Origin: Thermoplasmata archaeon
GTDB taxonomy: Archaea > Thermoplasmatota > Thermoplasmata > Thermoplasmatales > Thermoplasmataceae
DNA: 64,000 bases
Direction of reading: 5' to 3'
Assembly: GCA_021794355.1 (NCBI GenBank)
Contig: JAJYRA010000069.1
Coordinates: forward strand, 1-64,000
The notes under the pieces were generated by a model. The model did no database searches, was not told the DNA's origin, and saw only the letters and a list, made by a program, of their open reading frames with translations. The translations under genes were made by a program, and so were the position numbers. Of this stretch, positions 1 through 64,000 are shown one piece after another. The number at the start of each line of letters is the position of its first letter. Positions within the stretch are counted from its first letter, which is position 1.

Positions 1-2
1 AC

Positions 3-545
3 AGGAAAAGAGCCATAAGATATTCATCAAAAACCATTGACAATTATGATGTTCATGTATTCGAGGATATACTGCTGAGAGCAGATGAAGAGAATGAGTA
101 TTACGCACTCATGGAAAAGGGAAAGAAACCACAGTTCTCACCGGATAAGGCAGGGAAGATTGCTCTCATCACCAACGTAAGGGAGAAACCACAGAGAATA
201 TTCGAACTGTACAAGTTCAGGAACGATGTGGAAGAGGCTTTTGATGTTTTCAAGAACCTCTTACAGGTGGATACACCATATCTCAGGGATGATGATACTT
301 TGAGAGGATATGTGTTCGCATCATTCATATCACTCGTGGCGTATTACAGGATACTCAAGTTGCTTAAGAGCAAGAAGATCAATACAAGAATAAGTGTGAA
401 AGACGCATTGCTGCAGTTATCAAAGATATACCTGACAGATATAGGTGACAGGACAATAATGGCAGAAATACCAAAGAAAGTCAGGGAACTGGCAGAAACC
501 CTTGATATGAAACCAGAACTGTTCCCTAAAAAGGTTCCGAGTTAA
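3..545 (+). CDS. IS4-type DDE transposase, C-terminal part (5' end outside window)
   Basis: The reading frame is open from the left edge, so only about the last 180 residues are visible. They carry the hallmark of IS4/IS1634-group transposases: a Y..R..VEEAFDVFK segment, where the glutamate would be the last residue of the DDE triad. After it comes a long helical tail with the conserved RGYVFASFISLVAYYRI stretch. The frame ends with a normal TAA at 545 and shows no internal stop, so this copy may be intact upstream. About 110 bp of AT-rich DNA separates it from another, opposite-facing transposase fragment. The exact IS family is inferred from pattern only. Confidence 0.75.
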   Translation, partial: RKRAIRYSSKTIDNYDVHVFEDILLRADEENEYYALMEKGKKPQFSPDKAGKIALITNVREKPQRIFELYKFRNDVEEAFDVFKNLLQVDTPYLRDDDTLRGYVFASFISLVAYYRILKLLKSKKINTRISVKDALLQLSKIYLTDIGDRTIMAEIPKKVRELAETLDMKPELFPKKVPS

Positions 546-655
546 GGATGAAAGGATGAACATTCAACCTGAGGCATTTTATGGCAATCTGGAGCCATGC
601 ATCGGAAGTTCCATTAAAATTTTGAGCAAAAATCATAAAGGAACACTGTGATTTT

Positions 656-1006
656 CTATTTTTTTCGCTTGATTTCCAATTTCTTTCTGGTGGATACTTT
701 TATGCCGCTATTGGGAATTGCCTTTGGCAATGTAAAGGAAAGTGCATTCAGGAGTTGTGATCTTAATTCTCTTGGCTCAGGTATCCGGTTGTAACTCACT
801 GCATCTGTTTCTATGGTTAGGCAGTTTATTGATCTGGTCTTGTGTTTCAGTGCAAACCTTAACGCTTCCATCTCCTCTTGAGAGCAACGGGATATGTTTC
901 CAACTGTTCTGTGTTTCATCTTACCGTTCTCACGGTACGATTCCCTGAGAAGGCATCGATAGTATGTCTTCCCGTTCTGTATCGATTTACTCAAATCAAT
1001 ATACAT
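656..1006 (-). pseudogene. N-terminal fragment of an IS1634/IS4-type transposase
   Basis: About 116 residues that match the start of IS1634-like transposases: MYIDLSKS, NGKTYYRCLLRESYRENGK and KHRTVGNISR, then EEMEALRFALKHK. The catalytic domain is missing, so this is a decayed fragment. I start it at the ATG at 1006. A longer frame back to 1054 reads into non-conserved sequence beside the 310-bp element. It faces the transposase tail at 3-545, so the two are not halves of one gene. The 310-bp element inserted about 43 bp upstream of the ATG, which would have cut away any promoter. Confidence 0.6.
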
Positions 1007-1056
1007 AGTGCTTACAAATAATAATACATAAACCAATAAAAATATTTGTATCAAAC

Positions 1057-1366
1057 CTATGGCGGTAATATACAGTTGATACTATAATTATATTTTGTAT
1101 CATTTCTTACGGGAAATACCGAATTCAGAAGCAATAAAAATGTATTTCGTAATTATCAGTTTTGCTAATACTGTGAGAAAATATAAGAGCGAAAGTGAGA
1201 AAGAATACTTTGAATCCAGTAGATAAAGGAATAGAAACAAAGCTCAGTAATTCATTGATTTAGAATACGTACAATAATGAAATGAGGAATAAAGCCTATC
1301 TATTGCTTAATTTGAGTAATGTGATTAGAAGGTTGTGATAAATTCAACCATCTATTTCCGCCATAG
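1057..1366 (+). mobile_element. 310-bp MITE-like element, copy 1
   Basis: A non-coding element of 310 bp with imperfect terminal inverted repeats. The left end is CTATGGCGGTAATATACAG. The right end, read inverted, is CTATGGCGGAAATAGATGG. It is flanked by a perfect 8-bp direct repeat TATCAAAC at 1049-1056 and 1367-1374, which reads as a target-site duplication. A second copy of identical length lies inverted at 13144-13453. No ORF of useful length lies inside, so it would need a transposase supplied in trans. The 8-bp duplication fits IS66- or ISL3-like enzymes among others, but I cannot assign a parent. Confidence 0.85.
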
Positions 1367-1551
1367 TATCAAACAAATACTTAGTGGGGAATTAAAGAAG
1401 TGAATTATCCACATTTCCGTTGAAACACTGATTCAGATCAGAAAAGTGAGCTGGAACTTCCGATCAATTATTGTGAATCGGCACCCTCATCCCTGATAAC
1501 CTGCCAGATTGCTTGTACTCCAATCCACTTCCCAGGAAATTAGCAATATTA

Positions 1552-2565
1552 TTATTCCCTTACTTCGAAAATTACCCTGATCATCCTAATATCTTCCAAC
1601 TTTCCATTCTTTCCACCCACTGACAGTTGTCCATCCTTTGTTTCCACAATGAATGATTGTTTTATTCCCGGCACCCTGATGTTTGAGGTTACATTCCCTT
1701 CTATTGTAATTTCTTTGTTTTTATAAAATCCCTTTACCTCAGATCTTATTTTTTTACCCTTTCCCGATATATTGTCGATGGCTTCGCATGCCAACCATGA
1801 GTTCGATATCCTGAACTTCCTGTATCTGCTGAAATCAATTTCAAATTTCGCAGGTAACCAGTTCATATAAAAGTAGTAATAACTCATGACATCGACGAGT
1901 TCGTCCTCCTCAATAAATATTGAATAATCGGAAGTATCGTTTATGGATTTGGCGTTTAAAAATGCCGTTCTCTGGTCTATAATTACGATCTCTGCGGGAG
2001 TCACATCCCTGGTTCTAACCACTGCAATTTTAGATAATGTATTTATGATCTCAGATCCAACATCATTTCCAAGCACCGCGCATATTGTCACATCATTTTT
2101 AAATGCCTTTTTTAAACTTGGAAAAACCGACAGGATTCTTTCACCAGGAAGTGAGATTATAATTTCAGTTTTGGATTCTTCAATAGACTCTTCAAGTTTT
2201 TTCTCAATTCTGGCGTCATTTCCAATGAACCATATATTTGGTGTTTTAATGGCCACCTTTCTTTTGTTATACGTTACAAATTCGTTAAGTTGACTTATAT
2301 ACTTTTCCATAGATAAAAGATCTTCCTTGAACGCTTCCTTTGGCATAACTGCCTCATAGGTTTTATTTAAACTTGAATTAACGAGCACTATCCCTCTCTT
2401 TTGTAATTTTCCCAATATGTCATATATCCTTGGTTGTGGAATTCCCGTTTCTCTGATAATATCTGTAGCCTTTGCTGGGCCGTTCATTAGAAGGTAGGAA
2501 TATGCTTTTATCTCATAACTGGACAAATGAAATTTTTCAAGTTCCTTAAATAAATCCTCATCCAT
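1552..2565 (-). CDS. TrmB-family sugar-responsive transcription regulator
   Basis: A 337-residue protein with the TrmB layout. Residues 1-80 form a winged helix (SSYEIKAYSYLL, ATDIIRETGIPQPRIYDILGKL). A linker coiled coil follows, then a phospholipase-D-like middle domain (IWFIGNDARIEKKL, EIIISLPGE, AEIVIIDQRTAFLN). The C-terminal beta domain resembles the TrmB sugar-binding region (EVKGFYKNKEITIEGNV, LSVGGKNGKLEDI). In Thermococcus and Pyrococcus, TrmB proteins control sugar ABC transporters and release DNA when a sugar binds. Here the gene stands next to and diverges from a glycosidase/ABC locus, so it is the likely local regulator. Its exact ligand, perhaps cellobiose or a gluco-oligosaccharide, is inference. 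Confidence 0.85.
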   Translation of the reverse strand: MDEDLFKELEKFHLSSYEIKAYSYLLMNGPAKATDIIRETGIPQPRIYDILGKLQKRGIVLVNSSLNKTYEAVMPKEAFKEDLLSMEKYISQLNEFVTYNKRKVAIKTPNIWFIGNDARIEKKLEESIEESKTEIIISLPGERILSVFPSLKKAFKNDVTICAVLGNDVGSEIINTLSKIAVVRTRDVTPAEIVIIDQRTAFLNAKSINDTSDYSIFIEEDELVDVMSYYYFYMNWLPAKFEIDFSRYRKFRISNSWLACEAIDNISGKGKKIRSEVKGFYKNKEITIEGNVTSNIRVPGIKQSFIVETKDGQLSVGGKNGKLEDIRMIRVIFEVRE

Positions 2566-2918
2566 GGTTGATTGTAGACGCTAATCTTACTTTAGTTTTG
2601 TGATTTTGAAGCGGAGTAAAGAATAGGGGAATATCCGCTCTTTCATTCTGCTCCTCCTGAAATACGGGAAGTGAGTTGTGGGGTATGAAACATCTTCATG
2701 TTTTGGACCTGCATGGCATTGGATTTTTTGAGCAAGTTAGAATGGCATGAAACTCTGGATGGCATCCATGTTTTCTTCCAGAAGATCCAGAAAAGAGACT
2801 GTGATTATGATAATATAGTCGTGTCCTTTTCAAAAACAAAGATACAAAAATAAATTAACTTCTGTGGAAATTTTAATTTAATATGAGTTAGAAAATACAA
2901 TTAATGTACAACTTCAGA
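2566..2918. other. Divergent intergenic region between trmB-like gene and GH12 gene
   Basis: About 350 bp without a convincing gene. One short open frame on the + strand at about 2713-2853 would give 46 residues starting MALDFLSKLEWHETLD. It has no ribosome site, and I recognise no family, so I treat it as a possible remnant. The rest is AT-rich and should hold the promoters for the regulator and the GH12 gene. Confidence 0.4.
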
Positions 2919-2940
2919 TAGTATTTAAAAATAAATATTA
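2919..2940 (+). promoter_or_regulatory. Promoter with candidate TrmB-type operator, GH12 gene 1
   Basis: The sequence TAGTATTT (2919-2926), spaced by six bases from AAATATTA (2933-2940), forms a near-perfect inverted repeat over the AT-rich TATA-like box. The distance to the GTG at 2954 fits a leaderless transcript. The TAGTAT core also occurs before the GH1 gene, the second GH12 gene and the transporter gene. Confidence 0.5.
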
Positions 2941-2953
2941 GCCGCCATTCACT

Positions 2954-3787
2954 GTGTATATCATGGGAGAACAGGATTTTATTCTGAAGTCAGAGGGGGA
3001 GATCACACAGGTCTCGCTTCCTGTAAAATATGGGATCATTCAGACGAACATGTGGAACGTAAGGAAAATTGATGGTAGTGTCCAGATATTACTTGGTAGA
3101 AATTATATGGAAACCAAAATTGAAATTGAAAGTGTAGATTTGAAGCAGAAGACAATATTCGGGTATCCGGAATATGCCATAGGCCACAATTTGATGGTTT
3201 CTCCATTTAATCCCAAATCAATACAGTTAATCTCTTTTCCATTAACGGTTGAAAAGTTCATAAAGAGAGACCTGAAACTTTACACGAAGTTTTCAACAAA
3301 GAGGTTTTACCCATCTACACTTCCATTTAATATCTCCTATGATTTCTGGATCAGACAGAATAAAGAAAATAATGATCTCCCGGGGGAATCAGACTGTGAA
3401 ATCATGATATGGCTCTATAGGCATATACAATACCCAATAGGCAAAAATGAAGGATATGTGTATATTGATTGCAGGGTAAACGGGAAAGTAGAGCGATTCA
3501 AGTTTTTTATCTGGATAGGCAGGGGAGCGAAGTGGCTTACCATCAGTTTTGTTATGGACCCTGAAAAACAGAAACAGGAGATCAGTGTGGAAATCCCAGT
3601 ATCTCAGTTCATGGAGGTTTCAAAAAAACTTATGGAAAATTCAATTGAAGAACAATATATTATGGGGATTGAACTGGGTTCAGAATTTGGGGATACTGAT
3701 AATTTAAAAATGGGACTGGATTGGGTACTTGAGGAGTACGAGATGAGGGAACATTCAAGAAAGGTAAATCTGCTGGAATTGAAATAA
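2954..3787 (+). CDS. GH12 endo-beta-glucanase, no signal peptide
   Basis: A 277-residue glycoside hydrolase family 12 enzyme, expected to cut beta-1,4-glucan chains with retention of configuration. The nucleophile should be Glu149 in CEIMIWLY, and the acid/base lies in GIELGSEFG near residues 240-244. There is no hydrophobic N-terminus, so it should act in the cytoplasm on imported oligosaccharides, which is unusual since most GH12 enzymes are exported. The start is GTG 2954, placed by the TATA-like box 26 bp upstream; ATG 2963 (MGEQDF) is the alternative. It is a paralogue of the secreted GH12 at 5657 and lies between the regulator and a beta-glycosidase. Confidence 0.85.
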   Translation: MYIMGEQDFILKSEGEITQVSLPVKYGIIQTNMWNVRKIDGSVQILLGRNYMETKIEIESVDLKQKTIFGYPEYAIGHNLMVSPFNPKSIQLISFPLTVEKFIKRDLKLYTKFSTKRFYPSTLPFNISYDFWIRQNKENNDLPGESDCEIMIWLYRHIQYPIGKNEGYVYIDCRVNGKVERFKFFIWIGRGAKWLTISFVMDPEKQKQEISVEIPVSQFMEVSKKLMENSIEEQYIMGIELGSEFGDTDNLKMGLDWVLEEYEMREHSRKVNLLELK

Positions 3788-3872
3788 AGGAAATATCACA
3801 TAATAATTGTTTTGATGATCAGAATAAATTGGGAAAGCCCCATGATCCGGTCAATTTCCTTTAAACCATTAT

Positions 3873-3909
3873 GGGTAGTATTTACAAATGAATTTATCTT
3901 GAAATACTA
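3873..3909 (+). promoter_or_regulatory. Candidate operator/promoter of GH1 gene
   Basis: GGGTAGTATTT starts at 3873, and its inverted half-site AAATACTA lies at 3902-3909. The two 8-bp arms TAGTATTT and AAATACTA are perfect inverted repeats 18 bp apart, and they straddle the AT-rich box expected for the leaderless GTG at 3919. A protein bound to both arms would block TBP/TFB or the polymerase. The binding protein is inferred to be the nearby TrmB-like regulator. Confidence 0.55.
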
Positions 3910-3918
3910 TATTAGATT

Positions 3919-5391
3919 GTGTTCAAGGACAAGTTTTTAATGGGATTCTCTCTCTCAGGCTTCCAGTTTGAGATGGGATTAAGCGATAATGATGAATTTT
4001 CAGATTGGTGGAAATGGGTACATGACAGTAATAATATAAGAACAGGATTGGTGTCAGGGGATAAACCTGAAAATGGAGTTGCCTACTGGGATCTTTATGA
4101 AACATATAATGGTGCCGCAAAGGAGCTTGGGGCAAACGCTTTGCGTCTGGGCATAGAATGGACAAGGCTCTTCCCACAATCGGCCCCTGAAGTTCACACT
4201 GATGTGATAGAAGATCGCGGGGATATAATAAAAGTAGACGTAACGGAAGAAGCACTTCAAAAAATGGATAAATTGGCAAATCAGAAGGCTGTTGAACATT
4301 ATAAGAAAATATTTTGGGACGTCAAAAATAGGGGTATGACCCTCATAATAAACGTATATCACTGGCCATTACCTGTTTTCCTGCATGATCCCATCCTCTC
4401 AAGAGAATCAGGCCTGGACACAAAGAAAAATGGATGGCTCAACCACGAAACAATTATAGAATTTGTCAAATATGCAGCCTATGTCGCATGGAAATTCAAC
4501 GATGTGGGGGACCAGTTTTCCATAATGAACGAACCCAATGTTGTGTTTGGAAACGGTTTTATAAATGTTAAGTCGGGGTTTCCACCAGCATATCCATCTC
4601 TGGAAGCTGGAAATCTTTCAAAAAAGCACATAATAGAGGCCATAGGGAGATCATATGATGAAATGAAGAAATACACCAGTAAACCTGTTGGTCTGATATA
4701 TGCCAACGCAGACTTCGTTCCAAGGAGCGAGGAGGACAGGGCGGCCGTAGAAATGGCATTATATAATGAAAGGTACTCTTTCTTTGATTCCCTGAGGTCC
4801 GGGGATATGAGATGGGTTAAGGTGGTAAACGACGCAAGCATCTTTGGAGAAAGATCCAGTGAAAAAAGAGATGATCTCAAGGGGAAACTTGACTGGATTG
4901 GTGTGAATTATTACACCAGGCATGTAATTAAAAAAACGGAAAATGGTTACACCACCCTCAAGGGATACGGCCATAACGCAGTTGCTGGCATGCCAAGCAA
5001 AGATGGTCGTGAGGTCAGCGATTTTGGATGGGAAGTGTACCCTGAAGGAATATATAATATATTGAAACAATACCATGAAAGATACCATCTTCCAATGATT
5101 GTTACAGAAAATGGAATTGCCGATTCCCTTGATAAATTAAGACCCAGATACCTTGTTTCACACATCCGTCAGGTGGAAAGAGCCTTGAATGATGGCATAG
5201 ACGTGAGAGGGTATTTACATTGGTCGCTGCTTGACAATTATGAATGGACCTCTGGATTCGGATTTAAATTTGGATTACTGGGCGTAGACTTAAAGACAAA
5301 AAAGATTGAGATGCGCCCAAGCGCATTGATATATAAAAGAATCACTGAAAACAAGGGCATTCCTGACGATCTGGAGTGGATGACCAATTGA
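3919..5391 (+). CDS. GH1 beta-glycosidase (LacS/beta-glucosidase type)
   Basis: A 490-residue family 1 glycosidase close in length to Sulfolobus LacS (489). The acid/base is Glu205 in the NEPN motif and the nucleophile is Glu397 in VTENG. The barrel signature LRLGIEWTRLFP and the C-terminal HWSLLDNYEW are present. With no signal peptide it should hydrolyse cellobiose and short beta-glucosides or galactosides in the cytoplasm. The GTG at 3919 is chosen because the promoter spacing suits a leaderless start. The gene sits between two GH12 glucanases and is the expected last step of beta-glucan breakdown. Confidence 0.93.
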   Translation: MFKDKFLMGFSLSGFQFEMGLSDNDEFSDWWKWVHDSNNIRTGLVSGDKPENGVAYWDLYETYNGAAKELGANALRLGIEWTRLFPQSAPEVHTDVIEDRGDIIKVDVTEEALQKMDKLANQKAVEHYKKIFWDVKNRGMTLIINVYHWPLPVFLHDPILSRESGLDTKKNGWLNHETIIEFVKYAAYVAWKFNDVGDQFSIMNEPNVVFGNGFINVKSGFPPAYPSLEAGNLSKKHIIEAIGRSYDEMKKYTSKPVGLIYANADFVPRSEEDRAAVEMALYNERYSFFDSLRSGDMRWVKVVNDASIFGERSSEKRDDLKGKLDWIGVNYYTRHVIKKTENGYTTLKGYGHNAVAGMPSKDGREVSDFGWEVYPEGIYNILKQYHERYHLPMIVTENGIADSLDKLRPRYLVSHIRQVERALNDGIDVRGYLHWSLLDNYEWTSGFGFKFGLLGVDLKTKKIEMRPSALIYKRITENKGIPDDLEWMTN

Positions 5392-5609
5392 ATTAATATT
5401 TACACGTCATCGGTCTTTCACGCGGGTAACGTTTACTGATCTACACAGGCGGTTCAGGTTTTCCCTGACATTCAAGGTTATGACTCTATTTCATTATGGC
5501 CATCTGGCATAAATCAACGTATTTTTCAGTAATATTAGGGCCATTAGAATTTATCCCGCTAGAACTATTCACCGAAACCAGCAGAGAACCGTTTTTTGGA
5601 TACAACTGA

Positions 5610-5640
5610 GGGTAGTATTGAAACAGGTTTAAATAAAAAT
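5610..5640 (+). promoter_or_regulatory. Promoter and candidate operator of secreted GH12 gene
   Basis: GGGTAGTAT (5610-5618) lies just upstream of a TATA-like box TTTAAATAAAAAT (5628-5640), about 26 bp before the GTG at 5657. The motif matches those before the GH1 gene and the transporter gene. Only one arm is clear here. Confidence 0.5.
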
Positions 5641-5656
5641 TTTAACTAACAAAATA

Positions 5657-6643
5657 GTGAATAAGAAGACTATCTTTGGTATAATCGTTGTAGTGATCAC
5701 GATCGTAGCTTTTTCAGGAATCTACCTAGTCTTAAATCCATCCATCACTCCACCTCCTCCCCATTCACACACTCCCACACCGACAGGACCATCACCAAGA
5801 AACACCACAAAATCTCCTCCTCCCAATGTTACGTGCGTTATAGGTAATGCTACCAACAAGTACCAGTACGTTCCAATAAAATACGGAGCAATTGGAACTG
5901 ACCTCTGGAATTTAGAGAAAGCGAAGGGAAATACAACTATGAAGATAGGGGAAAATGGCATTCTTAACGTGAACTCATCATTCAGCAATGTTACTTCTGA
6001 GTATAATACGATCTTGGGATACCCGGAAATAGCCTATGGGCATAATCTTCAAGATGAACTATTTGGGAATTCACAGGCAGCATCTCTTGTTTTTCCCATG
6101 AAATACAGCACTTTTAGCGAACTTAATTTTACCTCTCAGACCAATTACTCTTTTAAAAACCTCACACCCTCCAATATTCCCATTGACTTTTCTTATGATT
6201 TATGGCTGGAACACAATCCAAAGCCGGGTGTTAATCCGACAAATTCAGATCTGGAAGTTATGATATGGATGTATTGCCAGGGTTCCCAACCCATTGGCAC
6301 AAATATGGGAAGTTTTACGCAAACTGTAAACTTGAATAATCACAACATAAACGCAACCTGGGAGGTATGGGCCGGTAGGGCAAACCCATGGGAAACGGTA
6401 TCATTTGTATTAAAATCACCATTAAGATCCATCAGTTCAAACATTTCCATCAATATCTCAAAATTTATCAATGAAGCAGGCAATGTTGCAAAATTGAATT
6501 TATCAAAGTATACCATTATGGGTATAGAAATGGGAAACGAATTTGGAAACGAAAATATCCCAGAAAATATCAGTGATTGGACCCTGTCATATTATGCCTT
6601 TTCGGTATCAAGTAATAAAATACTCATTGTGAGCAAAACTTGA
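5657..6643 (+). CDS. GH12 endo-beta-glucanase, secreted or membrane-anchored
   Basis: A 328-residue protein. It begins with a short basic start and a hydrophobic segment (residues 4-26), then a Pro/Thr/His-rich linker (about 30-60) and a GH12 domain. The nucleophile is Glu200 in DLEVMIWMY, and the acid/base lies in MGIEMGNEFG. The linker has no obvious cleavage site, so it may stay anchored by its N-terminus and face the acidic outside. It carries many N-x-S/T sequons, in line with N-glycosylation. It should cut beta-glucans outside the cell to supply the adjacent ABC importer. GTG start chosen by promoter spacing. It converges on the transporter operon with only 12 bp between. Confidence 0.87.
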   Translation: MNKKTIFGIIVVVITIVAFSGIYLVLNPSITPPPPHSHTPTPTGPSPRNTTKSPPPNVTCVIGNATNKYQYVPIKYGAIGTDLWNLEKAKGNTTMKIGENGILNVNSSFSNVTSEYNTILGYPEIAYGHNLQDELFGNSQAASLVFPMKYSTFSELNFTSQTNYSFKNLTPSNIPIDFSYDLWLEHNPKPGVNPTNSDLEVMIWMYCQGSQPIGTNMGSFTQTVNLNNHNINATWEVWAGRANPWETVSFVLKSPLRSISSNISINISKFINEAGNVAKLNLSKYTIMGIEMGNEFGNENIPENISDWTLSYYAFSVSSNKILIVSKT

Positions 6644-6655
6644 AAGCCATCCAAA

Positions 6656-7609
6656 TTAAATTTGCAGTTCACCGGGCTTAAAACAGGCAACATAATGACC
6701 TGTCTCATACTCCATAAGTCTCGGCTCCTCTGTCTTGCATTGCTGATCCGATAGTGGGCAGAGATTGGAATATCTGCATCCCCTAACATAAACGGCTTGA
6801 GAATGTGCCCCAAAGGATTTAACGTAATTCAAAATTTTGGCGTCGTTCGCCAGTTTTTCTGGTTTTATGGATATTAAGAAAATTGTGTATGGGTGGAGTG
6901 CTTTTTTAATAATATCATCCGTACTTCCCTGTTCAAGTATCTTGCCCTGGTAAATGACGGCCACTCTTCTGGCTATTTTTGGAACTATGGCAACATCATG
7001 GGTAATAAGTAATAGTGTGGTCCCAAAAGTGTCCCCAACTCTTCTCAAAGTTTCGATTATTTCATTTCTGTGTATAAAATCAATCATTGTAGTTGGTTCA
7101 TCAACCACAACATATTCGGGATTCATTATAAAAGCACGTGCAATAAGCACTCTCTGAATCTCCCCACCACTCAATTCACCTCCCTTTTTGTCAGCATAAG
7201 TTTCATTGAGACCCGTGTTCATTAGGGTGTTTGCAATCCTGTTTTTTATCTCATTTTCATCCCTGATATTTGAAAGGTATCTCAGGGGGTTGGATAGCAA
7301 ATTACCCACAGTCTCCAGTGAATCAATGGCACTGTAAGGATCCTGGTGCACGTATTGGACTTTCCTCCATAGATCCAGGGGTTTATAATTTTTAATGTTG
7401 ACACCATCCAATTTCACAACTCCCTGACTTGCTTTCTCTAAACCGCAGGTAATCCTTCCAAGGGTAGTTTTTCCGGATCCGGTTTCCCCAACAATTGCAG
7501 TGTTTTTATTTTTCTCGATATCGATTGAAACGTCGTCAAGAGCTGTTACAATTTTAGCTTTACTTCCATAATACTTCTTTACGTTCTGTGCTGAAATAAT
7601 ATTTGTCAT
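6656..7609 (-). CDS. Opp/Dpp-type ABC transporter ATP-binding protein (DppF/OppF position)
   Basis: A 317-residue ATPase with Walker A GETGSGKT, signature LSGGE, Walker B YVVVDEP and switch ITHD. The C-terminal extension has four cysteines (CRYSNLCPLSDQQC and a later VACFKP), as in oligopeptide/oligosaccharide transporter ATPases, where it holds an iron-sulfur cluster or fold. It is the last gene of a five-gene operon and lies 15 bp after the partner ATPase. The neighbours suggest beta-gluco-oligosaccharide uptake, as for Cbt systems of Pyrococcus and Thermotoga, rather than peptides. Confidence 0.88.
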   Translation of the reverse strand: MTNIISAQNVKKYYGSKAKIVTALDDVSIDIEKNKNTAIVGETGSGKTTLGRITCGLEKASQGVVKLDGVNIKNYKPLDLWRKVQYVHQDPYSAIDSLETVGNLLSNPLRYLSNIRDENEIKNRIANTLMNTGLNETYADKKGGELSGGEIQRVLIARAFIMNPEYVVVDEPTTMIDFIHRNEIIETLRRVGDTFGTTLLLITHDVAIVPKIARRVAVIYQGKILEQGSTDDIIKKALHPYTIFLISIKPEKLANDAKILNYVKSFGAHSQAVYVRGCRYSNLCPLSDQQCKTEEPRLMEYETGHYVACFKPGELQI

Positions 7610-7624
7610 ACTTTTTTCCTCTTT

Positions 7625-8404
7625 TCAAAACACCAGACCCTGAACCAGCATTTTCGTATAGGGATTGGAAGGGTTTGTGATCACATCCCTTACCTTTCCC
7701 TCCTCCACAATTACTCCTTTTTCCATAACTACAATCTTATCAGCCATAAATATAACCGATGGCAAATCATGTGTAATATAGAGCATTGATATTCCCAGAG
7801 CCTTTATTTTCTCCTTAAGCAGTGATAGAACATAATATTCCGTAACGACATCCAGCGCTGTGGTTGGTTCATCCGCAATAACCAGTTCCGGTTCAGTGGA
7901 TAAGGCCAGTGCAATCATTATTCTCTGTTTCATGCCTCCACTCAATTCATGGGGAAAGGATTTTTTAATTTCGTGAAAAAGGTTAACTGAATCAAGCAAC
8001 AGGTCTATTTTTTGATTCACTATTTTCTTGTCCTTAATATCAAGTTTATCCCTAAAAACTGAGTAAAAATCAGAAAAGATCGTGCCGGTGGGGTTTAAGG
8101 AATTCAACGATGCCTGGAAAATCATAGAAATTTTCTTCCATCTATACCTGTTTTTTTTACTTTCAGACATATTGACAAGATTTTTTTCATTGAATAATAT
8201 TTCCCCACTTACCTTTCCTGGTGGGTCTATCAAGCCCATTATGGACTTACCCACAGTGCTCTTACCGGCACCACTTTCTCCAACCAAACTTACAATTTCA
8301 CCTCTTTTTATGGTCATATCAAAATCCCTTACTGCCACGTTAGTCCGCCCGTAAGACTGATATGTTATGTTTAAATTTTTAATGGATATTATATTTTCAC
8401 TCAA
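7625..8404 (-). CDS. Opp/Dpp-type ABC transporter ATP-binding protein (DppD/OppD position)
   Basis: About 259 residues with Walker A GESGAGKS, signature LSGGM, Walker B LVIADEP and ITHD switch. The open frame runs 126 codons further upstream, but that part only shadows the permease gene. I therefore start at TTG 8404 (LSENIISIKNLNI), which overlaps the permease stop codon by 4 bp, the usual coupled arrangement. It lacks the long cysteine-rich C-terminal tail seen in OppD. It forms a heterodimer with the next ATPase. Confidence 0.85.
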   Translation of the reverse strand: MSENIISIKNLNITYQSYGRTNVAVRDFDMTIKRGEIVSLVGESGAGKSTVGKSIMGLIDPPGKVSGEILFNEKNLVNMSESKKNRYRWKKISMIFQASLNSLNPTGTIFSDFYSVFRDKLDIKDKKIVNQKIDLLLDSVNLFHEIKKSFPHELSGGMKQRIMIALALSTEPELVIADEPTTALDVVTEYYVLSLLKEKIKALGISMLYITHDLPSVIFMADKIVVMEKGVIVEEGKVRDVITNPSNPYTKMLVQGLVF

Positions 8405-9306
8405 TTGGTAACACCCCTGTAGGCATTTTCCATACTGTAACCAATCAAGGAAAGCCCTGTTGCAAGAATTCCTATGCTGAGCCCTGCAGGTATTATCCAC
8501 CACCAGGCACCCACGTAGATTGCATTGGCAGTTTGTGCATAAAAAAGAGTGGTTCCCCATGCGTAACTGGTTACGGGTCCAACACCCAGATAATCCATGT
8601 AAGCCAGGAACAAGATACCACCGGTTGCCGCAAAAATACTGTTTGCAATTATGACCGGGAAAACATGAGAAAATATACTTTTCATAATCCTCCTGGTTGG
8701 AACACCGCTCATCCTGTATACCTCTACAAAAGGCTGTTTCTTCAACGAGAGGGATGCTGATCTCACCGTTCTGGCCATCCATGGCCAGGCAAAAATTCCT
8801 ATTATTAAACTGGCAGAGTAGTTGGATGGCCTAATAAACGTGGCCACAACTATCAATAATGGTAGAATGGGCAAAACAAGGAATACGTCGGCCATTCTCA
8901 TAAGTGGTTCATCCAGTTTGGTGAGGAATGCAGCTCCAATTCCGATCACCACCCCAATCACGGTGGCTATGAATGCAGATAGAAAGGCGACCAATAGAGT
9001 CGGTTGACTGCCATACATCCACTGGCTGAATACGTCCTGCCCTGAGCCAGTGGTTCCAAAAATGTGGGAATACGTAGGAGGGCTCCAAGCAATTCCTGTA
9101 CTGGCAATAGGATTATATGGCAAATAAAATATTGAGATAACAGCCATTGCAAAAAAGAATAAAAGAATTGATAGGCCTATCTTAAAATATAGATCGTGTA
9201 ATAATAAGGACATCATTGATCCATCCCTAACACTCCTTTTTTTCAGCATCTTATTGGAAATCAATCCGGAAACGTTCTTCATTCTTGTGTTATTAATACA
9301 TACCAC
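8401..9306 (-). CDS. Opp/Dpp-type ABC transporter permease (DppC position)
   Basis: About 300 residues with six predicted membrane spans. The ATPase-contact loop EVYRMSGVPTRRIMKS stands at the EAA position. The large extracytoplasmic loop after the first helix (IAWSPPTYSHIFGTTGSGQD) is typical of DppC. The start is uncertain: GTG 9306 overlaps an AGGTGG ribosome site, while ATG 9282 (MKNVSGL) gives a shorter N-terminus. It is translationally coupled to both neighbours. Confidence 0.85.
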   Translation of the reverse strand: MVCINNTRMKNVSGLISNKMLKKRSVRDGSMMSLLLHDLYFKIGLSILLFFFAMAVISIFYLPYNPIASTGIAWSPPTYSHIFGTTGSGQDVFSQWMYGSQPTLLVAFLSAFIATVIGVVIGIGAAFLTKLDEPLMRMADVFLVLPILPLLIVVATFIRPSNYSASLIIGIFAWPWMARTVRSASLSLKKQPFVEVYRMSGVPTRRIMKSIFSHVFPVIIANSIFAATGGILFLAYMDYLGVGPVTSYAWGTTLFYAQTANAIYVGAWWWIIPAGLSIGILATGLSLIGYSMENAYRGVTN

Positions 9307-9308
9307 CT

Positions 9309-10307
9309 TTAAACATAACTCACCCTCGGATCAAGTAGGGGATAGATCAAATCGGCACCAAGGTTTGCTAGAATCATAACGACAGAAGTTACAAACAATC
9401 CTGCTTCTAACACGGGATAATCATAATTTGTTGCTGCTGTTATGATAACTGTTCCCATTCCAGGGAGTGAAAAGAGGGATTCTATTATAAAAATCCCTCC
9501 AATTAGGTAACCAAACTGCATGAAAAATTGTGTGATGGAAGGAAGCAACGAATTTTTAATCAGCTTCATTGTAAGCGTAGAATTTTTTAAACCTTCTGCC
9601 CTGAGTGCAATAACAAAATCACTCTTCAGAAAATCGATTGTTGCGCTTCTGATTATCAGCGTATGGTTTGGTATGGTAGAAATTACCACAATAAGTATGG
9701 GAAAGGCCAGAGCATAAAGGATCATTCCAAATGGCGAACCATAGGAAACCGAGACAGATGAAGGCAAAATATGAATTTCAACGGAAAATACCAGTATCAT
9801 GACCATTGCAAGCCAGAAAATGGGAATACTGTTCACAAAATACAGCGATGGGACAGAGGTTTTATCTATCTTTTTATTTTTTCTGAGAGCTAAAAAAACC
9901 CCGAGAAAAATTGAAAGGGACCACGCAATTCCCTGGGATATGCCTATAAGAAGTAGTGTAAATGGCAATGCTCTTAAGACAAGTCCCATTGCACTGGATG
10001 GGAAAAACTCAAAGGATTTTCCAAAGTTGGGTGGAAACGTAAGAAAAACATTTTTGAGATAAATTGACAATTGGGTTGTTATGGGAAGATTCAAGCCATA
10101 TTGCCGTTCAATTACGTTTAACGCTTGCTGGTACGACATGTTAGGATTGGAAGCTATTATTCTTGACACAAATGCATATGCGATATTTCCTGGCATTAAA
10201 TGCGGGATTATAAATATGATAAAAACAGCTGAAATATAAACAGTAACTGTGCCTATCAACCTCTTGATTATATATTGTCTGCTATATCTGTCCTTAATTT
10301 TTCCCAT
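9309..10307 (-). CDS. Opp/Dpp-type ABC transporter permease (DppB position)
   Basis: A 332-residue integral membrane protein. It has an N-terminal span, a long external loop (MPGNIAYAFV to about residue 100) and then five more spans. The EAA-type loop is VIALRAEGLKNSTLTMKLIKNSLLP, and the C-terminus has the typical LADLIYPLLDPRVSY. It is the first membrane subunit of the operon, 77 bp downstream of the binding protein. Confidence 0.88.
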   Translation of the reverse strand: MGKIKDRYSRQYIIKRLIGTVTVYISAVFIIFIIPHLMPGNIAYAFVSRIIASNPNMSYQQALNVIERQYGLNLPITTQLSIYLKNVFLTFPPNFGKSFEFFPSSAMGLVLRALPFTLLLIGISQGIAWSLSIFLGVFLALRKNKKIDKTSVPSLYFVNSIPIFWLAMVMILVFSVEIHILPSSVSVSYGSPFGMILYALAFPILIVVISTIPNHTLIIRSATIDFLKSDFVIALRAEGLKNSTLTMKLIKNSLLPSITQFFMQFGYLIGGIFIIESLFSLPGMGTVIITAATNYDYPVLEAGLFVTSVVMILANLGADLIYPLLDPRVSYV

Positions 10308-10384
10308 AGGAACTCTCCTTTAAAATAAATTTTTTTTGGAATATATTGGTTGGGTATTCAAATAAATTATTTATATTAACATTT

Positions 10385-12292
10385 TTAATCTTCATCAGCC
10401 TTTCCTTTCTTCCTTCTAATACTATATCTATAAGAAACCAGGCCAATTATTACCGCTGCAGCAATTATTCCCGAGACAATGTATATATCTGTGTTTAAGG
10501 AAGTCTTCACCTTGCTGCTAATTGGATGAGCCTCAACAAGGGTACCATCCCAGTACAGTGGCATTGTTAAAGACTGTGTGTTAAACACTCCTGTGTGGTT
10601 GGTTGCATTCCCCCAGTATATTGAGTTGCTTACATCGACGAAATTATAGGTATAATAGAGGGGAATCATAGGAACATACTTAGCAAGACCATAGGCAACC
10701 CACTTGTTCCAGTGATTAGCCTGAGAAGACCCTGCAGGATAGGAAGATGCATTAACATAATCCGCCCATATTGAGGCAAAAGTTCCATTTGCCACGGTGT
10801 GTCCATATACCTCTGAAAGAGGGGCTACATTATGGTTAAACACGGGGGTCCCGTAATCTATAAAGAAGCTGTACAGGTTGGTTATGAAGGAATTGAAATC
10901 TATTCCAAATCCGTACCCATCCCATACAACTGCCTGGTAGTTAGGCGGATTTCCCCACAGGGTGCTAGTAAAGTCCGTAGAAGTTAGAGTTTCAAGTTCA
11001 ACCTTAAATCCAGCTGAGGTCCACATGGTGCTCAATTCTATTGCAATGTTTTCACTGCTGGTTTCATAGTTTGGATATATTATTTTAAGAGTAACAGGTG
11101 AACCAGTACTGTTTGTCCAAACACCGTTCACCAAGTTAAATCCTGCTTCATGCATTTTGTTGGCAACCATTGTGGTGTCATAGGTATAATTCGCTAGGTA
11201 ATTCTTACTAATGCCAAGCGATTTGTCATATCCTGAAGTTAGTGTAGCCCAGTTTAATGAAGTGTAATTTGTTGAGCCATATCCTATGGTAGAAAGTTCA
11301 GTTCTATTAACTGCAAATGCTAAAGCTTGCCTCACTGCTGTAATATTCGTTGGATAACTCATGTAATTAAGATTTATCAGTTCTTCTCCAGATGGGACTG
11401 TTGCATATAGTGTGTGTCCCGGCATCTTGAATGCTTTTGCCGATACAAAGGAACCACCGTACCAAACTCCTGAAATGGAGCCTGAGGACAATGCCGCTAT
11501 TTCAGCACTGGTAGAATCAAAAAGATGAATTGAGAGATATTTGTAATAAGGGGTACCATTGTAGTAATAAGGGTTTCTGGTAAACACAACCGGATTCTCA
11601 CCGGAGGTATAGTTGGTTATGTAAAAAGGTGAATCGAGAACCATATTCTTCTCGTTGCTGAAATTAGCCATATCTTTCGGGTTAATTTTCTCAAAGGATG
11701 GGGCATATACTACATTATACTCTCCACCTGCCAGCTCCTGCATCATATCTGGATATGCTGTTTTATAGGTAACTGTTACAGTGGTTGAGTTAATCACCTT
11801 CGCATTCTTAGCCATGGCGGGAAGTCCCAATCCTAAAGGAGTCCCATTCAAGCTATAAAAATTCAAAGACCATGCAAGATCCGTTGCATCTAAGGGTTGA
11901 CCGTTATCCCATTTAAGGTTAGGTTTTAGTGTAAGGGTCCATGTGGTATAGTTTGAATTGTGTGACCAGGAATTAAGAAGTGCTCGATGTATTCCCAAAT
12001 CCGGAGGATAACCATTTGTTACTAATGGTGTGTAAAACAAGAAATTAAGACCCTGAGATGAATATATTGGCAACAAAGGATTCATTGTTCCCCAGGAGTA
12101 GGCGCTCAGCAATAACCCAAGATTCAAAGTGGAACTATTGGATGCAGAACTGTTAGACACGCCACTCGCATTTGTTATGGCTACTGGTGACTCATAACCC
12201 TTCCTTTCAAGAGTATTTGGTCCCATTATATACAATACAGAGAAAACCATTAGCAACGTTACAAAGATTACGATAATCCTTTTTGGTTCCAT
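10385..12292 (-). CDS. Solute-binding protein family 5 (oligosaccharide/oligopeptide) of ABC importer
   Basis: A 635-residue exported protein. It has an N-terminal signal-anchor (residues 4-25), a Ser/Asn-rich spacer, an SBP-5 domain with the LKPNLKWDNGQPLDATDLAWSL signature, and a C-terminal transmembrane helix (about 605-625) with a basic tail. So it is held in the membrane at the outer face, as in other archaeal binding proteins. It has many N-glycosylation sequons. In archaea this family often binds cellobiose and related sugars, and the neighbouring glucanases favour that here. It is first in the operon, and a TATA-like box 26 bp before the ATG suggests a leaderless mRNA. Confidence 0.9.
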   Translation of the reverse strand: MEPKRIIVIFVTLLMVFSVLYIMGPNTLERKGYESPVAITNASGVSNSSASNSSTLNLGLLLSAYSWGTMNPLLPIYSSQGLNFLFYTPLVTNGYPPDLGIHRALLNSWSHNSNYTTWTLTLKPNLKWDNGQPLDATDLAWSLNFYSLNGTPLGLGLPAMAKNAKVINSTTVTVTYKTAYPDMMQELAGGEYNVVYAPSFEKINPKDMANFSNEKNMVLDSPFYITNYTSGENPVVFTRNPYYYNGTPYYKYLSIHLFDSTSAEIAALSSGSISGVWYGGSFVSAKAFKMPGHTLYATVPSGEELINLNYMSYPTNITAVRQALAFAVNRTELSTIGYGSTNYTSLNWATLTSGYDKSLGISKNYLANYTYDTTMVANKMHEAGFNLVNGVWTNSTGSPVTLKIIYPNYETSSENIAIELSTMWTSAGFKVELETLTSTDFTSTLWGNPPNYQAVVWDGYGFGIDFNSFITNLYSFFIDYGTPVFNHNVAPLSEVYGHTVANGTFASIWADYVNASSYPAGSSQANHWNKWVAYGLAKYVPMIPLYYTYNFVDVSNSIYWGNATNHTGVFNTQSLTMPLYWDGTLVEAHPISSKVKTSLNTDIYIVSGIIAAAVIIGLVSYRYSIRRKKGKADED

Positions 12293-12311
12293 AAAATATC
12301 ATAACGAATTT

Positions 12312-12350
12312 CTTTATTTATAAATTCTTAAAACTCATTTAGGGTAGTAT
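12312..12350 (-). promoter_or_regulatory. Promoter and candidate operator of the glucan ABC operon
   Basis: Read on the minus strand, the AT-rich box AATTTATAAATAAAG is about 26 bp before the ATG at 12292. Just upstream is GGGTAGTAT (12342-12350 on the plus strand), the same 9-mer found before the GH1 and secreted GH12 genes, here in inverted orientation. This ties the transporter to the glycosidase genes in one candidate regulon. Confidence 0.5.
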
Positions 12351-12494
12351 GCAGTAAAATTTTAGACCAGTTATACACACACTTTCACACTTAAACAACT
12401 GGTTTTTACCAATGATAACAACATACCATATTGTGCCAGGGAAATCCCGTGTTATCACACTCTCCCACAGGAGGCATTAAAACCTAGGCAATCA

Positions 12495-12935
12495 ATGTTA
12501 TTGCTTATTTTGGAAGTCCTACTAGGGAATTTTCTGCAGGCTTTTGTTTTTAGGAAGTGCAATTTGAACAAGATTTTATTTAATCCGTGGAAGGGACTTG
12601 AAAATATTGGTCTGAGTGGTACTTTTGGCACATACACTTTTAAGGCAGATAAAAGGAGTCCCGTACCGGTGGAGCCATCGGACGACCTGAAAGAATTGTC
12701 AAATGGGAAGATCATAGAGGTAACAGCCGGTAAGATTTCAACATTGCACATCAATCTTTCAGCAGACAGTGAGGCTAAGGCAAAATCACTTTGAAATGAA
12801 TTTGACACATCATTTCAGGAAATTTCGAAGGGTGTCAAGGCTAAGATAATGCCTCTTGACCCTGGGCATTTGAAAGAAACGGTTCACATGGAATACCCTG
12901 AATATAAGCTAAAAAACACTGAATTGGATGAATAA
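12495..12935 (+). pseudogene. Decayed ORF split by an in-frame UGA, unknown family
   Basis: A frame of 99 codons ends at TGA (12792-12794) and reads on without a gap for 46 more codons to TAA at 12935. The part after the stop (KAKIMPLDPGHLKETVHMEYPEY) has the same coding character as the part before. The frame is also open upstream of the ATG to about 12423, with no clear start. I recognise no family. It lies between the glucan operon and the inverted 310-bp element, so a gene remnant is the simplest reading. Confidence 0.4.
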
Positions 12936-13143
12936 AACTCATACTACTTTATCTTTCTTAATACACTATTTCATGTGTATGATAAAATCCTAAAAAAACC
13001 CCTGCTCTTTTTAATAATCTTTCTGTTATTTCCTTTGGTGATGTGATCGTTAGAGATAGTCCTATTTATGAAGTGTAAGCAAATGTAATTAGTTTTTCTA
13101 TCATTCATGGGGTAATAATGGCATTAACCAAAGCCTTAGGGGG

Positions 13144-13453
13144 CAATGGCTGAAATAGATGGTTGATTTACTACAACCTTCTAATCACATTACTCAAATT
13201 ATGCAATAGATAGACTTCATCCCACATTTCATTATTGTATGTATCCCTATCCAATGAATTACTGAGCTTTGTTTCTATTGCTTTATCTACTGGATTCAGA
13301 GTATTCCTTCTCACTTTTGCTCTTATGTTTTCTTACAGTTGTTAGCATAGCTGGTAATTATGCAATACATCTTGATTGTTTCTGAATCTGGTATTTTCCG
13401 TAAGAAGTGACACATAATATAATTATAGTGCCAACTGTATATAACCGTCATAG
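13144..13453 (-). mobile_element. 310-bp MITE-like element, copy 2 (inverted)
   Basis: Reverse-complement copy of the element at 1057-1366, the same length to the base. Most positions match by eye, including long identical blocks such as TGAATCCAGTAGATAAAG and TAATGTGATTAGAAGGTTGT. Its ends are CAATGGCTGAAATAGATGG and, inverted, CTATGACGGTTATATACAG. It is flanked by a perfect 8-bp repeat TTAGGGGG at 13136-13143 and 13454-13461. The differing 8-bp repeats show that the two copies inserted independently. Confidence 0.85.
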
Positions 13454-13513
13454 TTAGGGGGGGTATATAAAGAATGAAATTTCTAAAGAGATTATCTGGA
13501 ACGGAATTTAAAA

Positions 13514-13588
13514 TGCTCCAGTCGGGATTTGAACCCGAGTCGAGAGATTGAGAGCCTCTTATGCTTGGCCTGGCTACACTACTGGAGC
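13514..13588 (-). tRNA. tRNA-Glu(CTC)
   Basis: The 75-nt reverse strand folds as a full cloverleaf. The acceptor arms are GCTCCAG and CTGGAGC with discriminator A. The T arm is TCGGGTTCAAATCCCGA. The anticodon stem is AGAGG/TCTCT around loop CTCTCAA, which gives anticodon CTC. No CCA is encoded and I see no intron. It lies 60 bp beyond copy 2 of the 310-bp element. Confidence 0.92.
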
Positions 13589-13688
13589 TTTAATGGCTAT
13601 TATAATTTGAGATTTATTACTTTTGATTTGTGTTGCCACCTGACATTTAAGGCTTTACCTTTTAATAAATCCACTCAATAGAACTTCC

Positions 13689-13823
13689 ATGCCCATCATA
13701 GGATGCGGTCTTGAATCAACAGCAGGAGATATATCCGATAAGAAAGGAAAAAAATTCGCCATAAATATGATCATATTGGGACTCATCGTGGTTGGATTAC
13801 TGAAAGCCCTTATTCGGAGATAG
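13689..13823 (+). CDS. Small single-span membrane protein, unknown
   Basis: A 44-residue frame: MPIIGCGLE, a charged stretch DISDKKGKK, then one hydrophobic helix (about residues 24-41) ending LIRR. An AT-rich box (TTTTAATAAATCC) lies about 26 bp before the ATG, as for leaderless genes here. Its last 14 bp overlap the convergent MarR gene. I recognise no family, and short length limits confidence. Confidence 0.45.
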   Translation: MPIIGCGLESTAGDISDKKGKKFAINMIILGLIVVGLLKALIRR

Positions 13824-14280
13824 AAATTTTCTTTTCAAGTTCACGGGAGAATTTTTCAATCGCATTTGCCAGTAATTCCGACTCCTCAGGTTGAATGAAG
13901 GAGAAAAGATCTTTTAGGAATTCATCGTGTACCTTTCTCATCTTTTCAATAAATATCTGTCCTTTCTCCGTAAGTTCAACATAAATTACTCTTCTATCCT
14001 CTGAAGATCTTGCTCTTTTAACATAACCTTTCTCTTCCATCCTGTCAGCCATTCCAGTAATCCATGCCTGGGTTACAAAGTTCAGATCTGCCAGGTTGGC
14101 CATGGTTTTACGACCAGTCTCCACCAGTATTCTCAATATTCTATATTCCAGAACACTGGTTCCCATTTCCACGAACTTCTTATCCATTCCCTTATACATC
14201 ATTTTGTATATGGAACCTAAACTTCGCCATATCCTTGTGTAGTTATCTATATTCACCTGTTCATCCGTCACTTTAGTCAT
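13810..14280 (-). CDS. MarR-family transcription regulator
   Basis: A 156-residue winged-helix protein with the MarR core. The recognition helix region is MANLADLNFVTQAWITGMADRMEEKGYVKR and the wing is SSEDRRVIYVELTEKG, with dimerising helices at both ends. It diverges from the thioesterase/HAD pair across a 250-bp region with two inverted repeats, so it may repress itself and that pair. MarR proteins usually sense small phenolic or fatty compounds; the ligand here is unknown. Confidence 0.88.
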   Translation of the reverse strand: MTKVTDEQVNIDNYTRIWRSLGSIYKMMYKGMDKKFVEMGTSVLEYRILRILVETGRKTMANLADLNFVTQAWITGMADRMEEKGYVKRARSSEDRRVIYVELTEKGQIFIEKMRKVHDEFLKDLFSFIQPEESELLANAIEKFSRELEKKISISE

Positions 14281-14303
14281 CTCCCGTTTATATCTTAAAT
14301 TAC

Positions 14304-14342
14304 TATTTCACAGCAAATATTTTTCAAGCATCCTGTGAAATA
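14304..14342. promoter_or_regulatory. Perfect 10-bp inverted repeat at MarR promoter
   Basis: TATTTCACAG (14304-14313) and CTGTGAAATA (14333-14342) are perfect inverted arms 19 bp apart. They lie just upstream of the MarR start and overlap its expected promoter. This is a strong candidate for an autoregulatory operator. Confidence 0.5.
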
Positions 14343-14399
14343 AACGATTTATTCCTATTTACAGCAATTACACTACAATATAAAATGTTTATTAGTAAA

Positions 14400-14416
14400 A
14401 CTTTAGTTATTAAAGT
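14400..14416. promoter_or_regulatory. Palindrome ACTTTA-N5-TAAAGT
   Basis: A perfect 6-bp inverted repeat with a 5-bp spacer, extended by flanking A and T runs, in the divergent MarR/thioesterase region. The size suits a winged-helix dimer. It could be a second MarR site serving the thioesterase gene. Confidence 0.4.
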
Positions 14417-14531
14417 AATTTTCAACAATCACATCCCATTAATTTATTTTTTAAGCTGCAATTGGAAACAAGACCCGCATTTTGGGTCAGAGAATCAATT
14501 ATATTTTATCTTTTGCTGATATACGGGTTTC

Positions 14532-14942
14532 ATGGAGTTCGTACAGCGCACGAAGATACAGATGCGATACGGGGACCTGGATGCACTGGGTCATGTTAAC
14601 AACGCAGTTTTCCTTACATATTATGAATTGGGAAGGACAAATTACGTTCGTGATTTTCTGGGCGGTTTTGTCTCAACCGATGTAAAATTTGTTGTCAATC
14701 ATGCGGAGGTTGATTTCAGGTCACCCATCCATTTTGAGGATAGCCCTGAAATTTTAACGTGGATCTCAAAGGTGGGGAATACAAGCTGTATATTTTCTCA
14801 CGAAATCAAATCTGAAACCGATGGAAAACTATTTTCATCTGGCAAGACCGTGATAGTATGGATAGACAATAATTTCAAGAAGGTTCCCATAGAACATGAG
14901 ATCAGGAAGAAATTGCAAACTCTGTTGATTAAGGATGACTAA
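14532..14942 (+). CDS. Acyl-CoA thioesterase, hot-dog (4HBT) family
   Basis: A 136-residue single hot-dog domain. The signature RYGDLDALGHVNNAVFLTYYELGR includes the catalytic Asp and the HVNN element of 4-hydroxybenzoyl-CoA/YbgC-type thioesterases. It should hydrolyse an acyl- or aryl-CoA; the substrate cannot be told. It overlaps the following HAD gene by 8 bp, so the two are co-translated, and it diverges from the MarR regulator. Confidence 0.85.
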   Translation: MEFVQRTKIQMRYGDLDALGHVNNAVFLTYYELGRTNYVRDFLGGFVSTDVKFVVNHAEVDFRSPIHFEDSPEILTWISKVGNTSCIFSHEIKSETDGKLFSSGKTVIVWIDNNFKKVPIEHEIRKKLQTLLIKDD

Positions 14943-15600
14943 TAATAGAAACAAATTAATCATCTGGGATTTTGACGGCACCATTTACCACTCTCCAGCA
15001 TCCTATGAGGAATATGCAAGATGTATTGGGAGGGCCATGGGTGAAGACGAGAATGAATTTGTATCCCACATCATGGCCATCATAGAGGACAGTTCAAGGA
15101 ACCAGGGAGAGGATGGTTGGGCCATTATAGCCAACATTGCGAGAGATAGGGTAGGAAATGATTTATTAAATCAGTGCTTTGCACGGACCCGTGAACTCAT
15201 GAACCAGGGTATCATACCTGTAAACCTTTCAGATTCTGCCCTTAATATCCTGAAAGATCAGAGAGTTTACCATATCCTGTTAACGAACACGCCGGAAAAA
15301 TATGCCATGCCCATGATCAGAAATTTTCGGATAGACTCATACTTTGACAGAATCTACTGTTCAGCATCAAAACCAGGTGGTTTCTGTGAAAAAGTGAGAA
15401 GCATCATGGAAATCTATTCGATTCCTCCAGAAAATATAATGAGCATAGGGGACAACTATACAAACGATATAATTCCATCCTTGGAAATGGGACTGATCAC
15501 AGTCTATATTCAGAATTACTCCAGAGACTCAAAGGCAAATATAACAGTCAAGAAACTGGAAGATGCCCTTCATTTCATAAAAAATTTTATTGAAGGTTAA
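14935..15600 (+). CDS. HAD-superfamily hydrolase (phosphatase)
   Basis: A 221-residue HAD fold. Motif I is WDFDGT (Asp12 nucleophile, Asp14), motif II LLTNTP, a lysine follows at SKPGG, and motif IV is SIGDNYTND. The helical cap between motifs I and II fits a subfamily I phosphatase of phosphoglycolate type. Substrate unknown. It is coupled to the thioesterase and converges with a 4-bp overlap on the sugar ABC ATPase. Confidence 0.85.
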   Translation: MTNNRNKLIIWDFDGTIYHSPASYEEYARCIGRAMGEDENEFVSHIMAIIEDSSRNQGEDGWAIIANIARDRVGNDLLNQCFARTRELMNQGIIPVNLSDSALNILKDQRVYHILLTNTPEKYAMPMIRNFRIDSYFDRIYCSASKPGGFCEKVRSIMEIYSIPPENIMSIGDNYTNDIIPSLEMGLITVYIQNYSRDSKANITVKKLEDALHFIKNFIEG

Positions 15601-16601
15601 TTCTCCTCTTCAACCTCAAGTTCGCTGAAAACAACCAGATTTTCACCTGCAACCCTGAATTTTATCTCACCCTGAAGTTTGCTCAGGTGATCACGATCCG
15701 TGAAGCAACGCATCCTCTCCTCATTATAGATGAAGGTAATCATCCGCCTTGATCCCATGAACTGGTTTTCCACCACTTTACCAGTAAATGGACCAACCTT
15801 ATCCGGAATTATATCTTCGTATCTCAATCCGGCATCTGTCTGAATATTTTTTCCCGTTAACTGTGAAGCGGTCTGGCCCCTTATTATGTTTATTTCTCCC
15901 ACAAATCCGGATACAAATCTTGTCTTTGGATGCCTGTACAGATCTTCAGGAACCCCTTTCTGTTCCACCTTCCCCCTATGTATAATCACCATTGAATCTC
16001 CAAGGGCCATGCCCTCCACCTGATCGTGAGTTACATGAATGGCGGTCAGCTCGAACTCCCTCTGTATCCTCTTGAGATAGTCTCTCAGATCAACTCTAAC
16101 CTTGGCATCAAGGTTGGATAGGGGTTCATCAAGTAATAATATGTTTGGTCTCTTGATAACAGCCCTTGCAAGGGCTACCCTCTGTTGCTGCCCACCGCTC
16201 AATTCACGGGGCAGTTTCGCAAGTTTATCGTCCAGTCCCATTATGTTTGAAATCTCGGTTATTTTCCTGTCAATTTCAGGTTGGTCCATCTTCAATTGAA
16301 TCAGGGGTGTTGCAATATTTTGATAAACACTGAGATGTGGATAAAGGGCATAATTCTGAAAAACAAGACCTATGCTTCTTTTCCATGGGGGTGAATTCAG
16401 TATATCTACCCCTCCTACTTTCATTGTTCCACTATCTGCACTCTCAAGACCCGCTATAATCCTCAGCAAGGTAGTCTTTCCCGAACCAGAAGGACCAAGT
16501 ACTGTAAGATAACTTTTTTCTGAAAATTCAAGTTCAGGAACATCAAGGGCCGTAAAATTTCCAAAGGTCTTTTTTAGGTTTTCAATCTTTATTTCGCTCA
16601 A
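15597..16601 (-). CDS. MalK/MsmX-like sugar ABC transporter ATPase
   Basis: A 334-residue CUT1-class ATPase with Walker A GPSGSGKT, Q-loop VFQNYALYPH, signature LSGGQQQRVALARA, Walker B LLLDEPLSNLD and switch VTHDQ. A C-terminal OB-like regulatory domain starts at about residue 235. It powers uptake of di- or oligosaccharides. It overlaps the fused permease gene by 4 bp. Confidence 0.93.
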   Translation of the reverse strand: MSEIKIENLKKTFGNFTALDVPELEFSEKSYLTVLGPSGSGKTTLLRIIAGLESADSGTMKVGGVDILNSPPWKRSIGLVFQNYALYPHLSVYQNIATPLIQLKMDQPEIDRKITEISNIMGLDDKLAKLPRELSGGQQQRVALARAVIKRPNILLLDEPLSNLDAKVRVDLRDYLKRIQREFELTAIHVTHDQVEGMALGDSMVIIHRGKVEQKGVPEDLYRHPKTRFVSGFVGEINIIRGQTASQLTGKNIQTDAGLRYEDIIPDKVGPFTGKVVENQFMGSRRMITFIYNEERMRCFTDRDHLSKLQGEIKFRVAGENLVVFSELEVEEEN

Positions 16602-18310
16602 TTAACATTACCTCCTGTTCTCCACAGTTTGTCCACTTTGTTTCTTACTATTATAACCAGAATGACTGATGGTATTATACTCAATATGCTTGATGCTGCA
16701 AGCATTCCATACCCAACTGCCTCATGTCCGATGGCTCCTCCAATGAGGATGGTTACGGTCTGGGCACCACTAGGGTAATAAATATTCAGATTAAATGGGG
16801 AATAGGTCAGTGCCAGAGGGAAAATGAGTGCACCCCATGCCAGTATAAAAGCATAAAGGAACGTTACAAACATCCCATCATAGCTGAGGGGAATTATGAC
16901 CTTCTTAATGGTCCTAAAGAGATTCATTCCATCCATATTGGCAGCCTCTTCAACGTGCTTTGGAAAGTTCTGGTAGAAATTATACATCATCCATATGGAC
17001 AGGGGAAGTATGAAAACCGGATAGGATATTATGAGCCCAGAAATCTGATTCAATTGGCCCAGTGAGGCAATTATATTGTGCATCGGAATCAAGAATATTA
17101 TGGTTGGAAGTGAATATATAAACAGTACGAAGCCTATAAACTTGAGACCACCCAGCTTATATCTGGCAGCAACATATGCCGCGGGCAGCCCTATAAAAAC
17201 CACGATTATCGATGCTATCAGGGATGCAATAATACTGGAGGTGAAGTATGGCAAACCTGCTGTAAGTGCGATTCTGTAATTGGATGATGTGAGATGGGCA
17301 GGATAGAACATAGGTGGAATACTGATAATCTCCGACAGGGGCTTTATGGAATCAATACCCAGAAATACTATGGGTCCAATGAGGAATAGAATAAATAAGA
17401 AAATGCCGATGTATACACCAATTTTAGGCAATTCTTTATTGGGAAGGAATTTCATTCCTGATCTCCATATTCTTGACGTTTTAACTTTGGACGTTTTCAA
17501 GGTGAAGTAAACGAAAACCAGGGTGAACATTGATGATAATATTGAAACTATAATTATAATCACGGCAGCCAGCCCAACGTCCTGCCCATAATAATTTTGA
17601 TAGGCAAAATATGAGAGATCGTTTATTCCAAAGGGGCTGGAATAACTGTTAAGAACGTATATGGGATCAAATGTGAACGAACCATACATTAACATGAGGA
17701 CAAAGGCAGAAAGTATGTTCGATTTTATGTAAAGAACATCAATGTTGATGAGTTTCCTCACTCCTCTCACTCCGTCCATGGACGTTGCCTCTTCAAGTGA
17801 GGGTGGAATGGATTTCAAGCCTGAGTAAACAATCAATGTGGCTAAGGGCAGACTGGACCACACATCCACCAGGACAACGCTCCATGCGGTTTGGAATATA
17901 TTTTGATGACCCAAGTAGTACGGTATACCATAGGAAGGATTCATCATGAGAAGCCATATATTCGCCGATGTTACCTGCGGAATAAATGAAGGCAAGAGTA
18001 TGAGGGGAATAAGATAGGGTTTGTTTATCCTTTTTATCAGTGTTGCAAGGGGGATTGCAAGAAGAACATCTATTATCGGCACAGCCAGCGTATATATAAT
18101 GGTATTATCAATTAATTGAGAAAGATGCGGTGTCTGGAAGAATATAACATAATTCTTTATGCCGGCAAAGGTTGCAACCTCAGCAAAATTGAAAGTTTCA
18201 AAAGATATTACGACATTGTCAAAAATAGGATATAAAACAAAAATAAAAAAATAGAGAAGTGCAGGTAAGGTAACGATTAAGGCCTGTTTCTTAATGGAGG
18301 ACTTCATCAT
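16598..18310 (-). CDS. Fused sugar ABC permease (MalF-MalG in one chain)
   Basis: About 570 residues carrying two permease halves in one polypeptide. Half one spans about 10-280 with EAA loop LEEATSMDGVRGVRKL. Half two spans about 300-560 with EAA loop VEEAANMDGMNLFRTI. Most CUT1 systems use two separate permease genes, so this is a gene fusion with both contact loops kept. I start at ATG 18310 (MMKSSIKK), 1 bp after the binding-protein stop; the longer frame to 18328 lies inside the upstream gene. Confidence 0.9.
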   Translation of the reverse strand: MMKSSIKKQALIVTLPALLYFFIFVLYPIFDNVVISFETFNFAEVATFAGIKNYVIFFQTPHLSQLIDNTIIYTLAVPIIDVLLAIPLATLIKRINKPYLIPLILLPSFIPQVTSANIWLLMMNPSYGIPYYLGHQNIFQTAWSVVLVDVWSSLPLATLIVYSGLKSIPPSLEEATSMDGVRGVRKLINIDVLYIKSNILSAFVLMLMYGSFTFDPIYVLNSYSSPFGINDLSYFAYQNYYGQDVGLAAVIIIIVSILSSMFTLVFVYFTLKTSKVKTSRIWRSGMKFLPNKELPKIGVYIGIFLFILFLIGPIVFLGIDSIKPLSEIISIPPMFYPAHLTSSNYRIALTAGLPYFTSSIIASLIASIIVVFIGLPAAYVAARYKLGGLKFIGFVLFIYSLPTIIFLIPMHNIIASLGQLNQISGLIISYPVFILPLSIWMMYNFYQNFPKHVEEAANMDGMNLFRTIKKVIIPLSYDGMFVTFLYAFILAWGALIFPLALTYSPFNLNIYYPSGAQTVTILIGGAIGHEAVGYGMLAASSILSIIPSVILVIIVRNKVDKLWRTGGNVN

Positions 18311-18311
18311 A

Positions 18312-19661
18312 TTACAGGGTAATCCCACGATTGTTTAATTCAGTTTGCCATTCCTGCGCTGCAGTATTTAAAGCATCCCTCGGAGTAGTTGTTCCTGTCA
18401 GATATTTATACACCTGATCATTGAAATCCGGTATAAGGGTTGAGAATAGAGGTGAAGCTTTCATAAATACCTGTGAATAGGTTTTGTTTACCTTAATTGT
18501 TGCCGAGTAGTTATTGACCTGTGATAGCCAGGAGAAACCCGGGAGTTTGGAGGCAGATGAAAGTCCTGTATAGGTTGAAGGCACGAATGAATAATTCTTT
18601 ATGCCCATTGAAAACTCACTGTTAGATGAGGCAAATTGCAGGAATTTCAGATCCAGAGAGATGTTGGCACTGTATGGGTTCACTCCAAGGAATGTGGGTG
18701 AATAACCAGTATATCCTCCAGGCAGAAGTGAAATTCCAAGATCATTCTTCACTTTAGAAGAGCTGTTCTCATAGGTTGGCAGGAAACTGGACCATGCAAG
18801 TCCCATTGAGTAATCTCCAGTACCAAAGTATAATTCCTGTTGACTGTACCCTATGGGTTGAGAGGCAACTGAAGGCTCATAACCGGTAAGATTCTTGTAC
18901 ATCTTTAATGCCTGAACACCATAATTGTTGTTATAGGATATGTTCACCTTATTATTCTGGAAACCAAAATAGGTCCAGTAATTTGGCGAGCTATCCATAG
19001 GAATTCCTGTGACGGGTTTTCCTTGACCATAGGGATAGAAGAGGTTATAAAATGTATCTATTATGGAATGAGAGGCGCTGTCTGGAAACATTAGAGCATA
19101 TTTATTATTTATCCCATTGAAACTTGTATGTGTTGAAACATAATTGGAAACGTCATTCAAAGCAGTCCAATTCCCAAGCTTGGACGGAGTTATATTGAAG
19201 TGATACTTTGAATAAAACCCACTTTCCAGTGAAGGATTGTTGAATACTGTTTTATTGTAAACCAGAATGTAACCAACCACTGTATGAATAGGTATCCCTA
19301 TGAAATTATACCCGCTGCCTGTGGTATTTGGTGCGAATCCGCCGGAGGCAAGATCCCCGGAGAGATAGTTGGCTGAATTAAGGTATTTCTGCCCAAGTGT
19401 GCTGTTAAGGTTGTAAAGATAGGGGGCAAGGGCAGGAGATTGTGATGCATAATACATGAATATATCCGGTGGTGCGGTTCTTCCCTGTAAGGCAGATAGG
19501 GCAGTTGTTGACATATCGCTGTATCCGACTGAATTTACCTGTACAACAACATTGGGGTTTTCCTTTTCAAACTGTGAACCCACCGCTTTAAGGTAGGCTT
19601 CAGTCATACTCCCAGAATCCACCATTATACTTATGGTCTGCTTTTTCGCAGGTTTTTCCAA
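18312..19661 (-). CDS. Family 1 sugar-binding protein of CUT1 ABC transporter (N-terminal anchor interrupted)
   Basis: About 449 residues of a family 1 extracellular solute-binding protein (SMTEAYLKAVGSQFEKENPNVVVQVNSVGY, PPDIFMYYASQSPALAPYL, then a long Ser/Asn/Tyr-rich body with sequons). No signal peptide is encoded from the TTG at 19661. The missing anchor lies in frame just upstream, behind a UGA (see 19662-19751). The same operon supplies the fused permease and ATPase. If the UGA is real, the protein is either not exported, rescued by readthrough, or being lost. Confidence 0.85.
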   Translation of the reverse strand: MEKPAKKQTISIMVDSGSMTEAYLKAVGSQFEKENPNVVVQVNSVGYSDMSTTALSALQGRTAPPDIFMYYASQSPALAPYLYNLNSTLGQKYLNSANYLSGDLASGGFAPNTTGSGYNFIGIPIHTVVGYILVYNKTVFNNPSLESGFYSKYHFNITPSKLGNWTALNDVSNYVSTHTSFNGINNKYALMFPDSASHSIIDTFYNLFYPYGQGKPVTGIPMDSSPNYWTYFGFQNNKVNISYNNNYGVQALKMYKNLTGYEPSVASQPIGYSQQELYFGTGDYSMGLAWSSFLPTYENSSSKVKNDLGISLLPGGYTGYSPTFLGVNPYSANISLDLKFLQFASSNSEFSMGIKNYSFVPSTYTGLSSASKLPGFSWLSQVNNYSATIKVNKTYSQVFMKASPLFSTLIPDFNDQVYKYLTGTTTPRDALNTAAQEWQTELNNRGITL

Positions 19662-19751
19662 AATAATTATTCCCGCTCAAGCTATAACGACTATCACGAC
19701 AATCGCGATAGCAATCCAGATTTTTGTTTTACCTTTAGATGAGTTTTGCAT
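19662..19751 (-). other. Signal-anchor segment with in-frame UGA upstream of binding protein
   Basis: Starting at ATG 19751 the frame reads MQNSSKGKTKIW and a strong hydrophobic stretch (IAIAIVVIVVIA). It then meets TGA at 19677-19679 (codon 25) and continues AGIIILEKPAKK straight into the binding protein. This is a textbook anchor, so the true gene very likely starts at 19751. The UGA is a nonsense mutation, a readthrough site or a sequence error. Confidence 0.7.
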
Positions 19752-19931
19752 GTTTACTCAAAACTACATTTAATTCCTTACTTAATCTTTTTCTATATAG
19801 AATTAGTAACAAAGCCTCATTATATTTGAAAATAAAAAAAAGGTCGAAAAGTGAAAAAGATAGTAGAGAGTCGGTTAATTAAAGATAAACAAGTTTTTAA
19901 TAGAAAGATATCATAAAAGATTCGTGAATTT

Positions 19932-21194
19932 ATGAAAAATGGTGGCAGAGATGTTTATATGGTTTCTGGCGGAGTAACCAAGTTTACAAAGTCAAACCCT
20001 GGAATGGATTTTAGATTGAGAACAAAGCATGCATTCGATTATGCGTTGAAGGATATTGATATAAGCGTCAAGGATATTGATGGATCGGTTGCATCATATT
20101 TTTCAGATCATTTTCAGAGGCAATTAATGTCTGGAATAATGGCACAGGATTATCTTGCCTTAACACCAAAGCCCAGCAAAAGGGTTGAAGGTGGAGGGGC
20201 TACTGGAGGTCTCGCTTTTCAAACCGGCGTGGAAGAAGTGGCTTCAGGAAGGATGGATGTATGCGCCGTTTATGGCTTTGAAACAATGTCTCATGTAAAC
20301 ACATGGAAAGGGAACGAATTCATAGCGCTGGCAAGTGACACAAATTTCGATTATCCCGTTGGTGGATTCTACACCGGTTATTATGCAATGATGGCAGTCA
20401 GGCATATGCATGAATTCGGAACTACCCTGGAGCAACTGGCAAAGGTATCCGTGAAAAATCACGGAAATGCCTTACATAACCCATATTCCCAGAGCCCTAT
20501 GAAAATTACGGTAGAGGACGTGAGAAACTCTCAAATGGTCTCTTATCCTCTGACAAGGCTTGATGTATGCACCATGTCTGATGGGGCGGCTGTGGCCATT
20601 CTTGCATCGGAGGAAAAGGCGTTCGAAATGTGCGATCATCCGGTCAAGATAAGCGGAATTGGCACCGGTACAGATACAATGAGGTTATCAGACAGGCCTT
20701 TCCTCAAGGTTCCCCTATTGCCCAATGAGAAGGAATCAGATTACAAGAACCTTCAATATCCTGGGGTCCATTCGTTCAGAGCAGGCAGATCTGCAGCCTT
20801 GGAAGCGTACAAAAACGCAGGCATTACGGATCCGCTTGAAGAGCTTGATCTTATAGAATTACACGATGCCTACACTTCATCGGAAATACAGACCTATGAG
20901 GACCTTGGTCTCTGTAAATACGGGGAAGGAGGAGCATTCATTGATGAGGGGAAATCAAATCTCAACGGAAAAGTTGCAGTTAATCCATCAGGGGGTCTTT
21001 TAGCATCCGGACATCCTGTGGGAGCCACAGGTATCATGCAGTCGGTCTTTATGTTCTGGCAGCTCCAGCATAGTATAAAAAAGCATTTTAAGGATGACAC
21101 TCTGCAGGTTAAAAATGCGAAAAAAGGACTCATACACAGTCACGCGGGTACAGGTACTTATGTGACAGTATCAATTATGGAGGCGGTACAATGA
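19932..21194 (+). CDS. Thiolase-fold protein (SCP2-thiolase/acetyl-CoA acetyltransferase family) lacking catalytic Cys
   Basis: A 420-residue thiolase-superfamily protein. The body matches archaeal acetyl-CoA C-acetyltransferases: ELHDAYTSSE with the motif histidine, NPSGGLLASGHPVGATG with the second histidine, and VASGRMDVCAVYGFE. But the nucleophile loop reads VEGGGATGG, with Gly89 where Cys is expected (CASGG). The C-terminal CxG site reads HSHAGTG. It overlaps the DUF35 gene by 4 bp, as in archaeal thiolase/HMG-CoA-synthase/DUF35 complexes and in SCP2-like aldolases (Ltp2 with ChsH2). Its chemistry is therefore uncertain: an acyl-transfer partner or aldolase-like activity. Confidence 0.8.
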   Translation: MKNGGRDVYMVSGGVTKFTKSNPGMDFRLRTKHAFDYALKDIDISVKDIDGSVASYFSDHFQRQLMSGIMAQDYLALTPKPSKRVEGGGATGGLAFQTGVEEVASGRMDVCAVYGFETMSHVNTWKGNEFIALASDTNFDYPVGGFYTGYYAMMAVRHMHEFGTTLEQLAKVSVKNHGNALHNPYSQSPMKITVEDVRNSQMVSYPLTRLDVCTMSDGAAVAILASEEKAFEMCDHPVKISGIGTGTDTMRLSDRPFLKVPLLPNEKESDYKNLQYPGVHSFRAGRSAALEAYKNAGITDPLEELDLIELHDAYTSSEIQTYEDLGLCKYGEGGAFIDEGKSNLNGKVAVNPSGGLLASGHPVGATGIMQSVFMFWQLQHSIKKHFKDDTLQVKNAKKGLIHSHAGTGTYVTVSIMEAVQ

Positions 21195-21682
21195 CAATAG
21201 ATTACAATGCTAAAATGCCGGAAACACAGGAAGGTACAGAGGTATACAATACAGATCCCTTGATAGTTAAGTCCCATTATGAAATAGACTATATCCACAG
21301 TTATGCCCAGGATTCTGAGTTCTTCAGGGCACTGGGAAAAAAGAAACTGATGGGAAGCAAGTGTGAAGAATGTGGGTATGTTTATGCAACTCCAAGAGGA
21401 CACTGCATGATCTGCGGCGCCGAGACAAAATGGCATGAATTGCCAAATGAAGGAAAAATACACACTTTTACCACATGTTACTTTGGAAGCGAGAAGTTTC
21501 TTCCAGAAACACCATTCAACCTGATTATGGTAGAATTCGAGGGAGTGGATTCCTTATTTATGGCAAGATTGATTGGAGCTTCTCTTGAGGACATAAAAAT
21601 AGGAATGAAGGTAAAGGCTAAATTTAAGAGAAATCTAACATACAGCCCAACAGATGTGTATTTCGTACCGGCGAAAGAATAA
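21191..21682 (+). CDS. DUF35 OB-fold protein, acyl-CoA-binding partner of thiolase-fold protein
   Basis: A 163-residue protein with the DUF35 layout. An N-terminal helix (SEFFRALGKKKLMGSKC) leads into a rubredoxin-like zinc ribbon with cysteines in CEECGYVYATPRGHCMIC. An OB-fold domain follows (IHTFTTCYFG, FNLIMVEFEGVDSLFMARL). In the archaeal acetoacetyl-CoA thiolase/HMGCS complex the DUF35 subunit shares the CoA site; in Ltp2-ChsH2 it supports an aldolase. Coupled by a 4-bp overlap to the upstream gene, so the two proteins very likely form one complex. Confidence 0.9.
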   Translation: MTIDYNAKMPETQEGTEVYNTDPLIVKSHYEIDYIHSYAQDSEFFRALGKKKLMGSKCEECGYVYATPRGHCMICGAETKWHELPNEGKIHTFTTCYFGSEKFLPETPFNLIMVEFEGVDSLFMARLIGASLEDIKIGMKVKAKFKRNLTYSPTDVYFVPAKE

Positions 21683-21686
21683 TAAC

Positions 21687-23186
21687 ATGACAAACACAAA
21701 TTTTTTTTCCAATCAGGACAAGAAAGTCTTTATTTTAAAAATGGAGAGCCAAATAGATCGAGGCGCATTACTTTCAAGATATAGCAGAACTTCAAATCTG
21801 GATATAAGAGATCTTTATAAAAAAGAGTTCGAGGAAAATCCGGAAAGGGGGAAAAAGTTTTATGAAAGGGTTTTCCTGGAATATGGGGACGAATCCGTAG
21901 CAGAACTGGTCACGGTCCAATTGGGGATACAGGGAGTATCTAACATTGTTACCAAGATAATAGAAGAAGCAAGGGTTGGCCTTTCATATCTGGAGAAATC
22001 ATCCAGATATGTAAGTTATGAAAAAAAATTAAAAGGCAAATACCTGTACCTGAACTTTGATGAAACTGGCATTGATAAGAAATTTGAAAGCAGGTACAAT
22101 CACCTGATGGACTCATTCTTTGAACTGTACTCGTTCGGAATTCCAATTATCGAAAAAGCAATTCGGAAGGATTATCCAGAAACACTTTTTAACATAAACG
22201 GCCAGGAATCTGCCTTAAAGGCCTATAATACTTCCATAAGATCCAGAACTATGGACGAGATAAGATCTGTATTACCCGCCGCCACCGTAACAAATCTGGG
22301 TATCTCAGGAAACATCAGAGCTTTCATCTATCTCATTCAGAGGCTTGACTCCAGTGGTTTGCCAGAGGCCATATCTTTATCCAATACATTGTATGAAGAA
22401 CTCTTCTCTGAATTTGAAAATTTGATTAAATCAGCAAGAGATAAATACGGAACCGTAAATTCTCAATATCTCAAAAAATTTAAAAATACGGAGCAATCAG
22501 GAAAGTTCCAGACAAGCACAGAATCATCCAATGAAATTAAAGTGGAGCTTTTGGACTATACTAATGAACCTGCAGGGAAGATTGCTGATATATTTAAATT
22601 CTCAATGGGAAACCCTACCCAAACACATAGGGAAGAAATTATAAAGAAAATAGGAGAACTTAGACAGAATAGAAGGAACAAAATCCCTAGGGAATTTGAG
22701 TTCATTAACCTATCATACCGGGTCACCATTAATTATGGTGCCTTCAGAGAATTACAGAGGCACAGGTTCCTCAGTATAATACGAAAATCTCTCAATCCCT
22801 CCCTTGGATATTACATCCCAGAATACATAAGAAACAATGAACAGATCTACAGTAAACTTGAGAATCTTTTAAACGAAGCAGAAACTCTTTTCAGCGACAT
22901 TCAAAATGAATATGGTGGAGAAATAGCCCAATATATCTTGCCATACTGCACAAATTATGAGATCCTTATACATACCAATCTGAGAGAACTTGTCTATTTT
23001 TCAGAACTTCGATCAACTCCTCAATCTCATCCAGACTTAAGGGAACTTTCAATAGAAATGGTGGATACTTTTCTGGAGAAGGAGAAGGAATTTGAGCCGC
23101 TTTTCAAATTTATGGATAGAGGAGTTTACCCCATAGGAAGATTCTTCCAGGAATATAGCAAGGAGGAAAAGATTAAAAAATTGTAG
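21687..23186 (+). CDS. Duplicated ThyX-like protein (flavin-dependent thymidylate synthase family)
   Basis: About 499 residues made of two ThyX-like halves. The second half (from about 290) keeps the ThyX signature FRELQRHRFLSIIRKS and the closing NLRELVYFSELRSTPQSHPDLRELS. The first half has the related fold (LEKSSRYVSYE, NIRAFIYLIQRLD), but its RHR motif reads EEAR. So it looks like a pseudo-dimer with one good nucleotide/flavin site per chain. It is start-adjusted to ATG 21687, 5 bp after the DUF35 gene. Function may be dTMP synthesis from dUMP or a related flavin reaction. Confidence 0.75.
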   Translation: MTNTNFFSNQDKKVFILKMESQIDRGALLSRYSRTSNLDIRDLYKKEFEENPERGKKFYERVFLEYGDESVAELVTVQLGIQGVSNIVTKIIEEARVGLSYLEKSSRYVSYEKKLKGKYLYLNFDETGIDKKFESRYNHLMDSFFELYSFGIPIIEKAIRKDYPETLFNINGQESALKAYNTSIRSRTMDEIRSVLPAATVTNLGISGNIRAFIYLIQRLDSSGLPEAISLSNTLYEELFSEFENLIKSARDKYGTVNSQYLKKFKNTEQSGKFQTSTESSNEIKVELLDYTNEPAGKIADIFKFSMGNPTQTHREEIIKKIGELRQNRRNKIPREFEFINLSYRVTINYGAFRELQRHRFLSIIRKSLNPSLGYYIPEYIRNNEQIYSKLENLLNEAETLFSDIQNEYGGEIAQYILPYCTNYEILIHTNLRELVYFSELRSTPQSHPDLRELSIEMVDTFLEKEKEFEPLFKFMDRGVYPIGRFFQEYSKEEKIKKL

Positions 23187-23276
23187 GATTGATTTTTCAC
23201 GGCAATTTTAAACTGATACATCAAAAAGTCAATGATACCCCTTATTTGTAATTCCATTAAAACGTTGTAAATTTAA

Positions 23277-23426
23277 CATTTTAAGAACATTTTTTTAAGA
23301 AGTGATTACAGGGAAATTGAAACAGACCAGAGCCTAACACGTAGCGGATCAATTTACGCAACCCTTTCGGTGAAATTCGAGGCAGATTCATTCTCTATCT
23401 CAGGTAAGGAAGTTCGCCTTAAATAA
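23277..23426 (+). pseudogene. Coding-like remnant between ThyX-like gene and thermosome
   Basis: Within the 376-bp gap a stretch without a start codon translates to a sensible beta-rich peptide (YREIETDQSLTRSGSIYATL, VKFEADSFSISGKEVRLK) and ends in TAA. It vaguely recalls the first half of Pcc1-like proteins, but that is weak. The rest of the gap holds the thermosome promoter. Confidence 0.25.
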
Positions 23427-23562
23427 CAGGGGTATATGAACGAAGTATCAAATCTAAATTACCCTTAAATTTAAACACTTTTTTATCCGTTTATGGGGAG
23501 AAATTAGCATAACATTTATATTGAAGAACAAATTTACCAGATAGCAATAAGGAGGAAAGAAA

Positions 23563-25206
23563 ATGTTAAACGGACAGATGCCGATATTTATATTAAAGGA
23601 AGGAACCAGCAGGGATCAGGGAAAAAGTGCTCAGAAGAACAACATAGATGCAGCAAAAGCAATTGCTGAAGCTGTAAGGACTACTCTGGGCCCAAAGGGA
23701 ATGGACAAGATGCTTGTGGATTCCATTGGAGATATAATAATTTCAAATGATGGAGCCACAATATTGAAGGAAATGGATGTAGATCACCCAACTGCGAAGA
23801 TGATAGTTGAAGTTGCAAAATCACAGGACACAGCAGTGGGAGACGGCACAACAACATCAGTAGTCCTCGCTGGGGAGTTCCTGAAACAGGCAGAAGAACT
23901 TTTGGAACAGGGAGTACATCCAACCGTAATAGCCAACGGATACAGACTTGCGGTAAATGAAGCCAAGAAGGAATTGGAAAGCATTGCAAAGAGTGTTAAG
24001 GATGACAAGTCCCTGGAGCAGGTTGCAAGAACAGCACTTTCTGGAAAAAATATAGGTCTTGGCGGTGACTTGCTTTATAAATTAATTGTTAAGGCAGTTA
24101 ACGCAGTTGCAGAGGAGAAAAATCATAAATTTTTCGTCGAACCATCAAGCATTAAGATCGACAAGAAAAGCGGTGGAAGTGTAAACGATACAGAACTGAT
24201 TATGGGTCTGGTAATCGATAAGGAGAAGGTTCATGCAAAAATGCCTTCAGTTGTCAACGATGCCAAAATTGCCCTGATAGATTCAGCCTTGGAAATTAAG
24301 AAGACAGAAATAGAGGCAAAGGTACAGATTTCAGATCCCTCAAAGATACAGGACTTCCTGGATCAAGAAGTTGACACTTTCAAGGACATGGTCAAGAAAA
24401 TTAAGGCAAGTGGTGCTAATGTGGTGCTTTGCCAGAAAGGCATTGATGATATTGCACAGCATTATCTTGCCAAGGAAGGAATTTACGCTGTTAGGAGAGT
24501 CAAGAAGAGTGACATGGAAAAGCTTGCAAAGGCAACTGGAGCTAAATTAGTTACAAATCTGGATGATCTGTCAGAATCATTCCTGGGAAAGGCTAAGAAG
24601 GTAGAAGAGAAGAAGATTGGGGATGACAGGATGACCTTTGTTACAGGATGCAATAACCCCAAGGCAGTTAGCATCTTGATAAGAGGTGGTACCGAGCATG
24701 TTGTTTCAGAAATAGAAAGAGCACTCAACGATGCAATCCGTGTTGTAGCCATAACAAAGGAAGATGGAAAAATCCTTCCAGGCGGTGGAGCTGTAGAGGC
24801 TGAATTAGCCCTAAGGATAAGGGCATATGCCGCAAGTGTAGGTGGAAGAGAGCAATTAGCCATAGATGCTTTCGCTAAGGCTCTTGAAGTCATACCAAGA
24901 ACACTGGCGGAGAATGCAGGAATGGACCCAATCAACACACTCATCCAGCTCAAAGCTGAGCACGAGAAAAAGAACGTAAACTTCGGAATCAACTTCACTG
25001 AGAATAATGTATCCGATATGTTCTCAATCGGCGTTTTTGATCCTCTTAAGGTGAAGAAACATGCTCTTGAAAGCGCTGTTGAGGTTGCCACCATGATCCT
25101 GAGAATAGACGATGTTGTGGCAAGCAAAAAGAGCGCACCATCCGCAGGAGGAAACCCCGGTGGAATGGGAGGCATGGGTGGAATGGGCGGTATGCCCCCC
25201 TACTAA
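23563..25206 (+). CDS. Thermosome subunit (group II chaperonin)
   Basis: A 547-residue chaperonin that folds proteins in a double ring using ATP. Visible motifs are [67 protein letters not shown] and a C-terminal GGM-rich tail ([16 protein letters not shown]). A strong AAGGAGG ribosome site sits 8 bp before the ATG, in contrast to the leaderless genes around it. Single gene with its own promoter. Confidence 0.98.
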
Positions 25207-25216
25207 AATTCTTAAA

Positions 25217-25223
25217 TTTTTTT
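25217..25223 (+). terminator. T-rich tract after thermosome gene
   Basis: A run of seven T lies 11 bp after the thermosome stop codon, in an AT-rich stretch and before the next promoter. Archaeal RNA polymerase stops on such oligo-T tracts without a hairpin. No direct evidence beyond sequence and position. Confidence 0.35.
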
Positions 25224-25286
25224 ATCAATCCTATTATACCGTAAAATATTATTTATCCTTTTAAGTAATGCAGTCACGGTAAAAAT

Positions 25287-26393
25287 ATGAATCTTTACGA
25301 ATATATGGGAAAGCAAATTTTTCGTAAGTATGGCATCCCCGTACCGGAGAGCTATCTTGTAGAAAAACCATCAGATGCTAGAAAATATGAAATGCCAGTT
25401 GTTGTCAAATCCCAGATACTCCTGGGTGGAAGAGGGAAGTCAGGTGGTATTAAATTTGCAAAGTCTCAGGAAGAACTGGATTCCGGTATTAAGGAGCTCC
25501 TTGGTTCAAAAATCAGGGGTCTCACAGTAACCAAAGTTCTCATTGAGCAGATGATACATATTAAAAAAGAGATGTATGTGAGTATTGCACTTGACAGAAC
25601 GGAAAAAAAGCCAATCCTCATAGCAACCACTCAGGGAGGAGTCGAAATAGAGTCCATCCCCCATGATCAACTGTATACGAGGCATATAGACCCAATTTTG
25701 GGGTATTCAGACTTCATCGGAAGGGAAGCGGTTGCTTTCATGAAACTGGAACCGGACATTGCAAAGCAATTTCTTTCCATATTGAGGATACTTTACAGGA
25801 TATGGGACGAGGAAGATTGCGAATTAGTGGAAATAAACCCTCTTGTCATAACCGAGGAAGGAAAATTGATTGCAGCAGATTCAAAAGTTGTAGTGGATAG
25901 TGATTCCGTGTTCAGGCATAAGGAGTTTGAAGTTATAGATCCAGAGAAAACACCCCTTGAACTGGAAGCATCCCAAAAAGGTTATGCCTTTATAGAACTG
26001 GATGGGAATATTGGGGTTATTGCCAATGGTGCAGGTCTCACAATGGCAACACTGGACGCCTTGACACTGCACAAGGGTAAACCTAGAAATTTCCTGGATC
26101 TGGGAGGAACGGACAATTCAGATATTGTTTCGAACGCCTTTGATCTCGTTCTGAAAGCAAAACCCACCGCAATTCTTGTGAATATATTCGGTGGCGTTAC
26201 AAAATGTGACACAGTTGCAAACGGTATTGTAATGGCAAAAAATAAGCTGAATATCAAGCTTCCCATTGTAGTGAGGCTCAGTGGAGTTAGAGATGACGAG
26301 GGAAGGAAAATATTAAAGGACAGCAATATCGACTCCTATCCAACCATGATGGAAGCCATTGAACGAGTCGTGAAATTAGCAGGAGGTAATTAA
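25287..26393 (+). CDS. sucC: Succinyl-CoA synthetase beta subunit
   Basis: A 368-residue ATP-grasp subunit. It opens NLYEYMGKQIFRKYGIPVPES, has the nucleotide-binding KSQILLGGRGKSGG, VEINPLVITEEG for metal binding, and the CoA-ligase loop GVIANGAGLTMATLD with the IFGGVTKCD segment. It forms succinyl-CoA or the reverse with phosphorylation of ADP or GDP. The alpha subunit gene follows after 1 bp. Confidence 0.96.
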   Translation: MNLYEYMGKQIFRKYGIPVPESYLVEKPSDARKYEMPVVVKSQILLGGRGKSGGIKFAKSQEELDSGIKELLGSKIRGLTVTKVLIEQMIHIKKEMYVSIALDRTEKKPILIATTQGGVEIESIPHDQLYTRHIDPILGYSDFIGREAVAFMKLEPDIAKQFLSILRILYRIWDEEDCELVEINPLVITEEGKLIAADSKVVVDSDSVFRHKEFEVIDPEKTPLELEASQKGYAFIELDGNIGVIANGAGLTMATLDALTLHKGKPRNFLDLGGTDNSDIVSNAFDLVLKAKPTAILVNIFGGVTKCDTVANGIVMAKNKLNIKLPIVVRLSGVRDDEGRKILKDSNIDSYPTMMEAIERVVKLAGGN

Positions 26394-26394
26394 A

Positions 26395-27252
26395 ATGAGC
26401 GTATATGTGAATGAAAATACAAAGGTTATAGTTCAGGGAATAACGGGACATCAGGGATCATTCCATGCTGGAGAAATGCTCAGCTTTGGTACAAAAGTGG
26501 TGGCTGGCGTCTCCCCGGGGAAGGCAGGAACAAAGTTCATGGATAGGGTTCCAATAGTAGCTTCAGTAAGGGATGCCATGGAATTCAAGCCAGATGCCAC
26601 AATGATAAGTGTACCGGCACCCTTTGTAAAGGATGCAGCTTTCGAAGCTATTGATGCGGGAATAGGATTCATTTACATCCTCACGGAACATGTACCATTC
26701 CACGATTCACTGAGCATAGTTCACAATGCGAAGAGGAAGGGAGCCGTTGTAATAGGACCAAACGGACCGGGAATAACCGCTGTGGGAAAGTGTAAAATAG
26801 GCATAATGCCAAACAAGATATTTAGGAAGGGAAATGTGGGTATTGCATCAAGGAGTGGAACACTTACCTATGAGATTGTTGATGCAGTGACCAAAAGTGG
26901 TTTCGGTGAAAGCACCGTTATAGGACTGGGAGGTGACCCCGTTGTTGGACTGAACTACATAGACATCCTCAAGCAATACGAGCAGGATCCGGATACTGAA
27001 AAAATTGTTCTTGTAGGCGAGATTGGGGGGAGCAATGAAGAACTGGCTGCACAGTATATCAAGAAAAATGTGACAAAGAAGGTTGTTGCCTACATAACTG
27101 GCAGAAGTGCTCCACCGGGAAAGAGGATGGGACATGCGGGTGCGATCATAGAGAAGGGTGTTGGGACAGCCGAATCAAAAATAAAGGCTTTCAACGAGGC
27201 CGGAGTTAAGGTTGCCGAATACCCTACGGATGTACCATCACTACTGGAGTGA
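26395..27252 (+). CDS. sucD: Succinyl-CoA synthetase alpha subunit
   Basis: A 285-residue CoA-binding subunit: VQGITGHQGSFHAGEM, VSPGKAGTKF, ITEHVP-like LTEHVPFHDS, GPNGPGI, and the phospho-histidine loop MGHAGAIIEKG. It pairs with the beta subunit upstream in the citric-acid cycle. Its stop lies 5 bp before the ATG of the ornithine carbamoyltransferase gene. Confidence 0.97.
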   Translation: MSVYVNENTKVIVQGITGHQGSFHAGEMLSFGTKVVAGVSPGKAGTKFMDRVPIVASVRDAMEFKPDATMISVPAPFVKDAAFEAIDAGIGFIYILTEHVPFHDSLSIVHNAKRKGAVVIGPNGPGITAVGKCKIGIMPNKIFRKGNVGIASRSGTLTYEIVDAVTKSGFGESTVIGLGGDPVVGLNYIDILKQYEQDPDTEKIVLVGEIGGSNEELAAQYIKKNVTKKVVAYITGRSAPPGKRMGHAGAIIEKGVGTAESKIKAFNEAGVKVAEYPTDVPSLLE

Positions 27253-27257
27253 AAAAC

Positions 27258-28175
27258 ATGACAAAAAGAGATCTTGTATCCATTCTTGATATAAGGGAAG
27301 ATTTCGACGAGGTTATCAGCCTTGCCTTAAGACTGAAAAGGTCGAGGTATCAAACAGAGCCCTCTGTACAGGGAAGGGCAATGGGCATGATATTTGAGAA
27401 ATCCAGTACAAGAACGAGAGTTTCCCTGGAAACTGCCATGTACCAGCTGGGAGGAAATGCCATTTACCTGAACCCTTCTGACATGCAGATGGGAAGGGGG
27501 GAGACGGTTGAGGATACCTCAAGGGTACTTTCCGGAATGCTTGACATAATAACATACAGGGCCTACAGCCATGAGAATGTGTTAAAGCTTGCAAGGAATT
27601 CATCGGTTCCAGTAATAAATGCGCTGGATGACGTGGAACATCCCCTGCAGATGATTGCGGATTTCATGACCATAGCTGAAAAGAAAAATAGTTTTCATGG
27701 GAAGAAATTTGCCTATGTGGGAGATGGAAACAACATGGTTAATTCACTGGTTTTAACCTGTGCCATGATCGGGATGGACATATGCATAGGAACACCAAAA
27801 AACCATCAACCCAATACGCAGTTCATTGAAAATGCCAAAACCATTGCCAAGGAAACTGGGAGTCATGTGACTTTAACGAACAATCCTGAGGAAGCTGTGG
27901 ATTCCGCCGATATAATTTATACTGATGTCTGGGTTTCCATGGGGGAAGAAAAACAGAGGGAAGAGAAGGAAAAATCTCTGAGGCCTTTTCAGGTAAATAC
28001 TGAACTGGTATCAGGCGCAAAAAAAGACTACATCTTCATGCACTGTCTTCCAGCTCACAGAGGTCTGGAGGTAACGGATGAAGTTGCGGATAGCATAAAC
28101 AGCGTCATATTCCAGGAAGCCGAAAACAGGTTGCACAGCGCCAAAGCAGCAATTGTTTATCTCCTAAATCATTAA
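27258..28175 (+). CDS. argF: Ornithine carbamoyltransferase
   Basis: About 305 residues with carbamoyl-phosphate motif SSTRTR, HPLQ, the ornithine loop DVWVSMG and the active-site MHCLPAHRG. It makes citrulline from ornithine and carbamoyl phosphate in the cytoplasm. I start at ATG 27258, with GGAGTGA 5 bp upstream; the GTG at 27249 overlaps the sucD stop. No other arginine gene is adjacent. Confidence 0.95.
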   Translation: MTKRDLVSILDIREDFDEVISLALRLKRSRYQTEPSVQGRAMGMIFEKSSTRTRVSLETAMYQLGGNAIYLNPSDMQMGRGETVEDTSRVLSGMLDIITYRAYSHENVLKLARNSSVPVINALDDVEHPLQMIADFMTIAEKKNSFHGKKFAYVGDGNNMVNSLVLTCAMIGMDICIGTPKNHQPNTQFIENAKTIAKETGSHVTLTNNPEEAVDSADIIYTDVWVSMGEEKQREEKEKSLRPFQVNTELVSGAKKDYIFMHCLPAHRGLEVTDEVADSINSVIFQEAENRLHSAKAAIVYLLNH

Positions 28176-28218
28176 TAACCAAAGCAAATATTTTATACCT
28201 TTTTTAAGTACCTTATGT

Positions 28219-29013
28219 ATGGTAAATTTACAGGAATCCATGAAAAAATTCGAGGTTGAGGATGGCAACGAACTGGATTATTTTGAAGTGAAATACGGAG
28301 AATCTGCACCAAAGATAATGGTTGTTTCAGAGATTTGGGGACTTACAAAATTCATTAAGTCGTTCAGCAGAAGAGTTGCAATGGAAGGTTACAATGTAAT
28401 CGCCCCGGATCTTTATTCAAGGAAAGAAGATAAGTCCATCTTTACTGAGGAGAATATAATGGATGCCATGAGGCCCATGTGGTCACTCCCCCCAGAAAAA
28501 AGGAGAGATCCTGAAGCAATGAATGAAGTGATCAAGAAACTGAGTCCCACCGGAAAGAAGATATTTGAGTATGTTTCTCAGAAGAGGGAAATAATGGAAA
28601 AAAGGATGATATCCGATTTGGGTCATCTTTATGAAGCGGATATGAACTCTCATAAAAAGAAGGGAATAGTGGGTTTTTGCATGGGAGGAGGATTGGCTTT
28701 CCAGTTATCTACGGAGAAGCATTTCGACGCCTCGGTGATCTTTTATGGGGCAAGCCCAAGGAATATGGAAGATATGGCCAAAATTAAGGGGGGAGTATTC
28801 GGAATTTACGCCGGTGAAGATAGCGGAATCAATGCAACCATCCCTCAGGTAATGGAAAAGGTGGTGAATCATAAGATAAACTTTGAAATGAAGATGTATC
28901 CTGGCACCTATCATGCATTTTTCAATGACACTGGAATGAGTTACAACAGGGAAGCTTCAGAGGATGCTTGGGAGAGGGTGAAATATTTCTACAGGAGGAA
29001 TCTGAATGAGTGA
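28219..29013 (+). CDS. Dienelactone-hydrolase-family alpha/beta hydrolase
   Basis: A 264-residue alpha/beta hydrolase with a cysteine nucleophile in GFCMGGG, an acid in YAGEDSG and the histidine in YPGTYHAFFND, the dienelactone-hydrolase triad. A helical insert (MRPMWSLPPEKRRDPEAMNEV) lies before the nucleophile. Substrate is unknown; such enzymes act on lactones and esters. It overlaps the next small ORF by 8 bp. Confidence 0.85.
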   Translation: MVNLQESMKKFEVEDGNELDYFEVKYGESAPKIMVVSEIWGLTKFIKSFSRRVAMEGYNVIAPDLYSRKEDKSIFTEENIMDAMRPMWSLPPEKRRDPEAMNEVIKKLSPTGKKIFEYVSQKREIMEKRMISDLGHLYEADMNSHKKKGIVGFCMGGGLAFQLSTEKHFDASVIFYGASPRNMEDMAKIKGGVFGIYAGEDSGINATIPQVMEKVVNHKINFEMKMYPGTYHAFFNDTGMSYNREASEDAWERVKYFYRRNLNE

Positions 29014-29134
29014 ACTGAAGAATGACGAGGAGGGAATATTCGACGGATGTTTTTACGTATGGGTTGACGTCACAAAAAAATACATGTCAAAAAAGGACGG
29101 AAAATTCAACGATTATGAGCGAATAAAGGATTAA
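29006..29134 (+). CDS. Small protein (42 aa), unknown, coupled to hydrolase gene
   Basis: A 42-residue acidic and lysine-rich frame (MSELKNDEEGIFDGCFYVWVDVTKKYMSKK, broken here by context into short motifs DGCFYVWVDV and DYERIKD). An AGGAGG ribosome site stands 7 bp before its ATG, and it overlaps the hydrolase stop by 8 bp, so it is probably translated. It ends 7 bp before the convergent methylase gene. No family recognised. Confidence 0.5.
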   Translation: MSELKNDEEGIFDGCFYVWVDVTKKYMSKKDGKFNDYERIKD

Positions 29135-29141
29135 CCATCTA

Positions 29142-29741
29142 TCATTTCCTTTTTGCATATATCAACAGTACATCTATGAACACCCTATCCCTTTCATGAT
29201 GTTTATAGGTCCTTGGTATAATCAGCCTTTTTTTGGTGTATTGAATTATTTCCGATCTGCTTGAAACAAAGTTCAGAACAAATTCCCTGGCCTTCCAGTT
29301 ATGAATTAAATAAATTGCATCCCCTAAATGGAAAATCTTTTCAAGAAAGGGAATGTCTATATCTTCTATCACTGAGCCAAAGGGAACATTGCAGATAACC
29401 GTATCCCAATGACCTTCTATTTTCTCTATATTTCCTATGATGATTTCCTTATTTGAAAATTCAGCCAGGTTATCATCCAGTATTTTCTCCTGATCCGGAT
29501 CAATTTCAATAACGGATACTTTGCTGGCACCGAAGTAAAGGCATGCGTAGGAAAAAATTCCATTTCCCGCCCCTGCATCCAGAATAGTTTTTCCCTCAAT
29601 ATCACCATTCATAAAAGCCATATTCGCCATATCTGAGGCAAGGATGGGATCGGTTGAATACTGCTCCAACTCAATTTTCGGATTTGAAATAGAACCTAAT
29701 TTGGAAAGCTTGATTTCAAGGGTCTTCTTACTCTTTTTCAA
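29142..29741 (-). CDS. METTL5/COG2263-like RNA methyltransferase
   Basis: A 199-residue Rossmann methylase. The opening ELEQYSTDP is typical of the METTL5/COG2263 group, the SAM site is LDAGAGNGIFSYA, and an acidic strand VIEIDPDQ follows. The catalytic motif reads NVPFGS, where the family usually has NPPFG. Human METTL5 makes m6A in 18S rRNA; an archaeal rRNA or tRNA target is inferred. Last gene of an RNA-metabolism operon, overlapping its upstream neighbour by 4 bp. Confidence 0.8.
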   Translation of the reverse strand: MKKSKKTLEIKLSKLGSISNPKIELEQYSTDPILASDMANMAFMNGDIEGKTILDAGAGNGIFSYACLYFGASKVSVIEIDPDQEKILDDNLAEFSNKEIIIGNIEKIEGHWDTVICNVPFGSVIEDIDIPFLEKIFHLGDAIYLIHNWKAREFVLNFVSSRSEIIQYTKKRLIIPRTYKHHERDRVFIDVLLIYAKRK

Positions 29742-30055
29742 TCTTCACTACTCTTTCCGCCTATGGCCATTCTTATTACATCACTGGCCATTTTCTTGGA
29801 TTTTTCCCTTGGTATTCCCCTTGATTTTAAAAGATCCTCTATTTTCTTAATGGCACGCTGTTTTTTCCAGGTACCTTCTTCATGGGCCGCCAGAACTATA
29901 TAGCGAGCTATTTCCCTGTCCACGTCAATACCGAATCTCTCCCTTATCTTTATCTGCCACAGAGGTATAAGAATATCAGGAATGTTACGCAAATTATTAC
30001 TTTCTCTGCGTTGAGCTATAATTCTATTTGGATCCCTCCTGTTCCCCAATGACAT
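29738..30055 (-). CDS. Conserved-looking basic protein of unknown function
   Basis: A 105-residue helical, Arg/Lys-rich protein (RDPNRIIAQRRESNNLRNIP, HEEGTWKKQRAIKKIEDLLKSRG). No cysteines, signal or membrane span. It lies between the Lsm and methylase genes in an operon with Csl4, so a role in RNA binding or processing is plausible. I do not recognise the family. Confidence 0.7.
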   Translation of the reverse strand: MSLGNRRDPNRIIAQRRESNNLRNIPDILIPLWQIKIRERFGIDVDREIARYIVLAAHEEGTWKKQRAIKKIEDLLKSRGIPREKSKKMASDVIRMAIGGKSSED

Positions 30056-30106
30056 AACTCACTATTAATTTTTGATAAATAAATCTATTTTTATCAATTA
30101 AAAATA

Positions 30107-30322
30107 TTAAATTGGTACAATTCTAACTACGTTACTACCTCTTATAATTACCGTGCCTAATTTTCTATTTAATTCCTCGCCAGTTTCCTCCACTGAACCC
30201 ATGACCATATTCATGTACTCATCGTAACCGGTTAACACTCCCTCAAGAGTTCTGTTATCCTTCAGCAGCAACGAAACCTTTTTGTTTAAATTTTCTTCCA
30301 ACACTTTCATCGGCATTATCAT
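30107..30322 (-). CDS. Archaeal Sm-like (Lsm) RNA-binding protein
   Basis: A 71-residue Sm fold: Sm1 motif VSLLLKDNRTLEGVLTGYDEYMNMVM and Sm2 motif GTVIIRGSNVVRI. Archaeal Lsm proteins form heptameric rings that bind U-rich RNA. It follows the coiled-coil peptide gene by 9 bp in the csl4 operon. Confidence 0.93.
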   Translation of the reverse strand: MIMPMKVLEENLNKKVSLLLKDNRTLEGVLTGYDEYMNMVMGSVEETGEELNRKLGTVIIRGSNVVRIVPI

Positions 30323-30331
30323 ATCTATTCC

Positions 30332-30484
30332 TCAGTTATATTCTTCACTGTCAATATCTTCCTTCCTCATTATGAACTGGATCAGTCCCCTAATGACATC
30401 CTTCATGTCATCAACCTCTCTCCTCAAGCTCACTATGTCCTTATTGAGTTTCTCTAAATCTTTTATATTGGCTTCCACTTTCAT
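30332..30484 (-). CDS. Small coiled-coil protein (50 aa) between csl4 and lsm
   Basis: A 50-residue frame starting MKVEANIKDLEKLNKDIV, with heptad-like leucine/isoleucine spacing (VSLRREVDDMKDVIRGLIQFI) and an acidic end DIDSEEYN. It fills the space between Csl4 (4 bp gap) and Lsm (9 bp gap) in the same orientation, which strongly suggests a real gene of the operon. It has no known domain and could be an oligomerising adaptor. Confidence 0.6.
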   Translation of the reverse strand: MKVEANIKDLEKLNKDIVSLRREVDDMKDVIRGLIQFIMRKEDIDSEEYN

Positions 30485-30488
30485 TTTC

Positions 30489-31061
30489 TCATCTCTTTTC
30501 TATCTCTGGCTCTCCGTAATCAGGTGCAGCCTTTCTCAACTCACTTCTGTTGCAGTTCTCGCAAAAGAGTGTGCCATTCTTTATTACAAGAATCTCTCTG
30601 CACCTTGAACATCTGCTTTTGAGGACACCAAGATTGCTTCCACTCAACGTCAATTCAAGATTTTGACCGACCCTGATTACTTTTCCTCTTATTATATCTC
30701 CTATTCTGACAGTTTGGGGATTTCTTTCATCTTTTTTGTAATCGTGAACGCTCCTTATGTATCCTTCTGCCTGAAAATAAACTAACTGTCCTTCCCTTTC
30801 AATGCCTGCTATCTGGATAGTTGTCTGTCTGGAATCGTTTTTCACTATATTCCCATAGACAATATCACCGTTTCTCGGTATTATTACCTTAATTTTACTG
30901 TCTACATTCGCAGTAAGTTCTTTATCATTTTTTACAACTTCACCAGAGCACAGAGATATAATTCTTGAATCTTCTTCAATCGTATTCTTTCCCGGTAAAT
31001 ATTCCTCGGCGTATGCAAGTACATCTCCTGGTATCACATGTTTAGTTTCCTTGGAATCCAT
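30489..31061 (-). CDS. csl4: Exosome complex RNA-binding subunit Csl4
   Basis: A 190-residue cap subunit of the archaeal exosome. The N-terminal beta domain begins VIPGDVLAYAEEYLPGKN, an S1 domain follows (GDIVYGNIVKND to IIRGKVIRV), and a C-terminal zinc ribbon has CSRC and CENC cysteine pairs. It feeds RNA and DnaG to the degradation core. First gene of the operon, with the promoter in the 330-bp gap upstream. Confidence 0.93.
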   Translation of the reverse strand: MDSKETKHVIPGDVLAYAEEYLPGKNTIEEDSRIISLCSGEVVKNDKELTANVDSKIKVIIPRNGDIVYGNIVKNDSRQTTIQIAGIEREGQLVYFQAEGYIRSVHDYKKDERNPQTVRIGDIIRGKVIRVGQNLELTLSGSNLGVLKSRCSRCREILVIKNGTLFCENCNRSELRKAAPDYGEPEIEKR

Positions 31062-31391
31062 CTATTTTCTTACCAAATTTGCTAAATCAATACATCTTAT
31101 TAATGTTTTCAATTTTTTATTGAAAAGTTAGGGTTATGGAAAGCTATCACCCTCAGTTCCCTTGGGAAGTAAATACTTAATCAAGTTAAGTGAGAGCAAA
31201 TATTTCAGGGAATAAAAAAATGGTTTGAAAGGTGAAATGTGAATAAGACAGATAGGATATTTATGCACATTAAAAAGTAAAGCAAGAGCTGAATACGAAA
31301 TTAGGAAGAAATGTTTGTGCTCTTACGCAATGGACATCTTTCAACGCAAACAAGATCAAAAACATATTGTTTAATGAATGGATTACTGCAC

Positions 31392-31465
31392 GGGCTTGTG
31401 GGGTAGCTAGGATATCCTGATGGCCTTCGAAGCCGAAGACCCGGGTTCAAATCCCGGCAAGCCCG
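31392..31465 (+). tRNA. tRNA-Arg(TCG)
   Basis: A 74-nt cloverleaf. The acceptor arms are GGGCTTG and CAAGCCC with discriminator G. The T arm is CCGGGTTCAAATCCCGG. The anticodon loop CTTCGAA gives TCG. The anticodon stem has four good pairs and one A-A mismatch at the top. No encoded CCA and no intron seen. The acceptor helix could be extended by flanking CAC/GTG. Confidence 0.9.
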
Positions 31466-31770
31466 TGCCCTTTATGATGTGAATTATACCACAAACTGCC
31501 TGGGTTCTTAGTTTATATGGTTAAAGGAAAAGCATCTTTCCTTGAATATACTGAGGTTGAAAGAAAGATAATTCAAAAATTTGTTGCGTTTCATATTTCA
31601 AATGAGATTCTCCTTTGAAAGATAAGCGATGAAAAAGGACATTCCTACTCTCAAAATATTGTTCAATCACCGAGTACACTCCGACTTGTGAAATTAAAAT
31701 TCATGGGGATTCCCTTAGCAACCCTTGAAGTGGGACACTCCCTGCGAAGTTTGAGAGCGGAGGTCGGAGA
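31466..31770. other. Gap after tRNA-Arg with short coding remnants
   Basis: About 300 bp without a full gene. A 33-codon frame at 31517-31618 (MVKGKASFLEYTEVERKIIQ) ends abruptly. A frame ending at 31774 (IPLATLEVGHSLRSLRAEVGD) looks like the tail of a lost protein, perhaps of a TnpB-type transposase, though this is weak. Remnants right behind a tRNA may mark old integration events, but I find no repeated tRNA end. Confidence 0.3.
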
Positions 31771-32220
31771 TTAATTAACGGGATGAAAGGTGAAATTACT
31801 CAAGATATGTATGTTATCTCCCCCTGCTGAGGTCTGAAAAATTAGTGTGTAATTGCCCGGTCTCATGCTTAAATTAACCACCCCTATCTCTGAGAGGTTA
31901 GAATTTGCAGTGAGACGTGGATAATCTTGCTTGTTGTTTCCGAACCATAAGGAGAAATTAGTAGGTTCAGTGGAATTCCACCTTCCTGTCAGAACACCGC
32001 TATTATTAGCTATAAATGTTGGTCCATAACCAATAACGAATCCATTAGCAGCGCTGATATTGTAAACCGTATTATTTTTGATGATCACATAAGGATTACT
32101 TTTAGGAACATTCTGCTTTGCCTGATTTATAAGAATCGCGTGGGGAGCAAACACTCCAACAAATAATATAACAATGAGTATCACCACAACCAGTTTACCC
32201 GGATTATCTCTAAGTCTCAT
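31771..32220 (-). CDS. Exported membrane-anchored protein, unknown
   Basis: A 149-residue protein with a basic start (MRLRDNPGK) and a hydrophobic anchor (VVVILIVILFVGVFA), then an external beta-rich domain with several N-glycosylation sequons (NNT, NIS, NNS, NST, NLS). The end (MRPGNYTLIFQTSAGGDNI) resembles a small Ig-like or jelly-roll fold by pattern only. It follows the larger secreted gene by 11 bp and is surely co-transcribed with it. Confidence 0.65.
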   Translation of the reverse strand: MRLRDNPGKLVVVILIVILFVGVFAPHAILINQAKQNVPKSNPYVIIKNNTVYNISAANGFVIGYGPTFIANNSGVLTGRWNSTEPTNFSLWFGNNKQDYPRLTANSNLSEIGVVNLSMRPGNYTLIFQTSAGGDNIHILSNFTFHPVN

Positions 32221-32231
32221 AGCACATCCTC

Positions 32232-33566
32232 CTAATCATAATAAACCCCATTTGGGTACAACAGTATGGATTGAGTAGTGAATGAAACGCCTAATGACGG
32301 TGGGTGACGTTCAAAAGAAACCTGTGAGAAAGACCCAAGATAGTAATGTTGAACAATTTCCATGGGGGGATGACCACCTGGCAGAGTAGGGTTAAGTACG
32401 CTTACACCAGACGGAATCACTGTGTAAGACGTTTGTGTTGTTGCGCTTATGGTTTCATTTGTCTTTTCTATTCCAGCAGCTGGATTTGATTCGTCAGTCC
32501 AAGATATACCGAGACCGCCAGGCACAGAGTATTGAATTCCAATAGAAACTCCATTTGTACCAGCAGAAAGTGAATATGATATAGTCGAAAAGCTACCGCT
32601 GTTTAAAGGACCCCAACTGAGGAGTTGCTGGCCAGCCCATGAGCTGGTTTCCCAGTTGATCTCCGTGCTATAATAATCTGGGTTATAATTTGCATAATAT
32701 GGTCCAAATGGAATCCCCCAATTAAACCCGCCGTAAGAGTACCCACATGCGTTCTCTTTGTTGTATGCCAGGAAGAGATAGTATGTGCCTTGAGATGTGT
32801 TTTGCGAAGTCGAGTAATATGATGTATACTCCTCCATCCTTAATGCATTTCCGGTACCACCGTTCGGAGACGATGGACCAGATACGTATTGCGTGAACCA
32901 ACCTATAGTGCCTATGAAGTTCATGCCATTCACCGTTTTTGACAATGGGCTCATCGTTCCTGAAACTGAAGCTAATGCAGTCATACTTGAATCAAATGAG
33001 TTTGCGAACATTTCCAGTGCCCAAACTACTCCATTGTAATAGCAAGAGGTGCCATTGATGATAAAGATACTATCTGGGTTAAACCCCATAACAACAACGG
33101 GAGCCGTGAGAAGGACAGTGTCTAATTGGGTAACGTTTTTGTTTCCATTGACAGGATGGGCTAATTGCACAGACATTATTTGCTGTTGACTTCGAAGTGA
33201 ATTTTGCCAGGTGTTTATAATATTTGCCCTGTAATGTTGTTCTCCATAAATTATCAAACTGAAAGGCGTGTTGTTACTTATTTTTTCAGAAAAAAAGTTG
33301 CATAACGAGTTTTTACTCAACAAATATTGGTTGCTGCTGTCCAAGAGCATAGCATTGACCCTGTGATATACATTGATGAAATTTTTGATCATGCTTTCTT
33401 GAGTTATATTGTAAACAGACGTTGTCGGCTTATGGGAAATATGCGAAGATGGTGAGACAGCTTCTAACTCAGGAAGATTTAGTTGTGTTCCAATGAAGAG
33501 CGTTAATATTATTCCAATTGCAATATAGGTTACTCTCAATCTCCATTTTTCTTGCATGCACTTCAT
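32232..33566 (-). CDS. Large secreted protein of unknown function
   Basis: A 444-residue protein with a signal-anchor (residues 10-27) followed by a Ser/Asn/Tyr/Gly-rich beta-type body. It has many sequons and two cysteines close together (NGTSCYYNG, NACGYSYGG), and no catalytic motif that I recognise. It lacks the thermopsin DTG-like motif. An AT-rich box (ATTAAAATAAAA) about 26 bp upstream suits a leaderless start. Paired with the small anchored protein downstream, and probably a cell-surface or exported system. Confidence 0.7.
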   Translation of the reverse strand: MKCMQEKWRLRVTYIAIGIILTLFIGTQLNLPELEAVSPSSHISHKPTTSVYNITQESMIKNFINVYHRVNAMLLDSSNQYLLSKNSLCNFFSEKISNNTPFSLIIYGEQHYRANIINTWQNSLRSQQQIMSVQLAHPVNGNKNVTQLDTVLLTAPVVVMGFNPDSIFIINGTSCYYNGVVWALEMFANSFDSSMTALASVSGTMSPLSKTVNGMNFIGTIGWFTQYVSGPSSPNGGTGNALRMEEYTSYYSTSQNTSQGTYYLFLAYNKENACGYSYGGFNWGIPFGPYYANYNPDYYSTEINWETSSWAGQQLLSWGPLNSGSFSTISYSLSAGTNGVSIGIQYSVPGGLGISWTDESNPAAGIEKTNETISATTQTSYTVIPSGVSVLNPTLPGGHPPMEIVQHYYLGSFSQVSFERHPPSLGVSFTTQSILLYPNGVYYD

Positions 33567-34028
33567 AATTAAGCACTCTACAATTTTATTTTAATATTTT
33601 TAATATATGATATATATCCCTACACTATTTTCATAAGATCCTATATTATGTGTATCTCTCTATAGAAAACCGACCTCACATATTGGCGTGATTTTATAAA
33701 AACGACACAGAATGAACTGCCATACAAGGGACCAAATATGAAATGTTTTTCGCAATCTTAGACAATATCAGGAATTGATTAGATTAACGATCTCCTATTC
33801 GGAATGACGAATAATAAAAGGAAGTCAAACACATAAGAAGAATGAAATAAAAATTAGTGCCCGTTTTTCTAATAACAATATATGTACCAATTTTTGATGC
33901 ATAAAGAAGCGAAAAAATAAGCTTCATACCCATTAGAAGTAATTGTTAAAGGGTTGGCGGGAATTTCAGGAGTGAAGACTCTATTCTTCTGAAATAGTCC
34001 TTAAACTAATATTCTATCCTTAAAATAA
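33567..34028. other. Gene-free AT-rich region
   Basis: About 460 bp with no supported gene on either strand. It holds the promoter of the secreted-protein operon on its left. A weak inverted repeat (ATTTCAG...CTGAAAT near 33962-33996) lies in front of the methyltransferase gene on its right. Confidence 0.5.
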
Positions 34029-34052
34029 ATGTAAATCCTTAACTATTTACAT
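34029..34052 (+). promoter_or_regulatory. Perfect palindrome ATGTAAAT-N8-ATTTACAT before methyltransferase gene
   Basis: Two perfect 8-bp arms (34029-34036 and 34045-34052) lie 23-46 bp before the start codon, over the expected BRE/TATA position. A dimeric repressor bound here would block transcription. The regulator is unknown. Confidence 0.5.
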
Positions 34053-34074
34053 CTTAAGAATATATTGTATTATT

Positions 34075-34680
34075 ATGCAAGATGAACTATATTCTGATGG
34101 GGAAGAAAAATTTGGTTTTTTAGCCTCGAAACTATACGGTCTTAATAGACTAATTCCAACCTTCAAACATTATTACAAATTCGTATTAGAAGACCTAGAA
34201 AGTTTTGGAAAATTAAATTTGATGGACATAGGATGCGGAAACGGATATATCCTCTTAGCCTTAGGGTCACGAAATCTTAAGGTTAGTGCAATAGGTATAG
34301 ATCCATCTCCACAGATGATAAAGATCGCGACAAAAAAAAGTATTTCAAAGGGGTTTGAAAATAGGATACATTTTCTCAATGGCAGTAGCAGATCCATACA
34401 ATCAAACGAAAAGTTCGACGTAATCTATACCAGCATGTCCTTCCATCACTGGAAAGAACGGGAGAATTCGATTTCTAACATAATGGCCCATCTTACGAGT
34501 GAAGGCTCGTTTAATATTTATGAAATCAAGCCTCATAAGGTTATATACTGGCAAATAGCAAATTCCCATACTATGAGAGCCAGTGATTTCGAGGATATTG
34601 GAGAAAAAATGAACCTCGCTTACGACATTAAGGAAAATCGGGATTTTATCAGATGTTCCTTAAAACAGAAGGAAACATGA
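34075..34680 (+). CDS. Class I SAM-dependent methyltransferase
   Basis: A 201-residue UbiE-like methylase: motif I MDIGCGNGYILLA, motif II IGIDPSPQMI, motif III FDVIYTSMSFHHW. The substrate cannot be told. It stands alone with a palindromic promoter and converges on the rhodanese gene 6 bp away. Confidence 0.85.
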   Translation: MQDELYSDGEEKFGFLASKLYGLNRLIPTFKHYYKFVLEDLESFGKLNLMDIGCGNGYILLALGSRNLKVSAIGIDPSPQMIKIATKKSISKGFENRIHFLNGSSRSIQSNEKFDVIYTSMSFHHWKERENSISNIMAHLTSEGSFNIYEIKPHKVIYWQIANSHTMRASDFEDIGEKMNLAYDIKENRDFIRCSLKQKET

Positions 34681-34686
34681 TTGGGA

Positions 34687-35028
34687 TTACTTAACTGTTT
34701 TCTTGCCGTGTTTTTTCCAGGAATTCATCCCTCCCTTAAGGTGAGACACATTTTTGAATCCGACTCTTATCAGTTTTGCCCCAGAATTTCTGCTTCTGTG
34801 CCCTGTGGCACAAATCAGGACATACTCTTTATTTTTATCAAGATCATTCATTTTCGATTTAATTTGTCCCATGGGTATGTGTATTGATCCATCTATGTGA
34901 CCATTGTTGTATTCTGAATTAGATCTTACATCAATCAGTGTGACATTTTCCAGACTTCTTTTTTGAACCCCGTCAGGTTCAAGTTCTTTTAAGCCATTTG
35001 GGGTCTTGAAGTAATCTAAAAGAGACAT
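34687..35028 (-). CDS. Single-domain rhodanese (sulfurtransferase)
   Basis: A 113-residue rhodanese domain: TLIDVRSNSEYNNGHIDGSIHIPM and the active-site loop ICATGHRSR with the persulfide cysteine, then FKNVSHLKGGMNSWKK. It moves sulfane sulfur between partners or to cyanide. No signal peptide. It stands alone between unrelated genes. Confidence 0.92.
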   Translation of the reverse strand: MSLLDYFKTPNGLKELEPDGVQKRSLENVTLIDVRSNSEYNNGHIDGSIHIPMGQIKSKMNDLDKNKEYVLICATGHRSRNSGAKLIRVGFKNVSHLKGGMNSWKKHGKKTVK

Positions 35029-35144
35029 AGGACTGTATAATTGTTATGTATTAAAGGTAACCCGTAAAAAAGTAGATTGTGTCATAATCGATGATCACAT
35101 GAAAGTATCGGATAAACTTTTTACATTGTAAGCTATAATGATAT

Positions 35145-36035
35145 ATGAAATCAGAAAATTTAGAAGTTATATGCCCTATGATAACACCCTTTGATAATGA
35201 ATCCAAACCATCACGAGATTACCTGAAGGTTTTTTTAGAGGATATGAAGGAGTATGGTGTAACTAAAATATTCCCACTTGGGAGTAATGGACTCTTCAAT
35301 TTAATGACATTGCAGTCTAAACAAAACTTTCTCAAAATGATCCGGGAAGAGGCCATCGACTTCGATGTCCTTGTGGGTGTTGGGTCGCAAAATACGGAAG
35401 AGGCAGTGGAGCTGGCAAAGTTCGCAGAGGATTTGGGATTCAATAAGATAGTATTACAACCAACTTACTATAATAAGGCTGAACAGTCATGGATCATGAG
35501 GCACTTTGAAGCTGTTTCCGAGGTTTTTTCTGGTAAATTGTATATTTATAATATTCCTCAATTTACAGGGTCAAGGGTAGAAATAGACACAATGAAGGCG
35601 ATAGTAGAAAATATAGGAAGAATCGAGGGAATTAAAGATTCTTCAGGGGACATAAGGTTCTTCAACGAAGTTGCCTCAACATTTTCCAACAACTTGAAGG
35701 TTTATCAGGGACAGGATGATCTGCTTCTTCAATCTTTGGTAATAGGAGCCAAGGGTGGAGTATGTGGAACAACAAACATTAACCCATTGGTTACGGACGT
35801 TTACAAATATTTCACGGAAGGAAATATGGAGATGGCCACCAGAACTCAAAGGATATTTAACCAATTTTTCAGAATGGTGAATGAGTATCCATTCCCGGCC
35901 ATGGTTTATACGGCATTCTACAGGAAGCATAACATTAGGGGAAGATTACCTGATCCCATTACAACAATGCAAAAAATAGTGGAGAGTAAGATTATTGATG
36001 TATTGAATTTTACAAAGCACATTGAGGTTGAATAA
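35145..36035 (+). CDS. DHDPS/KDG-aldolase-family enzyme, likely 2-keto-3-deoxygluconate aldolase
   Basis: A 296-residue (beta/alpha)8 aldolase. The Schiff-base lysine is in EGIKDSSGD, and the tyrosine is in YIYNIPQ. The opening CPMITPFD and PLGSNGLF replace the usual GTTGE substrate loop. Archaeal KD(P)G aldolases of Sulfolobus and Thermoplasma look like this and cleave KDG to pyruvate and glyceraldehyde in the non-phosphorylative Entner-Doudoroff path. That fits glucose supply from the glucan locus. Dihydrodipicolinate synthase is the alternative. Confidence 0.8.
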   Translation: MKSENLEVICPMITPFDNESKPSRDYLKVFLEDMKEYGVTKIFPLGSNGLFNLMTLQSKQNFLKMIREEAIDFDVLVGVGSQNTEEAVELAKFAEDLGFNKIVLQPTYYNKAEQSWIMRHFEAVSEVFSGKLYIYNIPQFTGSRVEIDTMKAIVENIGRIEGIKDSSGDIRFFNEVASTFSNNLKVYQGQDDLLLQSLVIGAKGGVCGTTNINPLVTDVYKYFTEGNMEMATRTQRIFNQFFRMVNEYPFPAMVYTAFYRKHNIRGRLPDPITTMQKIVESKIIDVLNFTKHIEVE

Positions 36036-36108
36036 CTTACAACTTCCACTGATAAACTATTTATAGAATCTTAAGTTAACGTTTTACTCTGTGAAGGAGG
36101 AGAAAAGC

Positions 36109-36477
36109 ATGGACAAAACAACATATGTCAAGTTTGAAACTCCCGAGTCTTTAGAGAAGAAGATTCTGGAATTAGTAGAAAATTGCTATAGAAATGGAAA
36201 GATAAAGAAGGGGACCAATGAGGTTATTAAATCCATTGAAAGGGGAGAAAGTAAGTTAGTTGTACTGGCTGAAGACGTAAACCCACCGGAAGTGGTTTAT
36301 TTCATTCCTAAACTCTGCGAGGAGAGAAAAGTGCCCTTTGCTTACGTAAAGACAAGAACTGACTTGGGTTCAAAGGTTGCAATAGGTTCCACAGCATCCA
36401 TTTCAATTACGGACATTGGTAAGAACGAGGAACTACTGAAGCAAATCACATCAGAAGTAGCAAACCTCAACAAGTGA
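36109..36477 (+). CDS. rpl7ae: Ribosomal protein L7Ae
   Basis: About 122 residues: [30 protein letters not shown] and the kink-turn RNA-binding fold. Besides the ribosome it serves C/D and H/ACA guide RNPs and RNase P in archaea. I start at ATG 36109, with GGAGG 9 bp upstream. First of a five-gene translation operon. Confidence 0.96.
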
Positions 36478-36487
36478 GGAGTTTCAA

Positions 36488-36697
36488 ATGTTAGATGATG
36501 CAACACCGGCAGAAGTAGTAGAATTGATGGGAAGAACAGGAATGACTGGTGAGGCTACGACTGTTAAGGTTAGGGTTCTGGCAGGCAGGGATCAGGGCAG
36601 AATTATCGCAAGAAATGTTCTTGGACCAGTGAAAGTAGGGGATATTCTAATGCTCAGAGAAACGGCAAGAGAGGCCAAGAAACTTTCGATGAGGTGA
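36488..36697 (+). CDS. rps28e: Ribosomal protein S28e
   Basis: A 69-residue OB-fold protein: [29 protein letters not shown] and the typical end [11 protein letters not shown]. It sits near the mRNA exit in the small subunit. GGAG precedes the ATG by 7 bp. Confidence 0.96.
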
Positions 36698-36702
36698 TAA
36701 GG

Positions 36703-36981
36703 TTGGTTAGTAGAGAATGCAGCTTCTGTGGAACGGAAATTGAACCCGGAACAGGAATGATTTACATCAGGAGAGACGGAGCTATTATTAATTTCTGTAG
36801 CAGGAAGTGCAGGATTAATCAAACAAAATTAAAAAGGGTTCCAAGAAAGGTAAAGTGGACACGGGAATATCAGAACCTTAAGGCAATCAGGAAAGCCTCC
36901 GAGATTCATAATGCTGAGAAGGCTGAAGAACAAGAGAAAGCCGAAAAACAGCTATCCACGCAGGAAGGAAGTGAACAATGA
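36703..36981 (+). CDS. rpl24e: Ribosomal protein L24e
   Basis: About 92 residues: zinc-finger opening VSRECSFCGTEIEPGTG and second pair CSRKCRIN, then RVPRKVKWTREY. A Glu/Lys/Ala-rich tail (about residues 65-92) is longer than in most archaeal L24e. I start at TTG 36703, because GAGGTGAT lies 4-5 bp before it. GTG 36694 would be inside the ribosome site. Confidence 0.93.
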   Translation: MVSRECSFCGTEIEPGTGMIYIRRDGAIINFCSRKCRINQTKLKRVPRKVKWTREYQNLKAIRKASEIHNAEKAEEQEKAEKQLSTQEGSEQ

Positions 36982-37427
36982 CAAAGGAAAGCACCCTTGT
37001 TTTAATCAAGCCAGATGGAGTTAAGAGAAGACTTTCAGGGGAAATTCTAAAGCGTCTGGAACAAAAGGGTTTAAACCTAAAGGGGCTGAAGATACTTCAC
37101 TTAACCAGGGAAAAAGCTGAAAAACACTATGAAGTGCATAAGGATAAACCATTTTTTAAAGATCTTGTATCTTATATTACCAGTGGACCCATTATCGCTA
37201 TTCTGGCGGAAGGTAATAATGCCATCAGTGTGGTTAGGAATTTAGTAGGGGCTACAGATGGTTCAAAGGCAAATCCCGGTACAATACGGGGAGATTATTC
37301 CATAAGCATTGACAAGAATATTATTCACGCATCAGATTCCGAGGAATCTTATAAGCATGAGTTCCCTATTTTTTTCAGTGCTTCTGAAATCATTCCAGTA
37401 GAATACGGCGATGAAAAATTATTCTGA
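36978..37427 (+). CDS. ndk: Nucleoside diphosphate kinase
   Basis: A 149-residue enzyme: TLVLIKPDGVKR, SGPIIAILAEG, NLVGATDG, and the phospho-histidine in NIIHASDS. It moves gamma-phosphate between NTPs. It overlaps L24e by 4 bp, the usual place for ndk in archaeal L7Ae-infB operons. Confidence 0.97.
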   Translation: MTKESTLVLIKPDGVKRRLSGEILKRLEQKGLNLKGLKILHLTREKAEKHYEVHKDKPFFKDLVSYITSGPIIAILAEGNNAISVVRNLVGATDGSKANPGTIRGDYSISIDKNIIHASDSEESYKHEFPIFFSASEIIPVEYGDEKLF

Positions 37428-37443
37428 GGTGTAATATTATTGT

Positions 37444-39186
37444 ATGGAAAACCTCAGACAGCCCATTATTTGTGTTTTAGGTCACGTTGATCACGGAAAA
37501 ACCAGTATTTTAGATTCAATACGTGGTACCTCCCTGATGAAAAAGGAGGCAGGGGGAATCACACAGAGAATAGGCGCCACTGAAATCAGTGTGGAAAGGA
37601 TAATTGAAATCTCCAAGGGTAAAATTTCCAATAAAATGTTTAAAATCCCGGGACTTCTTTTCGTGGATACCCCGGGGCATGTGGCCTTTGCCAATATGAG
37701 GGCCAGAGGAGGTGCTCTTGCAGATATTGCCATTTTAGTGATTGATGTTAATGATGGCATAATGCCTCAGACAATTGAATCCATAAACATCCTAAAAAAA
37801 TTTAAAACTCCATTCATTATCGTTGCAAATAAAATAGATCTTCTACCCTATTTTGTTAAACCTAAAAGCAACCTTTTCCCAGAGTTTATTAAGGAGCAGA
37901 GGGAGGAATATGTTCAGGAGTTGGATAACAAGATGTATTCAATTGTCAACCAGCTCTATGCACATGGTCTCGCATCTGAGAGATATGATCGAATTACTGA
38001 CTTTACAAAAAGTGTTTCCATAGTTCCATCAAGTGCAAAACATTCCATCGGTACTCTGGAAATTCTGATGACCATATCTGGACTGGCTCAGAGGTTCTTA
38101 ACATCATCCATCACAGCAGTTTCTGATAAAACAAGGGCCAATGTGTTGGAAATAAGACGGGAAGAATCTCTGGGTATGACTCTTGATTCCATTCTCTATC
38201 AGGGAACCTTAAGGACTGGCATGTCCGTGGTCGTTAACACATCAGATGGTCCCAAGGAAACAAAAATTAAGGCTCTTTTTACAAACGTCTCATCAAAATC
38301 CACAAAGGTCATGGAAAGGAGGGTGGTGCAATCCGCAGCCGGTGTAAGGATAGTAATTTCAGATAAGTTTGATGTAATACCCGGAACAACACTCATAGAA
38401 CTGAGAGGGGACAGAGAAGAAATTTACAAGGAGTTGATGGAAGAAAGTTCCATAAAGATAGAACTTGCCGAACATGGAATAACACTTAAGGCAGACACAT
38501 TGGGTTCCCTTGAAGCTGTTGCCTTCGAACTCGGGACAAAGGGCATAAGCATAAGATCCACGCAGATTGGTGAAATCAGCAAACGGGATCTGATTGACGT
38601 ATCCACCCTGCCAGACCAGATGGATCGCATTCTTGCTGGCTTTAATGTGGAACTTTCTGCAGATGCAAAGTCCGCCATAATGAATTATGATATAGGCATC
38701 GTGACATCAAAGGTTATTTATTCACTCATCGAGGGTGTTGAAAACTGGTTGAGGAATAAGAAGGAGGAGATGGACGAAGAGAGTAAGCAAGGAATGCCAA
38801 TACCATCAAAGTTTGTGATTATGCCTGAATATATTTTCAGAGCCGCAAAACCCATAATTGTTGGAGTTAAGGTTCTATCAGGTAGAATTAAGGTCTCTGA
38901 CTCACTCATCCGAGAGGACGGTAAGTATGCTGGAACCATAAAGAGCATACGGGATGGGGAAGTGTCAAAAAGATTTGCAGAGGCTGGTCAGGAGGTGGCC
39001 GTAGCTATTGATGGTGTAACACTTAACCGTCAGATCTCTCCGGATCAATCTATTTACGTGGATATAACTGAAGATGTGGTTAAAAAATTGAGGGAAAGAT
39101 CCCTTGACGAAAAAACCATGGAAACACTGGAGGAGATCATAAGGATAAAACGGAAGGAAAACATGTTCTGGGGAACCAGGGTGTAA
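37444..39186 (+). CDS. infB: Translation initiation factor aIF5B (IF2-like GTPase)
   Basis: A 580-residue GTPase that joins ribosomal subunits. G1 is GHVDHGKTSIL, G3 VDTPGHVAF, G4 NKIDLL and G5 SSAK. Domains II-IV follow, ending in KRKENMFWGTRV. It lacks the long N-terminal extension of eukaryotic eIF5B, as usual for archaea. GAGGTG lies upstream of the ATG. Last gene of the operon. Confidence 0.97.
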   Translation: MENLRQPIICVLGHVDHGKTSILDSIRGTSLMKKEAGGITQRIGATEISVERIIEISKGKISNKMFKIPGLLFVDTPGHVAFANMRARGGALADIAILVIDVNDGIMPQTIESINILKKFKTPFIIVANKIDLLPYFVKPKSNLFPEFIKEQREEYVQELDNKMYSIVNQLYAHGLASERYDRITDFTKSVSIVPSSAKHSIGTLEILMTISGLAQRFLTSSITAVSDKTRANVLEIRREESLGMTLDSILYQGTLRTGMSVVVNTSDGPKETKIKALFTNVSSKSTKVMERRVVQSAAGVRIVISDKFDVIPGTTLIELRGDREEIYKELMEESSIKIELAEHGITLKADTLGSLEAVAFELGTKGISIRSTQIGEISKRDLIDVSTLPDQMDRILAGFNVELSADAKSAIMNYDIGIVTSKVIYSLIEGVENWLRNKKEEMDEESKQGMPIPSKFVIMPEYIFRAAKPIIVGVKVLSGRIKVSDSLIREDGKYAGTIKSIRDGEVSKRFAEAGQEVAVAIDGVTLNRQISPDQSIYVDITEDVVKKLRERSLDEKTMETLEEIIRIKRKENMFWGTRV

Positions 39187-39293
39187 ATTCATCTCTTAAT
39201 TTAATACCAGAGTTTCATTTCTATTCAAAAAACATAAAGTTTCTGTCAGTGAGCGTACTACCACCTAAATTTTAAAGAAAGAGGTGATTAGTA

Positions 39294-39521
39294 ATGCCAA
39301 TGATGAAAAAAATGAGCAAGAAAAGGTTCAAAAGATTCATCATTGCTGGATTAATCGGTGTTTTTATCTTTATATTGGTATTGTGGCTCGTTTTACTTTC
39401 TCCTTATAATGATAGTGAATTCTGGAATATTTGAGTTATTTTTTCTATACAAATTATAGGTTTCACTTGGATTCCAACACTTATTGAGGCGAGAAGACAA
39501 AAGAGTAAGGATTATCGTTAA
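39294..39521 (+). pseudogene. Small membrane protein split by in-frame UGA
   Basis: A 46-codon frame with a very good GAGGTGAT ribosome site begins at ATG 39294. It has a basic start and one membrane helix (FIIAGLIGVFIFILVLWLVLL). It stops at TGA (39432-39434). The same frame continues with a second hydrophobic stretch (VIFSIQIIGFTWIPTLI) and a basic end to TAA at 39521. The whole would be a 74-residue two-helix protein. As it stands the first helix may still be made. No family recognised. Confidence 0.45.
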
Positions 39522-39836
39522 TTCGTCATTCTTGGGCAAAGGGATCACCTAAACTCAACTAAGAAATCCGATGGAACCGAGTTGAATACAAAGAGAATAG
39601 AGGAGAAGAAGAAACTTGTAGGCCGTTTCATGATTGTAACGGATGCAGATCTGCCAATTGTAGAAATCGTTAAAGGATACAAGGATCTGTGGAAGATCGA
39701 AAGATCATTCAGAACAATCAAATCATTCCTTGATATAAGACCGGTAAACCACAGAAAGGAGGAGAGGATTGAATCTCATGTTTTTGTGTGTTCTCTCCCT
39801 ACTCATTTCAAGACTGTTCGAGAAATCCATGAATGA
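39522..39836 (+). pseudogene. IS1634/IS4-type transposase, C-terminal remnant
   Basis: About 100 codons with the conserved end of an IS1634 catalytic domain: FMIVTDADLPIVEIV, then Y.DLWKIERSFRTIKSFLDIRPV with the presumed catalytic Glu, and IESHVFVCSL. The start, the first two Asp residues and the real C-terminus are missing. It marks the left border of an accessory patch. Confidence 0.6.
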
Positions 39837-40144
39837 TGAGATGACCATATCCTATCCGGGAAAAATATTAAATTCCGTACCAACATAATTTTTTAATAAT
39901 TAACATTTTAATCCGTGTAAAAGCACTTCTGCATGAGATCGCTCATCGATCTCTTCTCGAAAGTCAAGTCAAAGACAATGAACCGGTCGGGATTCTTTTG
40001 CATATGAATAAATTGAGATGCAAGTGGTAGATCAGTTAAGGTTTCAACAGCTTCTGTCTGTCTCTTGCATTAGTTTTTCTATTTTTACGATGACAAAAAA
40101 TCAAAGGGCTTTTTTCACTTCCAGTAAGAGATTCCAATAGTTGA
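39837..40144. other. Region with decayed coding remnants
   Basis: About 300 bp without an intact gene. On the minus strand a frame of about 50 codons (CKRQTEAVETLTDLPLA, NPDRFIVFDLTFEKR) ends at a TAA near 39913. It has no upstream ATG, and I cannot assign it. It looks like debris next to the transposase fragment. Confidence 0.3.
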
Positions 40145-40375
40145 CTACCTTGGCGAATCTCTTCCATAGGCCTTTCTCTTAGAAACTGCCTTTAGCAGGT
40201 AAAAGATTGCAAATCCAAGTATAACAAGGTTCAGGTTGCTGTAGACCAAATAATTTACACTTCCTTGCTGAATTGACAGATTCGTTGCATAATAGAAAAA
40301 GATCACAGAGTATATGAGATACGCTGCAAATCCAGATGCTGCCAGCGCCACATACTTTTTCTTGACAGGACTCAT
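40145..40375 (-). CDS. Small two-span membrane protein, unknown
   Basis: A 76-residue protein with two hydrophobic helices (about 8-30 and 44-62) and a basic C-terminus KRKAYGRDSPR. It follows the exported protein gene by 9 bp on the same strand, so they are one operon. Small two-helix proteins behind exported peptides are often immunity or export partners, but that is only a guess here. Confidence 0.6.
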   Translation of the reverse strand: MSPVKKKYVALAASGFAAYLIYSVIFFYYATNLSIQQGSVNYLVYSNLNLVILGFAIFYLLKAVSKRKAYGRDSPR

Positions 40376-40384
40376 GTTACTCCC

Positions 40385-41170
40385 TCAGTAATACCAAGGA
40401 ATGGGGTTTAATCCCCATATATCTAAAAGCAAAGGATTGGCCCAATCTGCAGCGAAATACACTCCAGGGTTTCCGTTGCTCTGGTCATATTGATAAAGGT
40501 AATAAAACCCTATTGAGATAATCATCGCCCCTACTATACCGGCAATTACCCCCAATGGCCCAGCCAAGGAACCTGATATGCCTGCTTCCACGATGTAGGC
40601 CACAATTGCAGCGTATATAGATGTGTATCCTGACTTATAGATAGTATAGTACAAACTGTTCACATCACTGCCAGAAAAGCTAATGGCCCATCCAAACAAA
40701 CCAGCTGATGCACTGATATCTGATTTAGGCGCAATAGATTGAACAATTGCAGATTGCTTGATTCTGGAGTTATTTGAGTTCGAGAGGGTGCAACTAACTT
40801 TTGCAGTTGAGGTAAAACTGCTAAGTCCAGTTTTTGAGTAAAGTACGTTAACAGTTAGGATGTAAGTAGTATAATGTGTGGTGTTTTTGGAACTTATTGT
40901 TAGAAACAATTCGTTAATAATTTCGCCATTCATAGTTGTGTTCACCAAGAAGTACTTGTTGCTCTTTCTCCCATGTGAAAGAAAAGTCGTTATACCAATA
41001 GAAGGCTCGATTACTCGTGAGTGGGCTTTGTTCAAAGACGTGCTACTTATTTTCAAGCAATTTTCTACCATTATTTGCTCCCCTTTTGATTGTATGACTG
41101 TAGTTGCATTCTGAGTGCTATGCAGATCTAAGTAACTCCAAGTGGGAGCTATTAAAAATAAAACCACCAT
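40385..41170 (-). CDS. Exported protein with Gly-rich hydrophobic C-terminal region, unknown
   Basis: A 261-residue frame. The N-terminal half is a Ser/Thr/Asn-rich beta-type domain with sequons. The C-terminal half has a long Gly/Ala/Ile hydrophobic stretch with GxxxG-like spacing (GISGSLAGPLGVIAGIVGAM, IISIGFYYLYQ), then an aromatic end (DIWGLNPIPWYY). The frame begins in mid-signal at ATG 41170. A better start, ATG 41207, lies upstream with its own promoter but is separated by one base in a run of eight A (41189-41196). It resembles no family I know. Confidence 0.65.
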   Translation of the reverse strand: MVVLFLIAPTWSYLDLHSTQNATTVIQSKGEQIMVENCLKISSTSLNKAHSRVIEPSIGITTFLSHGRKSNKYFLVNTTMNGEIINELFLTISSKNTTHYTTYILTVNVLYSKTGLSSFTSTAKVSCTLSNSNNSRIKQSAIVQSIAPKSDISASAGLFGWAISFSGSDVNSLYYTIYKSGYTSIYAAIVAYIVEAGISGSLAGPLGVIAGIVGAMIISIGFYYLYQYDQSNGNPGVYFAADWANPLLLDIWGLNPIPWYY

Positions 41171-41220
41171 TGCTGAAGCAATCCATACTTTTTTTTGAGT
41201 TCTTCATGATAAAATAAATA

Positions 41221-41238
41221 TTTATATATTATATATAC
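41221..41238 (-). promoter_or_regulatory. TATA-rich promoter for exported-protein operon
   Basis: On the minus strand GTATATATAATATATAAA lies about 20-30 bp before ATG 41207, at the normal distance for a leaderless gene in this genome. It supports 41207, not 41170, as the true start. Confidence 0.5.
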
Positions 41239-41276
41239 TTTACCGTAACCGATCAGTCTTGAGTGCATGACACTTA

Positions 41277-42333
41277 TCATCCAGGTTTTGGATTCCCTTT
41301 CTTTCTCACTATGACCTTTGGTGTATCCTTTATGAAACTGTTTTTCCTGAGCTTTGATGTGTAATATATGGATGATAATCTTGCGTATATATCAGCACCC
41401 CTTTCTGTTCGTGATCCACCTGAAACCTTTCTATATATAACACATGGTCTCAATGCTCTTTCTGCTCTGTTGTTTGTGGATTCCACCTCCGGGTTCATGA
41501 CATAGGCGAAGAGCCATTCTTTCTTTCTTCTCAGGAGATTCTTGACAAAATTCCTGCATTTCAGGTGTTCATAATCTGTATCAAGGAGAAATACCAGTTC
41601 TTGATACAGTTTATCCACATCTTCCATCGTTCCATGTCCCTTGAATGCCTTTCCTTTGTTATGATCTCCTGATCCGTTCCTGTATGACAGTATATTCTGA
41701 TCTGCAGGCATCTCCCACCCTGAGCAATGCGTCATTGATCCCCTTCACACTCAGATCAAGATCATTGTTTGCAAGGAGGAATTCCTGTACCTTCCTTATG
41801 ACCCCTCTTAAGTTGTATTTCAGCATGGTGATATAGTTCAGGAGATATATACCCATATCTCCGACCTGTGGACAGTCCATGTGTTTTGACTTCACCTCAA
41901 TGCCACAGTTGTTGCACTTATACACATCAAGATCAAATTCCGTGATCTTTATCTTCTGAGGTGGTGGTATGTCGAAGATCGTTTTCTTCTCCGTTCTTAT
42001 GGGAGAATCCAGTGGGTGATTGCATTCAGGGCACTTATCCTCCGATACATGAATGATCTCATCCGGTTTATCGTGAATGCGTGTTGTACCTTTATGTCCC
42101 TTTGGAGAACCCCTCTTTCCCTCTGGATTGACAGGCTTCGGTTTAAAACGCTGTAATGCCGGTGGTGTGTGGGGATTCTCATACAGGAGAAGTCGCTTTT
42201 TCAGTGCTTCAACCTCGCCAGAGAGAGATGTATTCATTTCTTTCAGGCTGTAATTCTCAGCAATAAGAAGTTCGATGGTACGTTCCATCTCAAGGATATA
42301 GTTGTCTGAATCACTTTCAATCGGAAATACCAT
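41277..42333 (-). pseudogene. IS66-type transposase, internally deleted and frameshifted
   Basis: The N-terminal 220 residues (to 41659) hold the leucine-rich helix, the proline-rich KPVNPEGKRGSPKGHKG linker, and a zinc-binding region (CPECNHPL, CNNCGIE). A second frame (41277-41735) holds the C-terminal part with NRAERALRPCVIYRKVSGGSRTERGA, which carries the last catalytic Glu. The middle of the DDE domain with both Asp residues is gone, and the two parts are in different frames. A full IS66 TnpC is about 450-500 residues. Inactive. No clear 8-bp target duplication seen. Confidence 0.8.
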
Positions 42334-42513
42334 GAAACAATATATTTCCTCATGAAAATACTTTTCGGTTCGGTATTACAATGGTTGGGCTATTGATGCT
42401 AATAAAAATATGCAAGATCGAAGCTATACAAATACAAAAAGATGAATTCATAATGAAATGTAAAGCAATTATGAGAAATGAGTGATATGAATCCATACCC
42501 TGCTTAAAGGATT

Positions 42514-43446
42514 TTATTTTTGGGAATTTTTTGGGAATAATACCATCAGCGTAACCAGAATGAAAAGAAGAATTAAACTGAGAGAGAATGTATAATTTGA
42601 TAGAACAGGTCTGTAACCAAAGGCAAAGATCAGGATGGGGAGTAGAATTCCACCCTTTATCAGTGAACTTCCCATTATTATGCCCGTAGCACTGGAAGAG
42701 TCTTTTTTGCGAATTGAACTTTTTATAACAATGATTTCAGGGATTGAGCCCAGTATTCCTGGAATTATGAATCCTGAGTTCAAATTCCCAATCTTAAGAT
42801 AGGATCCTATGGATTCTGTGGTTTTAGAAAGGAATATGGAAAGCAGGATTATGCTCAATATAAAAAAAAGGAGTTCTATGTAATCCCACTTTTCGAACTG
42901 CTTTTCACCTTCTGCGGTTGTTTTTATGTTACTTTTCTTCTCCTCCTCATTGATGAAATAGAAGGAAAAAATAGAGAGTGCCACAAAGGCAGAGGTAAGG
43001 GCAAAAGAAACATAAATTCCAAAGGGATCTAAAATCAACAGAAATAAGATATACAAGGGTAGTAAAAACAGTATGATGGATATTCTTCTTTCTATACTAT
43101 TTTTGGACAACTTCAAAATTATGAGGAAAATAAAAAGGGTGACCAGTTCAGATCCAAGCAGTGTTCCCAGGGAAATTCTGGAATAACCTTCTGCAATGGA
43201 AGCAGAGGATACCGTGATTTCGTCGAAGGAAGTGAGAAAGGAAAATAATGTTAAGCCATAGAGAAGACCTGGCTTGTTTCCCGTTATATCCTCAATTTTA
43301 TCATACATTTCATCTGAGCTTAAGTCCATTCCAAAAATTATTGGAATTGTTATGAACAATAAAAATATGGCATTCTCAAAAATGAGGGATAGGGAACCTA
43401 CTATAATGATCCCGATTAAAATTGTATATAATAGGAGAGGCTTCAT
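42514..43446 (-). CDS. Cation/Ca2+ exchanger-like membrane protein (CaCA superfamily)
   Basis: A 310-residue membrane protein of about 10-11 spans in two similar halves. The alpha repeats are recognisable: LTSFDEITVSSASIAEG in half one and PGILGSIPEIIVIKSSIRK in half two, each with the acidic residue used for cation binding. A cytoplasmic loop (NEEEKKSNIKTTAEGEKQ) joins them. Ion and direction cannot be told. It overlaps the speD gene by 4 bp. Confidence 0.75.
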   Translation of the reverse strand: MKPLLLYTILIGIIIVGSLSLIFENAIFLLFITIPIIFGMDLSSDEMYDKIEDITGNKPGLLYGLTLFSFLTSFDEITVSSASIAEGYSRISLGTLLGSELVTLFIFLIILKLSKNSIERRISIILFLLPLYILFLLILDPFGIYVSFALTSAFVALSIFSFYFINEEEKKSNIKTTAEGEKQFEKWDYIELLFFILSIILLSIFLSKTTESIGSYLKIGNLNSGFIIPGILGSIPEIIVIKSSIRKKDSSSATGIIMGSSLIKGGILLPILIFAFGYRPVLSNYTFSLSLILLFILVTLMVLFPKNSQK

Positions 43447-43850
43447 TGCAGACTAGACGCAAACTGACTAGCTGCAGGCTGTACTGATTCACTGGAAGCA
43501 ACTCTTGATCCTCTTTCATGTTTATTGAACTGGATCTCAGTGGGCTTTAATTTATCTCTAATGTATTCAAAGGCAATATCAGCTTTCTCCGGGTCACCAC
43601 AGGTAAACAGGTCAAGAGCAATCATGCCATACTCAGGCCATGTATGAAAGGATATATGAGACTCTGCAAGGAGAACTATACCACTGGCTCCCATGGGCTC
43701 AAATTGATAGTAGTCTGAAGAAATTTTTGTGAGGTTTCCGACCCTTATGGACCTCTCAATTATTTCCATTAAAGACTCTTTTCGCTCCAGAAGCTCTGGT
43801 TCTATACCATACATGTCTGCTAAAATATGAATTCCCACGGCCACCTTCAT
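43443..43850 (-). CDS. speD: S-adenosylmethionine decarboxylase proenzyme (pyruvoyl, prokaryotic type)
   Basis: A 135-residue proenzyme. The self-cleavage site is AESHISFHTWPE (Glu63/Ser64; Ser64 becomes the pyruvoyl group), and DLFTCGD holds the catalytic cysteine. It supplies the aminopropyl donor for spermidine. The tail ASSESVQPAASQFASSLQ is longer than usual. With the pyruvoyl arginine decarboxylase at 56.3 kb this covers two steps of the arginine-to-spermidine path. Confidence 0.94.
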   Translation of the reverse strand: MKVAVGIHILADMYGIEPELLERKESLMEIIERSIRVGNLTKISSDYYQFEPMGASGIVLLAESHISFHTWPEYGMIALDLFTCGDPEKADIAFEYIRDKLKPTEIQFNKHERGSRVASSESVQPAASQFASSLQ

Positions 43851-44011
43851 CGTCCTCCATCATTGCACCTCTTTGTGTATGAACTAGTCATAATTTCTTA
43901 TTATTTAAATATTGATGTAACTGGATCTAATTATAATTATCTTACACCTGAATTAAAAACTAGGCGTTGCTAAGTATTAGTAAGAATACAAATATATTTA
44001 TAATTTTAAAA

Positions 44012-44794
44012 TTATATTTTAAAGGTTGTAACAATTGTTTTTACAAGGCTGAATCTCTCCTTCAGGTTTGAGAATTCATCGAAATTCAAATTAAATGCTT
44101 CCCTGGTTGTATAGATAGTGGAATTCACTCCTCTATTGGCAGCGTCAAAAGCACCTGCAAGAGGAGCGTATAAATTTACGCACCCAGTTTTCAACAAACT
44201 GTAGATTCCTTCACCCAGGATAAAAGTGGGGCGATCTTCCTGAGTTTCCTTGATTCTAAGTTCAAGAGATTTTCTGGTTTCATTGAAATTATTTTCATTT
44301 AAATTGTCTATCATCTCTATGGTAACCGTTCCAAATTCTATATTTATGATGCCTTTGACATCCCTAATCCTGATCTTATGCCCCTTAGTAGCTTTTTCGC
44401 AGGATTTGGCACTTGCCCTTTTATCACCCCCACTCAAGGAAGCGTGCAGATAACCTCCTTTCATATACAGGAAAACCTCATCTTCCGGATTCAGGTTATC
44501 ATCACCTATGGCCTCCCAGTCTGCTGAGGAAAAAAGTATATCGGCACCTTCTATAACAAATTTCTTTAATAGTTTCATCGCCGAGCTTATGTATTCATAA
44601 CCGCTGGGTGTTACCCTGAAATCCTCAAGGAGACCCTTATCCCTCATGGAGGTAATGTAATACCTGACGCCCTGAAGTGTTATCCCGAGATCCTTTGACA
44701 TTGTCGTTAGGTTCTTTTCCCCCTTTAAAATTTTAAGTATTAATGAAATCTCATTAACATTTACATCCTTAAGCGAAGGCTCTGACGACATCAA
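44012..44794 (-). CDS. Winged-helix transcription regulator with unknown C-terminal domain
   Basis: A 260-residue protein. Residues 12-75 form an HTH (SLILKILKGEKNLTTMSKDLGITLQGVRYYITSMRDKGLLEDFRVT, shown by helices at ISLILKIL and GVRYYITSM). The rest is a mixed domain (LGEGIYSLLKTGCVNLYAPLAGAFDAAN), like archaeal COG1318-type regulators. Single gene, ligand unknown; it diverges from the PEPCK gene across 158 bp, so it may control it. Confidence 0.75.
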   Translation of the reverse strand: MMSSEPSLKDVNVNEISLILKILKGEKNLTTMSKDLGITLQGVRYYITSMRDKGLLEDFRVTPSGYEYISSAMKLLKKFVIEGADILFSSADWEAIGDDNLNPEDEVFLYMKGGYLHASLSGGDKRASAKSCEKATKGHKIRIRDVKGIINIEFGTVTIEMIDNLNENNFNETRKSLELRIKETQEDRPTFILGEGIYSLLKTGCVNLYAPLAGAFDAANRGVNSTIYTTREAFNLNFDEFSNLKERFSLVKTIVTTFKI

Positions 44795-44952
44795 CCTGTA
44801 TGATTGTTTTAATATTAAAATATATCTCTGTCAAGAAATAACTATTAGAAATTATATTTATATAAATATTTTAAATTAGTAATATATGCAAATGCTTAAC
44901 CCCCAGTGGCATAGTTTTATATCATTAAAAAGATGAACAAATAGGTTAATTT

Positions 44953-46809
44953 ATGTTGGGACTGGAAGAAGAAAATAAAAATATGGAAATTGAAACCGTT
45001 AATGCTCTATCAAAAAGCGAATTTTTCAGAATTCTGGCTGATTTGAACCCTAAACTTCACATAAAAATGGTAGATTCTGTCAGGGAATACTGGTCGCTGG
45101 TTGGGGCATCCAGAATCTCAGTTATTGAGGGAGATGAGGAGTCAGAGATTATAAACAGTCTTCTTTCAGAAAAGTTACTCCTGAAGTTAAATGAAAAGGA
45201 GTACCCTGAATCATACCTTTACAGAAGCGCTCCCTTTGATGTGGCAAGATCAGAGAAAGATACATACATCTGTACAAGGGGAAGTTCTGATGATGTTGGA
45301 CCAACAAATTACTGGATGCATTCAGACAATGCAATGAAGATAGCCGTGGAAAATCTAAAGGATTCTATGGTGGGTAAAACACTCTATATTGTCCCCTACT
45401 GGCTTGGTCCTCTTAACTCTCCATACGGTCAGGGAGGCATTGAAATGACCGATAGCCTTTACGTCATATTGAACCTGATGAAAATTACCAGGGTTGGCAA
45501 GGATACTGCCAGACTGATGGCCCAAAGCAACTCCTTTGTTCTGGGCATGCATGCAACAGCTAAATTGGATCCTGACAAAAGATATATCATGCATTTCCCG
45601 GATGAAAATGAAAAGATGGGCCTGATCATAAGCTTCAACACGAATTACGGTGGAAATGCGCTTCTCAGTAAAAAGTGCCATGCCCTGAGAATTGCATCTT
45701 TCAGGGCTAGAAGGGAGGGATGGATGGCAGAACACATGATGATGATAGGCATCAGGGAACCTTCAGGCAGAATGACGTATATTACCGGAGCTTTTCCAAG
45801 TTCCAGTGGCAAGACCAATCTGTCCATGCTTGAGCCACCTGAAAACTTCAGGAAAGACGGATGGGACACATTTCTGATGAGTGATGACATAACCTGGATG
45901 CACCAAAGGAATGGGGAACTGAGAGGAATTAATCCGGAATTCGGTTTCTTCGGAGTTGCCCCCCATACCAGTTATAAAACAAACCCAAGAGCTATGGATG
46001 CAATTCATAAAAACACCCTGTTCACGAACGTAGCCCTGGACTCAAACAACTGCCCATACTGGGAAGGGATGTATGACCAGCCTGCTCACCTGATTGACTG
46101 GAAGGGCAACAAATATGACGGAAAGGACAAAGCTGCCCACCCCAATTCCAGATTCAGCACGCCAATAAAATATTATAAGAACCTCTCCCCTGATTATGAA
46201 AATCCTGAGGGAGCTCCTGTCAGTGCCTTTCTTTTCGGGGGGAGACGCAGTGACCTGCTGCCACTGGTAATAGAATCAAAAAACTGGAATGAGGGGGTTC
46301 TATATGGTGCAATGCAGAGGATAGAGACCACGGCCGCAGCCATAGGCAAAGTGGGGGAATTGCGTAATGATCCCATGGCAATGAGGCCATTTATGCCCTA
46401 TAACATGGGGGACTACTTCCAGCATTACGTCCATATGGGGAAGAAATTATCAAGACCGCCTAGAATTTACAATGTAAACTGGTTTAGGAAGGATGTGGAA
46501 GGTAATTTCCTGTGGCCAGGGTACAGCCAAAACATGAACGTTGTTCAGTGGATCATTGGAAGGGTTAGGGGTGAAGTGAAAGATGCGGTTGAGACGCCCA
46601 TGGGATTTGTACCATCCATTTCATCATTTAACTGTGGAGGCATAAGTAAAAGCACTATGATGCAATTGTTCCATATAGACGTGAAAGGATTTCTCAGGGA
46701 ACTTGACACCATAAAACCTTTCTTCCAATCATTTGAAACGCATTTCCCTGAGGAATTATGGGAGGCGTATGAAAATGTCAGAAGAAGGCTTGAAGGATCA
46801 GGAAATTAA
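44953..46809 (+). CDS. pckG: Phosphoenolpyruvate carboxykinase (GTP)
   Basis: A 618-residue GTP-type PEPCK that makes PEP from oxaloacetate for gluconeogenesis. Visible motifs are YWLGPLNSPYGQGGIEMTDSLYV split over the PEP site, the P-loop GAFPSSSGKTNL (K287, T288), and FLMSDDITWMH with metal-binding Asp residues. The hyper-reactive P-loop cysteine of most GTP-PEPCKs is Ser285 here. Likely starts: ATG 44953 or ATG 44983. The lipB gene starts inside its last 35 bp. Confidence 0.95.
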   Translation: MLGLEEENKNMEIETVNALSKSEFFRILADLNPKLHIKMVDSVREYWSLVGASRISVIEGDEESEIINSLLSEKLLLKLNEKEYPESYLYRSAPFDVARSEKDTYICTRGSSDDVGPTNYWMHSDNAMKIAVENLKDSMVGKTLYIVPYWLGPLNSPYGQGGIEMTDSLYVILNLMKITRVGKDTARLMAQSNSFVLGMHATAKLDPDKRYIMHFPDENEKMGLIISFNTNYGGNALLSKKCHALRIASFRARREGWMAEHMMMIGIREPSGRMTYITGAFPSSSGKTNLSMLEPPENFRKDGWDTFLMSDDITWMHQRNGELRGINPEFGFFGVAPHTSYKTNPRAMDAIHKNTLFTNVALDSNNCPYWEGMYDQPAHLIDWKGNKYDGKDKAAHPNSRFSTPIKYYKNLSPDYENPEGAPVSAFLFGGRRSDLLPLVIESKNWNEGVLYGAMQRIETTAAAIGKVGELRNDPMAMRPFMPYNMGDYFQHYVHMGKKLSRPPRIYNVNWFRKDVEGNFLWPGYSQNMNVVQWIIGRVRGEVKDAVETPMGFVPSISSFNCGGISKSTMMQLFHIDVKGFLRELDTIKPFFQSFETHFPEELWEAYENVRRRLEGSGN

Positions 46810-47443
46810 TGAAAATATAAATTTTTTAATCTTTAAGCATCTTGATTATTCAGATGGGTTGGACCTGCAGAGAAAAGTAAATTTGGAGCAGATGGAAGGA
46901 AAGGGCAATGAGGCTATCATTATCTGCGAACACAATGATGTATACACTTGCGGCATTCACAGGGAGCAGGTACCTCCTGGTATAACAAATCTTTACATGA
47001 TTGAGAGAGGCGGTGGGATAACCTACCATGGACCTGGTCAGTTAATTGTCTATTTCCTGATGGATCTGGGAAAGAGAGGTATAAACATGTTGGACCTCAT
47101 AAAATTTGTCCATGAATGTGAGATTGAGTACCTGAAACAGCACGGCATTGAGGGCGAATCAAGGCTTAAGGAAGAAACAGGAATATGGGTAAAAAACAGG
47201 AAGATATGCTCCACAGGTTTTTCACTGAAGGGTGGTTTTACCATGCACGGGGTAGCCATTAACGTGAACACTGATCTTAAAAAATTCAGCATCATTAAAC
47301 CCTGTGGACTTGATTCAGTCATCATGACATCCATTTCCCAAATTAACGAAGAATCATACAATACGGAAAGTGAAAAAAGATTGTTCTTTGATATAATAAT
47401 AAAAAATTTAGGAATTAAAGAACCTCATTATTCCTATCAATGA
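46775..47443 (+). CDS. lipB: Octanoyl/lipoyl protein transferase LipB
   Basis: About 222 residues of LipB type: RGGGITYHGPGQLIVYFL, a lysine-bearing RKICSTGFSLKGGFTMHG, and the acyl-cysteine in IKPCGLDS. It transfers octanoyl or lipoyl groups to E2 or GcvH proteins. I start at ATG 46775 (MSEEGL), with GGAGG 9 bp upstream; the longer frame is shadow of pckG. The short lysine-rich insert RLKEETG is unusual but not disruptive. Confidence 0.88.
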   Translation: MSEEGLKDQEINENINFLIFKHLDYSDGLDLQRKVNLEQMEGKGNEAIIICEHNDVYTCGIHREQVPPGITNLYMIERGGGITYHGPGQLIVYFLMDLGKRGINMLDLIKFVHECEIEYLKQHGIEGESRLKEETGIWVKNRKICSTGFSLKGGFTMHGVAINVNTDLKKFSIIKPCGLDSVIMTSISQINEESYNTESEKRLFFDIIIKNLGIKEPHYSYQ

Positions 47444-48987
47444 GCAATGGTTTGTGACTGTTCTCTCAGGAACTGTTGTAAGTAGTAGAAAGATCCGGTT
47501 CCCTTTCCACTTATACCACTAAGTTTCCATCCCACGAATGGTTGTGAACCAACCATGGCACCGGTGGAGCCCCCTCTTTCCCTGTTGGCATAAATTGTAC
47601 CAACCTCCACTTCTTCGAAATATTTCTTAATCTCCTCCGGGTCTTCAGTAAATATCCCACCCGTAAGGCCATAGTCGGAACTGTTAATTTTCGATATAGC
47701 ATCATCAAGGCTCTTTACCCTGACTACAGCCAAGAATGGAAGGAATAATTCGTTCCTCAAGATCTCAGAATCTGCTGGAAGATCAGTAACCACTGTGGGT
47801 TGAACAAAGAACCCGTTTCCCTGAACCACATTTCCTCCTGAAAGGATCTTCCCTTCCTTTTTGGCCACTTCTGAATATTTCTTAAACTTCTCAACGGCTT
47901 CCCTATTTATTACTGGCCCCATGAAAGTCTCAATTTTTTTTGGATCTCCCACTATCTGTTTATCGGTAACATTTTTCAGGTTTTTAAGGAATTCATCATA
48001 AATGGGTTCCTGTACGTAAACAATTGAACATGCACTGCATTTCTGACCGGAATACCCAAAGGCTGCCCGGTAAACTCCATTTACAGCCTTATGTAGATTC
48101 GCCTTCGCTGTTACAGTAATGGTATCCTTTCCACCCATTTCGGTTATTACAATCTTTGGTTTGTCCTTCGTTGCATTCTTATATATACTTATACCTGCAT
48201 CCCTTGATCCTGTGAACAATACGCCGGATATATCTCTGTGAGATGTTATGTAAGGCCCTATCTCACTACCCTTCCCCGATATGAAGGCTATATTCCCCGA
48301 TGGCACGCCCGCTTCCAGCAGAGTCTTGATGTAAAGATATGATGTAAGGGGGATATCACTGGATGGTTTCAAGAGAACCGAATTTCCTGTTACCAGAGGA
48401 CCAGCTACCATTCCAACGGTGATGGCATAGAAGTTGAAGGGGGCAATAACTGCAAAGACGCCGTAGGGTTTCATATATGACATGCTCTCTTCATTTTCAT
48501 ATCCCTTTCCCGTAAATCTTACAAAACCCTGGTTTTCAATTAAGTTCAGAGCATAATACCTGAGAAAATCTATCCCCTCGTCAACGTCGGCCATGGCTTC
48601 AAGCCTGTTTTTTCCGTTCTCATAGGCAAGAAGAGCAGAAATCAAAAATTTATCCCTTGATACAAGGTCAGCGGCTTTGAGCAGGACTCTGGCCCTATTT
48701 ACAAAGCAGGAATTAAACCATGACTTCTGCGACTTTTTCAGCATTTCAATCGCTTCGTCAACCGATTTTTTTGATCCAGCCTGAAAGGTTGCAATCTCCT
48801 TTTCATCCACAGGTGAAATGTGTTTCACCTTATTTTCTTCAGCAATCTCTTTTCCTATTATATTTTTATACTCCTTTCCTAGATATTTTTTTGCCTCCTC
48901 GCAGGCCTTTTCATACAACTCATTAAATTCTTTTTCCTTTCCATTTTTTACATATTTAACATATGTAACTTCATTCTCGAATGGCAT
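47437..48987 (-). CDS. 1-pyrroline-5-carboxylate dehydrogenase (ALDH superfamily)
   Basis: About 516 residues of P5C-dehydrogenase type: YGVFAVIAPFNFY, LLKPSSDIP, FTGSRDAG, catalytic Glu in ITEMGGKD and Cys in GYSGQKCSAC, then RERGGSTGAMVGSQPFVGWKLSG. It oxidises glutamate semialdehyde to glutamate in proline and arginine breakdown. I start at ATG 48987 (MPFENEV). The 3' end overlaps the convergent lipB gene by 7 bp. Confidence 0.92.
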   Translation of the reverse strand: MPFENEVTYVKYVKNGKEKEFNELYEKACEEAKKYLGKEYKNIIGKEIAEENKVKHISPVDEKEIATFQAGSKKSVDEAIEMLKKSQKSWFNSCFVNRARVLLKAADLVSRDKFLISALLAYENGKNRLEAMADVDEGIDFLRYYALNLIENQGFVRFTGKGYENEESMSYMKPYGVFAVIAPFNFYAITVGMVAGPLVTGNSVLLKPSSDIPLTSYLYIKTLLEAGVPSGNIAFISGKGSEIGPYITSHRDISGVLFTGSRDAGISIYKNATKDKPKIVITEMGGKDTITVTAKANLHKAVNGVYRAAFGYSGQKCSACSIVYVQEPIYDEFLKNLKNVTDKQIVGDPKKIETFMGPVINREAVEKFKKYSEVAKKEGKILSGGNVVQGNGFFVQPTVVTDLPADSEILRNELFLPFLAVVRVKSLDDAISKINSSDYGLTGGIFTEDPEEIKKYFEEVEVGTIYANRERGGSTGAMVGSQPFVGWKLSGISGKGTGSFYYLQQFLREQSQTIAH

Positions 48988-49113
48988 AGTTCCAAATACG
49001 AAGATTGTACATAAAGATTGCATTATCTTATTCTACTATGGCAATTTTATGCGATTATGCTCAATCACCGATAAAACTTATAAACATTTTAATTTTGAAT
49101 TTTTTTGCAAAAG

Positions 49114-49824
49114 TTAGAGCCCCATTCCATCATCTGCTGGGATGGATACACCATTTATACCCGATGAAAGTGGTGATAATAGAAATGCTGTTACATAGGC
49201 AATCTTGAGGGGGTCCATGGCTCCTTTATTTTTAAAGTTAAAGGGAAAAATATTCCCAAAGTTATCCTCCTTTCCCACTGATCCTGGAAGGACCGCATTC
49301 ACCCTTATGCCTGAAGCCTTCAATGAAGAAGCGGCGGTTCTTGTCATCTCTTCTATGGCTGATTTAGAGATAGTGTATCCCGAATTATTTCCACGGAATA
49401 GGTTTCTTGAGGCACCTATATTGACTATGGACGATCCAGGCTCAAGTAGTGTTGACGCCCCATATATTACATTATATTGCGTTAGAACGTTTGAACTCAG
49501 AAACCTGAATAGTATATCTGGTTCCACCATGCTCTTTTCCGAGAATTCCCAGGTTCCGACATTATTCAGAACACCATTTATCTGACCTTCTTTCTCGAAA
49601 ATAGTTTTCAGGGTATCTTTCACCTCTGTTTCGCCCTCAAGGTCACATTTTAAAACTCTTATGGAATCATCCCCCTTTTCCGATGGAAACTTACCACTTC
49701 TTGACAGGCCATAAACCCTGGATTTCATGGAACATAACAGCCTTGCACTGGAAAGCCCCTGTCCAATACCCATTCCTGCAATAACAAACGTTTTTCCTGA
49801 GAAATAATCCTCAAAAAGTCCCAT
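49114..49824 (-). CDS. Short-chain dehydrogenase/reductase
   Basis: A 236-residue Rossmann SDR: an unusual glycine motif AGMGIGQGLSSARLL, LNNVGTWEFSE, a catalytic Ser in VNIGASRN, and YTISK with Tyr and Lys. The end IPADDGMGL is typical. The substrate is unknown. The next gene (truA) lies 20 bp away on the same strand. Confidence 0.9.
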   Translation of the reverse strand: MGLFEDYFSGKTFVIAGMGIGQGLSSARLLCSMKSRVYGLSRSGKFPSEKGDDSIRVLKCDLEGETEVKDTLKTIFEKEGQINGVLNNVGTWEFSEKSMVEPDILFRFLSSNVLTQYNVIYGASTLLEPGSSIVNIGASRNLFRGNNSGYTISKSAIEEMTRTAASSLKASGIRVNAVLPGSVGKEDNFGNIFPFNFKNKGAMDPLKIAYVTAFLLSPLSSGINGVSIPADDGMGL

Positions 49825-49844
49825 AAATATGTGAGAGGTTTCAC

Positions 49845-50627
49845 TTATTTAAATGATCTTAAGGCATCAAAAATGCAGGAAAGGGATGTCATGAGATAAT
49901 TTCTCGAAAATTCACTCAGATATTCCCTATTAATTTTTCTAGCTGTAGATTTTTTAAGGTAGTTCACAAATTGCACATTCTCATATTTTATTTCGCTCAA
50001 GAAGAGTAGCTCAGGGGAAGCCAATCTTCTTGCTCTGTATTGAGGAGAGAAAGGATCTTCAGGCGTCTCCGGATTTCTAACTCTTTCCATTCCATATCCA
50101 ATAAAAAAACGTATCTGGTTCCAGAGAAATCCTCTGGCCTTAAAATATACTGCTCTTTCATTCTGAAATTTTTCCTCACCCACCTCAATAACTACTCTTT
50201 CTGTTCTCCTTCCATTCAATTTGCAGAAATTAGAAAAATCATGATTCCCTTCAAATTTTTTTAGATCTTCAAGTTTTATTTTTGAATATAAGGTTCCGGA
50301 TGGAAAAAGATATACATATTTCTTCCATTGAACCTTTCTTACATTAAAGTCATCAGGAACCGTTGAATATTTGTAAAAATAAATATCCTCAATATTTGAA
50401 TTTAACGTCCCAATAATCCTTCCAGCGCTCAGTTCGGAATCAATGGTTGCCGTATTCATTATGGCTGAAACTCCCCTGTCAGTTCTTGAGCAGCAAATTA
50501 ATCTTGTTCCAAGGGAATGTTTGTCTATACATGTAAGGATGGTATCCTCAACGCTCCTCTCTCCGGTCCCCCTCTGAAACCCACTGAATCTGCTCCCATC
50601 GTATGCAAAGGCAAGGAGATATCTCAT
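49845..50627 (-). CDS. truA: tRNA pseudouridine synthase A
   Basis: A 260-residue TruA: opening YLLAFAYDGSRFSGFQRG, catalytic Asp50 in CSRTDRGVSA, FLWNQIRFFIGYG in the C-terminal half. It modifies uridines 38-40 of the tRNA anticodon arm. Starts at ATG 50627. Confidence 0.94.
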   Translation of the reverse strand: MRYLLAFAYDGSRFSGFQRGTGERSVEDTILTCIDKHSLGTRLICCSRTDRGVSAIMNTATIDSELSAGRIIGTLNSNIEDIYFYKYSTVPDDFNVRKVQWKKYVYLFPSGTLYSKIKLEDLKKFEGNHDFSNFCKLNGRRTERVVIEVGEEKFQNERAVYFKARGFLWNQIRFFIGYGMERVRNPETPEDPFSPQYRARRLASPELLFLSEIKYENVQFVNYLKKSTARKINREYLSEFSRNYLMTSLSCIFDALRSFK

Positions 50628-50743
50628 TCCTCCATGATTTTACTCACTTAATTAATAGTTTTCAAGGGAATTCCTTTTATGAGGTAAAAAATTTTCACAA
50701 AAAAAACATGAAACCTTTTAAATCCATATGTTATGGATTTCAT

Positions 50744-51706
50744 GTGTGGAAAATAGCTGGAGCAGGTATAGCAGGTAGCTTCCTGTATAACAGGCTTACA
50801 AACAGTGGTTTTGATGTTGAAATTTATGATCCAAAGGTCGAGAATTTCTATATTCCATGTGGGTTTGCCACAAATAAAAACCTAATCATTCCCTATCTGA
50901 AAATGGTTGGGATTGATTTTGATCAGGTTTGTGAAATTGAAGATGGACCCATGACCATTTCAGGAAATAAATTTGAACCTCTGGAAGTGAAGAATTTAGG
51001 GCTTTCCACTATACATAAAATGCGTCTGGAGAAATTAATGGTCGGAGATAATGTGATCCGCAAAAGATGTCAGCACCATAATGGTTCTGGGTTTATTGAT
51101 GCCACTGGAATTTCAAGAGCTCTTCTTCCAAAACCAGCAGAGGATAGAACAATGTATGCTATGGAAAAGATCTGTCCAATCTCGCAATATAAGGGGTTTT
51201 ACTTTTACTTTTTTCCAAGAGGAAGGGGTTATTTCTGGTCCTTTCCCTTGAAGGGAACATATCATGTAGGTGCCGGTGGTATTAATCTGGAGGAGGTGAA
51301 GTCCTACCTGAATCCATATAAAGAAACAAAACTGGTTTCAAGGAAGATAAGAATGAAGCCGATCATGGAAAACATCTTCACAAAAAATTGCATAGGTGTG
51401 GGAGAAAGCATAGGTTACATTTCACCCTTACTGGGAGAGGGAATAATTCCTGCACTTGAATCAGCAGAAGTGCTATTTCAGTGTATCAAATCTCAGGATA
51501 GTTTGGATGAGATAGGAAGGGCGTTCAGGGAGAGAACAGGAAAAAGGATGAAAGAATTTCAAAGGCTCAGCAATCTGGTACGAAAAGTACAGTCTGGAAA
51601 GATTATCTCATTTACAAATATTTTTTCCCTTGGTCTTGTCATGAGAGAAATGAGGAATTTTGGAATTGGGATCAGCACATCAAAGGTACTGGGTCATTTT
51701 CTATAG
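50744..51706 (+). CDS. Geranylgeranyl-reductase-family flavoprotein
   Basis: About 320 residues. The FAD dinucleotide site AGAGIAGSFLYNRL lies at the N-terminus, then NFYIPCGFATNK. FIDATGISRALL follows, and RGYFWSFPLKGTYHVGAGG is the Y-W-FP motif of archaeal geranylgeranyl reductases. GESIGYISPLLGEGIIPALESA closes the FAD site. It should reduce isoprenoid chains of membrane ether lipids. I start at GTG 50744, about 26 bp behind a CTTTTAAAT box; the longer frame to 50603 is non-conserved. Confidence 0.82.
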   Translation: MWKIAGAGIAGSFLYNRLTNSGFDVEIYDPKVENFYIPCGFATNKNLIIPYLKMVGIDFDQVCEIEDGPMTISGNKFEPLEVKNLGLSTIHKMRLEKLMVGDNVIRKRCQHHNGSGFIDATGISRALLPKPAEDRTMYAMEKICPISQYKGFYFYFFPRGRGYFWSFPLKGTYHVGAGGINLEEVKSYLNPYKETKLVSRKIRMKPIMENIFTKNCIGVGESIGYISPLLGEGIIPALESAEVLFQCIKSQDSLDEIGRAFRERTGKRMKEFQRLSNLVRKVQSGKIISFTNIFSLGLVMREMRNFGIGISTSKVLGHFL

Positions 51707-53629
51707 AATTCCTCCATCCACTGGAACCATTGCATCTGTCGTTGCCCCGAATATATCTTCATTTACCATTGCCAGAAGCATATTTGCAACATGTTCCGGA
51801 AGAACTTCCTTCCTGAGCAGGTTTCCTCTCTTATACTCGTCAACAGATATTCCCTTGGCCTTTGCCCTGGCCTCAAGTACCCCATTCTCCCATATCCTTG
51901 AATTTTTAAAAATCTTATCCGGGTTAATTATGTTGGATCTTATCCCATATTTCCCCCCTTCTTTTGCAATGTAGTGGGATAGCTGAGCTGAAAACGCCTT
52001 CGTAGTTCCATAGGAGATCATTCCTGGGCCTGGATTTGTTAGATTCTTTGTGATGTTGAAAACAAAATTTCCCCCAATGCCCTGTTGTTTCATGATTTTA
52101 AATATCTCCTGTGACAGGATAAAGGGAGCAAGGGAATTTATTTTGAAATGAAGCATTAAGGTTTCAAGGTCTATATCCTCCATGAATTCAGATTTAAGAA
52201 TTCCTGCATTATGAAATATTATATCCACTCCACCATATTTTTCCTTAATATCTCTTACCATCTTAACAATCTGATCCCTGTCCGTAAGATCAATTTTATA
52301 GCCCATCGTTTCTGTTTTATATTTTTGAGAAATGTCTTCAGAAATATTGGTTATGGATCCGTCTATGTCAGCTCCTATGACCACTGAGCCACTTTCCGCC
52401 AGCTTCCTGAAAGCTTCCAATCCAATTCCATTGGCGGCTCCAGTTACAATGCTGATACTGCCTTCAAGGACCCTAGGTTTAAATTTTTTCAGCTTTGCCT
52501 CTTCCAATGGCCAGTATTCCATCTCAAAAGCCTCCTTCCGCGTGATGAATTTCTGGCCTCCCAGCTTTTCAGCAACGGAATTGACTCTCATGGAATGAAT
52601 AAACTGATCACCAACTATGTTGCATTCCCTGTAATTTCTTGCAGCAGTTACTATACCATACCCCCTTATCACAATTATTGCTGGATTTGGATCGTGCATT
52701 GGGTAATTAGATACATATTTCCTGTAATCATTCTCATAGTTGCGCTTAAATTCATCAATCTTACCTGAAATATTATCCTGTTCGGTCAAATACAGGTAGT
52801 CATATTTAGTTCTTATAAGCATATCAGGGGTTGCTGGACCCCGTCGTTCAAAGAGTTCTGCCTGTGAGGAGCATGATATTACCCTTGCCTCCTCTGTTTT
52901 ATGGACCATCAGAACCTTTTTATATTGTGAAGATAAAAGACCCCTTAATTCAGGCAATTTTTCACCATAGGAATCCACTTCCTTATATTTCCCGTCAAAT
53001 ATCCTTTCACCAATTTTAGATTCAATATATTTCCTGGCCCTTTGTACTATCCTGATGTGCTTTTCATAACTTTCCTCTGCAGTTTCTCCAAACGTGAAGA
53101 GCCCATGTTTGGAAAGAACAATACCCTCAACATCAGGCGTTATCTTCTCAACAATTTCAAGGATCTTCCTGGCCAGCTTGAAGCCTGGAGCAACATAATC
53201 CACCACAATAACGTTCCCCAATGCATTTGAAATTTCAGAACTATCCATTTCAGAATTTGTCAACATCAGAATATAATCAGCATGTGAATGGTCTACGTAT
53301 GTATAGGGTATAAAGGCATGAAGGAATGATTCCACAGAAGGCGCAGGTTCAGATGAATCTATCATGCTTTTCCTCAGGTAGTCCATCATCTCGCTGTCGG
53401 TCATTTTGTTGATGTTCCTTGCATGAAGAAGATCTTCCATTCTCAAACCGGTAAAACCATCTCTGGTTATGGTAGCCATGTCGGATCCACTCCCCTTAAC
53501 CCTTAAAATTTTAATAATTCTTCCTGCGTGATCGGTTTCAATAATCTTTACACTGGCGTTTCCACCCCCATGAAGAACTAAATCCTTATCTTTTCCTAAT
53601 TTTTTCGCACTTTCCACTCTGAAATCCAT
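51701..53629 (-). CDS. Class II aldolase/short-chain dehydrogenase fusion
   Basis: About 642 residues in two parts. Residues 1-400 are a class II aldolase/RhaD-like domain: LVLHGGGNASVK, metal-binding VDHSHAD, SKHGLFTFG. Residues 410-640 are an SDR: VTGAANGIGLEAF, HNAGIL, YGTTKAF, VPVDGGIL. Such fusions (RhaD-like rhamnulose-1-P aldolase/lactaldehyde dehydrogenase) cleave deoxysugars and oxidise the product. I start at ATG 53629, just behind the leuS stop. Substrate not certain. Confidence 0.85.
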   Translation of the reverse strand: MDFRVESAKKLGKDKDLVLHGGGNASVKIIETDHAGRIIKILRVKGSGSDMATITRDGFTGLRMEDLLHARNINKMTDSEMMDYLRKSMIDSSEPAPSVESFLHAFIPYTYVDHSHADYILMLTNSEMDSSEISNALGNVIVVDYVAPGFKLARKILEIVEKITPDVEGIVLSKHGLFTFGETAEESYEKHIRIVQRARKYIESKIGERIFDGKYKEVDSYGEKLPELRGLLSSQYKKVLMVHKTEEARVISCSSQAELFERRGPATPDMLIRTKYDYLYLTEQDNISGKIDEFKRNYENDYRKYVSNYPMHDPNPAIIVIRGYGIVTAARNYRECNIVGDQFIHSMRVNSVAEKLGGQKFITRKEAFEMEYWPLEEAKLKKFKPRVLEGSISIVTGAANGIGLEAFRKLAESGSVVIGADIDGSITNISEDISQKYKTETMGYKIDLTDRDQIVKMVRDIKEKYGGVDIIFHNAGILKSEFMEDIDLETLMLHFKINSLAPFILSQEIFKIMKQQGIGGNFVFNITKNLTNPGPGMISYGTTKAFSAQLSHYIAKEGGKYGIRSNIINPDKIFKNSRIWENGVLEARAKAKGISVDEYKRGNLLRKEVLPEHVANMLLAMVNEDIFGATTDAMVPVDGGIL

Positions 53630-53630
53630 T

Positions 53631-56333
53631 TCATCCAATTCTTTCACCTTCCAATTCAATCAAGGGTCTTCCAGGCATTGGTATCTTACCTTTCCCATCT
53701 CCCTTATAAATTTCCACATTCAATTCCGCATTTAGTGTAGTTTTTATAATCTGCCCATATAGTGAGAGAGCTTCAAATTCATCGATGTCGAAATCCATCT
53801 TACCCCTGTTTTTCCTTACTATACCAATAATGTTTTTCATGGATACGTTCATATCTCCCTCTGTTACCATTTTAATCTCTTTCTTCATTTCACCACTGCA
53901 GATTGTTATTCTTATTGTAGATGGGTTTATTCGAGTTATATTCTTTATGGCTCTTATATCTGTTAAAAGAGAATTCAAATATTCATAATAATTTATTTTT
54001 AAAATATCATTCTCGGTAAGTTCAATCCTATCAAGTTGGGTTTTTGAAACGAACCCTGATTTTCCAAGCTTTGACCAGTAGTTCTCACACATGTGGGGAA
54101 GAACACAGGAAAGGATCTTAATCCAATCCTCAATTATCTCATTGACCGCTGCATACTTGTCCAGCCCGATGTTTGATAATTCATTCAGATCCTTGATTAC
54201 TTCATAAACAATTTCCACATACGCATTCCTTACCTGTAATTCATCCATCTTGTGAAGAAAATTCAACGTGTGTTTCTTAAACTTGATCTTAAAAAGGTCA
54301 GAATATCTACCGTCTCCTTTATTAACTGGAGCGAGCCCACCATCCAGTAATGAATGAAGTGATTCATACACCCCTTTAATATTTGTGATTTCTGTTTCAT
54401 TCCAATCCAAAAGTGAATCCATTTCTGCGACCAGGGCTACATATAGACGGAATAAATCCGCCCCGTATTGATTCACAACATCGAGCAGAGAAATTGCATT
54501 GCCCTTGCTTTTGGAGATTTTTGATCCGTTTGAAATAACCATCCCTACTATGGATATTCCCTTAGGTTGATAACTTTCATTGAATAGGGCAGCGTGATTC
54601 ATGAGATAAAATACCAGGTGATTTGACATATGCGAAGCAGATGTAATTCTCTGGTCAACGCCATACCAGTATTCAAATTCACGTTTTGCATTCTCTATCT
54701 GGCCTTTCTTCCATGGTAACACATCAGTTTCGTTGCCTGTTATATAATCAAAAAATGAATCGGTAATCTCACTGTCAGGTATATCCTTTATCAGGTGAGA
54801 AAAGGTATAAAAAGCTGGGTAAATAGTTGAGTCAGAAAGAGATTCTATTACCCAAGCCCGATCCTGAGGAAGCGGAGTTCCAAGCCCCCTCTTTCTGGCA
54901 CATGCCCTTTCTTCTATCCAGTCAATTATATCAAACATATTTTTTCTATAAAATTCCGGATGGAAAGACATCTTTTCAACGTATTTTCTTGTACGTTCCT
55001 TCCAGATCAATTCTGAGTAATCAATAAACCACTGATCGTGCATTATGGAAACAATAACCGGTTTTCCATCCCTTGTTCTTGCCTTTCTGGATGTTTCATA
55101 AAATGTTAAACCACTTTTTGCTTGGGCAAGTTTTTCGTTCATTATTTCCCTAGCTTCCTTTACTTTTCTTCCACCGATTAAGGGCACATCCGATTTCAAA
55201 ATACCCTCATAAAATTCCTTTCTATAGATTGCTGCATTTGCCTCTTTTATGCTGGGAAATTGGCTAATATAGGTGGAAGCTTTCGATTCTGAACCGTTCG
55301 TCTCGATTATGAATAGGGGATCAATATTCAGTGCCAATCTGTTCATATAGTGAAGGTCCATCACAGAATGGCCCGGTACGCTATACACAACCCCGCTTGC
55401 CTGTTCCGGATCAATATCACTGTTTTCATATACTTTTACAGTCCTGTTGGTGAGGGGAACCTGAAACTGTTTTTGTGTAATCTCATCATTATTAATATTA
55501 CAGAGAACTTTCGACCCTGCGAATTGATTTAAAATTTTCTTGGATGCCTGCTCACTAACTATGATTTTCGTATTTTCAACATTCATGAGCAAATAGGTAG
55601 CCTCCGGATTGATCCAGAGGTTCGTGATTGCGAACAGGGTTTCGGGTCTGAGGGAACATGCCGCAAGGTTGTAATCCCCTTCTGACACCTTAAAGAGAAC
55701 CATTGTAAATTTTTCAATGGAAACCTTATCCGTATCTCCATCCTCTATATCGTCCTCCCCAACAGCATTACCGTCTTCACTGCTGAATAACACAGGATGA
55801 CTGCCCTGTGTCAGGTGACCAAGTTTTCCAAGTTTTCTAAATTGCCATTCAACAAATTTACTGTACAGTGGATCAATGGATCTGAAAGTTCTTCGCCAGT
55901 CAATGCTATAACCCAGAGCCTTAAAGTCGTTGACTATTTTGGATGCAAAATAGTTGGCCACTGTCAAAGGGTCCTTGAAGCTTTCAAGAATCTCCTCAAC
56001 CCTATCTATATTTTCGTATTCTGAAATATATTTCCTGTACATATTGAGGGTTTTCTCATCATTTCTTTTAATCTTTTCAGAAATTGATCCTATGGGAGTT
56101 CCGCTTTCATGGAAGCCCATTGGAAATAAAACGTTGTAACCGGTCATTCTCTTGTATCTTGCAATAATATCTGCTAAAGTATAGGTTCTTCCATGACCTA
56201 CATGCAGTGGACCACTGGTATATGGCCATGGAACTGTTATTAGAAATTTTTTTCTCTTATCTGGTTCAGAATGAAAAATTCCCCCTCTTTCCCACTCTTC
56301 CTGCCATCTCTTCTCTTCATCCATGAACATCAT
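53631..56333 (-). CDS. leuS: Leucyl-tRNA synthetase, archaeal type
   Basis: A 900-residue class I synthetase. The HIGH motif is [23 protein letters not shown] follows, the CP1 editing domain starts at [14 protein letters not shown], and the KMSKS motif is SKISKSKGN. The C-terminal anticodon and tRNA-binding part is about 200 residues. It overlaps pyruvoyl arginine decarboxylase by 4 bp. Confidence 0.93.
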
Positions 56334-56878
56334 TCAACTATCAATACAGCAGCTCCTATGGTCGTAGTCCATTCTTCCTCCTTCAAAACAACTGCAGTTG
56401 AACAAATATTTTTTGTCTGAAGGATTCTGTCCTTTAATCTATATTCCTCCTTTTTTTGATCCCAGACCAGTTCATCCTGTTCCCCCGTAGTGCTTGCCAG
56501 CATCTCTGCTGCCAGTTTTTCTGCAAAAAAACCAGCCTTTTTTTCCGTTTCACCAAAACTATGGTGTTCACTCAGGTATCCCCACTTACTTCTATCAGTT
56601 GGAATGGCATATCCTATGGCTGAAGACAACATCCTGTTCATTTCATTGGACGCATTTCTTGCCAGAACTGTAAAGAGAATCTGGCCTGGCTTCAAAAGTG
56701 TTAAGCCCTCTTCACGACTTACTATCTCCGCCCCTGGTGGAAATATGGAGCTTACCGTTACAATGTTGAACTGTGCTATTCCAGCGTCTCTAAGAGCTTC
56801 TTCGAAGGAACGAAGCATGGTATCACCCCTTCCAACCCCTCTTGTGAAAAAAAGCTTATTCGGAACCAGATTTGTCAT
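56330..56878 (-). CDS. pdaD: Pyruvoyl-dependent arginine decarboxylase
   Basis: About 182 residues: [13 protein letters not shown], the self-cleavage site [13 protein letters not shown] (between Ser43 and Ser44), and WGYLSEHH. It makes agmatine from arginine, the first step of archaeal polyamine synthesis. I start at ATG 56878 (MTNLVPNK), with an AT-rich box about 26 bp upstream; the longer frame to 57046 has no conserved sequence. Confidence 0.94.
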
Positions 56879-57341
56879 ATTATCCGTATGTACAATTATG
56901 AAATAAAACTTTACCTGATAACAGTTTATCAACTCCCCGAACTTATATTTCCAACACATTAGACGATTTCTTAAAACCCCTGTATCTTGGAGAACTTTAA
57001 CTTGAAAGCTTTCCCCCAACACAGATGAATACGCCTTTTCCATCAAGAGTCAATGAATTGAAAGATTCCATTTTAGCGGTTATTAGAAATCATCAAGAAT
57101 AGACGCCGGAAAACTGAAAGCAATTTTCCTAATATATAGGGAAAGCAGGAAAAAGACATTGCCAAGTTTTGGTTGACTTTTTCTCTTTGCGAATTTCAAT
57201 AACCTTATGAGCATTTGTTTAAACTGGAGAACAGTGCAGTTTTTGCCCAAAGTAACTTTTCCAGAATATTTTCGATTTTCAAATTATCAACAAAGATTTG
57301 ACAGTGTCAGAAAAATAAATTATTTTAAGTGCATAGGAGGT
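56879..57341. other. Gene-free region upstream of pyruvoyl decarboxylase
   Basis: About 460 bp in which I see no supported gene. The frames in it are rich in rare stretches and match no family. It holds the promoter of the arginine decarboxylase/leuS operon. Confidence 0.5.
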
Positions 57342-57740
57342 TCACAGGTCAAGGGTCACATCAAAAAAATCGGAGGAATTATCACCACTGTTGCATGTGG
57401 CAGCCTTTGGAATCGTTCCTATTATTGTTTGATCTTTCATGGAATAGAAGCCTATTTCTATCTCCAACCATCCATCAACGTGTTCAATTTTCCTGGTGGT
57501 CATAGGAATAATAACCTGATCATCCATTAAAAAAATTAGTTCATTATAAGCATCAATGGCCAATAATTGAAAATTGTGGTTCTCCTTTATTCTGATACGT
57601 CTCGTTATTGTGTCATCGCTTTTAAATTTACCAACCAGTATTTCTCTAAAACTATCAACTACAGATTCAATTACACCGTCAAAATTAAGATCAAAAATAC
57701 GTATTTTTGTATCAGCTTGATGTTCCAAAATCTGATACAT
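57342..57740 (-). CDS. Archease
   Basis: A 132-residue archease: LEHQADTKIRIFD, a helix FREILVGK, and LLAIDAYNELIFLMDD with the acidic metal site. Archease activates the RNA ligase RtcB in tRNA splicing and repair. No rtcB is nearby. Its ATG is 18 bp behind the radical-SAM gene's stop, on the same strand. Confidence 0.85.
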   Translation of the reverse strand: MYQILEHQADTKIRIFDLNFDGVIESVVDSFREILVGKFKSDDTITRRIRIKENHNFQLLAIDAYNELIFLMDDQVIIPMTTRKIEHVDGWLEIEIGFYSMKDQTIIGTIPKAATCNSGDNSSDFFDVTLDL

Positions 57741-57758
57741 CTTTAAAAAATTTAAAAA

Positions 57759-59582
57759 TTAATCTTCTGGTTTGTCAGAAGATATAACTGGTATGGCTTC
57801 GTTCAGGTTAAGACCTATCTCATCCTGGGAGAGTTTTCTTCCAATACTTTTCTCATAGAAGTTAAGAATTGACTTCTTCTCTTCCAGTGTGTATTCTCTG
57901 AAATATTTTTCCCTTTTCAGGTTCTTTCCAGTTCTTTCCTCGTATGTCTTGGCAGGTATCGAGTATTTTCTCTGGGTAGCGTCCCTGTAAAGTTCCGGTA
58001 TTACATTAAAGGCACAGAAAGGTACAACTCTTCCATCTGGCATCGCATAGTGTATATCGCATCTCTCTACTCTATCCACATCGTAAGTATATGGATCCAT
58101 GAAATGCATGAAACCGATGAACATACTCTTGTAGTGGAAAGCCTTCAAACCATGGTAATCTCCCTCTGTGAAAGCATTGTAAACCATGTCCTTAATGCTG
58201 AAATCTGCCGGAGCTTTCTCATAGTCGACGAATCTTTTCAAGCTTGCAAGTAACTTTGCAGCTGAGGTAACTTTTCTAACCGTCTTGAATGATGCGTCCT
58301 TTATGTCATCAGCCAGTTCCCCTATGTATTCAAACATACCCCTAACATCTATGAATCTGGTAATGGGTGTTATTTTGTCTCCCTCCTTAAACAGGTAAGT
58401 TCCCATCCCGCATGCGAAGTGGATAGATAGCTTGTACATGTCCTTTCCCTTCAGTTGCTCTACAAAGTTTGAGACTTTTGTTGTTGAAGGGACGGTGAAG
58501 AAATCCTCTCTCCCGATCATTCCATCCGTCTGCTGCTCAATTTTCTTTATGCATCCAGGGATTGTTACTCTCTGTTTTTCTCTCATTCTATCTGGCATTC
58601 TTCCCACGAGACTCACTGGTTGGAAGTTTACTGCCCTTACGGAGTCGATATTTGAAAGGCCAAATCTGATGGTGTCCCCGAGATACATATCATTTATTCC
58701 ACCTATAACGGTTGGAACTAATACCACACCCATGGGCGCGTTCTTGTAGTTTTCCAATGCTGCTGGTATTTCCCAGAAATTCTTTGGATTTGATCTTGGC
58801 GTTGGACCATCAAAACTCGTATAAACAACATTTGAACCAGCTTCCCTTATCTTTTTTGGGAAATCTGGATCAAAAGCAGCTCTTACACTGTTTGTATTGA
58901 GCTGTATGTGTTCATATCCTTCCTCCCTGGCAATCTTAATGACATCAAGGATATCATCTCTGATTGTGGGTTCTCCACCGGTTATCTGAACTGCGTTTGC
59001 ACCAACTGGCTTCTCGTTTCTCATTCTTCTCAACATCATTCTTACCTGATCTTGGGACGGTTCGTAAATTGGTTCGTTTTCTTTTGCATAGAAGAAGCAG
59101 TACCAGCAGGAAAGATCGCACCTGTTTGTTACTACTACATTTCCCAATCCAGTATGGGATTTATGCTTAACACAAAGCCCACAGTGTGTTGGACACACAA
59201 TCTTGGATTCTAAATAAGCAACATGTGGGTTAAGGATTTTCACTCCAGGATCCTGCCATTTCTTTGCTTCCTGGTACATATCGTAATCTTCCCAGTACTT
59301 CTCTTTTGTTATCCCATGTTCTGCGCATTCTTTTATAAGTTTAACTTCACCACCATTTTCATACACAATGGCTGGTGTTCTCATCTGATCAAATTTTTCG
59401 TCATCAACGCATATTGGGCAGAGACTCTCTGTCACTCTCATCAGCATCATATCATCTGAGATCAAATCTCTCATTGCCCCAATGAATTCATCTACTGTCT
59501 TGAACGGTGCATTTTTACTTATCTCAAAGTCACTTGCGAACCTGACTTCGGGATACTTGTTTCTTTCCTCCATTGCAATCAA
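57759..59582 (-). CDS. tes: Radical-SAM protein, tetraether lipid synthase (Tes)-like
   Basis: A 607-residue radical-SAM enzyme. The N-terminal cysteine sites are ESLCPICVD and CPTHCGLC. The SAM cluster motif is CDLSCWYCFFYA. Further motifs are ITGGEPTIRDD and LNTNSVR. More cysteines lie at IHFACGMGT and RCDIHYAMPDGRVVPFC. The set fits Tes, which joins two archaeol chains tail to tail to make membrane-spanning tetraethers. Start chosen at TTG 59582 behind GGTGA; ATG 59573 is the alternative. Function is by family pattern, not tested. Confidence 0.8.
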   Translation of the reverse strand: MIAMEERNKYPEVRFASDFEISKNAPFKTVDEFIGAMRDLISDDMMLMRVTESLCPICVDDEKFDQMRTPAIVYENGGEVKLIKECAEHGITKEKYWEDYDMYQEAKKWQDPGVKILNPHVAYLESKIVCPTHCGLCVKHKSHTGLGNVVVTNRCDLSCWYCFFYAKENEPIYEPSQDQVRMMLRRMRNEKPVGANAVQITGGEPTIRDDILDVIKIAREEGYEHIQLNTNSVRAAFDPDFPKKIREAGSNVVYTSFDGPTPRSNPKNFWEIPAALENYKNAPMGVVLVPTVIGGINDMYLGDTIRFGLSNIDSVRAVNFQPVSLVGRMPDRMREKQRVTIPGCIKKIEQQTDGMIGREDFFTVPSTTKVSNFVEQLKGKDMYKLSIHFACGMGTYLFKEGDKITPITRFIDVRGMFEYIGELADDIKDASFKTVRKVTSAAKLLASLKRFVDYEKAPADFSIKDMVYNAFTEGDYHGLKAFHYKSMFIGFMHFMDPYTYDVDRVERCDIHYAMPDGRVVPFCAFNVIPELYRDATQRKYSIPAKTYEERTGKNLKREKYFREYTLEEKKSILNFYEKSIGRKLSQDEIGLNLNEAIPVISSDKPED

Positions 59583-60067
59583 TTTTCTTTCACCTTTGTT
59601 CCATTGTAGACATTACCATATTAAAAGTGTTTTGTAGTTTTTATAACTACTTATTTGCATCAATTAGTTTCATGGTATTAGCATCAATAGCTAAATAGGT
59701 ACGTCTAAACTGGGCGATTATTAATCGATATGCTTAATTTTATTAAAAATTACAATTTTTTTTGTTTTTACAATAAATAGATCATATCCTCTTAATGTCC
59801 ATTTTTTCAGGGTTTAAAACATAGTATTTTTATTATCCACTTACTGCACAATTAGCGTTTATCACTACATTGTTTTTCAATTAAACCTTCTTTTCCTGGA
59901 ACAACTTTCAGGGTAGATTCCGCCCTAAACTGTATCTATTGGTCTTATGAATTCTAAAGTTAGGGAACTTTTAATTATGTTCCCAACTCATTGTTTAATA
60001 GTAAAAAGAGAAGATTTCAAATCAATATATTAAGAGTTTGAACTATTGGCATTTTAACGACAAAATG
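59583..60067. other. AT-rich gap between Tes-like and RHH genes
   Basis: About 485 bp with no full gene. One clear hairpin candidate lies near 59960-59990: GTTAGGGAAC and GTTCCCAAC with an AT-rich loop. It also holds the promoter of the Tes-like gene. Confidence 0.45.
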
Positions 60068-60238
60068 TTATTTCTTATTCCTATAATCGCAGTTCAAGAA
60101 ATTCAAACTAATCTCTACTCCAGCTTTCGAGGACTGCTTTTTGCCAAGGGTTACCGGTAAAATCTTCACGGTTTTTCCCTCTTCTATGAGGTAGTCCTTT
60201 GTGCAGCCAGAAAATAATATGCATCCAATTATCTCCAT
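60068..60238 (-). CDS. Possible small cysteine-containing protein (56 aa)
   Basis: A 56-residue frame (MEIIGCILFSGCTKDYLIEE, TVKILPVTLGKK) with three cysteines, of which two are 6 residues apart. There is no clear ribosome site. A 17-codon leader-like frame overlaps its start. The composition looks coding, but I recognise no family. Confidence 0.35.
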   Translation of the reverse strand: MEIIGCILFSGCTKDYLIEEGKTVKILPVTLGKKQSSKAGVEISLNFLNCDYRNKK

Positions 60239-60342
60239 TTTTGCCTGCCAGTGTACTGAACACCGTCTTTGGGTGTGAACATTATTTTCTTCCCTTTTCG
60301 TCCATTATCTCTTAAAGTAGAATTCAGCTCAAAATGTTAAAT

Positions 60343-60356
60343 TGTAGATAATTACA
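60343..60356 (+). promoter_or_regulatory. Short palindrome TGTA-N6-TACA before RHH gene
   Basis: TGTA and TACA flank six bases about 40 bp before the RHH start. A third TGTA half-site lies at 60365-60368, followed by a TATA-like box near 60373-60382. Ribbon-helix-helix proteins bind such short repeated half-sites, so this could be its own operator. Confidence 0.35.
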
Positions 60357-60396
60357 TTATAAATTGTAACAAATATTTATAAGTAGCGAAACATTA

Positions 60397-60756
60397 GTGA
60401 AAAACAAACAACGGCGATTTATCATGGCAGTTCCTTATAGAATTACAATCAGGTTATCAGAAGACGATATGAATAAACTCGAAAAGTTACTGGATAAATA
60501 TAACTATGAGAGCATATCTGAAATAATAAGAGTTGCATTAAGGCAATTTATAGATAAATTCGACGAGGAAGGCACGAACAAAAAAATTGAGGTGCAGTTA
60601 ACAAAAAAAATGGTTGACGATCTCAACGTGTTGCTACAGAGAGGAGAGGCAATATCCATAGATGATTTAATAAGAAGCGTTCTGAAGGAATATACTAAAA
60701 ATACACTAAATATTAAGCAAAATGAATCAGAAAAAGCCGAAGAGGGGCATCAATAA
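60397..60756 (+). CDS. Tandem ribbon-helix-helix protein
   Basis: A 119-residue protein with two RHH motifs in one chain: YRITIRLSEDDMNKLEKLL...EIIRVALRQFI (residues 13-52) and KIEVQLTKKMVDDLNVLL...DLIRSVLKEY (residues 62-100). RHH proteins usually act as homodimers, so this could be a single-chain pseudo-dimer. A short Glu/Lys/Gln tail follows. The start may be GTG 60397 (leaderless, behind a TATA-like box) or ATG 60424. It shares one base with pheT, so the two are one operon. Confidence 0.8.
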   Translation: MKNKQRRFIMAVPYRITIRLSEDDMNKLEKLLDKYNYESISEIIRVALRQFIDKFDEEGTNKKIEVQLTKKMVDDLNVLLQRGEAISIDDLIRSVLKEYTKNTLNIKQNESEKAEEGHQ

Positions 60757-62354
60757 TGGTTGTGGTTAGAACAACTCAAAATCAACTTGAAAATTTTATA
60801 GGAGACGATTGGGAAAAGAGTCTGGAGAGCTTTTCAAAGGTGATCGGGTTTAGTTTTGACTCCAACGACGCAAAAGATATAAAAATAGAATTAAATCCAG
60901 ACAGGCCAGACCTATATTCTATCGGTTCAATCATCAACCAATATTTTATATTCAAAAAAGGGTACCCCACATATGGTAAGGTTATAATTCAAAAAAGGGA
61001 ATTTTCACTAGAAAATGTTAAATCAAGACCCTTTTTTGTTGCATTTGAAACATCAAGCTATGCAGACTCTAAAATTAGTTATAACATCAACACGGATTTT
61101 CTGGAATATTCGGATAGAGTTTCAGAAACCGTAGGAAAACAGAGAAGCAAGTTTTCAGTAGGGGCTCACGACCAACAATCAATTAAAGGGAAAATAAAAT
61201 ACGGTAAAGTTAACCCTGAAACGAAAATTGTTACCTATGATGGTATGGAAGGGACAATTTCCCAGTTGATCTCAAGACATGAGAAAGGGATAAAATATGG
61301 AAATTTAAAGTCAGGAGAAGTTGTAGGAGTTTTGGATGAAATAGGAATTGCATCCGTTCCACCATTCTTCAACACGTATCGTACAAGGATAAACGATGAT
61401 ACCAACAAAATGGTAGTAGATATATCCGCAAGCTCAGAACAAGGTCTTATGTTGGGATTCAGGTTAATGGCCGGTTATTTCATTGCCAAGGGAATAGATA
61501 TCATCCTGCCAGACGTTTTTGAAAGTGTATGGAACTTATACAAAAATAATGGAGAAAAGGTCAAGATTAGTCTTTCAAACATATCTAAGGTCACCGGAAT
61601 AAGAGAAATTAAATTAGATTTAATCAAAAGAGAGATCAACAGAATGGGGATACAAATAGATGGTGAGAACACCGTAGTACCACTTAATCGTGTTGATATA
61701 ATGGGCGAAATAGACATAATTGAGGATTTCGTTAAGGCATACGGTGTTGGGAAAATAGAAGAAAAGTCATTAAAATCCAATTTCATAGGAAAGGAGAATG
61801 AATCCATAAGCACATCAGAAAAAATTGGCCAATTAATGGTTTCCCTCGGATTCCAGGAGGTTAAGAATTTTGTTCTTAGAAAGGTGAATAGGTATAATGA
61901 TAAATTTACTGTCCTCAACCCAAAGAGTTTGGACTATAGCAGGATCAGACAGGATCTATTTGATGGGTTGATAACCTTCCTGGAAAGAAATAAGTCCGAA
62001 TCATTTCCTCAGTATATTTACGAAACTGGGGACATTATTGATGAAAACGGAACACAGGAAACGCACATGGGTTGTATAATTTGCGGAAAGGGTTCTTCTT
62101 ACGACAGTGTTAAGGGAATTCTAGACAGTATTGTTCTTGCTGCTGGCATAAAGGAAGTAATTATAACTCCTATCAGGCAGATTAATTTCATTGATGGGAG
62201 GGTAGGGACGATTAATTTCGAAAAAGAAAAACTCCAAATTGGTATTTTAGGAGAGGTCTCCCCGGAAGAACTCAAAATGAGAGGCATTCCATTTCCCGCA
62301 TCCTATTTAGAAATTAAAATAGCCGCTTTAAAAAGTGTTTTAGAAGTTGCATGA
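60756..62354 (+). CDS. pheT: Phenylalanyl-tRNA synthetase beta subunit
   Basis: A 532-residue archaeal PheRS beta. It has the B1-like ELNPDRPDLYSI, B3/B4 SVGAHDQQSIKGKIKYG, the B5 region with KVTGIREIKLD and NRMGIQIDGENTVVPLNRVDIM, and catalytic-like domains with EDFVKAYGVGKIEE. It lacks the anticodon-binding B8, as archaeal types do. The alpha subunit gene is not in the window. Its stop is 103 bp before the aglB-like gene. Confidence 0.93.
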   Translation: MVVVRTTQNQLENFIGDDWEKSLESFSKVIGFSFDSNDAKDIKIELNPDRPDLYSIGSIINQYFIFKKGYPTYGKVIIQKREFSLENVKSRPFFVAFETSSYADSKISYNINTDFLEYSDRVSETVGKQRSKFSVGAHDQQSIKGKIKYGKVNPETKIVTYDGMEGTISQLISRHEKGIKYGNLKSGEVVGVLDEIGIASVPPFFNTYRTRINDDTNKMVVDISASSEQGLMLGFRLMAGYFIAKGIDIILPDVFESVWNLYKNNGEKVKISLSNISKVTGIREIKLDLIKREINRMGIQIDGENTVVPLNRVDIMGEIDIIEDFVKAYGVGKIEEKSLKSNFIGKENESISTSEKIGQLMVSLGFQEVKNFVLRKVNRYNDKFTVLNPKSLDYSRIRQDLFDGLITFLERNKSESFPQYIYETGDIIDENGTQETHMGCIICGKGSSYDSVKGILDSIVLAAGIKEVIITPIRQINFIDGRVGTINFEKEKLQIGILGEVSPEELKMRGIPFPASYLEIKIAALKSVLEVA

Positions 62355-62457
62355 AGCATTTCATAAAATTTCATTAAATTTATGGAAGGAATTAAGGTTT
62401 TTTTAATCTTAAACGTTTTAATAGTTCAATTGTATTAGCGATTTCGGTAGTCAAAAA

Positions 62458-64000
62458 ATGGAACTCCAGGAAATAGAATACATAAAGAAATTTAAGGGCT
62501 GGTTCAGCCGAAATTGGGAGTTCGCAGGTATAATGATACTATTTTCCCTCTATATGTTCCTCGCAAATTATTTCATGTGGGGGCAAACATTCTTGGACGG
62601 AGCTGCGAACTTTTCTGGTGGAAGTGATCCCTATTTTAATTATTATATAATAATTCATATATTAACTACTCATCATTCCCTGTTACACACTTCTGGACTT
62701 AATTATCCCATAGGATCAGGAGATCCTAGGCCTCTCTTTTTCCATTGGATGATAGCGTTCGTTGCTACAATAACTGCCCCACTATTCGGGGGAGCCTTGC
62801 ATGCGGCATATTATGTTTTCCAGGAATTTGATGCAGTATTTGGGGCACTGCTCATCATACCTGTATACCTGTTGGGAAAGAGCATCCTGGGAAGGAAGGC
62901 AGGCATGATTGGTGCAGTTCTGTACACACTAATGCCAAGCAATCTTACTTCAGGCATCCTTTCAGATGGTAGGATGCACACTCCAGAGTTAATTTTTGCA
63001 TTTTTTGCAATATACTTTTTTGAAAGAGCCGTTCAATATGCAACCAAAGAAAGAGTAATCCAGGGCAGTCTTTTAAAGGTTGATAATTACTTCTCCAGTA
63101 TAAAACAATATATAGTATCTAACAAGAAAACTACATTTTATGCATTATTTGCTGGTGCATCATATGGTGCCTTGATGCTTTCTTGGCAAGGGCACGCCTA
63201 CATATTGGCAATTATAACAATCTACGTAATTGCCCAATTGCTTCTGAATCTTTTCTTATCCAGAAACACTGGATATTTGCTTTACATTAGTATCATCTTT
63301 GTCTTCCTTTCTTTTGCAATGGGAGGTTATTATTACTATACCGCACCCAATGCACCTGCCATCTGGTACGTACCACCACTTCTTATTGGAGTGGGTATGA
63401 TATTTATAGCTGCGCTAATAAGTATAGTTGGTAGAAAACCATGGATAATTGCTGTGCCAGTTCTTGTACTGACAGTTGCAGCATTCGTAGGTGGGTTAGC
63501 ATTCGTTTCTCCTCATATTTATTCACAAATAGTAAGTGGCGAGGGCTATTTCATAAAAACAAAGCTTTATTCTACCATAGCTGAAGCCCAGGCTCCAGCA
63601 CTGGGACAGTATATAGGTGGATTTGGAGTGGCACAGTTTGTTGTGGGAATAGGAGGGTTTATGTTTGTAATATACAAATATATAAAAGAGAAAACTGACT
63701 CCCTTGCCTTTCTCATAGTATTCTCAGCTGTATCCATATACATGAGTTTTACAGCAGCCAGGTTTAATATTACTGCCTCTCCAGCCTATGCCATAATGGG
63801 TGGAGCATTGCTATATTATTTCGCGGACCTCTTGAAAATTGCAAATGTAAGGGATGATACACGAACCAAAAGAGCCTTTCGTAAAAGGGCTGGTATTAAG
63901 GGGAACCTTAACTGGCTTCAAGCCATATTTGTTCTAATAATTGTTTTCGGAATCCTGATTCCATCAGGGCTGGGAGTAATGTCCGCGGCTGTTCCTGTTA
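62458..64000 (+). CDS. Oligosaccharyltransferase AglB/STT3-like, 3' end outside window
   Basis: The frame is open from ATG 62458 to the right edge (about 514 codons). It has about 11-13 membrane spans. The first acidic motif GGSDPYFNYY sits after span one, and SDGRMHTPELIFAFF and TAARFNITASPAY follow. These suit STT3/AglB enzymes that move glycans to Asn in exported proteins. The catalytic WWDYG motif would lie past the edge. The first frame is not in a track because no stop is seen. Many secreted proteins in the window have sequons. Confidence 0.88.
   Translation, partial: MELQEIEYIKKFKGWFSRNWEFAGIMILFSLYMFLANYFMWGQTFLDGAANFSGGSDPYFNYYIIIHILTTHHSLLHTSGLNYPIGSGDPRPLFFHWMIAFVATITAPLFGGALHAAYYVFQEFDAVFGALLIIPVYLLGKSILGRKAGMIGAVLYTLMPSNLTSGILSDGRMHTPELIFAFFAIYFFERAVQYATKERVIQGSLLKVDNYFSSIKQYIVSNKKTTFYALFAGASYGALMLSWQGHAYILAIITIYVIAQLLLNLFLSRNTGYLLYISIIFVFLSFAMGGYYYYTAPNAPAIWYVPPLLIGVGMIFIAALISIVGRKPWIIAVPVLVLTVAAFVGGLAFVSPHIYSQIVSGEGYFIKTKLYSTIAEAQAPALGQYIGGFGVAQFVVGIGGFMFVIYKYIKEKTDSLAFLIVFSAVSIYMSFTAARFNITASPAYAIMGGALLYYFADLLKIANVRDDTRTKRAFRKRAGIKGNLNWLQAIFVLIIVFGILIPSGLGVMSAAVPV

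Follow-up and report, generated by a model that had tools for sequence, protein, structure and literature searches.

A 310-bp MITE family of Thermoplasmatales related to two-ORF insertion sequences of IS256/Mutator type

Miniature inverted-repeat elements (MITEs) are already known from archaea, namely SM1-SM4 of Sulfolobus and the set of Kamoun et al. 2013 (PMC3852290, PMC10969869). Like the repeats described here, they are short, non-coding, multi-copy, IS-derived and mostly bounded by inverted ends, but their ends and parent families are different; among the new MITEs tabulated in PMC3852290 none comes from Thermoplasmatales and none has an IS256/Mutator-like parent. The unnamed-family IS of Ferroplasma acidarmanus (ISFac11 etc., PMC3852290 Table 3) belong to the same order, are multi-copy and fall into no known family, and two unknown-family IS of this species make 6- or 9-bp duplications, not 8, the comparison being one of descriptions and not of sequences. 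For the parent elements, the closest described system is IS256/Mutator (MULE), with ISCth4 (PDB 6xg8) as the reference: both have a DDE transposase whose last acid is preceded by a helical insertion, 8-bp duplications and inverted ends, and the best profiles are IS256 and MULE/Transposase_mut. The parent differs from IS256 in its two ORFs, a transposase of 530-580 aa with an N-terminal CxxC, CTATGG tips, and scores below the NCBIfam cut-offs. As a kind of element the MITE is familiar, while this family is newly placed here; no published description of it was found in open papers, most subscription papers and ISfinder being outside the scope of the search.

The initial annotation of the window (the whole stretch of DNA analysed, 64 kb) reported two 310-bp copies of a MITE-like element with inverted ends, each between perfect 8-bp repeats that differ from one copy to the other. 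By sequence, both copies are real, and the repeats were read at the exact element ends:

1057..1366, + strand: MITE copy 1, 310 bp
1049..1056 (left) and 1367..1374 (right), no strand: target-site duplication of copy 1, TATCAAAC, from sequence
1057..1079, + strand: left terminal inverted repeat of copy 1, CTATGGCGGTAATATACAGTTGA, with the tip of the full-length IS elements
1344..1366, - strand: right terminal inverted repeat of copy 1, CTATGGCGGAAATAGATGGTTGA (read on the - strand), from sequence
13144..13453, - strand: MITE copy 2, 310 bp, in the orientation opposite to copy 1
13136..13143 and 13454..13461, no strand: target-site duplication of copy 2, TTAGGGGG, from sequence

Compared over their first 22 nt, the ends of copy 1 agree in most positions, and perfectly in the first 9. 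The copies are alike in long blocks, as annotated (87% identity over 308 positions), with the correction that they are mutually inverted; a repeat search returns them as inverted pairs, with arms of 174 and 112 nt.

The source genome is a 2.05-Mb draft in 89 contigs (labelled G000; contigs C1, C3 etc.) and contains ~30 copies of the MITE, mostly of 307-312 bp. Twenty-eight matches cover most of the element with 76-93% identity to copy 1, in addition to several partial ones, and the 22-base end pattern (≤3 mismatches) has 59 genome matches, against 1 for the reversed control pattern. The duplications were counted in the 25 copies with both flanks readable, the flanks being taken at the exact ends. 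The 8-bp duplication is perfect in 9 of these and shows one mismatch in a further 3 (≤1 mismatch in 12/25), exact direct repeats of 4-7 or 9-13 bp are present at the ends of none of the 25, and when the left flank of one copy was compared with the right flank of another, 0 of 600 pairings gave an exact 8-bp repeat. The annotation had named many copies with such repeats as support, and coincidental repeats as refutation; with ~30 copies and 9/25 against 0/600, the repeats are not coincidental. The remaining 11 of the 25 copies are without a recognisable duplication, for which decay, deletion or recombination is needed as an explanation (recombination between such copies was sought by cross-matching their flanks, with no cross-matches). 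Two further insertions are split over contigs, with CCATAGTG common to C26 and C86 and TGTTAAAC common to C54 and C81, beside the element ends in both cases. Several contig ends fall inside copies, a point in favour of an ordinary dispersed or assembly repeat flanked by repeats through chance; this reading is refuted by the duplication statistics and by the empty site described below, and its probability is negligible. The pairwise identity of the copies is 97% for the best pairs with a median of 85%, and a stretch of 127 bp is identical between the ends of contigs C54, C81 and C86, which suggests that the MITE spread in several waves, some of them recent. Another genome of the source genus (G048) is without a copy.

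The annotation would have been refuted by conservation of the element at orthologous sites with no empty counterparts. An empty paralogous site is present in the source genome, on contig C1 (5490-6085), which matches both flanks of copy 1 (97% and 91%) with the element missing. The copy 1 locus, minus the element and one repeat, aligns continuously with C1, where the target is a single TATTAAAC. The flanks of copy 1 are thus part of a repeated sequence, one copy of which lacks the element. The neighbour of copy 2 is a tRNA-Glu gene (13514-13588, - strand), whose 3' end is ~60 bp away; the side of this site towards the gene aligns in other species (in G049 from just past the duplication), and the other flank does not. 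The paralogous site without insertion also bears on whether the repeats are now functional non-coding regulatory or structural RNA or DNA under selection, transposition being their origin only. Such a role could be read from the copy 1 strand, which folds somewhat more stably than its shuffles (z -2.1), chiefly via the inverted ends. The copies are, however, degraded and ~15% apart, the substitutions in their coding remnants are spread over the codon positions (101, 79, 114), and an Rfam search with the MITE gave no match, all of which makes this role highly improbable.

The statement that no protein is encoded holds, the frames of copy 1 being broken, but remnants of two transposon genes, though decayed, can still be recognised:

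1080..1161, + strand: leader segment (TATCATTTCTTA..GAAAA motif, GTAATTA), by alignment homologous to what precedes ORF1 in full-length elements
1162..1219, + strand: decayed ORF1 start, by alignment; consensus of the copies M L T T A R K H K S K S G K E Y S E
1220..1326, + strand: decayed ORF2 (transposase) 3' end, the final ~36 codons, by alignment with the G070 and G061 elements
13186..13311, - strand: ORF2 C-terminal remnant of copy 2, aligned with residues 151-192 of the G070 fragment at 48% identity

The left ~160 nt of the MITE aligns with the left end, the leader and the first ~17 ORF1 codons of full-length elements, and the right ~150 nt with the last ~36-40 ORF2 codons, the stop and the right inverted repeat. 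More than 20 MITE copies were matched in a protein search by the last ~40 residues of the G070 transposase fragment, and in a profile search of the source genome several copies match the end of the transposase profile. The homology of both halves to full-length elements, together with the coding remnants, indicates that the MITE is an internal-deletion derivative of a two-ORF IS of 2.1-2.3 kb, a relationship that goes beyond mere common end motifs. The closest parent of the same subtype is found in G070 (another genus of the same family), with a right end 81-83% identical; this parental copy, a same-subtype right end with transposase, is interrupted by a contig end. No intact helper of the exact MITE subtype was found in the source genome; such a helper would carry the right end AATCAACCATC..CCGCCATAG. 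The sole large transposase remnant there (C3:29548-30363; L148:3824-4705) is truncated and of the sister subtype, its 5' half being replaced by another mobile element and its right end being of the sister type, ACCGGACAATTTCCGCCGTAG. Another mobile element likewise interrupts the MITE copy at C8:30423 onward (L029); of the transposases encoded by the two interrupting elements, one is IS4/IS1634-like and the other IS630- or ISAzo13-like.

An autonomous IS with the same ends, proposed in the annotation as a further check, does exist in related archaea. Some related genomes match the MITE at a single end, beside transposase-like ORFs. The full-length elements have a length of 2113-2282 bp, CTATGG-type ends, perfect 8-bp duplications (within the 8-9 bp of IS256) and an ORF1 of ~106 aa without a Pfam match, followed directly or with a slight overlap by ORF2 (530-580 aa), which encodes the DDE transposase. 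In protein searches, some of whose matches are distant, the transposase family is present in 31/117 genomes of the order; members occur in Ferroplasma acidarmanus Fer1, Ferroplasmaceae UBA567, E-plasma and several Thermoplasmata MAGs. In viral contigs, neither a transposase relative nor the end pattern was present. In the leaders of some full-length elements, a near-perfect palindrome of 22-28 bp, e.g. ATAGTATGTAGTAATTACTACATACAAT, is located just before ORF1 (L130:1008-1035, L129:2233-2254; also in the sister MITE of C24). It is mostly gone from the 310-bp MITE and may possibly be an operator for self-regulation.

The conserved columns of the transposase are LxxDGT, DMR or DM, ICxxHF and NxxxE (D..D..E and C-x2-H), a pattern that corresponds to the DDE arrangement of Mutator/IS256 enzymes. 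The best NCBIfam model is IS256 (NF033543), with ≤38 bits against a cut-off of 150, so the curated model is not passed; Pfam MULE reaches up to 26.7 bits (cut-off 27.6), and Transposase_mut 21.7 bits (cut-off 21) for one member only. The AlphaFold2 model of the transposase (mean pLDDT 76.6) has ISCth4 (IS256 family, 6xg8) as its best Foldseek match in the PDB, with an E of 1.6e-7, followed by the Hermes and P-element transposases. The global TM-scores for ISCth4 are low (0.23/0.30), probably owing to a differing domain placement, and the predicted fold therefore supports the placement in the superfamily, not in the family. The PDB sequence search gave only weak matches to influenza HA2, which were set aside as spurious, since they cover a helical segment and have no functional connection. 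The description of the element as belonging to an unknown family thus stands insofar as the curated models were missed or only grazed, and falls insofar as the transposase is recognisably IS256/Mutator-like. The parents apparently form an IS256/Mutator-related archaeal group, which may be an undescribed subgroup. Other Thermoplasmata (L135, L139) have a third group of related transposases (528-561 aa), and the L135 protein scores for the IS66, ISL3, IS256 and MULE models together, near the Pfam cut-offs.

It is also conceivable that the family was moved by an unrelated resident transposase, with end likeness through chance. The source genome has an ISL3 transposase (C41), and ISL3 elements likewise typically make 8-bp duplications; it also has a 533-aa Mutator-like ORF (C48:2531-3970). 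In the loci scanned (L075, L077), the ISL3 genes are not enclosed by a pair of CTATGG-type ends with an 8-bp duplication, and ISL3 was rejected as mobiliser. The C48 protein belongs to a second Mutator-like group, which resembles the parent in its length of 2.12 kb, its 8-bp duplication and its ORF1 plus MULE-type ORF2, but shows only ~22% protein identity to it; its closest full-length relative (G044, L134) has ends of the ATATGGCGTCA type, not CTATGGCGG. Since the coding remnants within the MITE come from ORF1 and ORF2 of CTATGG elements, mobilisation by either resident enzyme is very unlikely.

An element was classified as a MITE by a length below ~600 bp with inverted ends, multiple copies with a duplication of fixed length, the lack of a transposase and the existence of an autonomous partner. 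The present element has 310 bp with inverted ends, ~30 copies, only 8-bp duplications and broken frames, and its partners are the CTATGG-ended full-length IS of related genomes, with the same-subtype right end in G070. The copies, the exact duplications, the empty site and the full-length IS in relatives agree with the annotation of a non-autonomous MITE-like element, and we put at about 94% the probability that it is a genuine MITE, derived by one internal deletion from a two-ORF IS and spread by a DDE transposase in trans. A single internal deletion joined the first ~160 bp to the last ~150 bp of such an IS, retaining the ends required by the transposase for recognition and cutting. The DDE transposase of a full-length relative, acting in trans, would then have spread the MITE to ~30 sites, presumably by pairing both ends and joining them to an 8-bp staggered cut in the target, which would produce the duplication. 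The helper may since have been lost or broken, or may be missing from the draft assembly of the source organism. ISCth4 uses replication-linked copy-out/paste-in and Hermes cut-and-paste; the sequence would be compatible with either route.

Related elements are found in tandem and nested arrangements. In Ferroplasmaceae UBA567 (L123:729-5057), CTAAAATG flanks two different full-length IS (48% protein identity) on either side and also stands between them, and in C54/C81 of the source genome (C81:313-3497, L058) three junctions carry GTTTAACA. In both cases, and independently, the duplication of a resident element seems to have been the exact insertion site of a later one. C81:321-3489 (L058) is bounded on one side by a MITE and on the other by a sister-type MITE, with the perfect GTTTAACA duplication outside, and is a possible composite transposon. 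Its interior (1056-2833) contains three ORFs of unknown function with no Pfam or PADLOC match, and none of 11 other genomes of the source genus has its 261-aa protein. The second MITE subtype, of ~314 bp (C24:1998-2311, C70:15714 onward and C81:2930-3489 in the source genome), keeps a different piece of the same transposase and has the target-site duplication TATGAATA at C24; in C81 a third element of 242 bp, with ATATGG ends and its own 8-bp duplication, is nested in the right end of the ~314-bp MITE. The 191-bp element at C13:69001-69191 (L061:3002-3192) has ends of the CTATGG type and a perfect duplication, CACCGGAC, but is otherwise unlike the 310-bp family. A wider proposal is that the two-ORF parents stand apart from IS256 as an undescribed IS family of their own in acidophilic Thermoplasmata, that their transposase tends to insert into the 8-bp duplication of a resident element and so forms tandem arrays at one target, and that their MITEs can serve as the outer ends of composite transposons with host genes; taken as a whole, we consider it rather doubtful.

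In general, Thermoplasmatales gain a MITE family of ~30 copies with a clear insertion history, and an orphan-looking archaeal MITE is now tied to its parent IS through the coding remnants of both genes. A two-ORF IS256/Mutator-related subgroup is documented, which for the most part escapes the curated transposase models. The high copy number of the MITE accounts for several contig breaks in the assembly, and in acid-mine archaea the family provides a marker for mobility at the level of strains.
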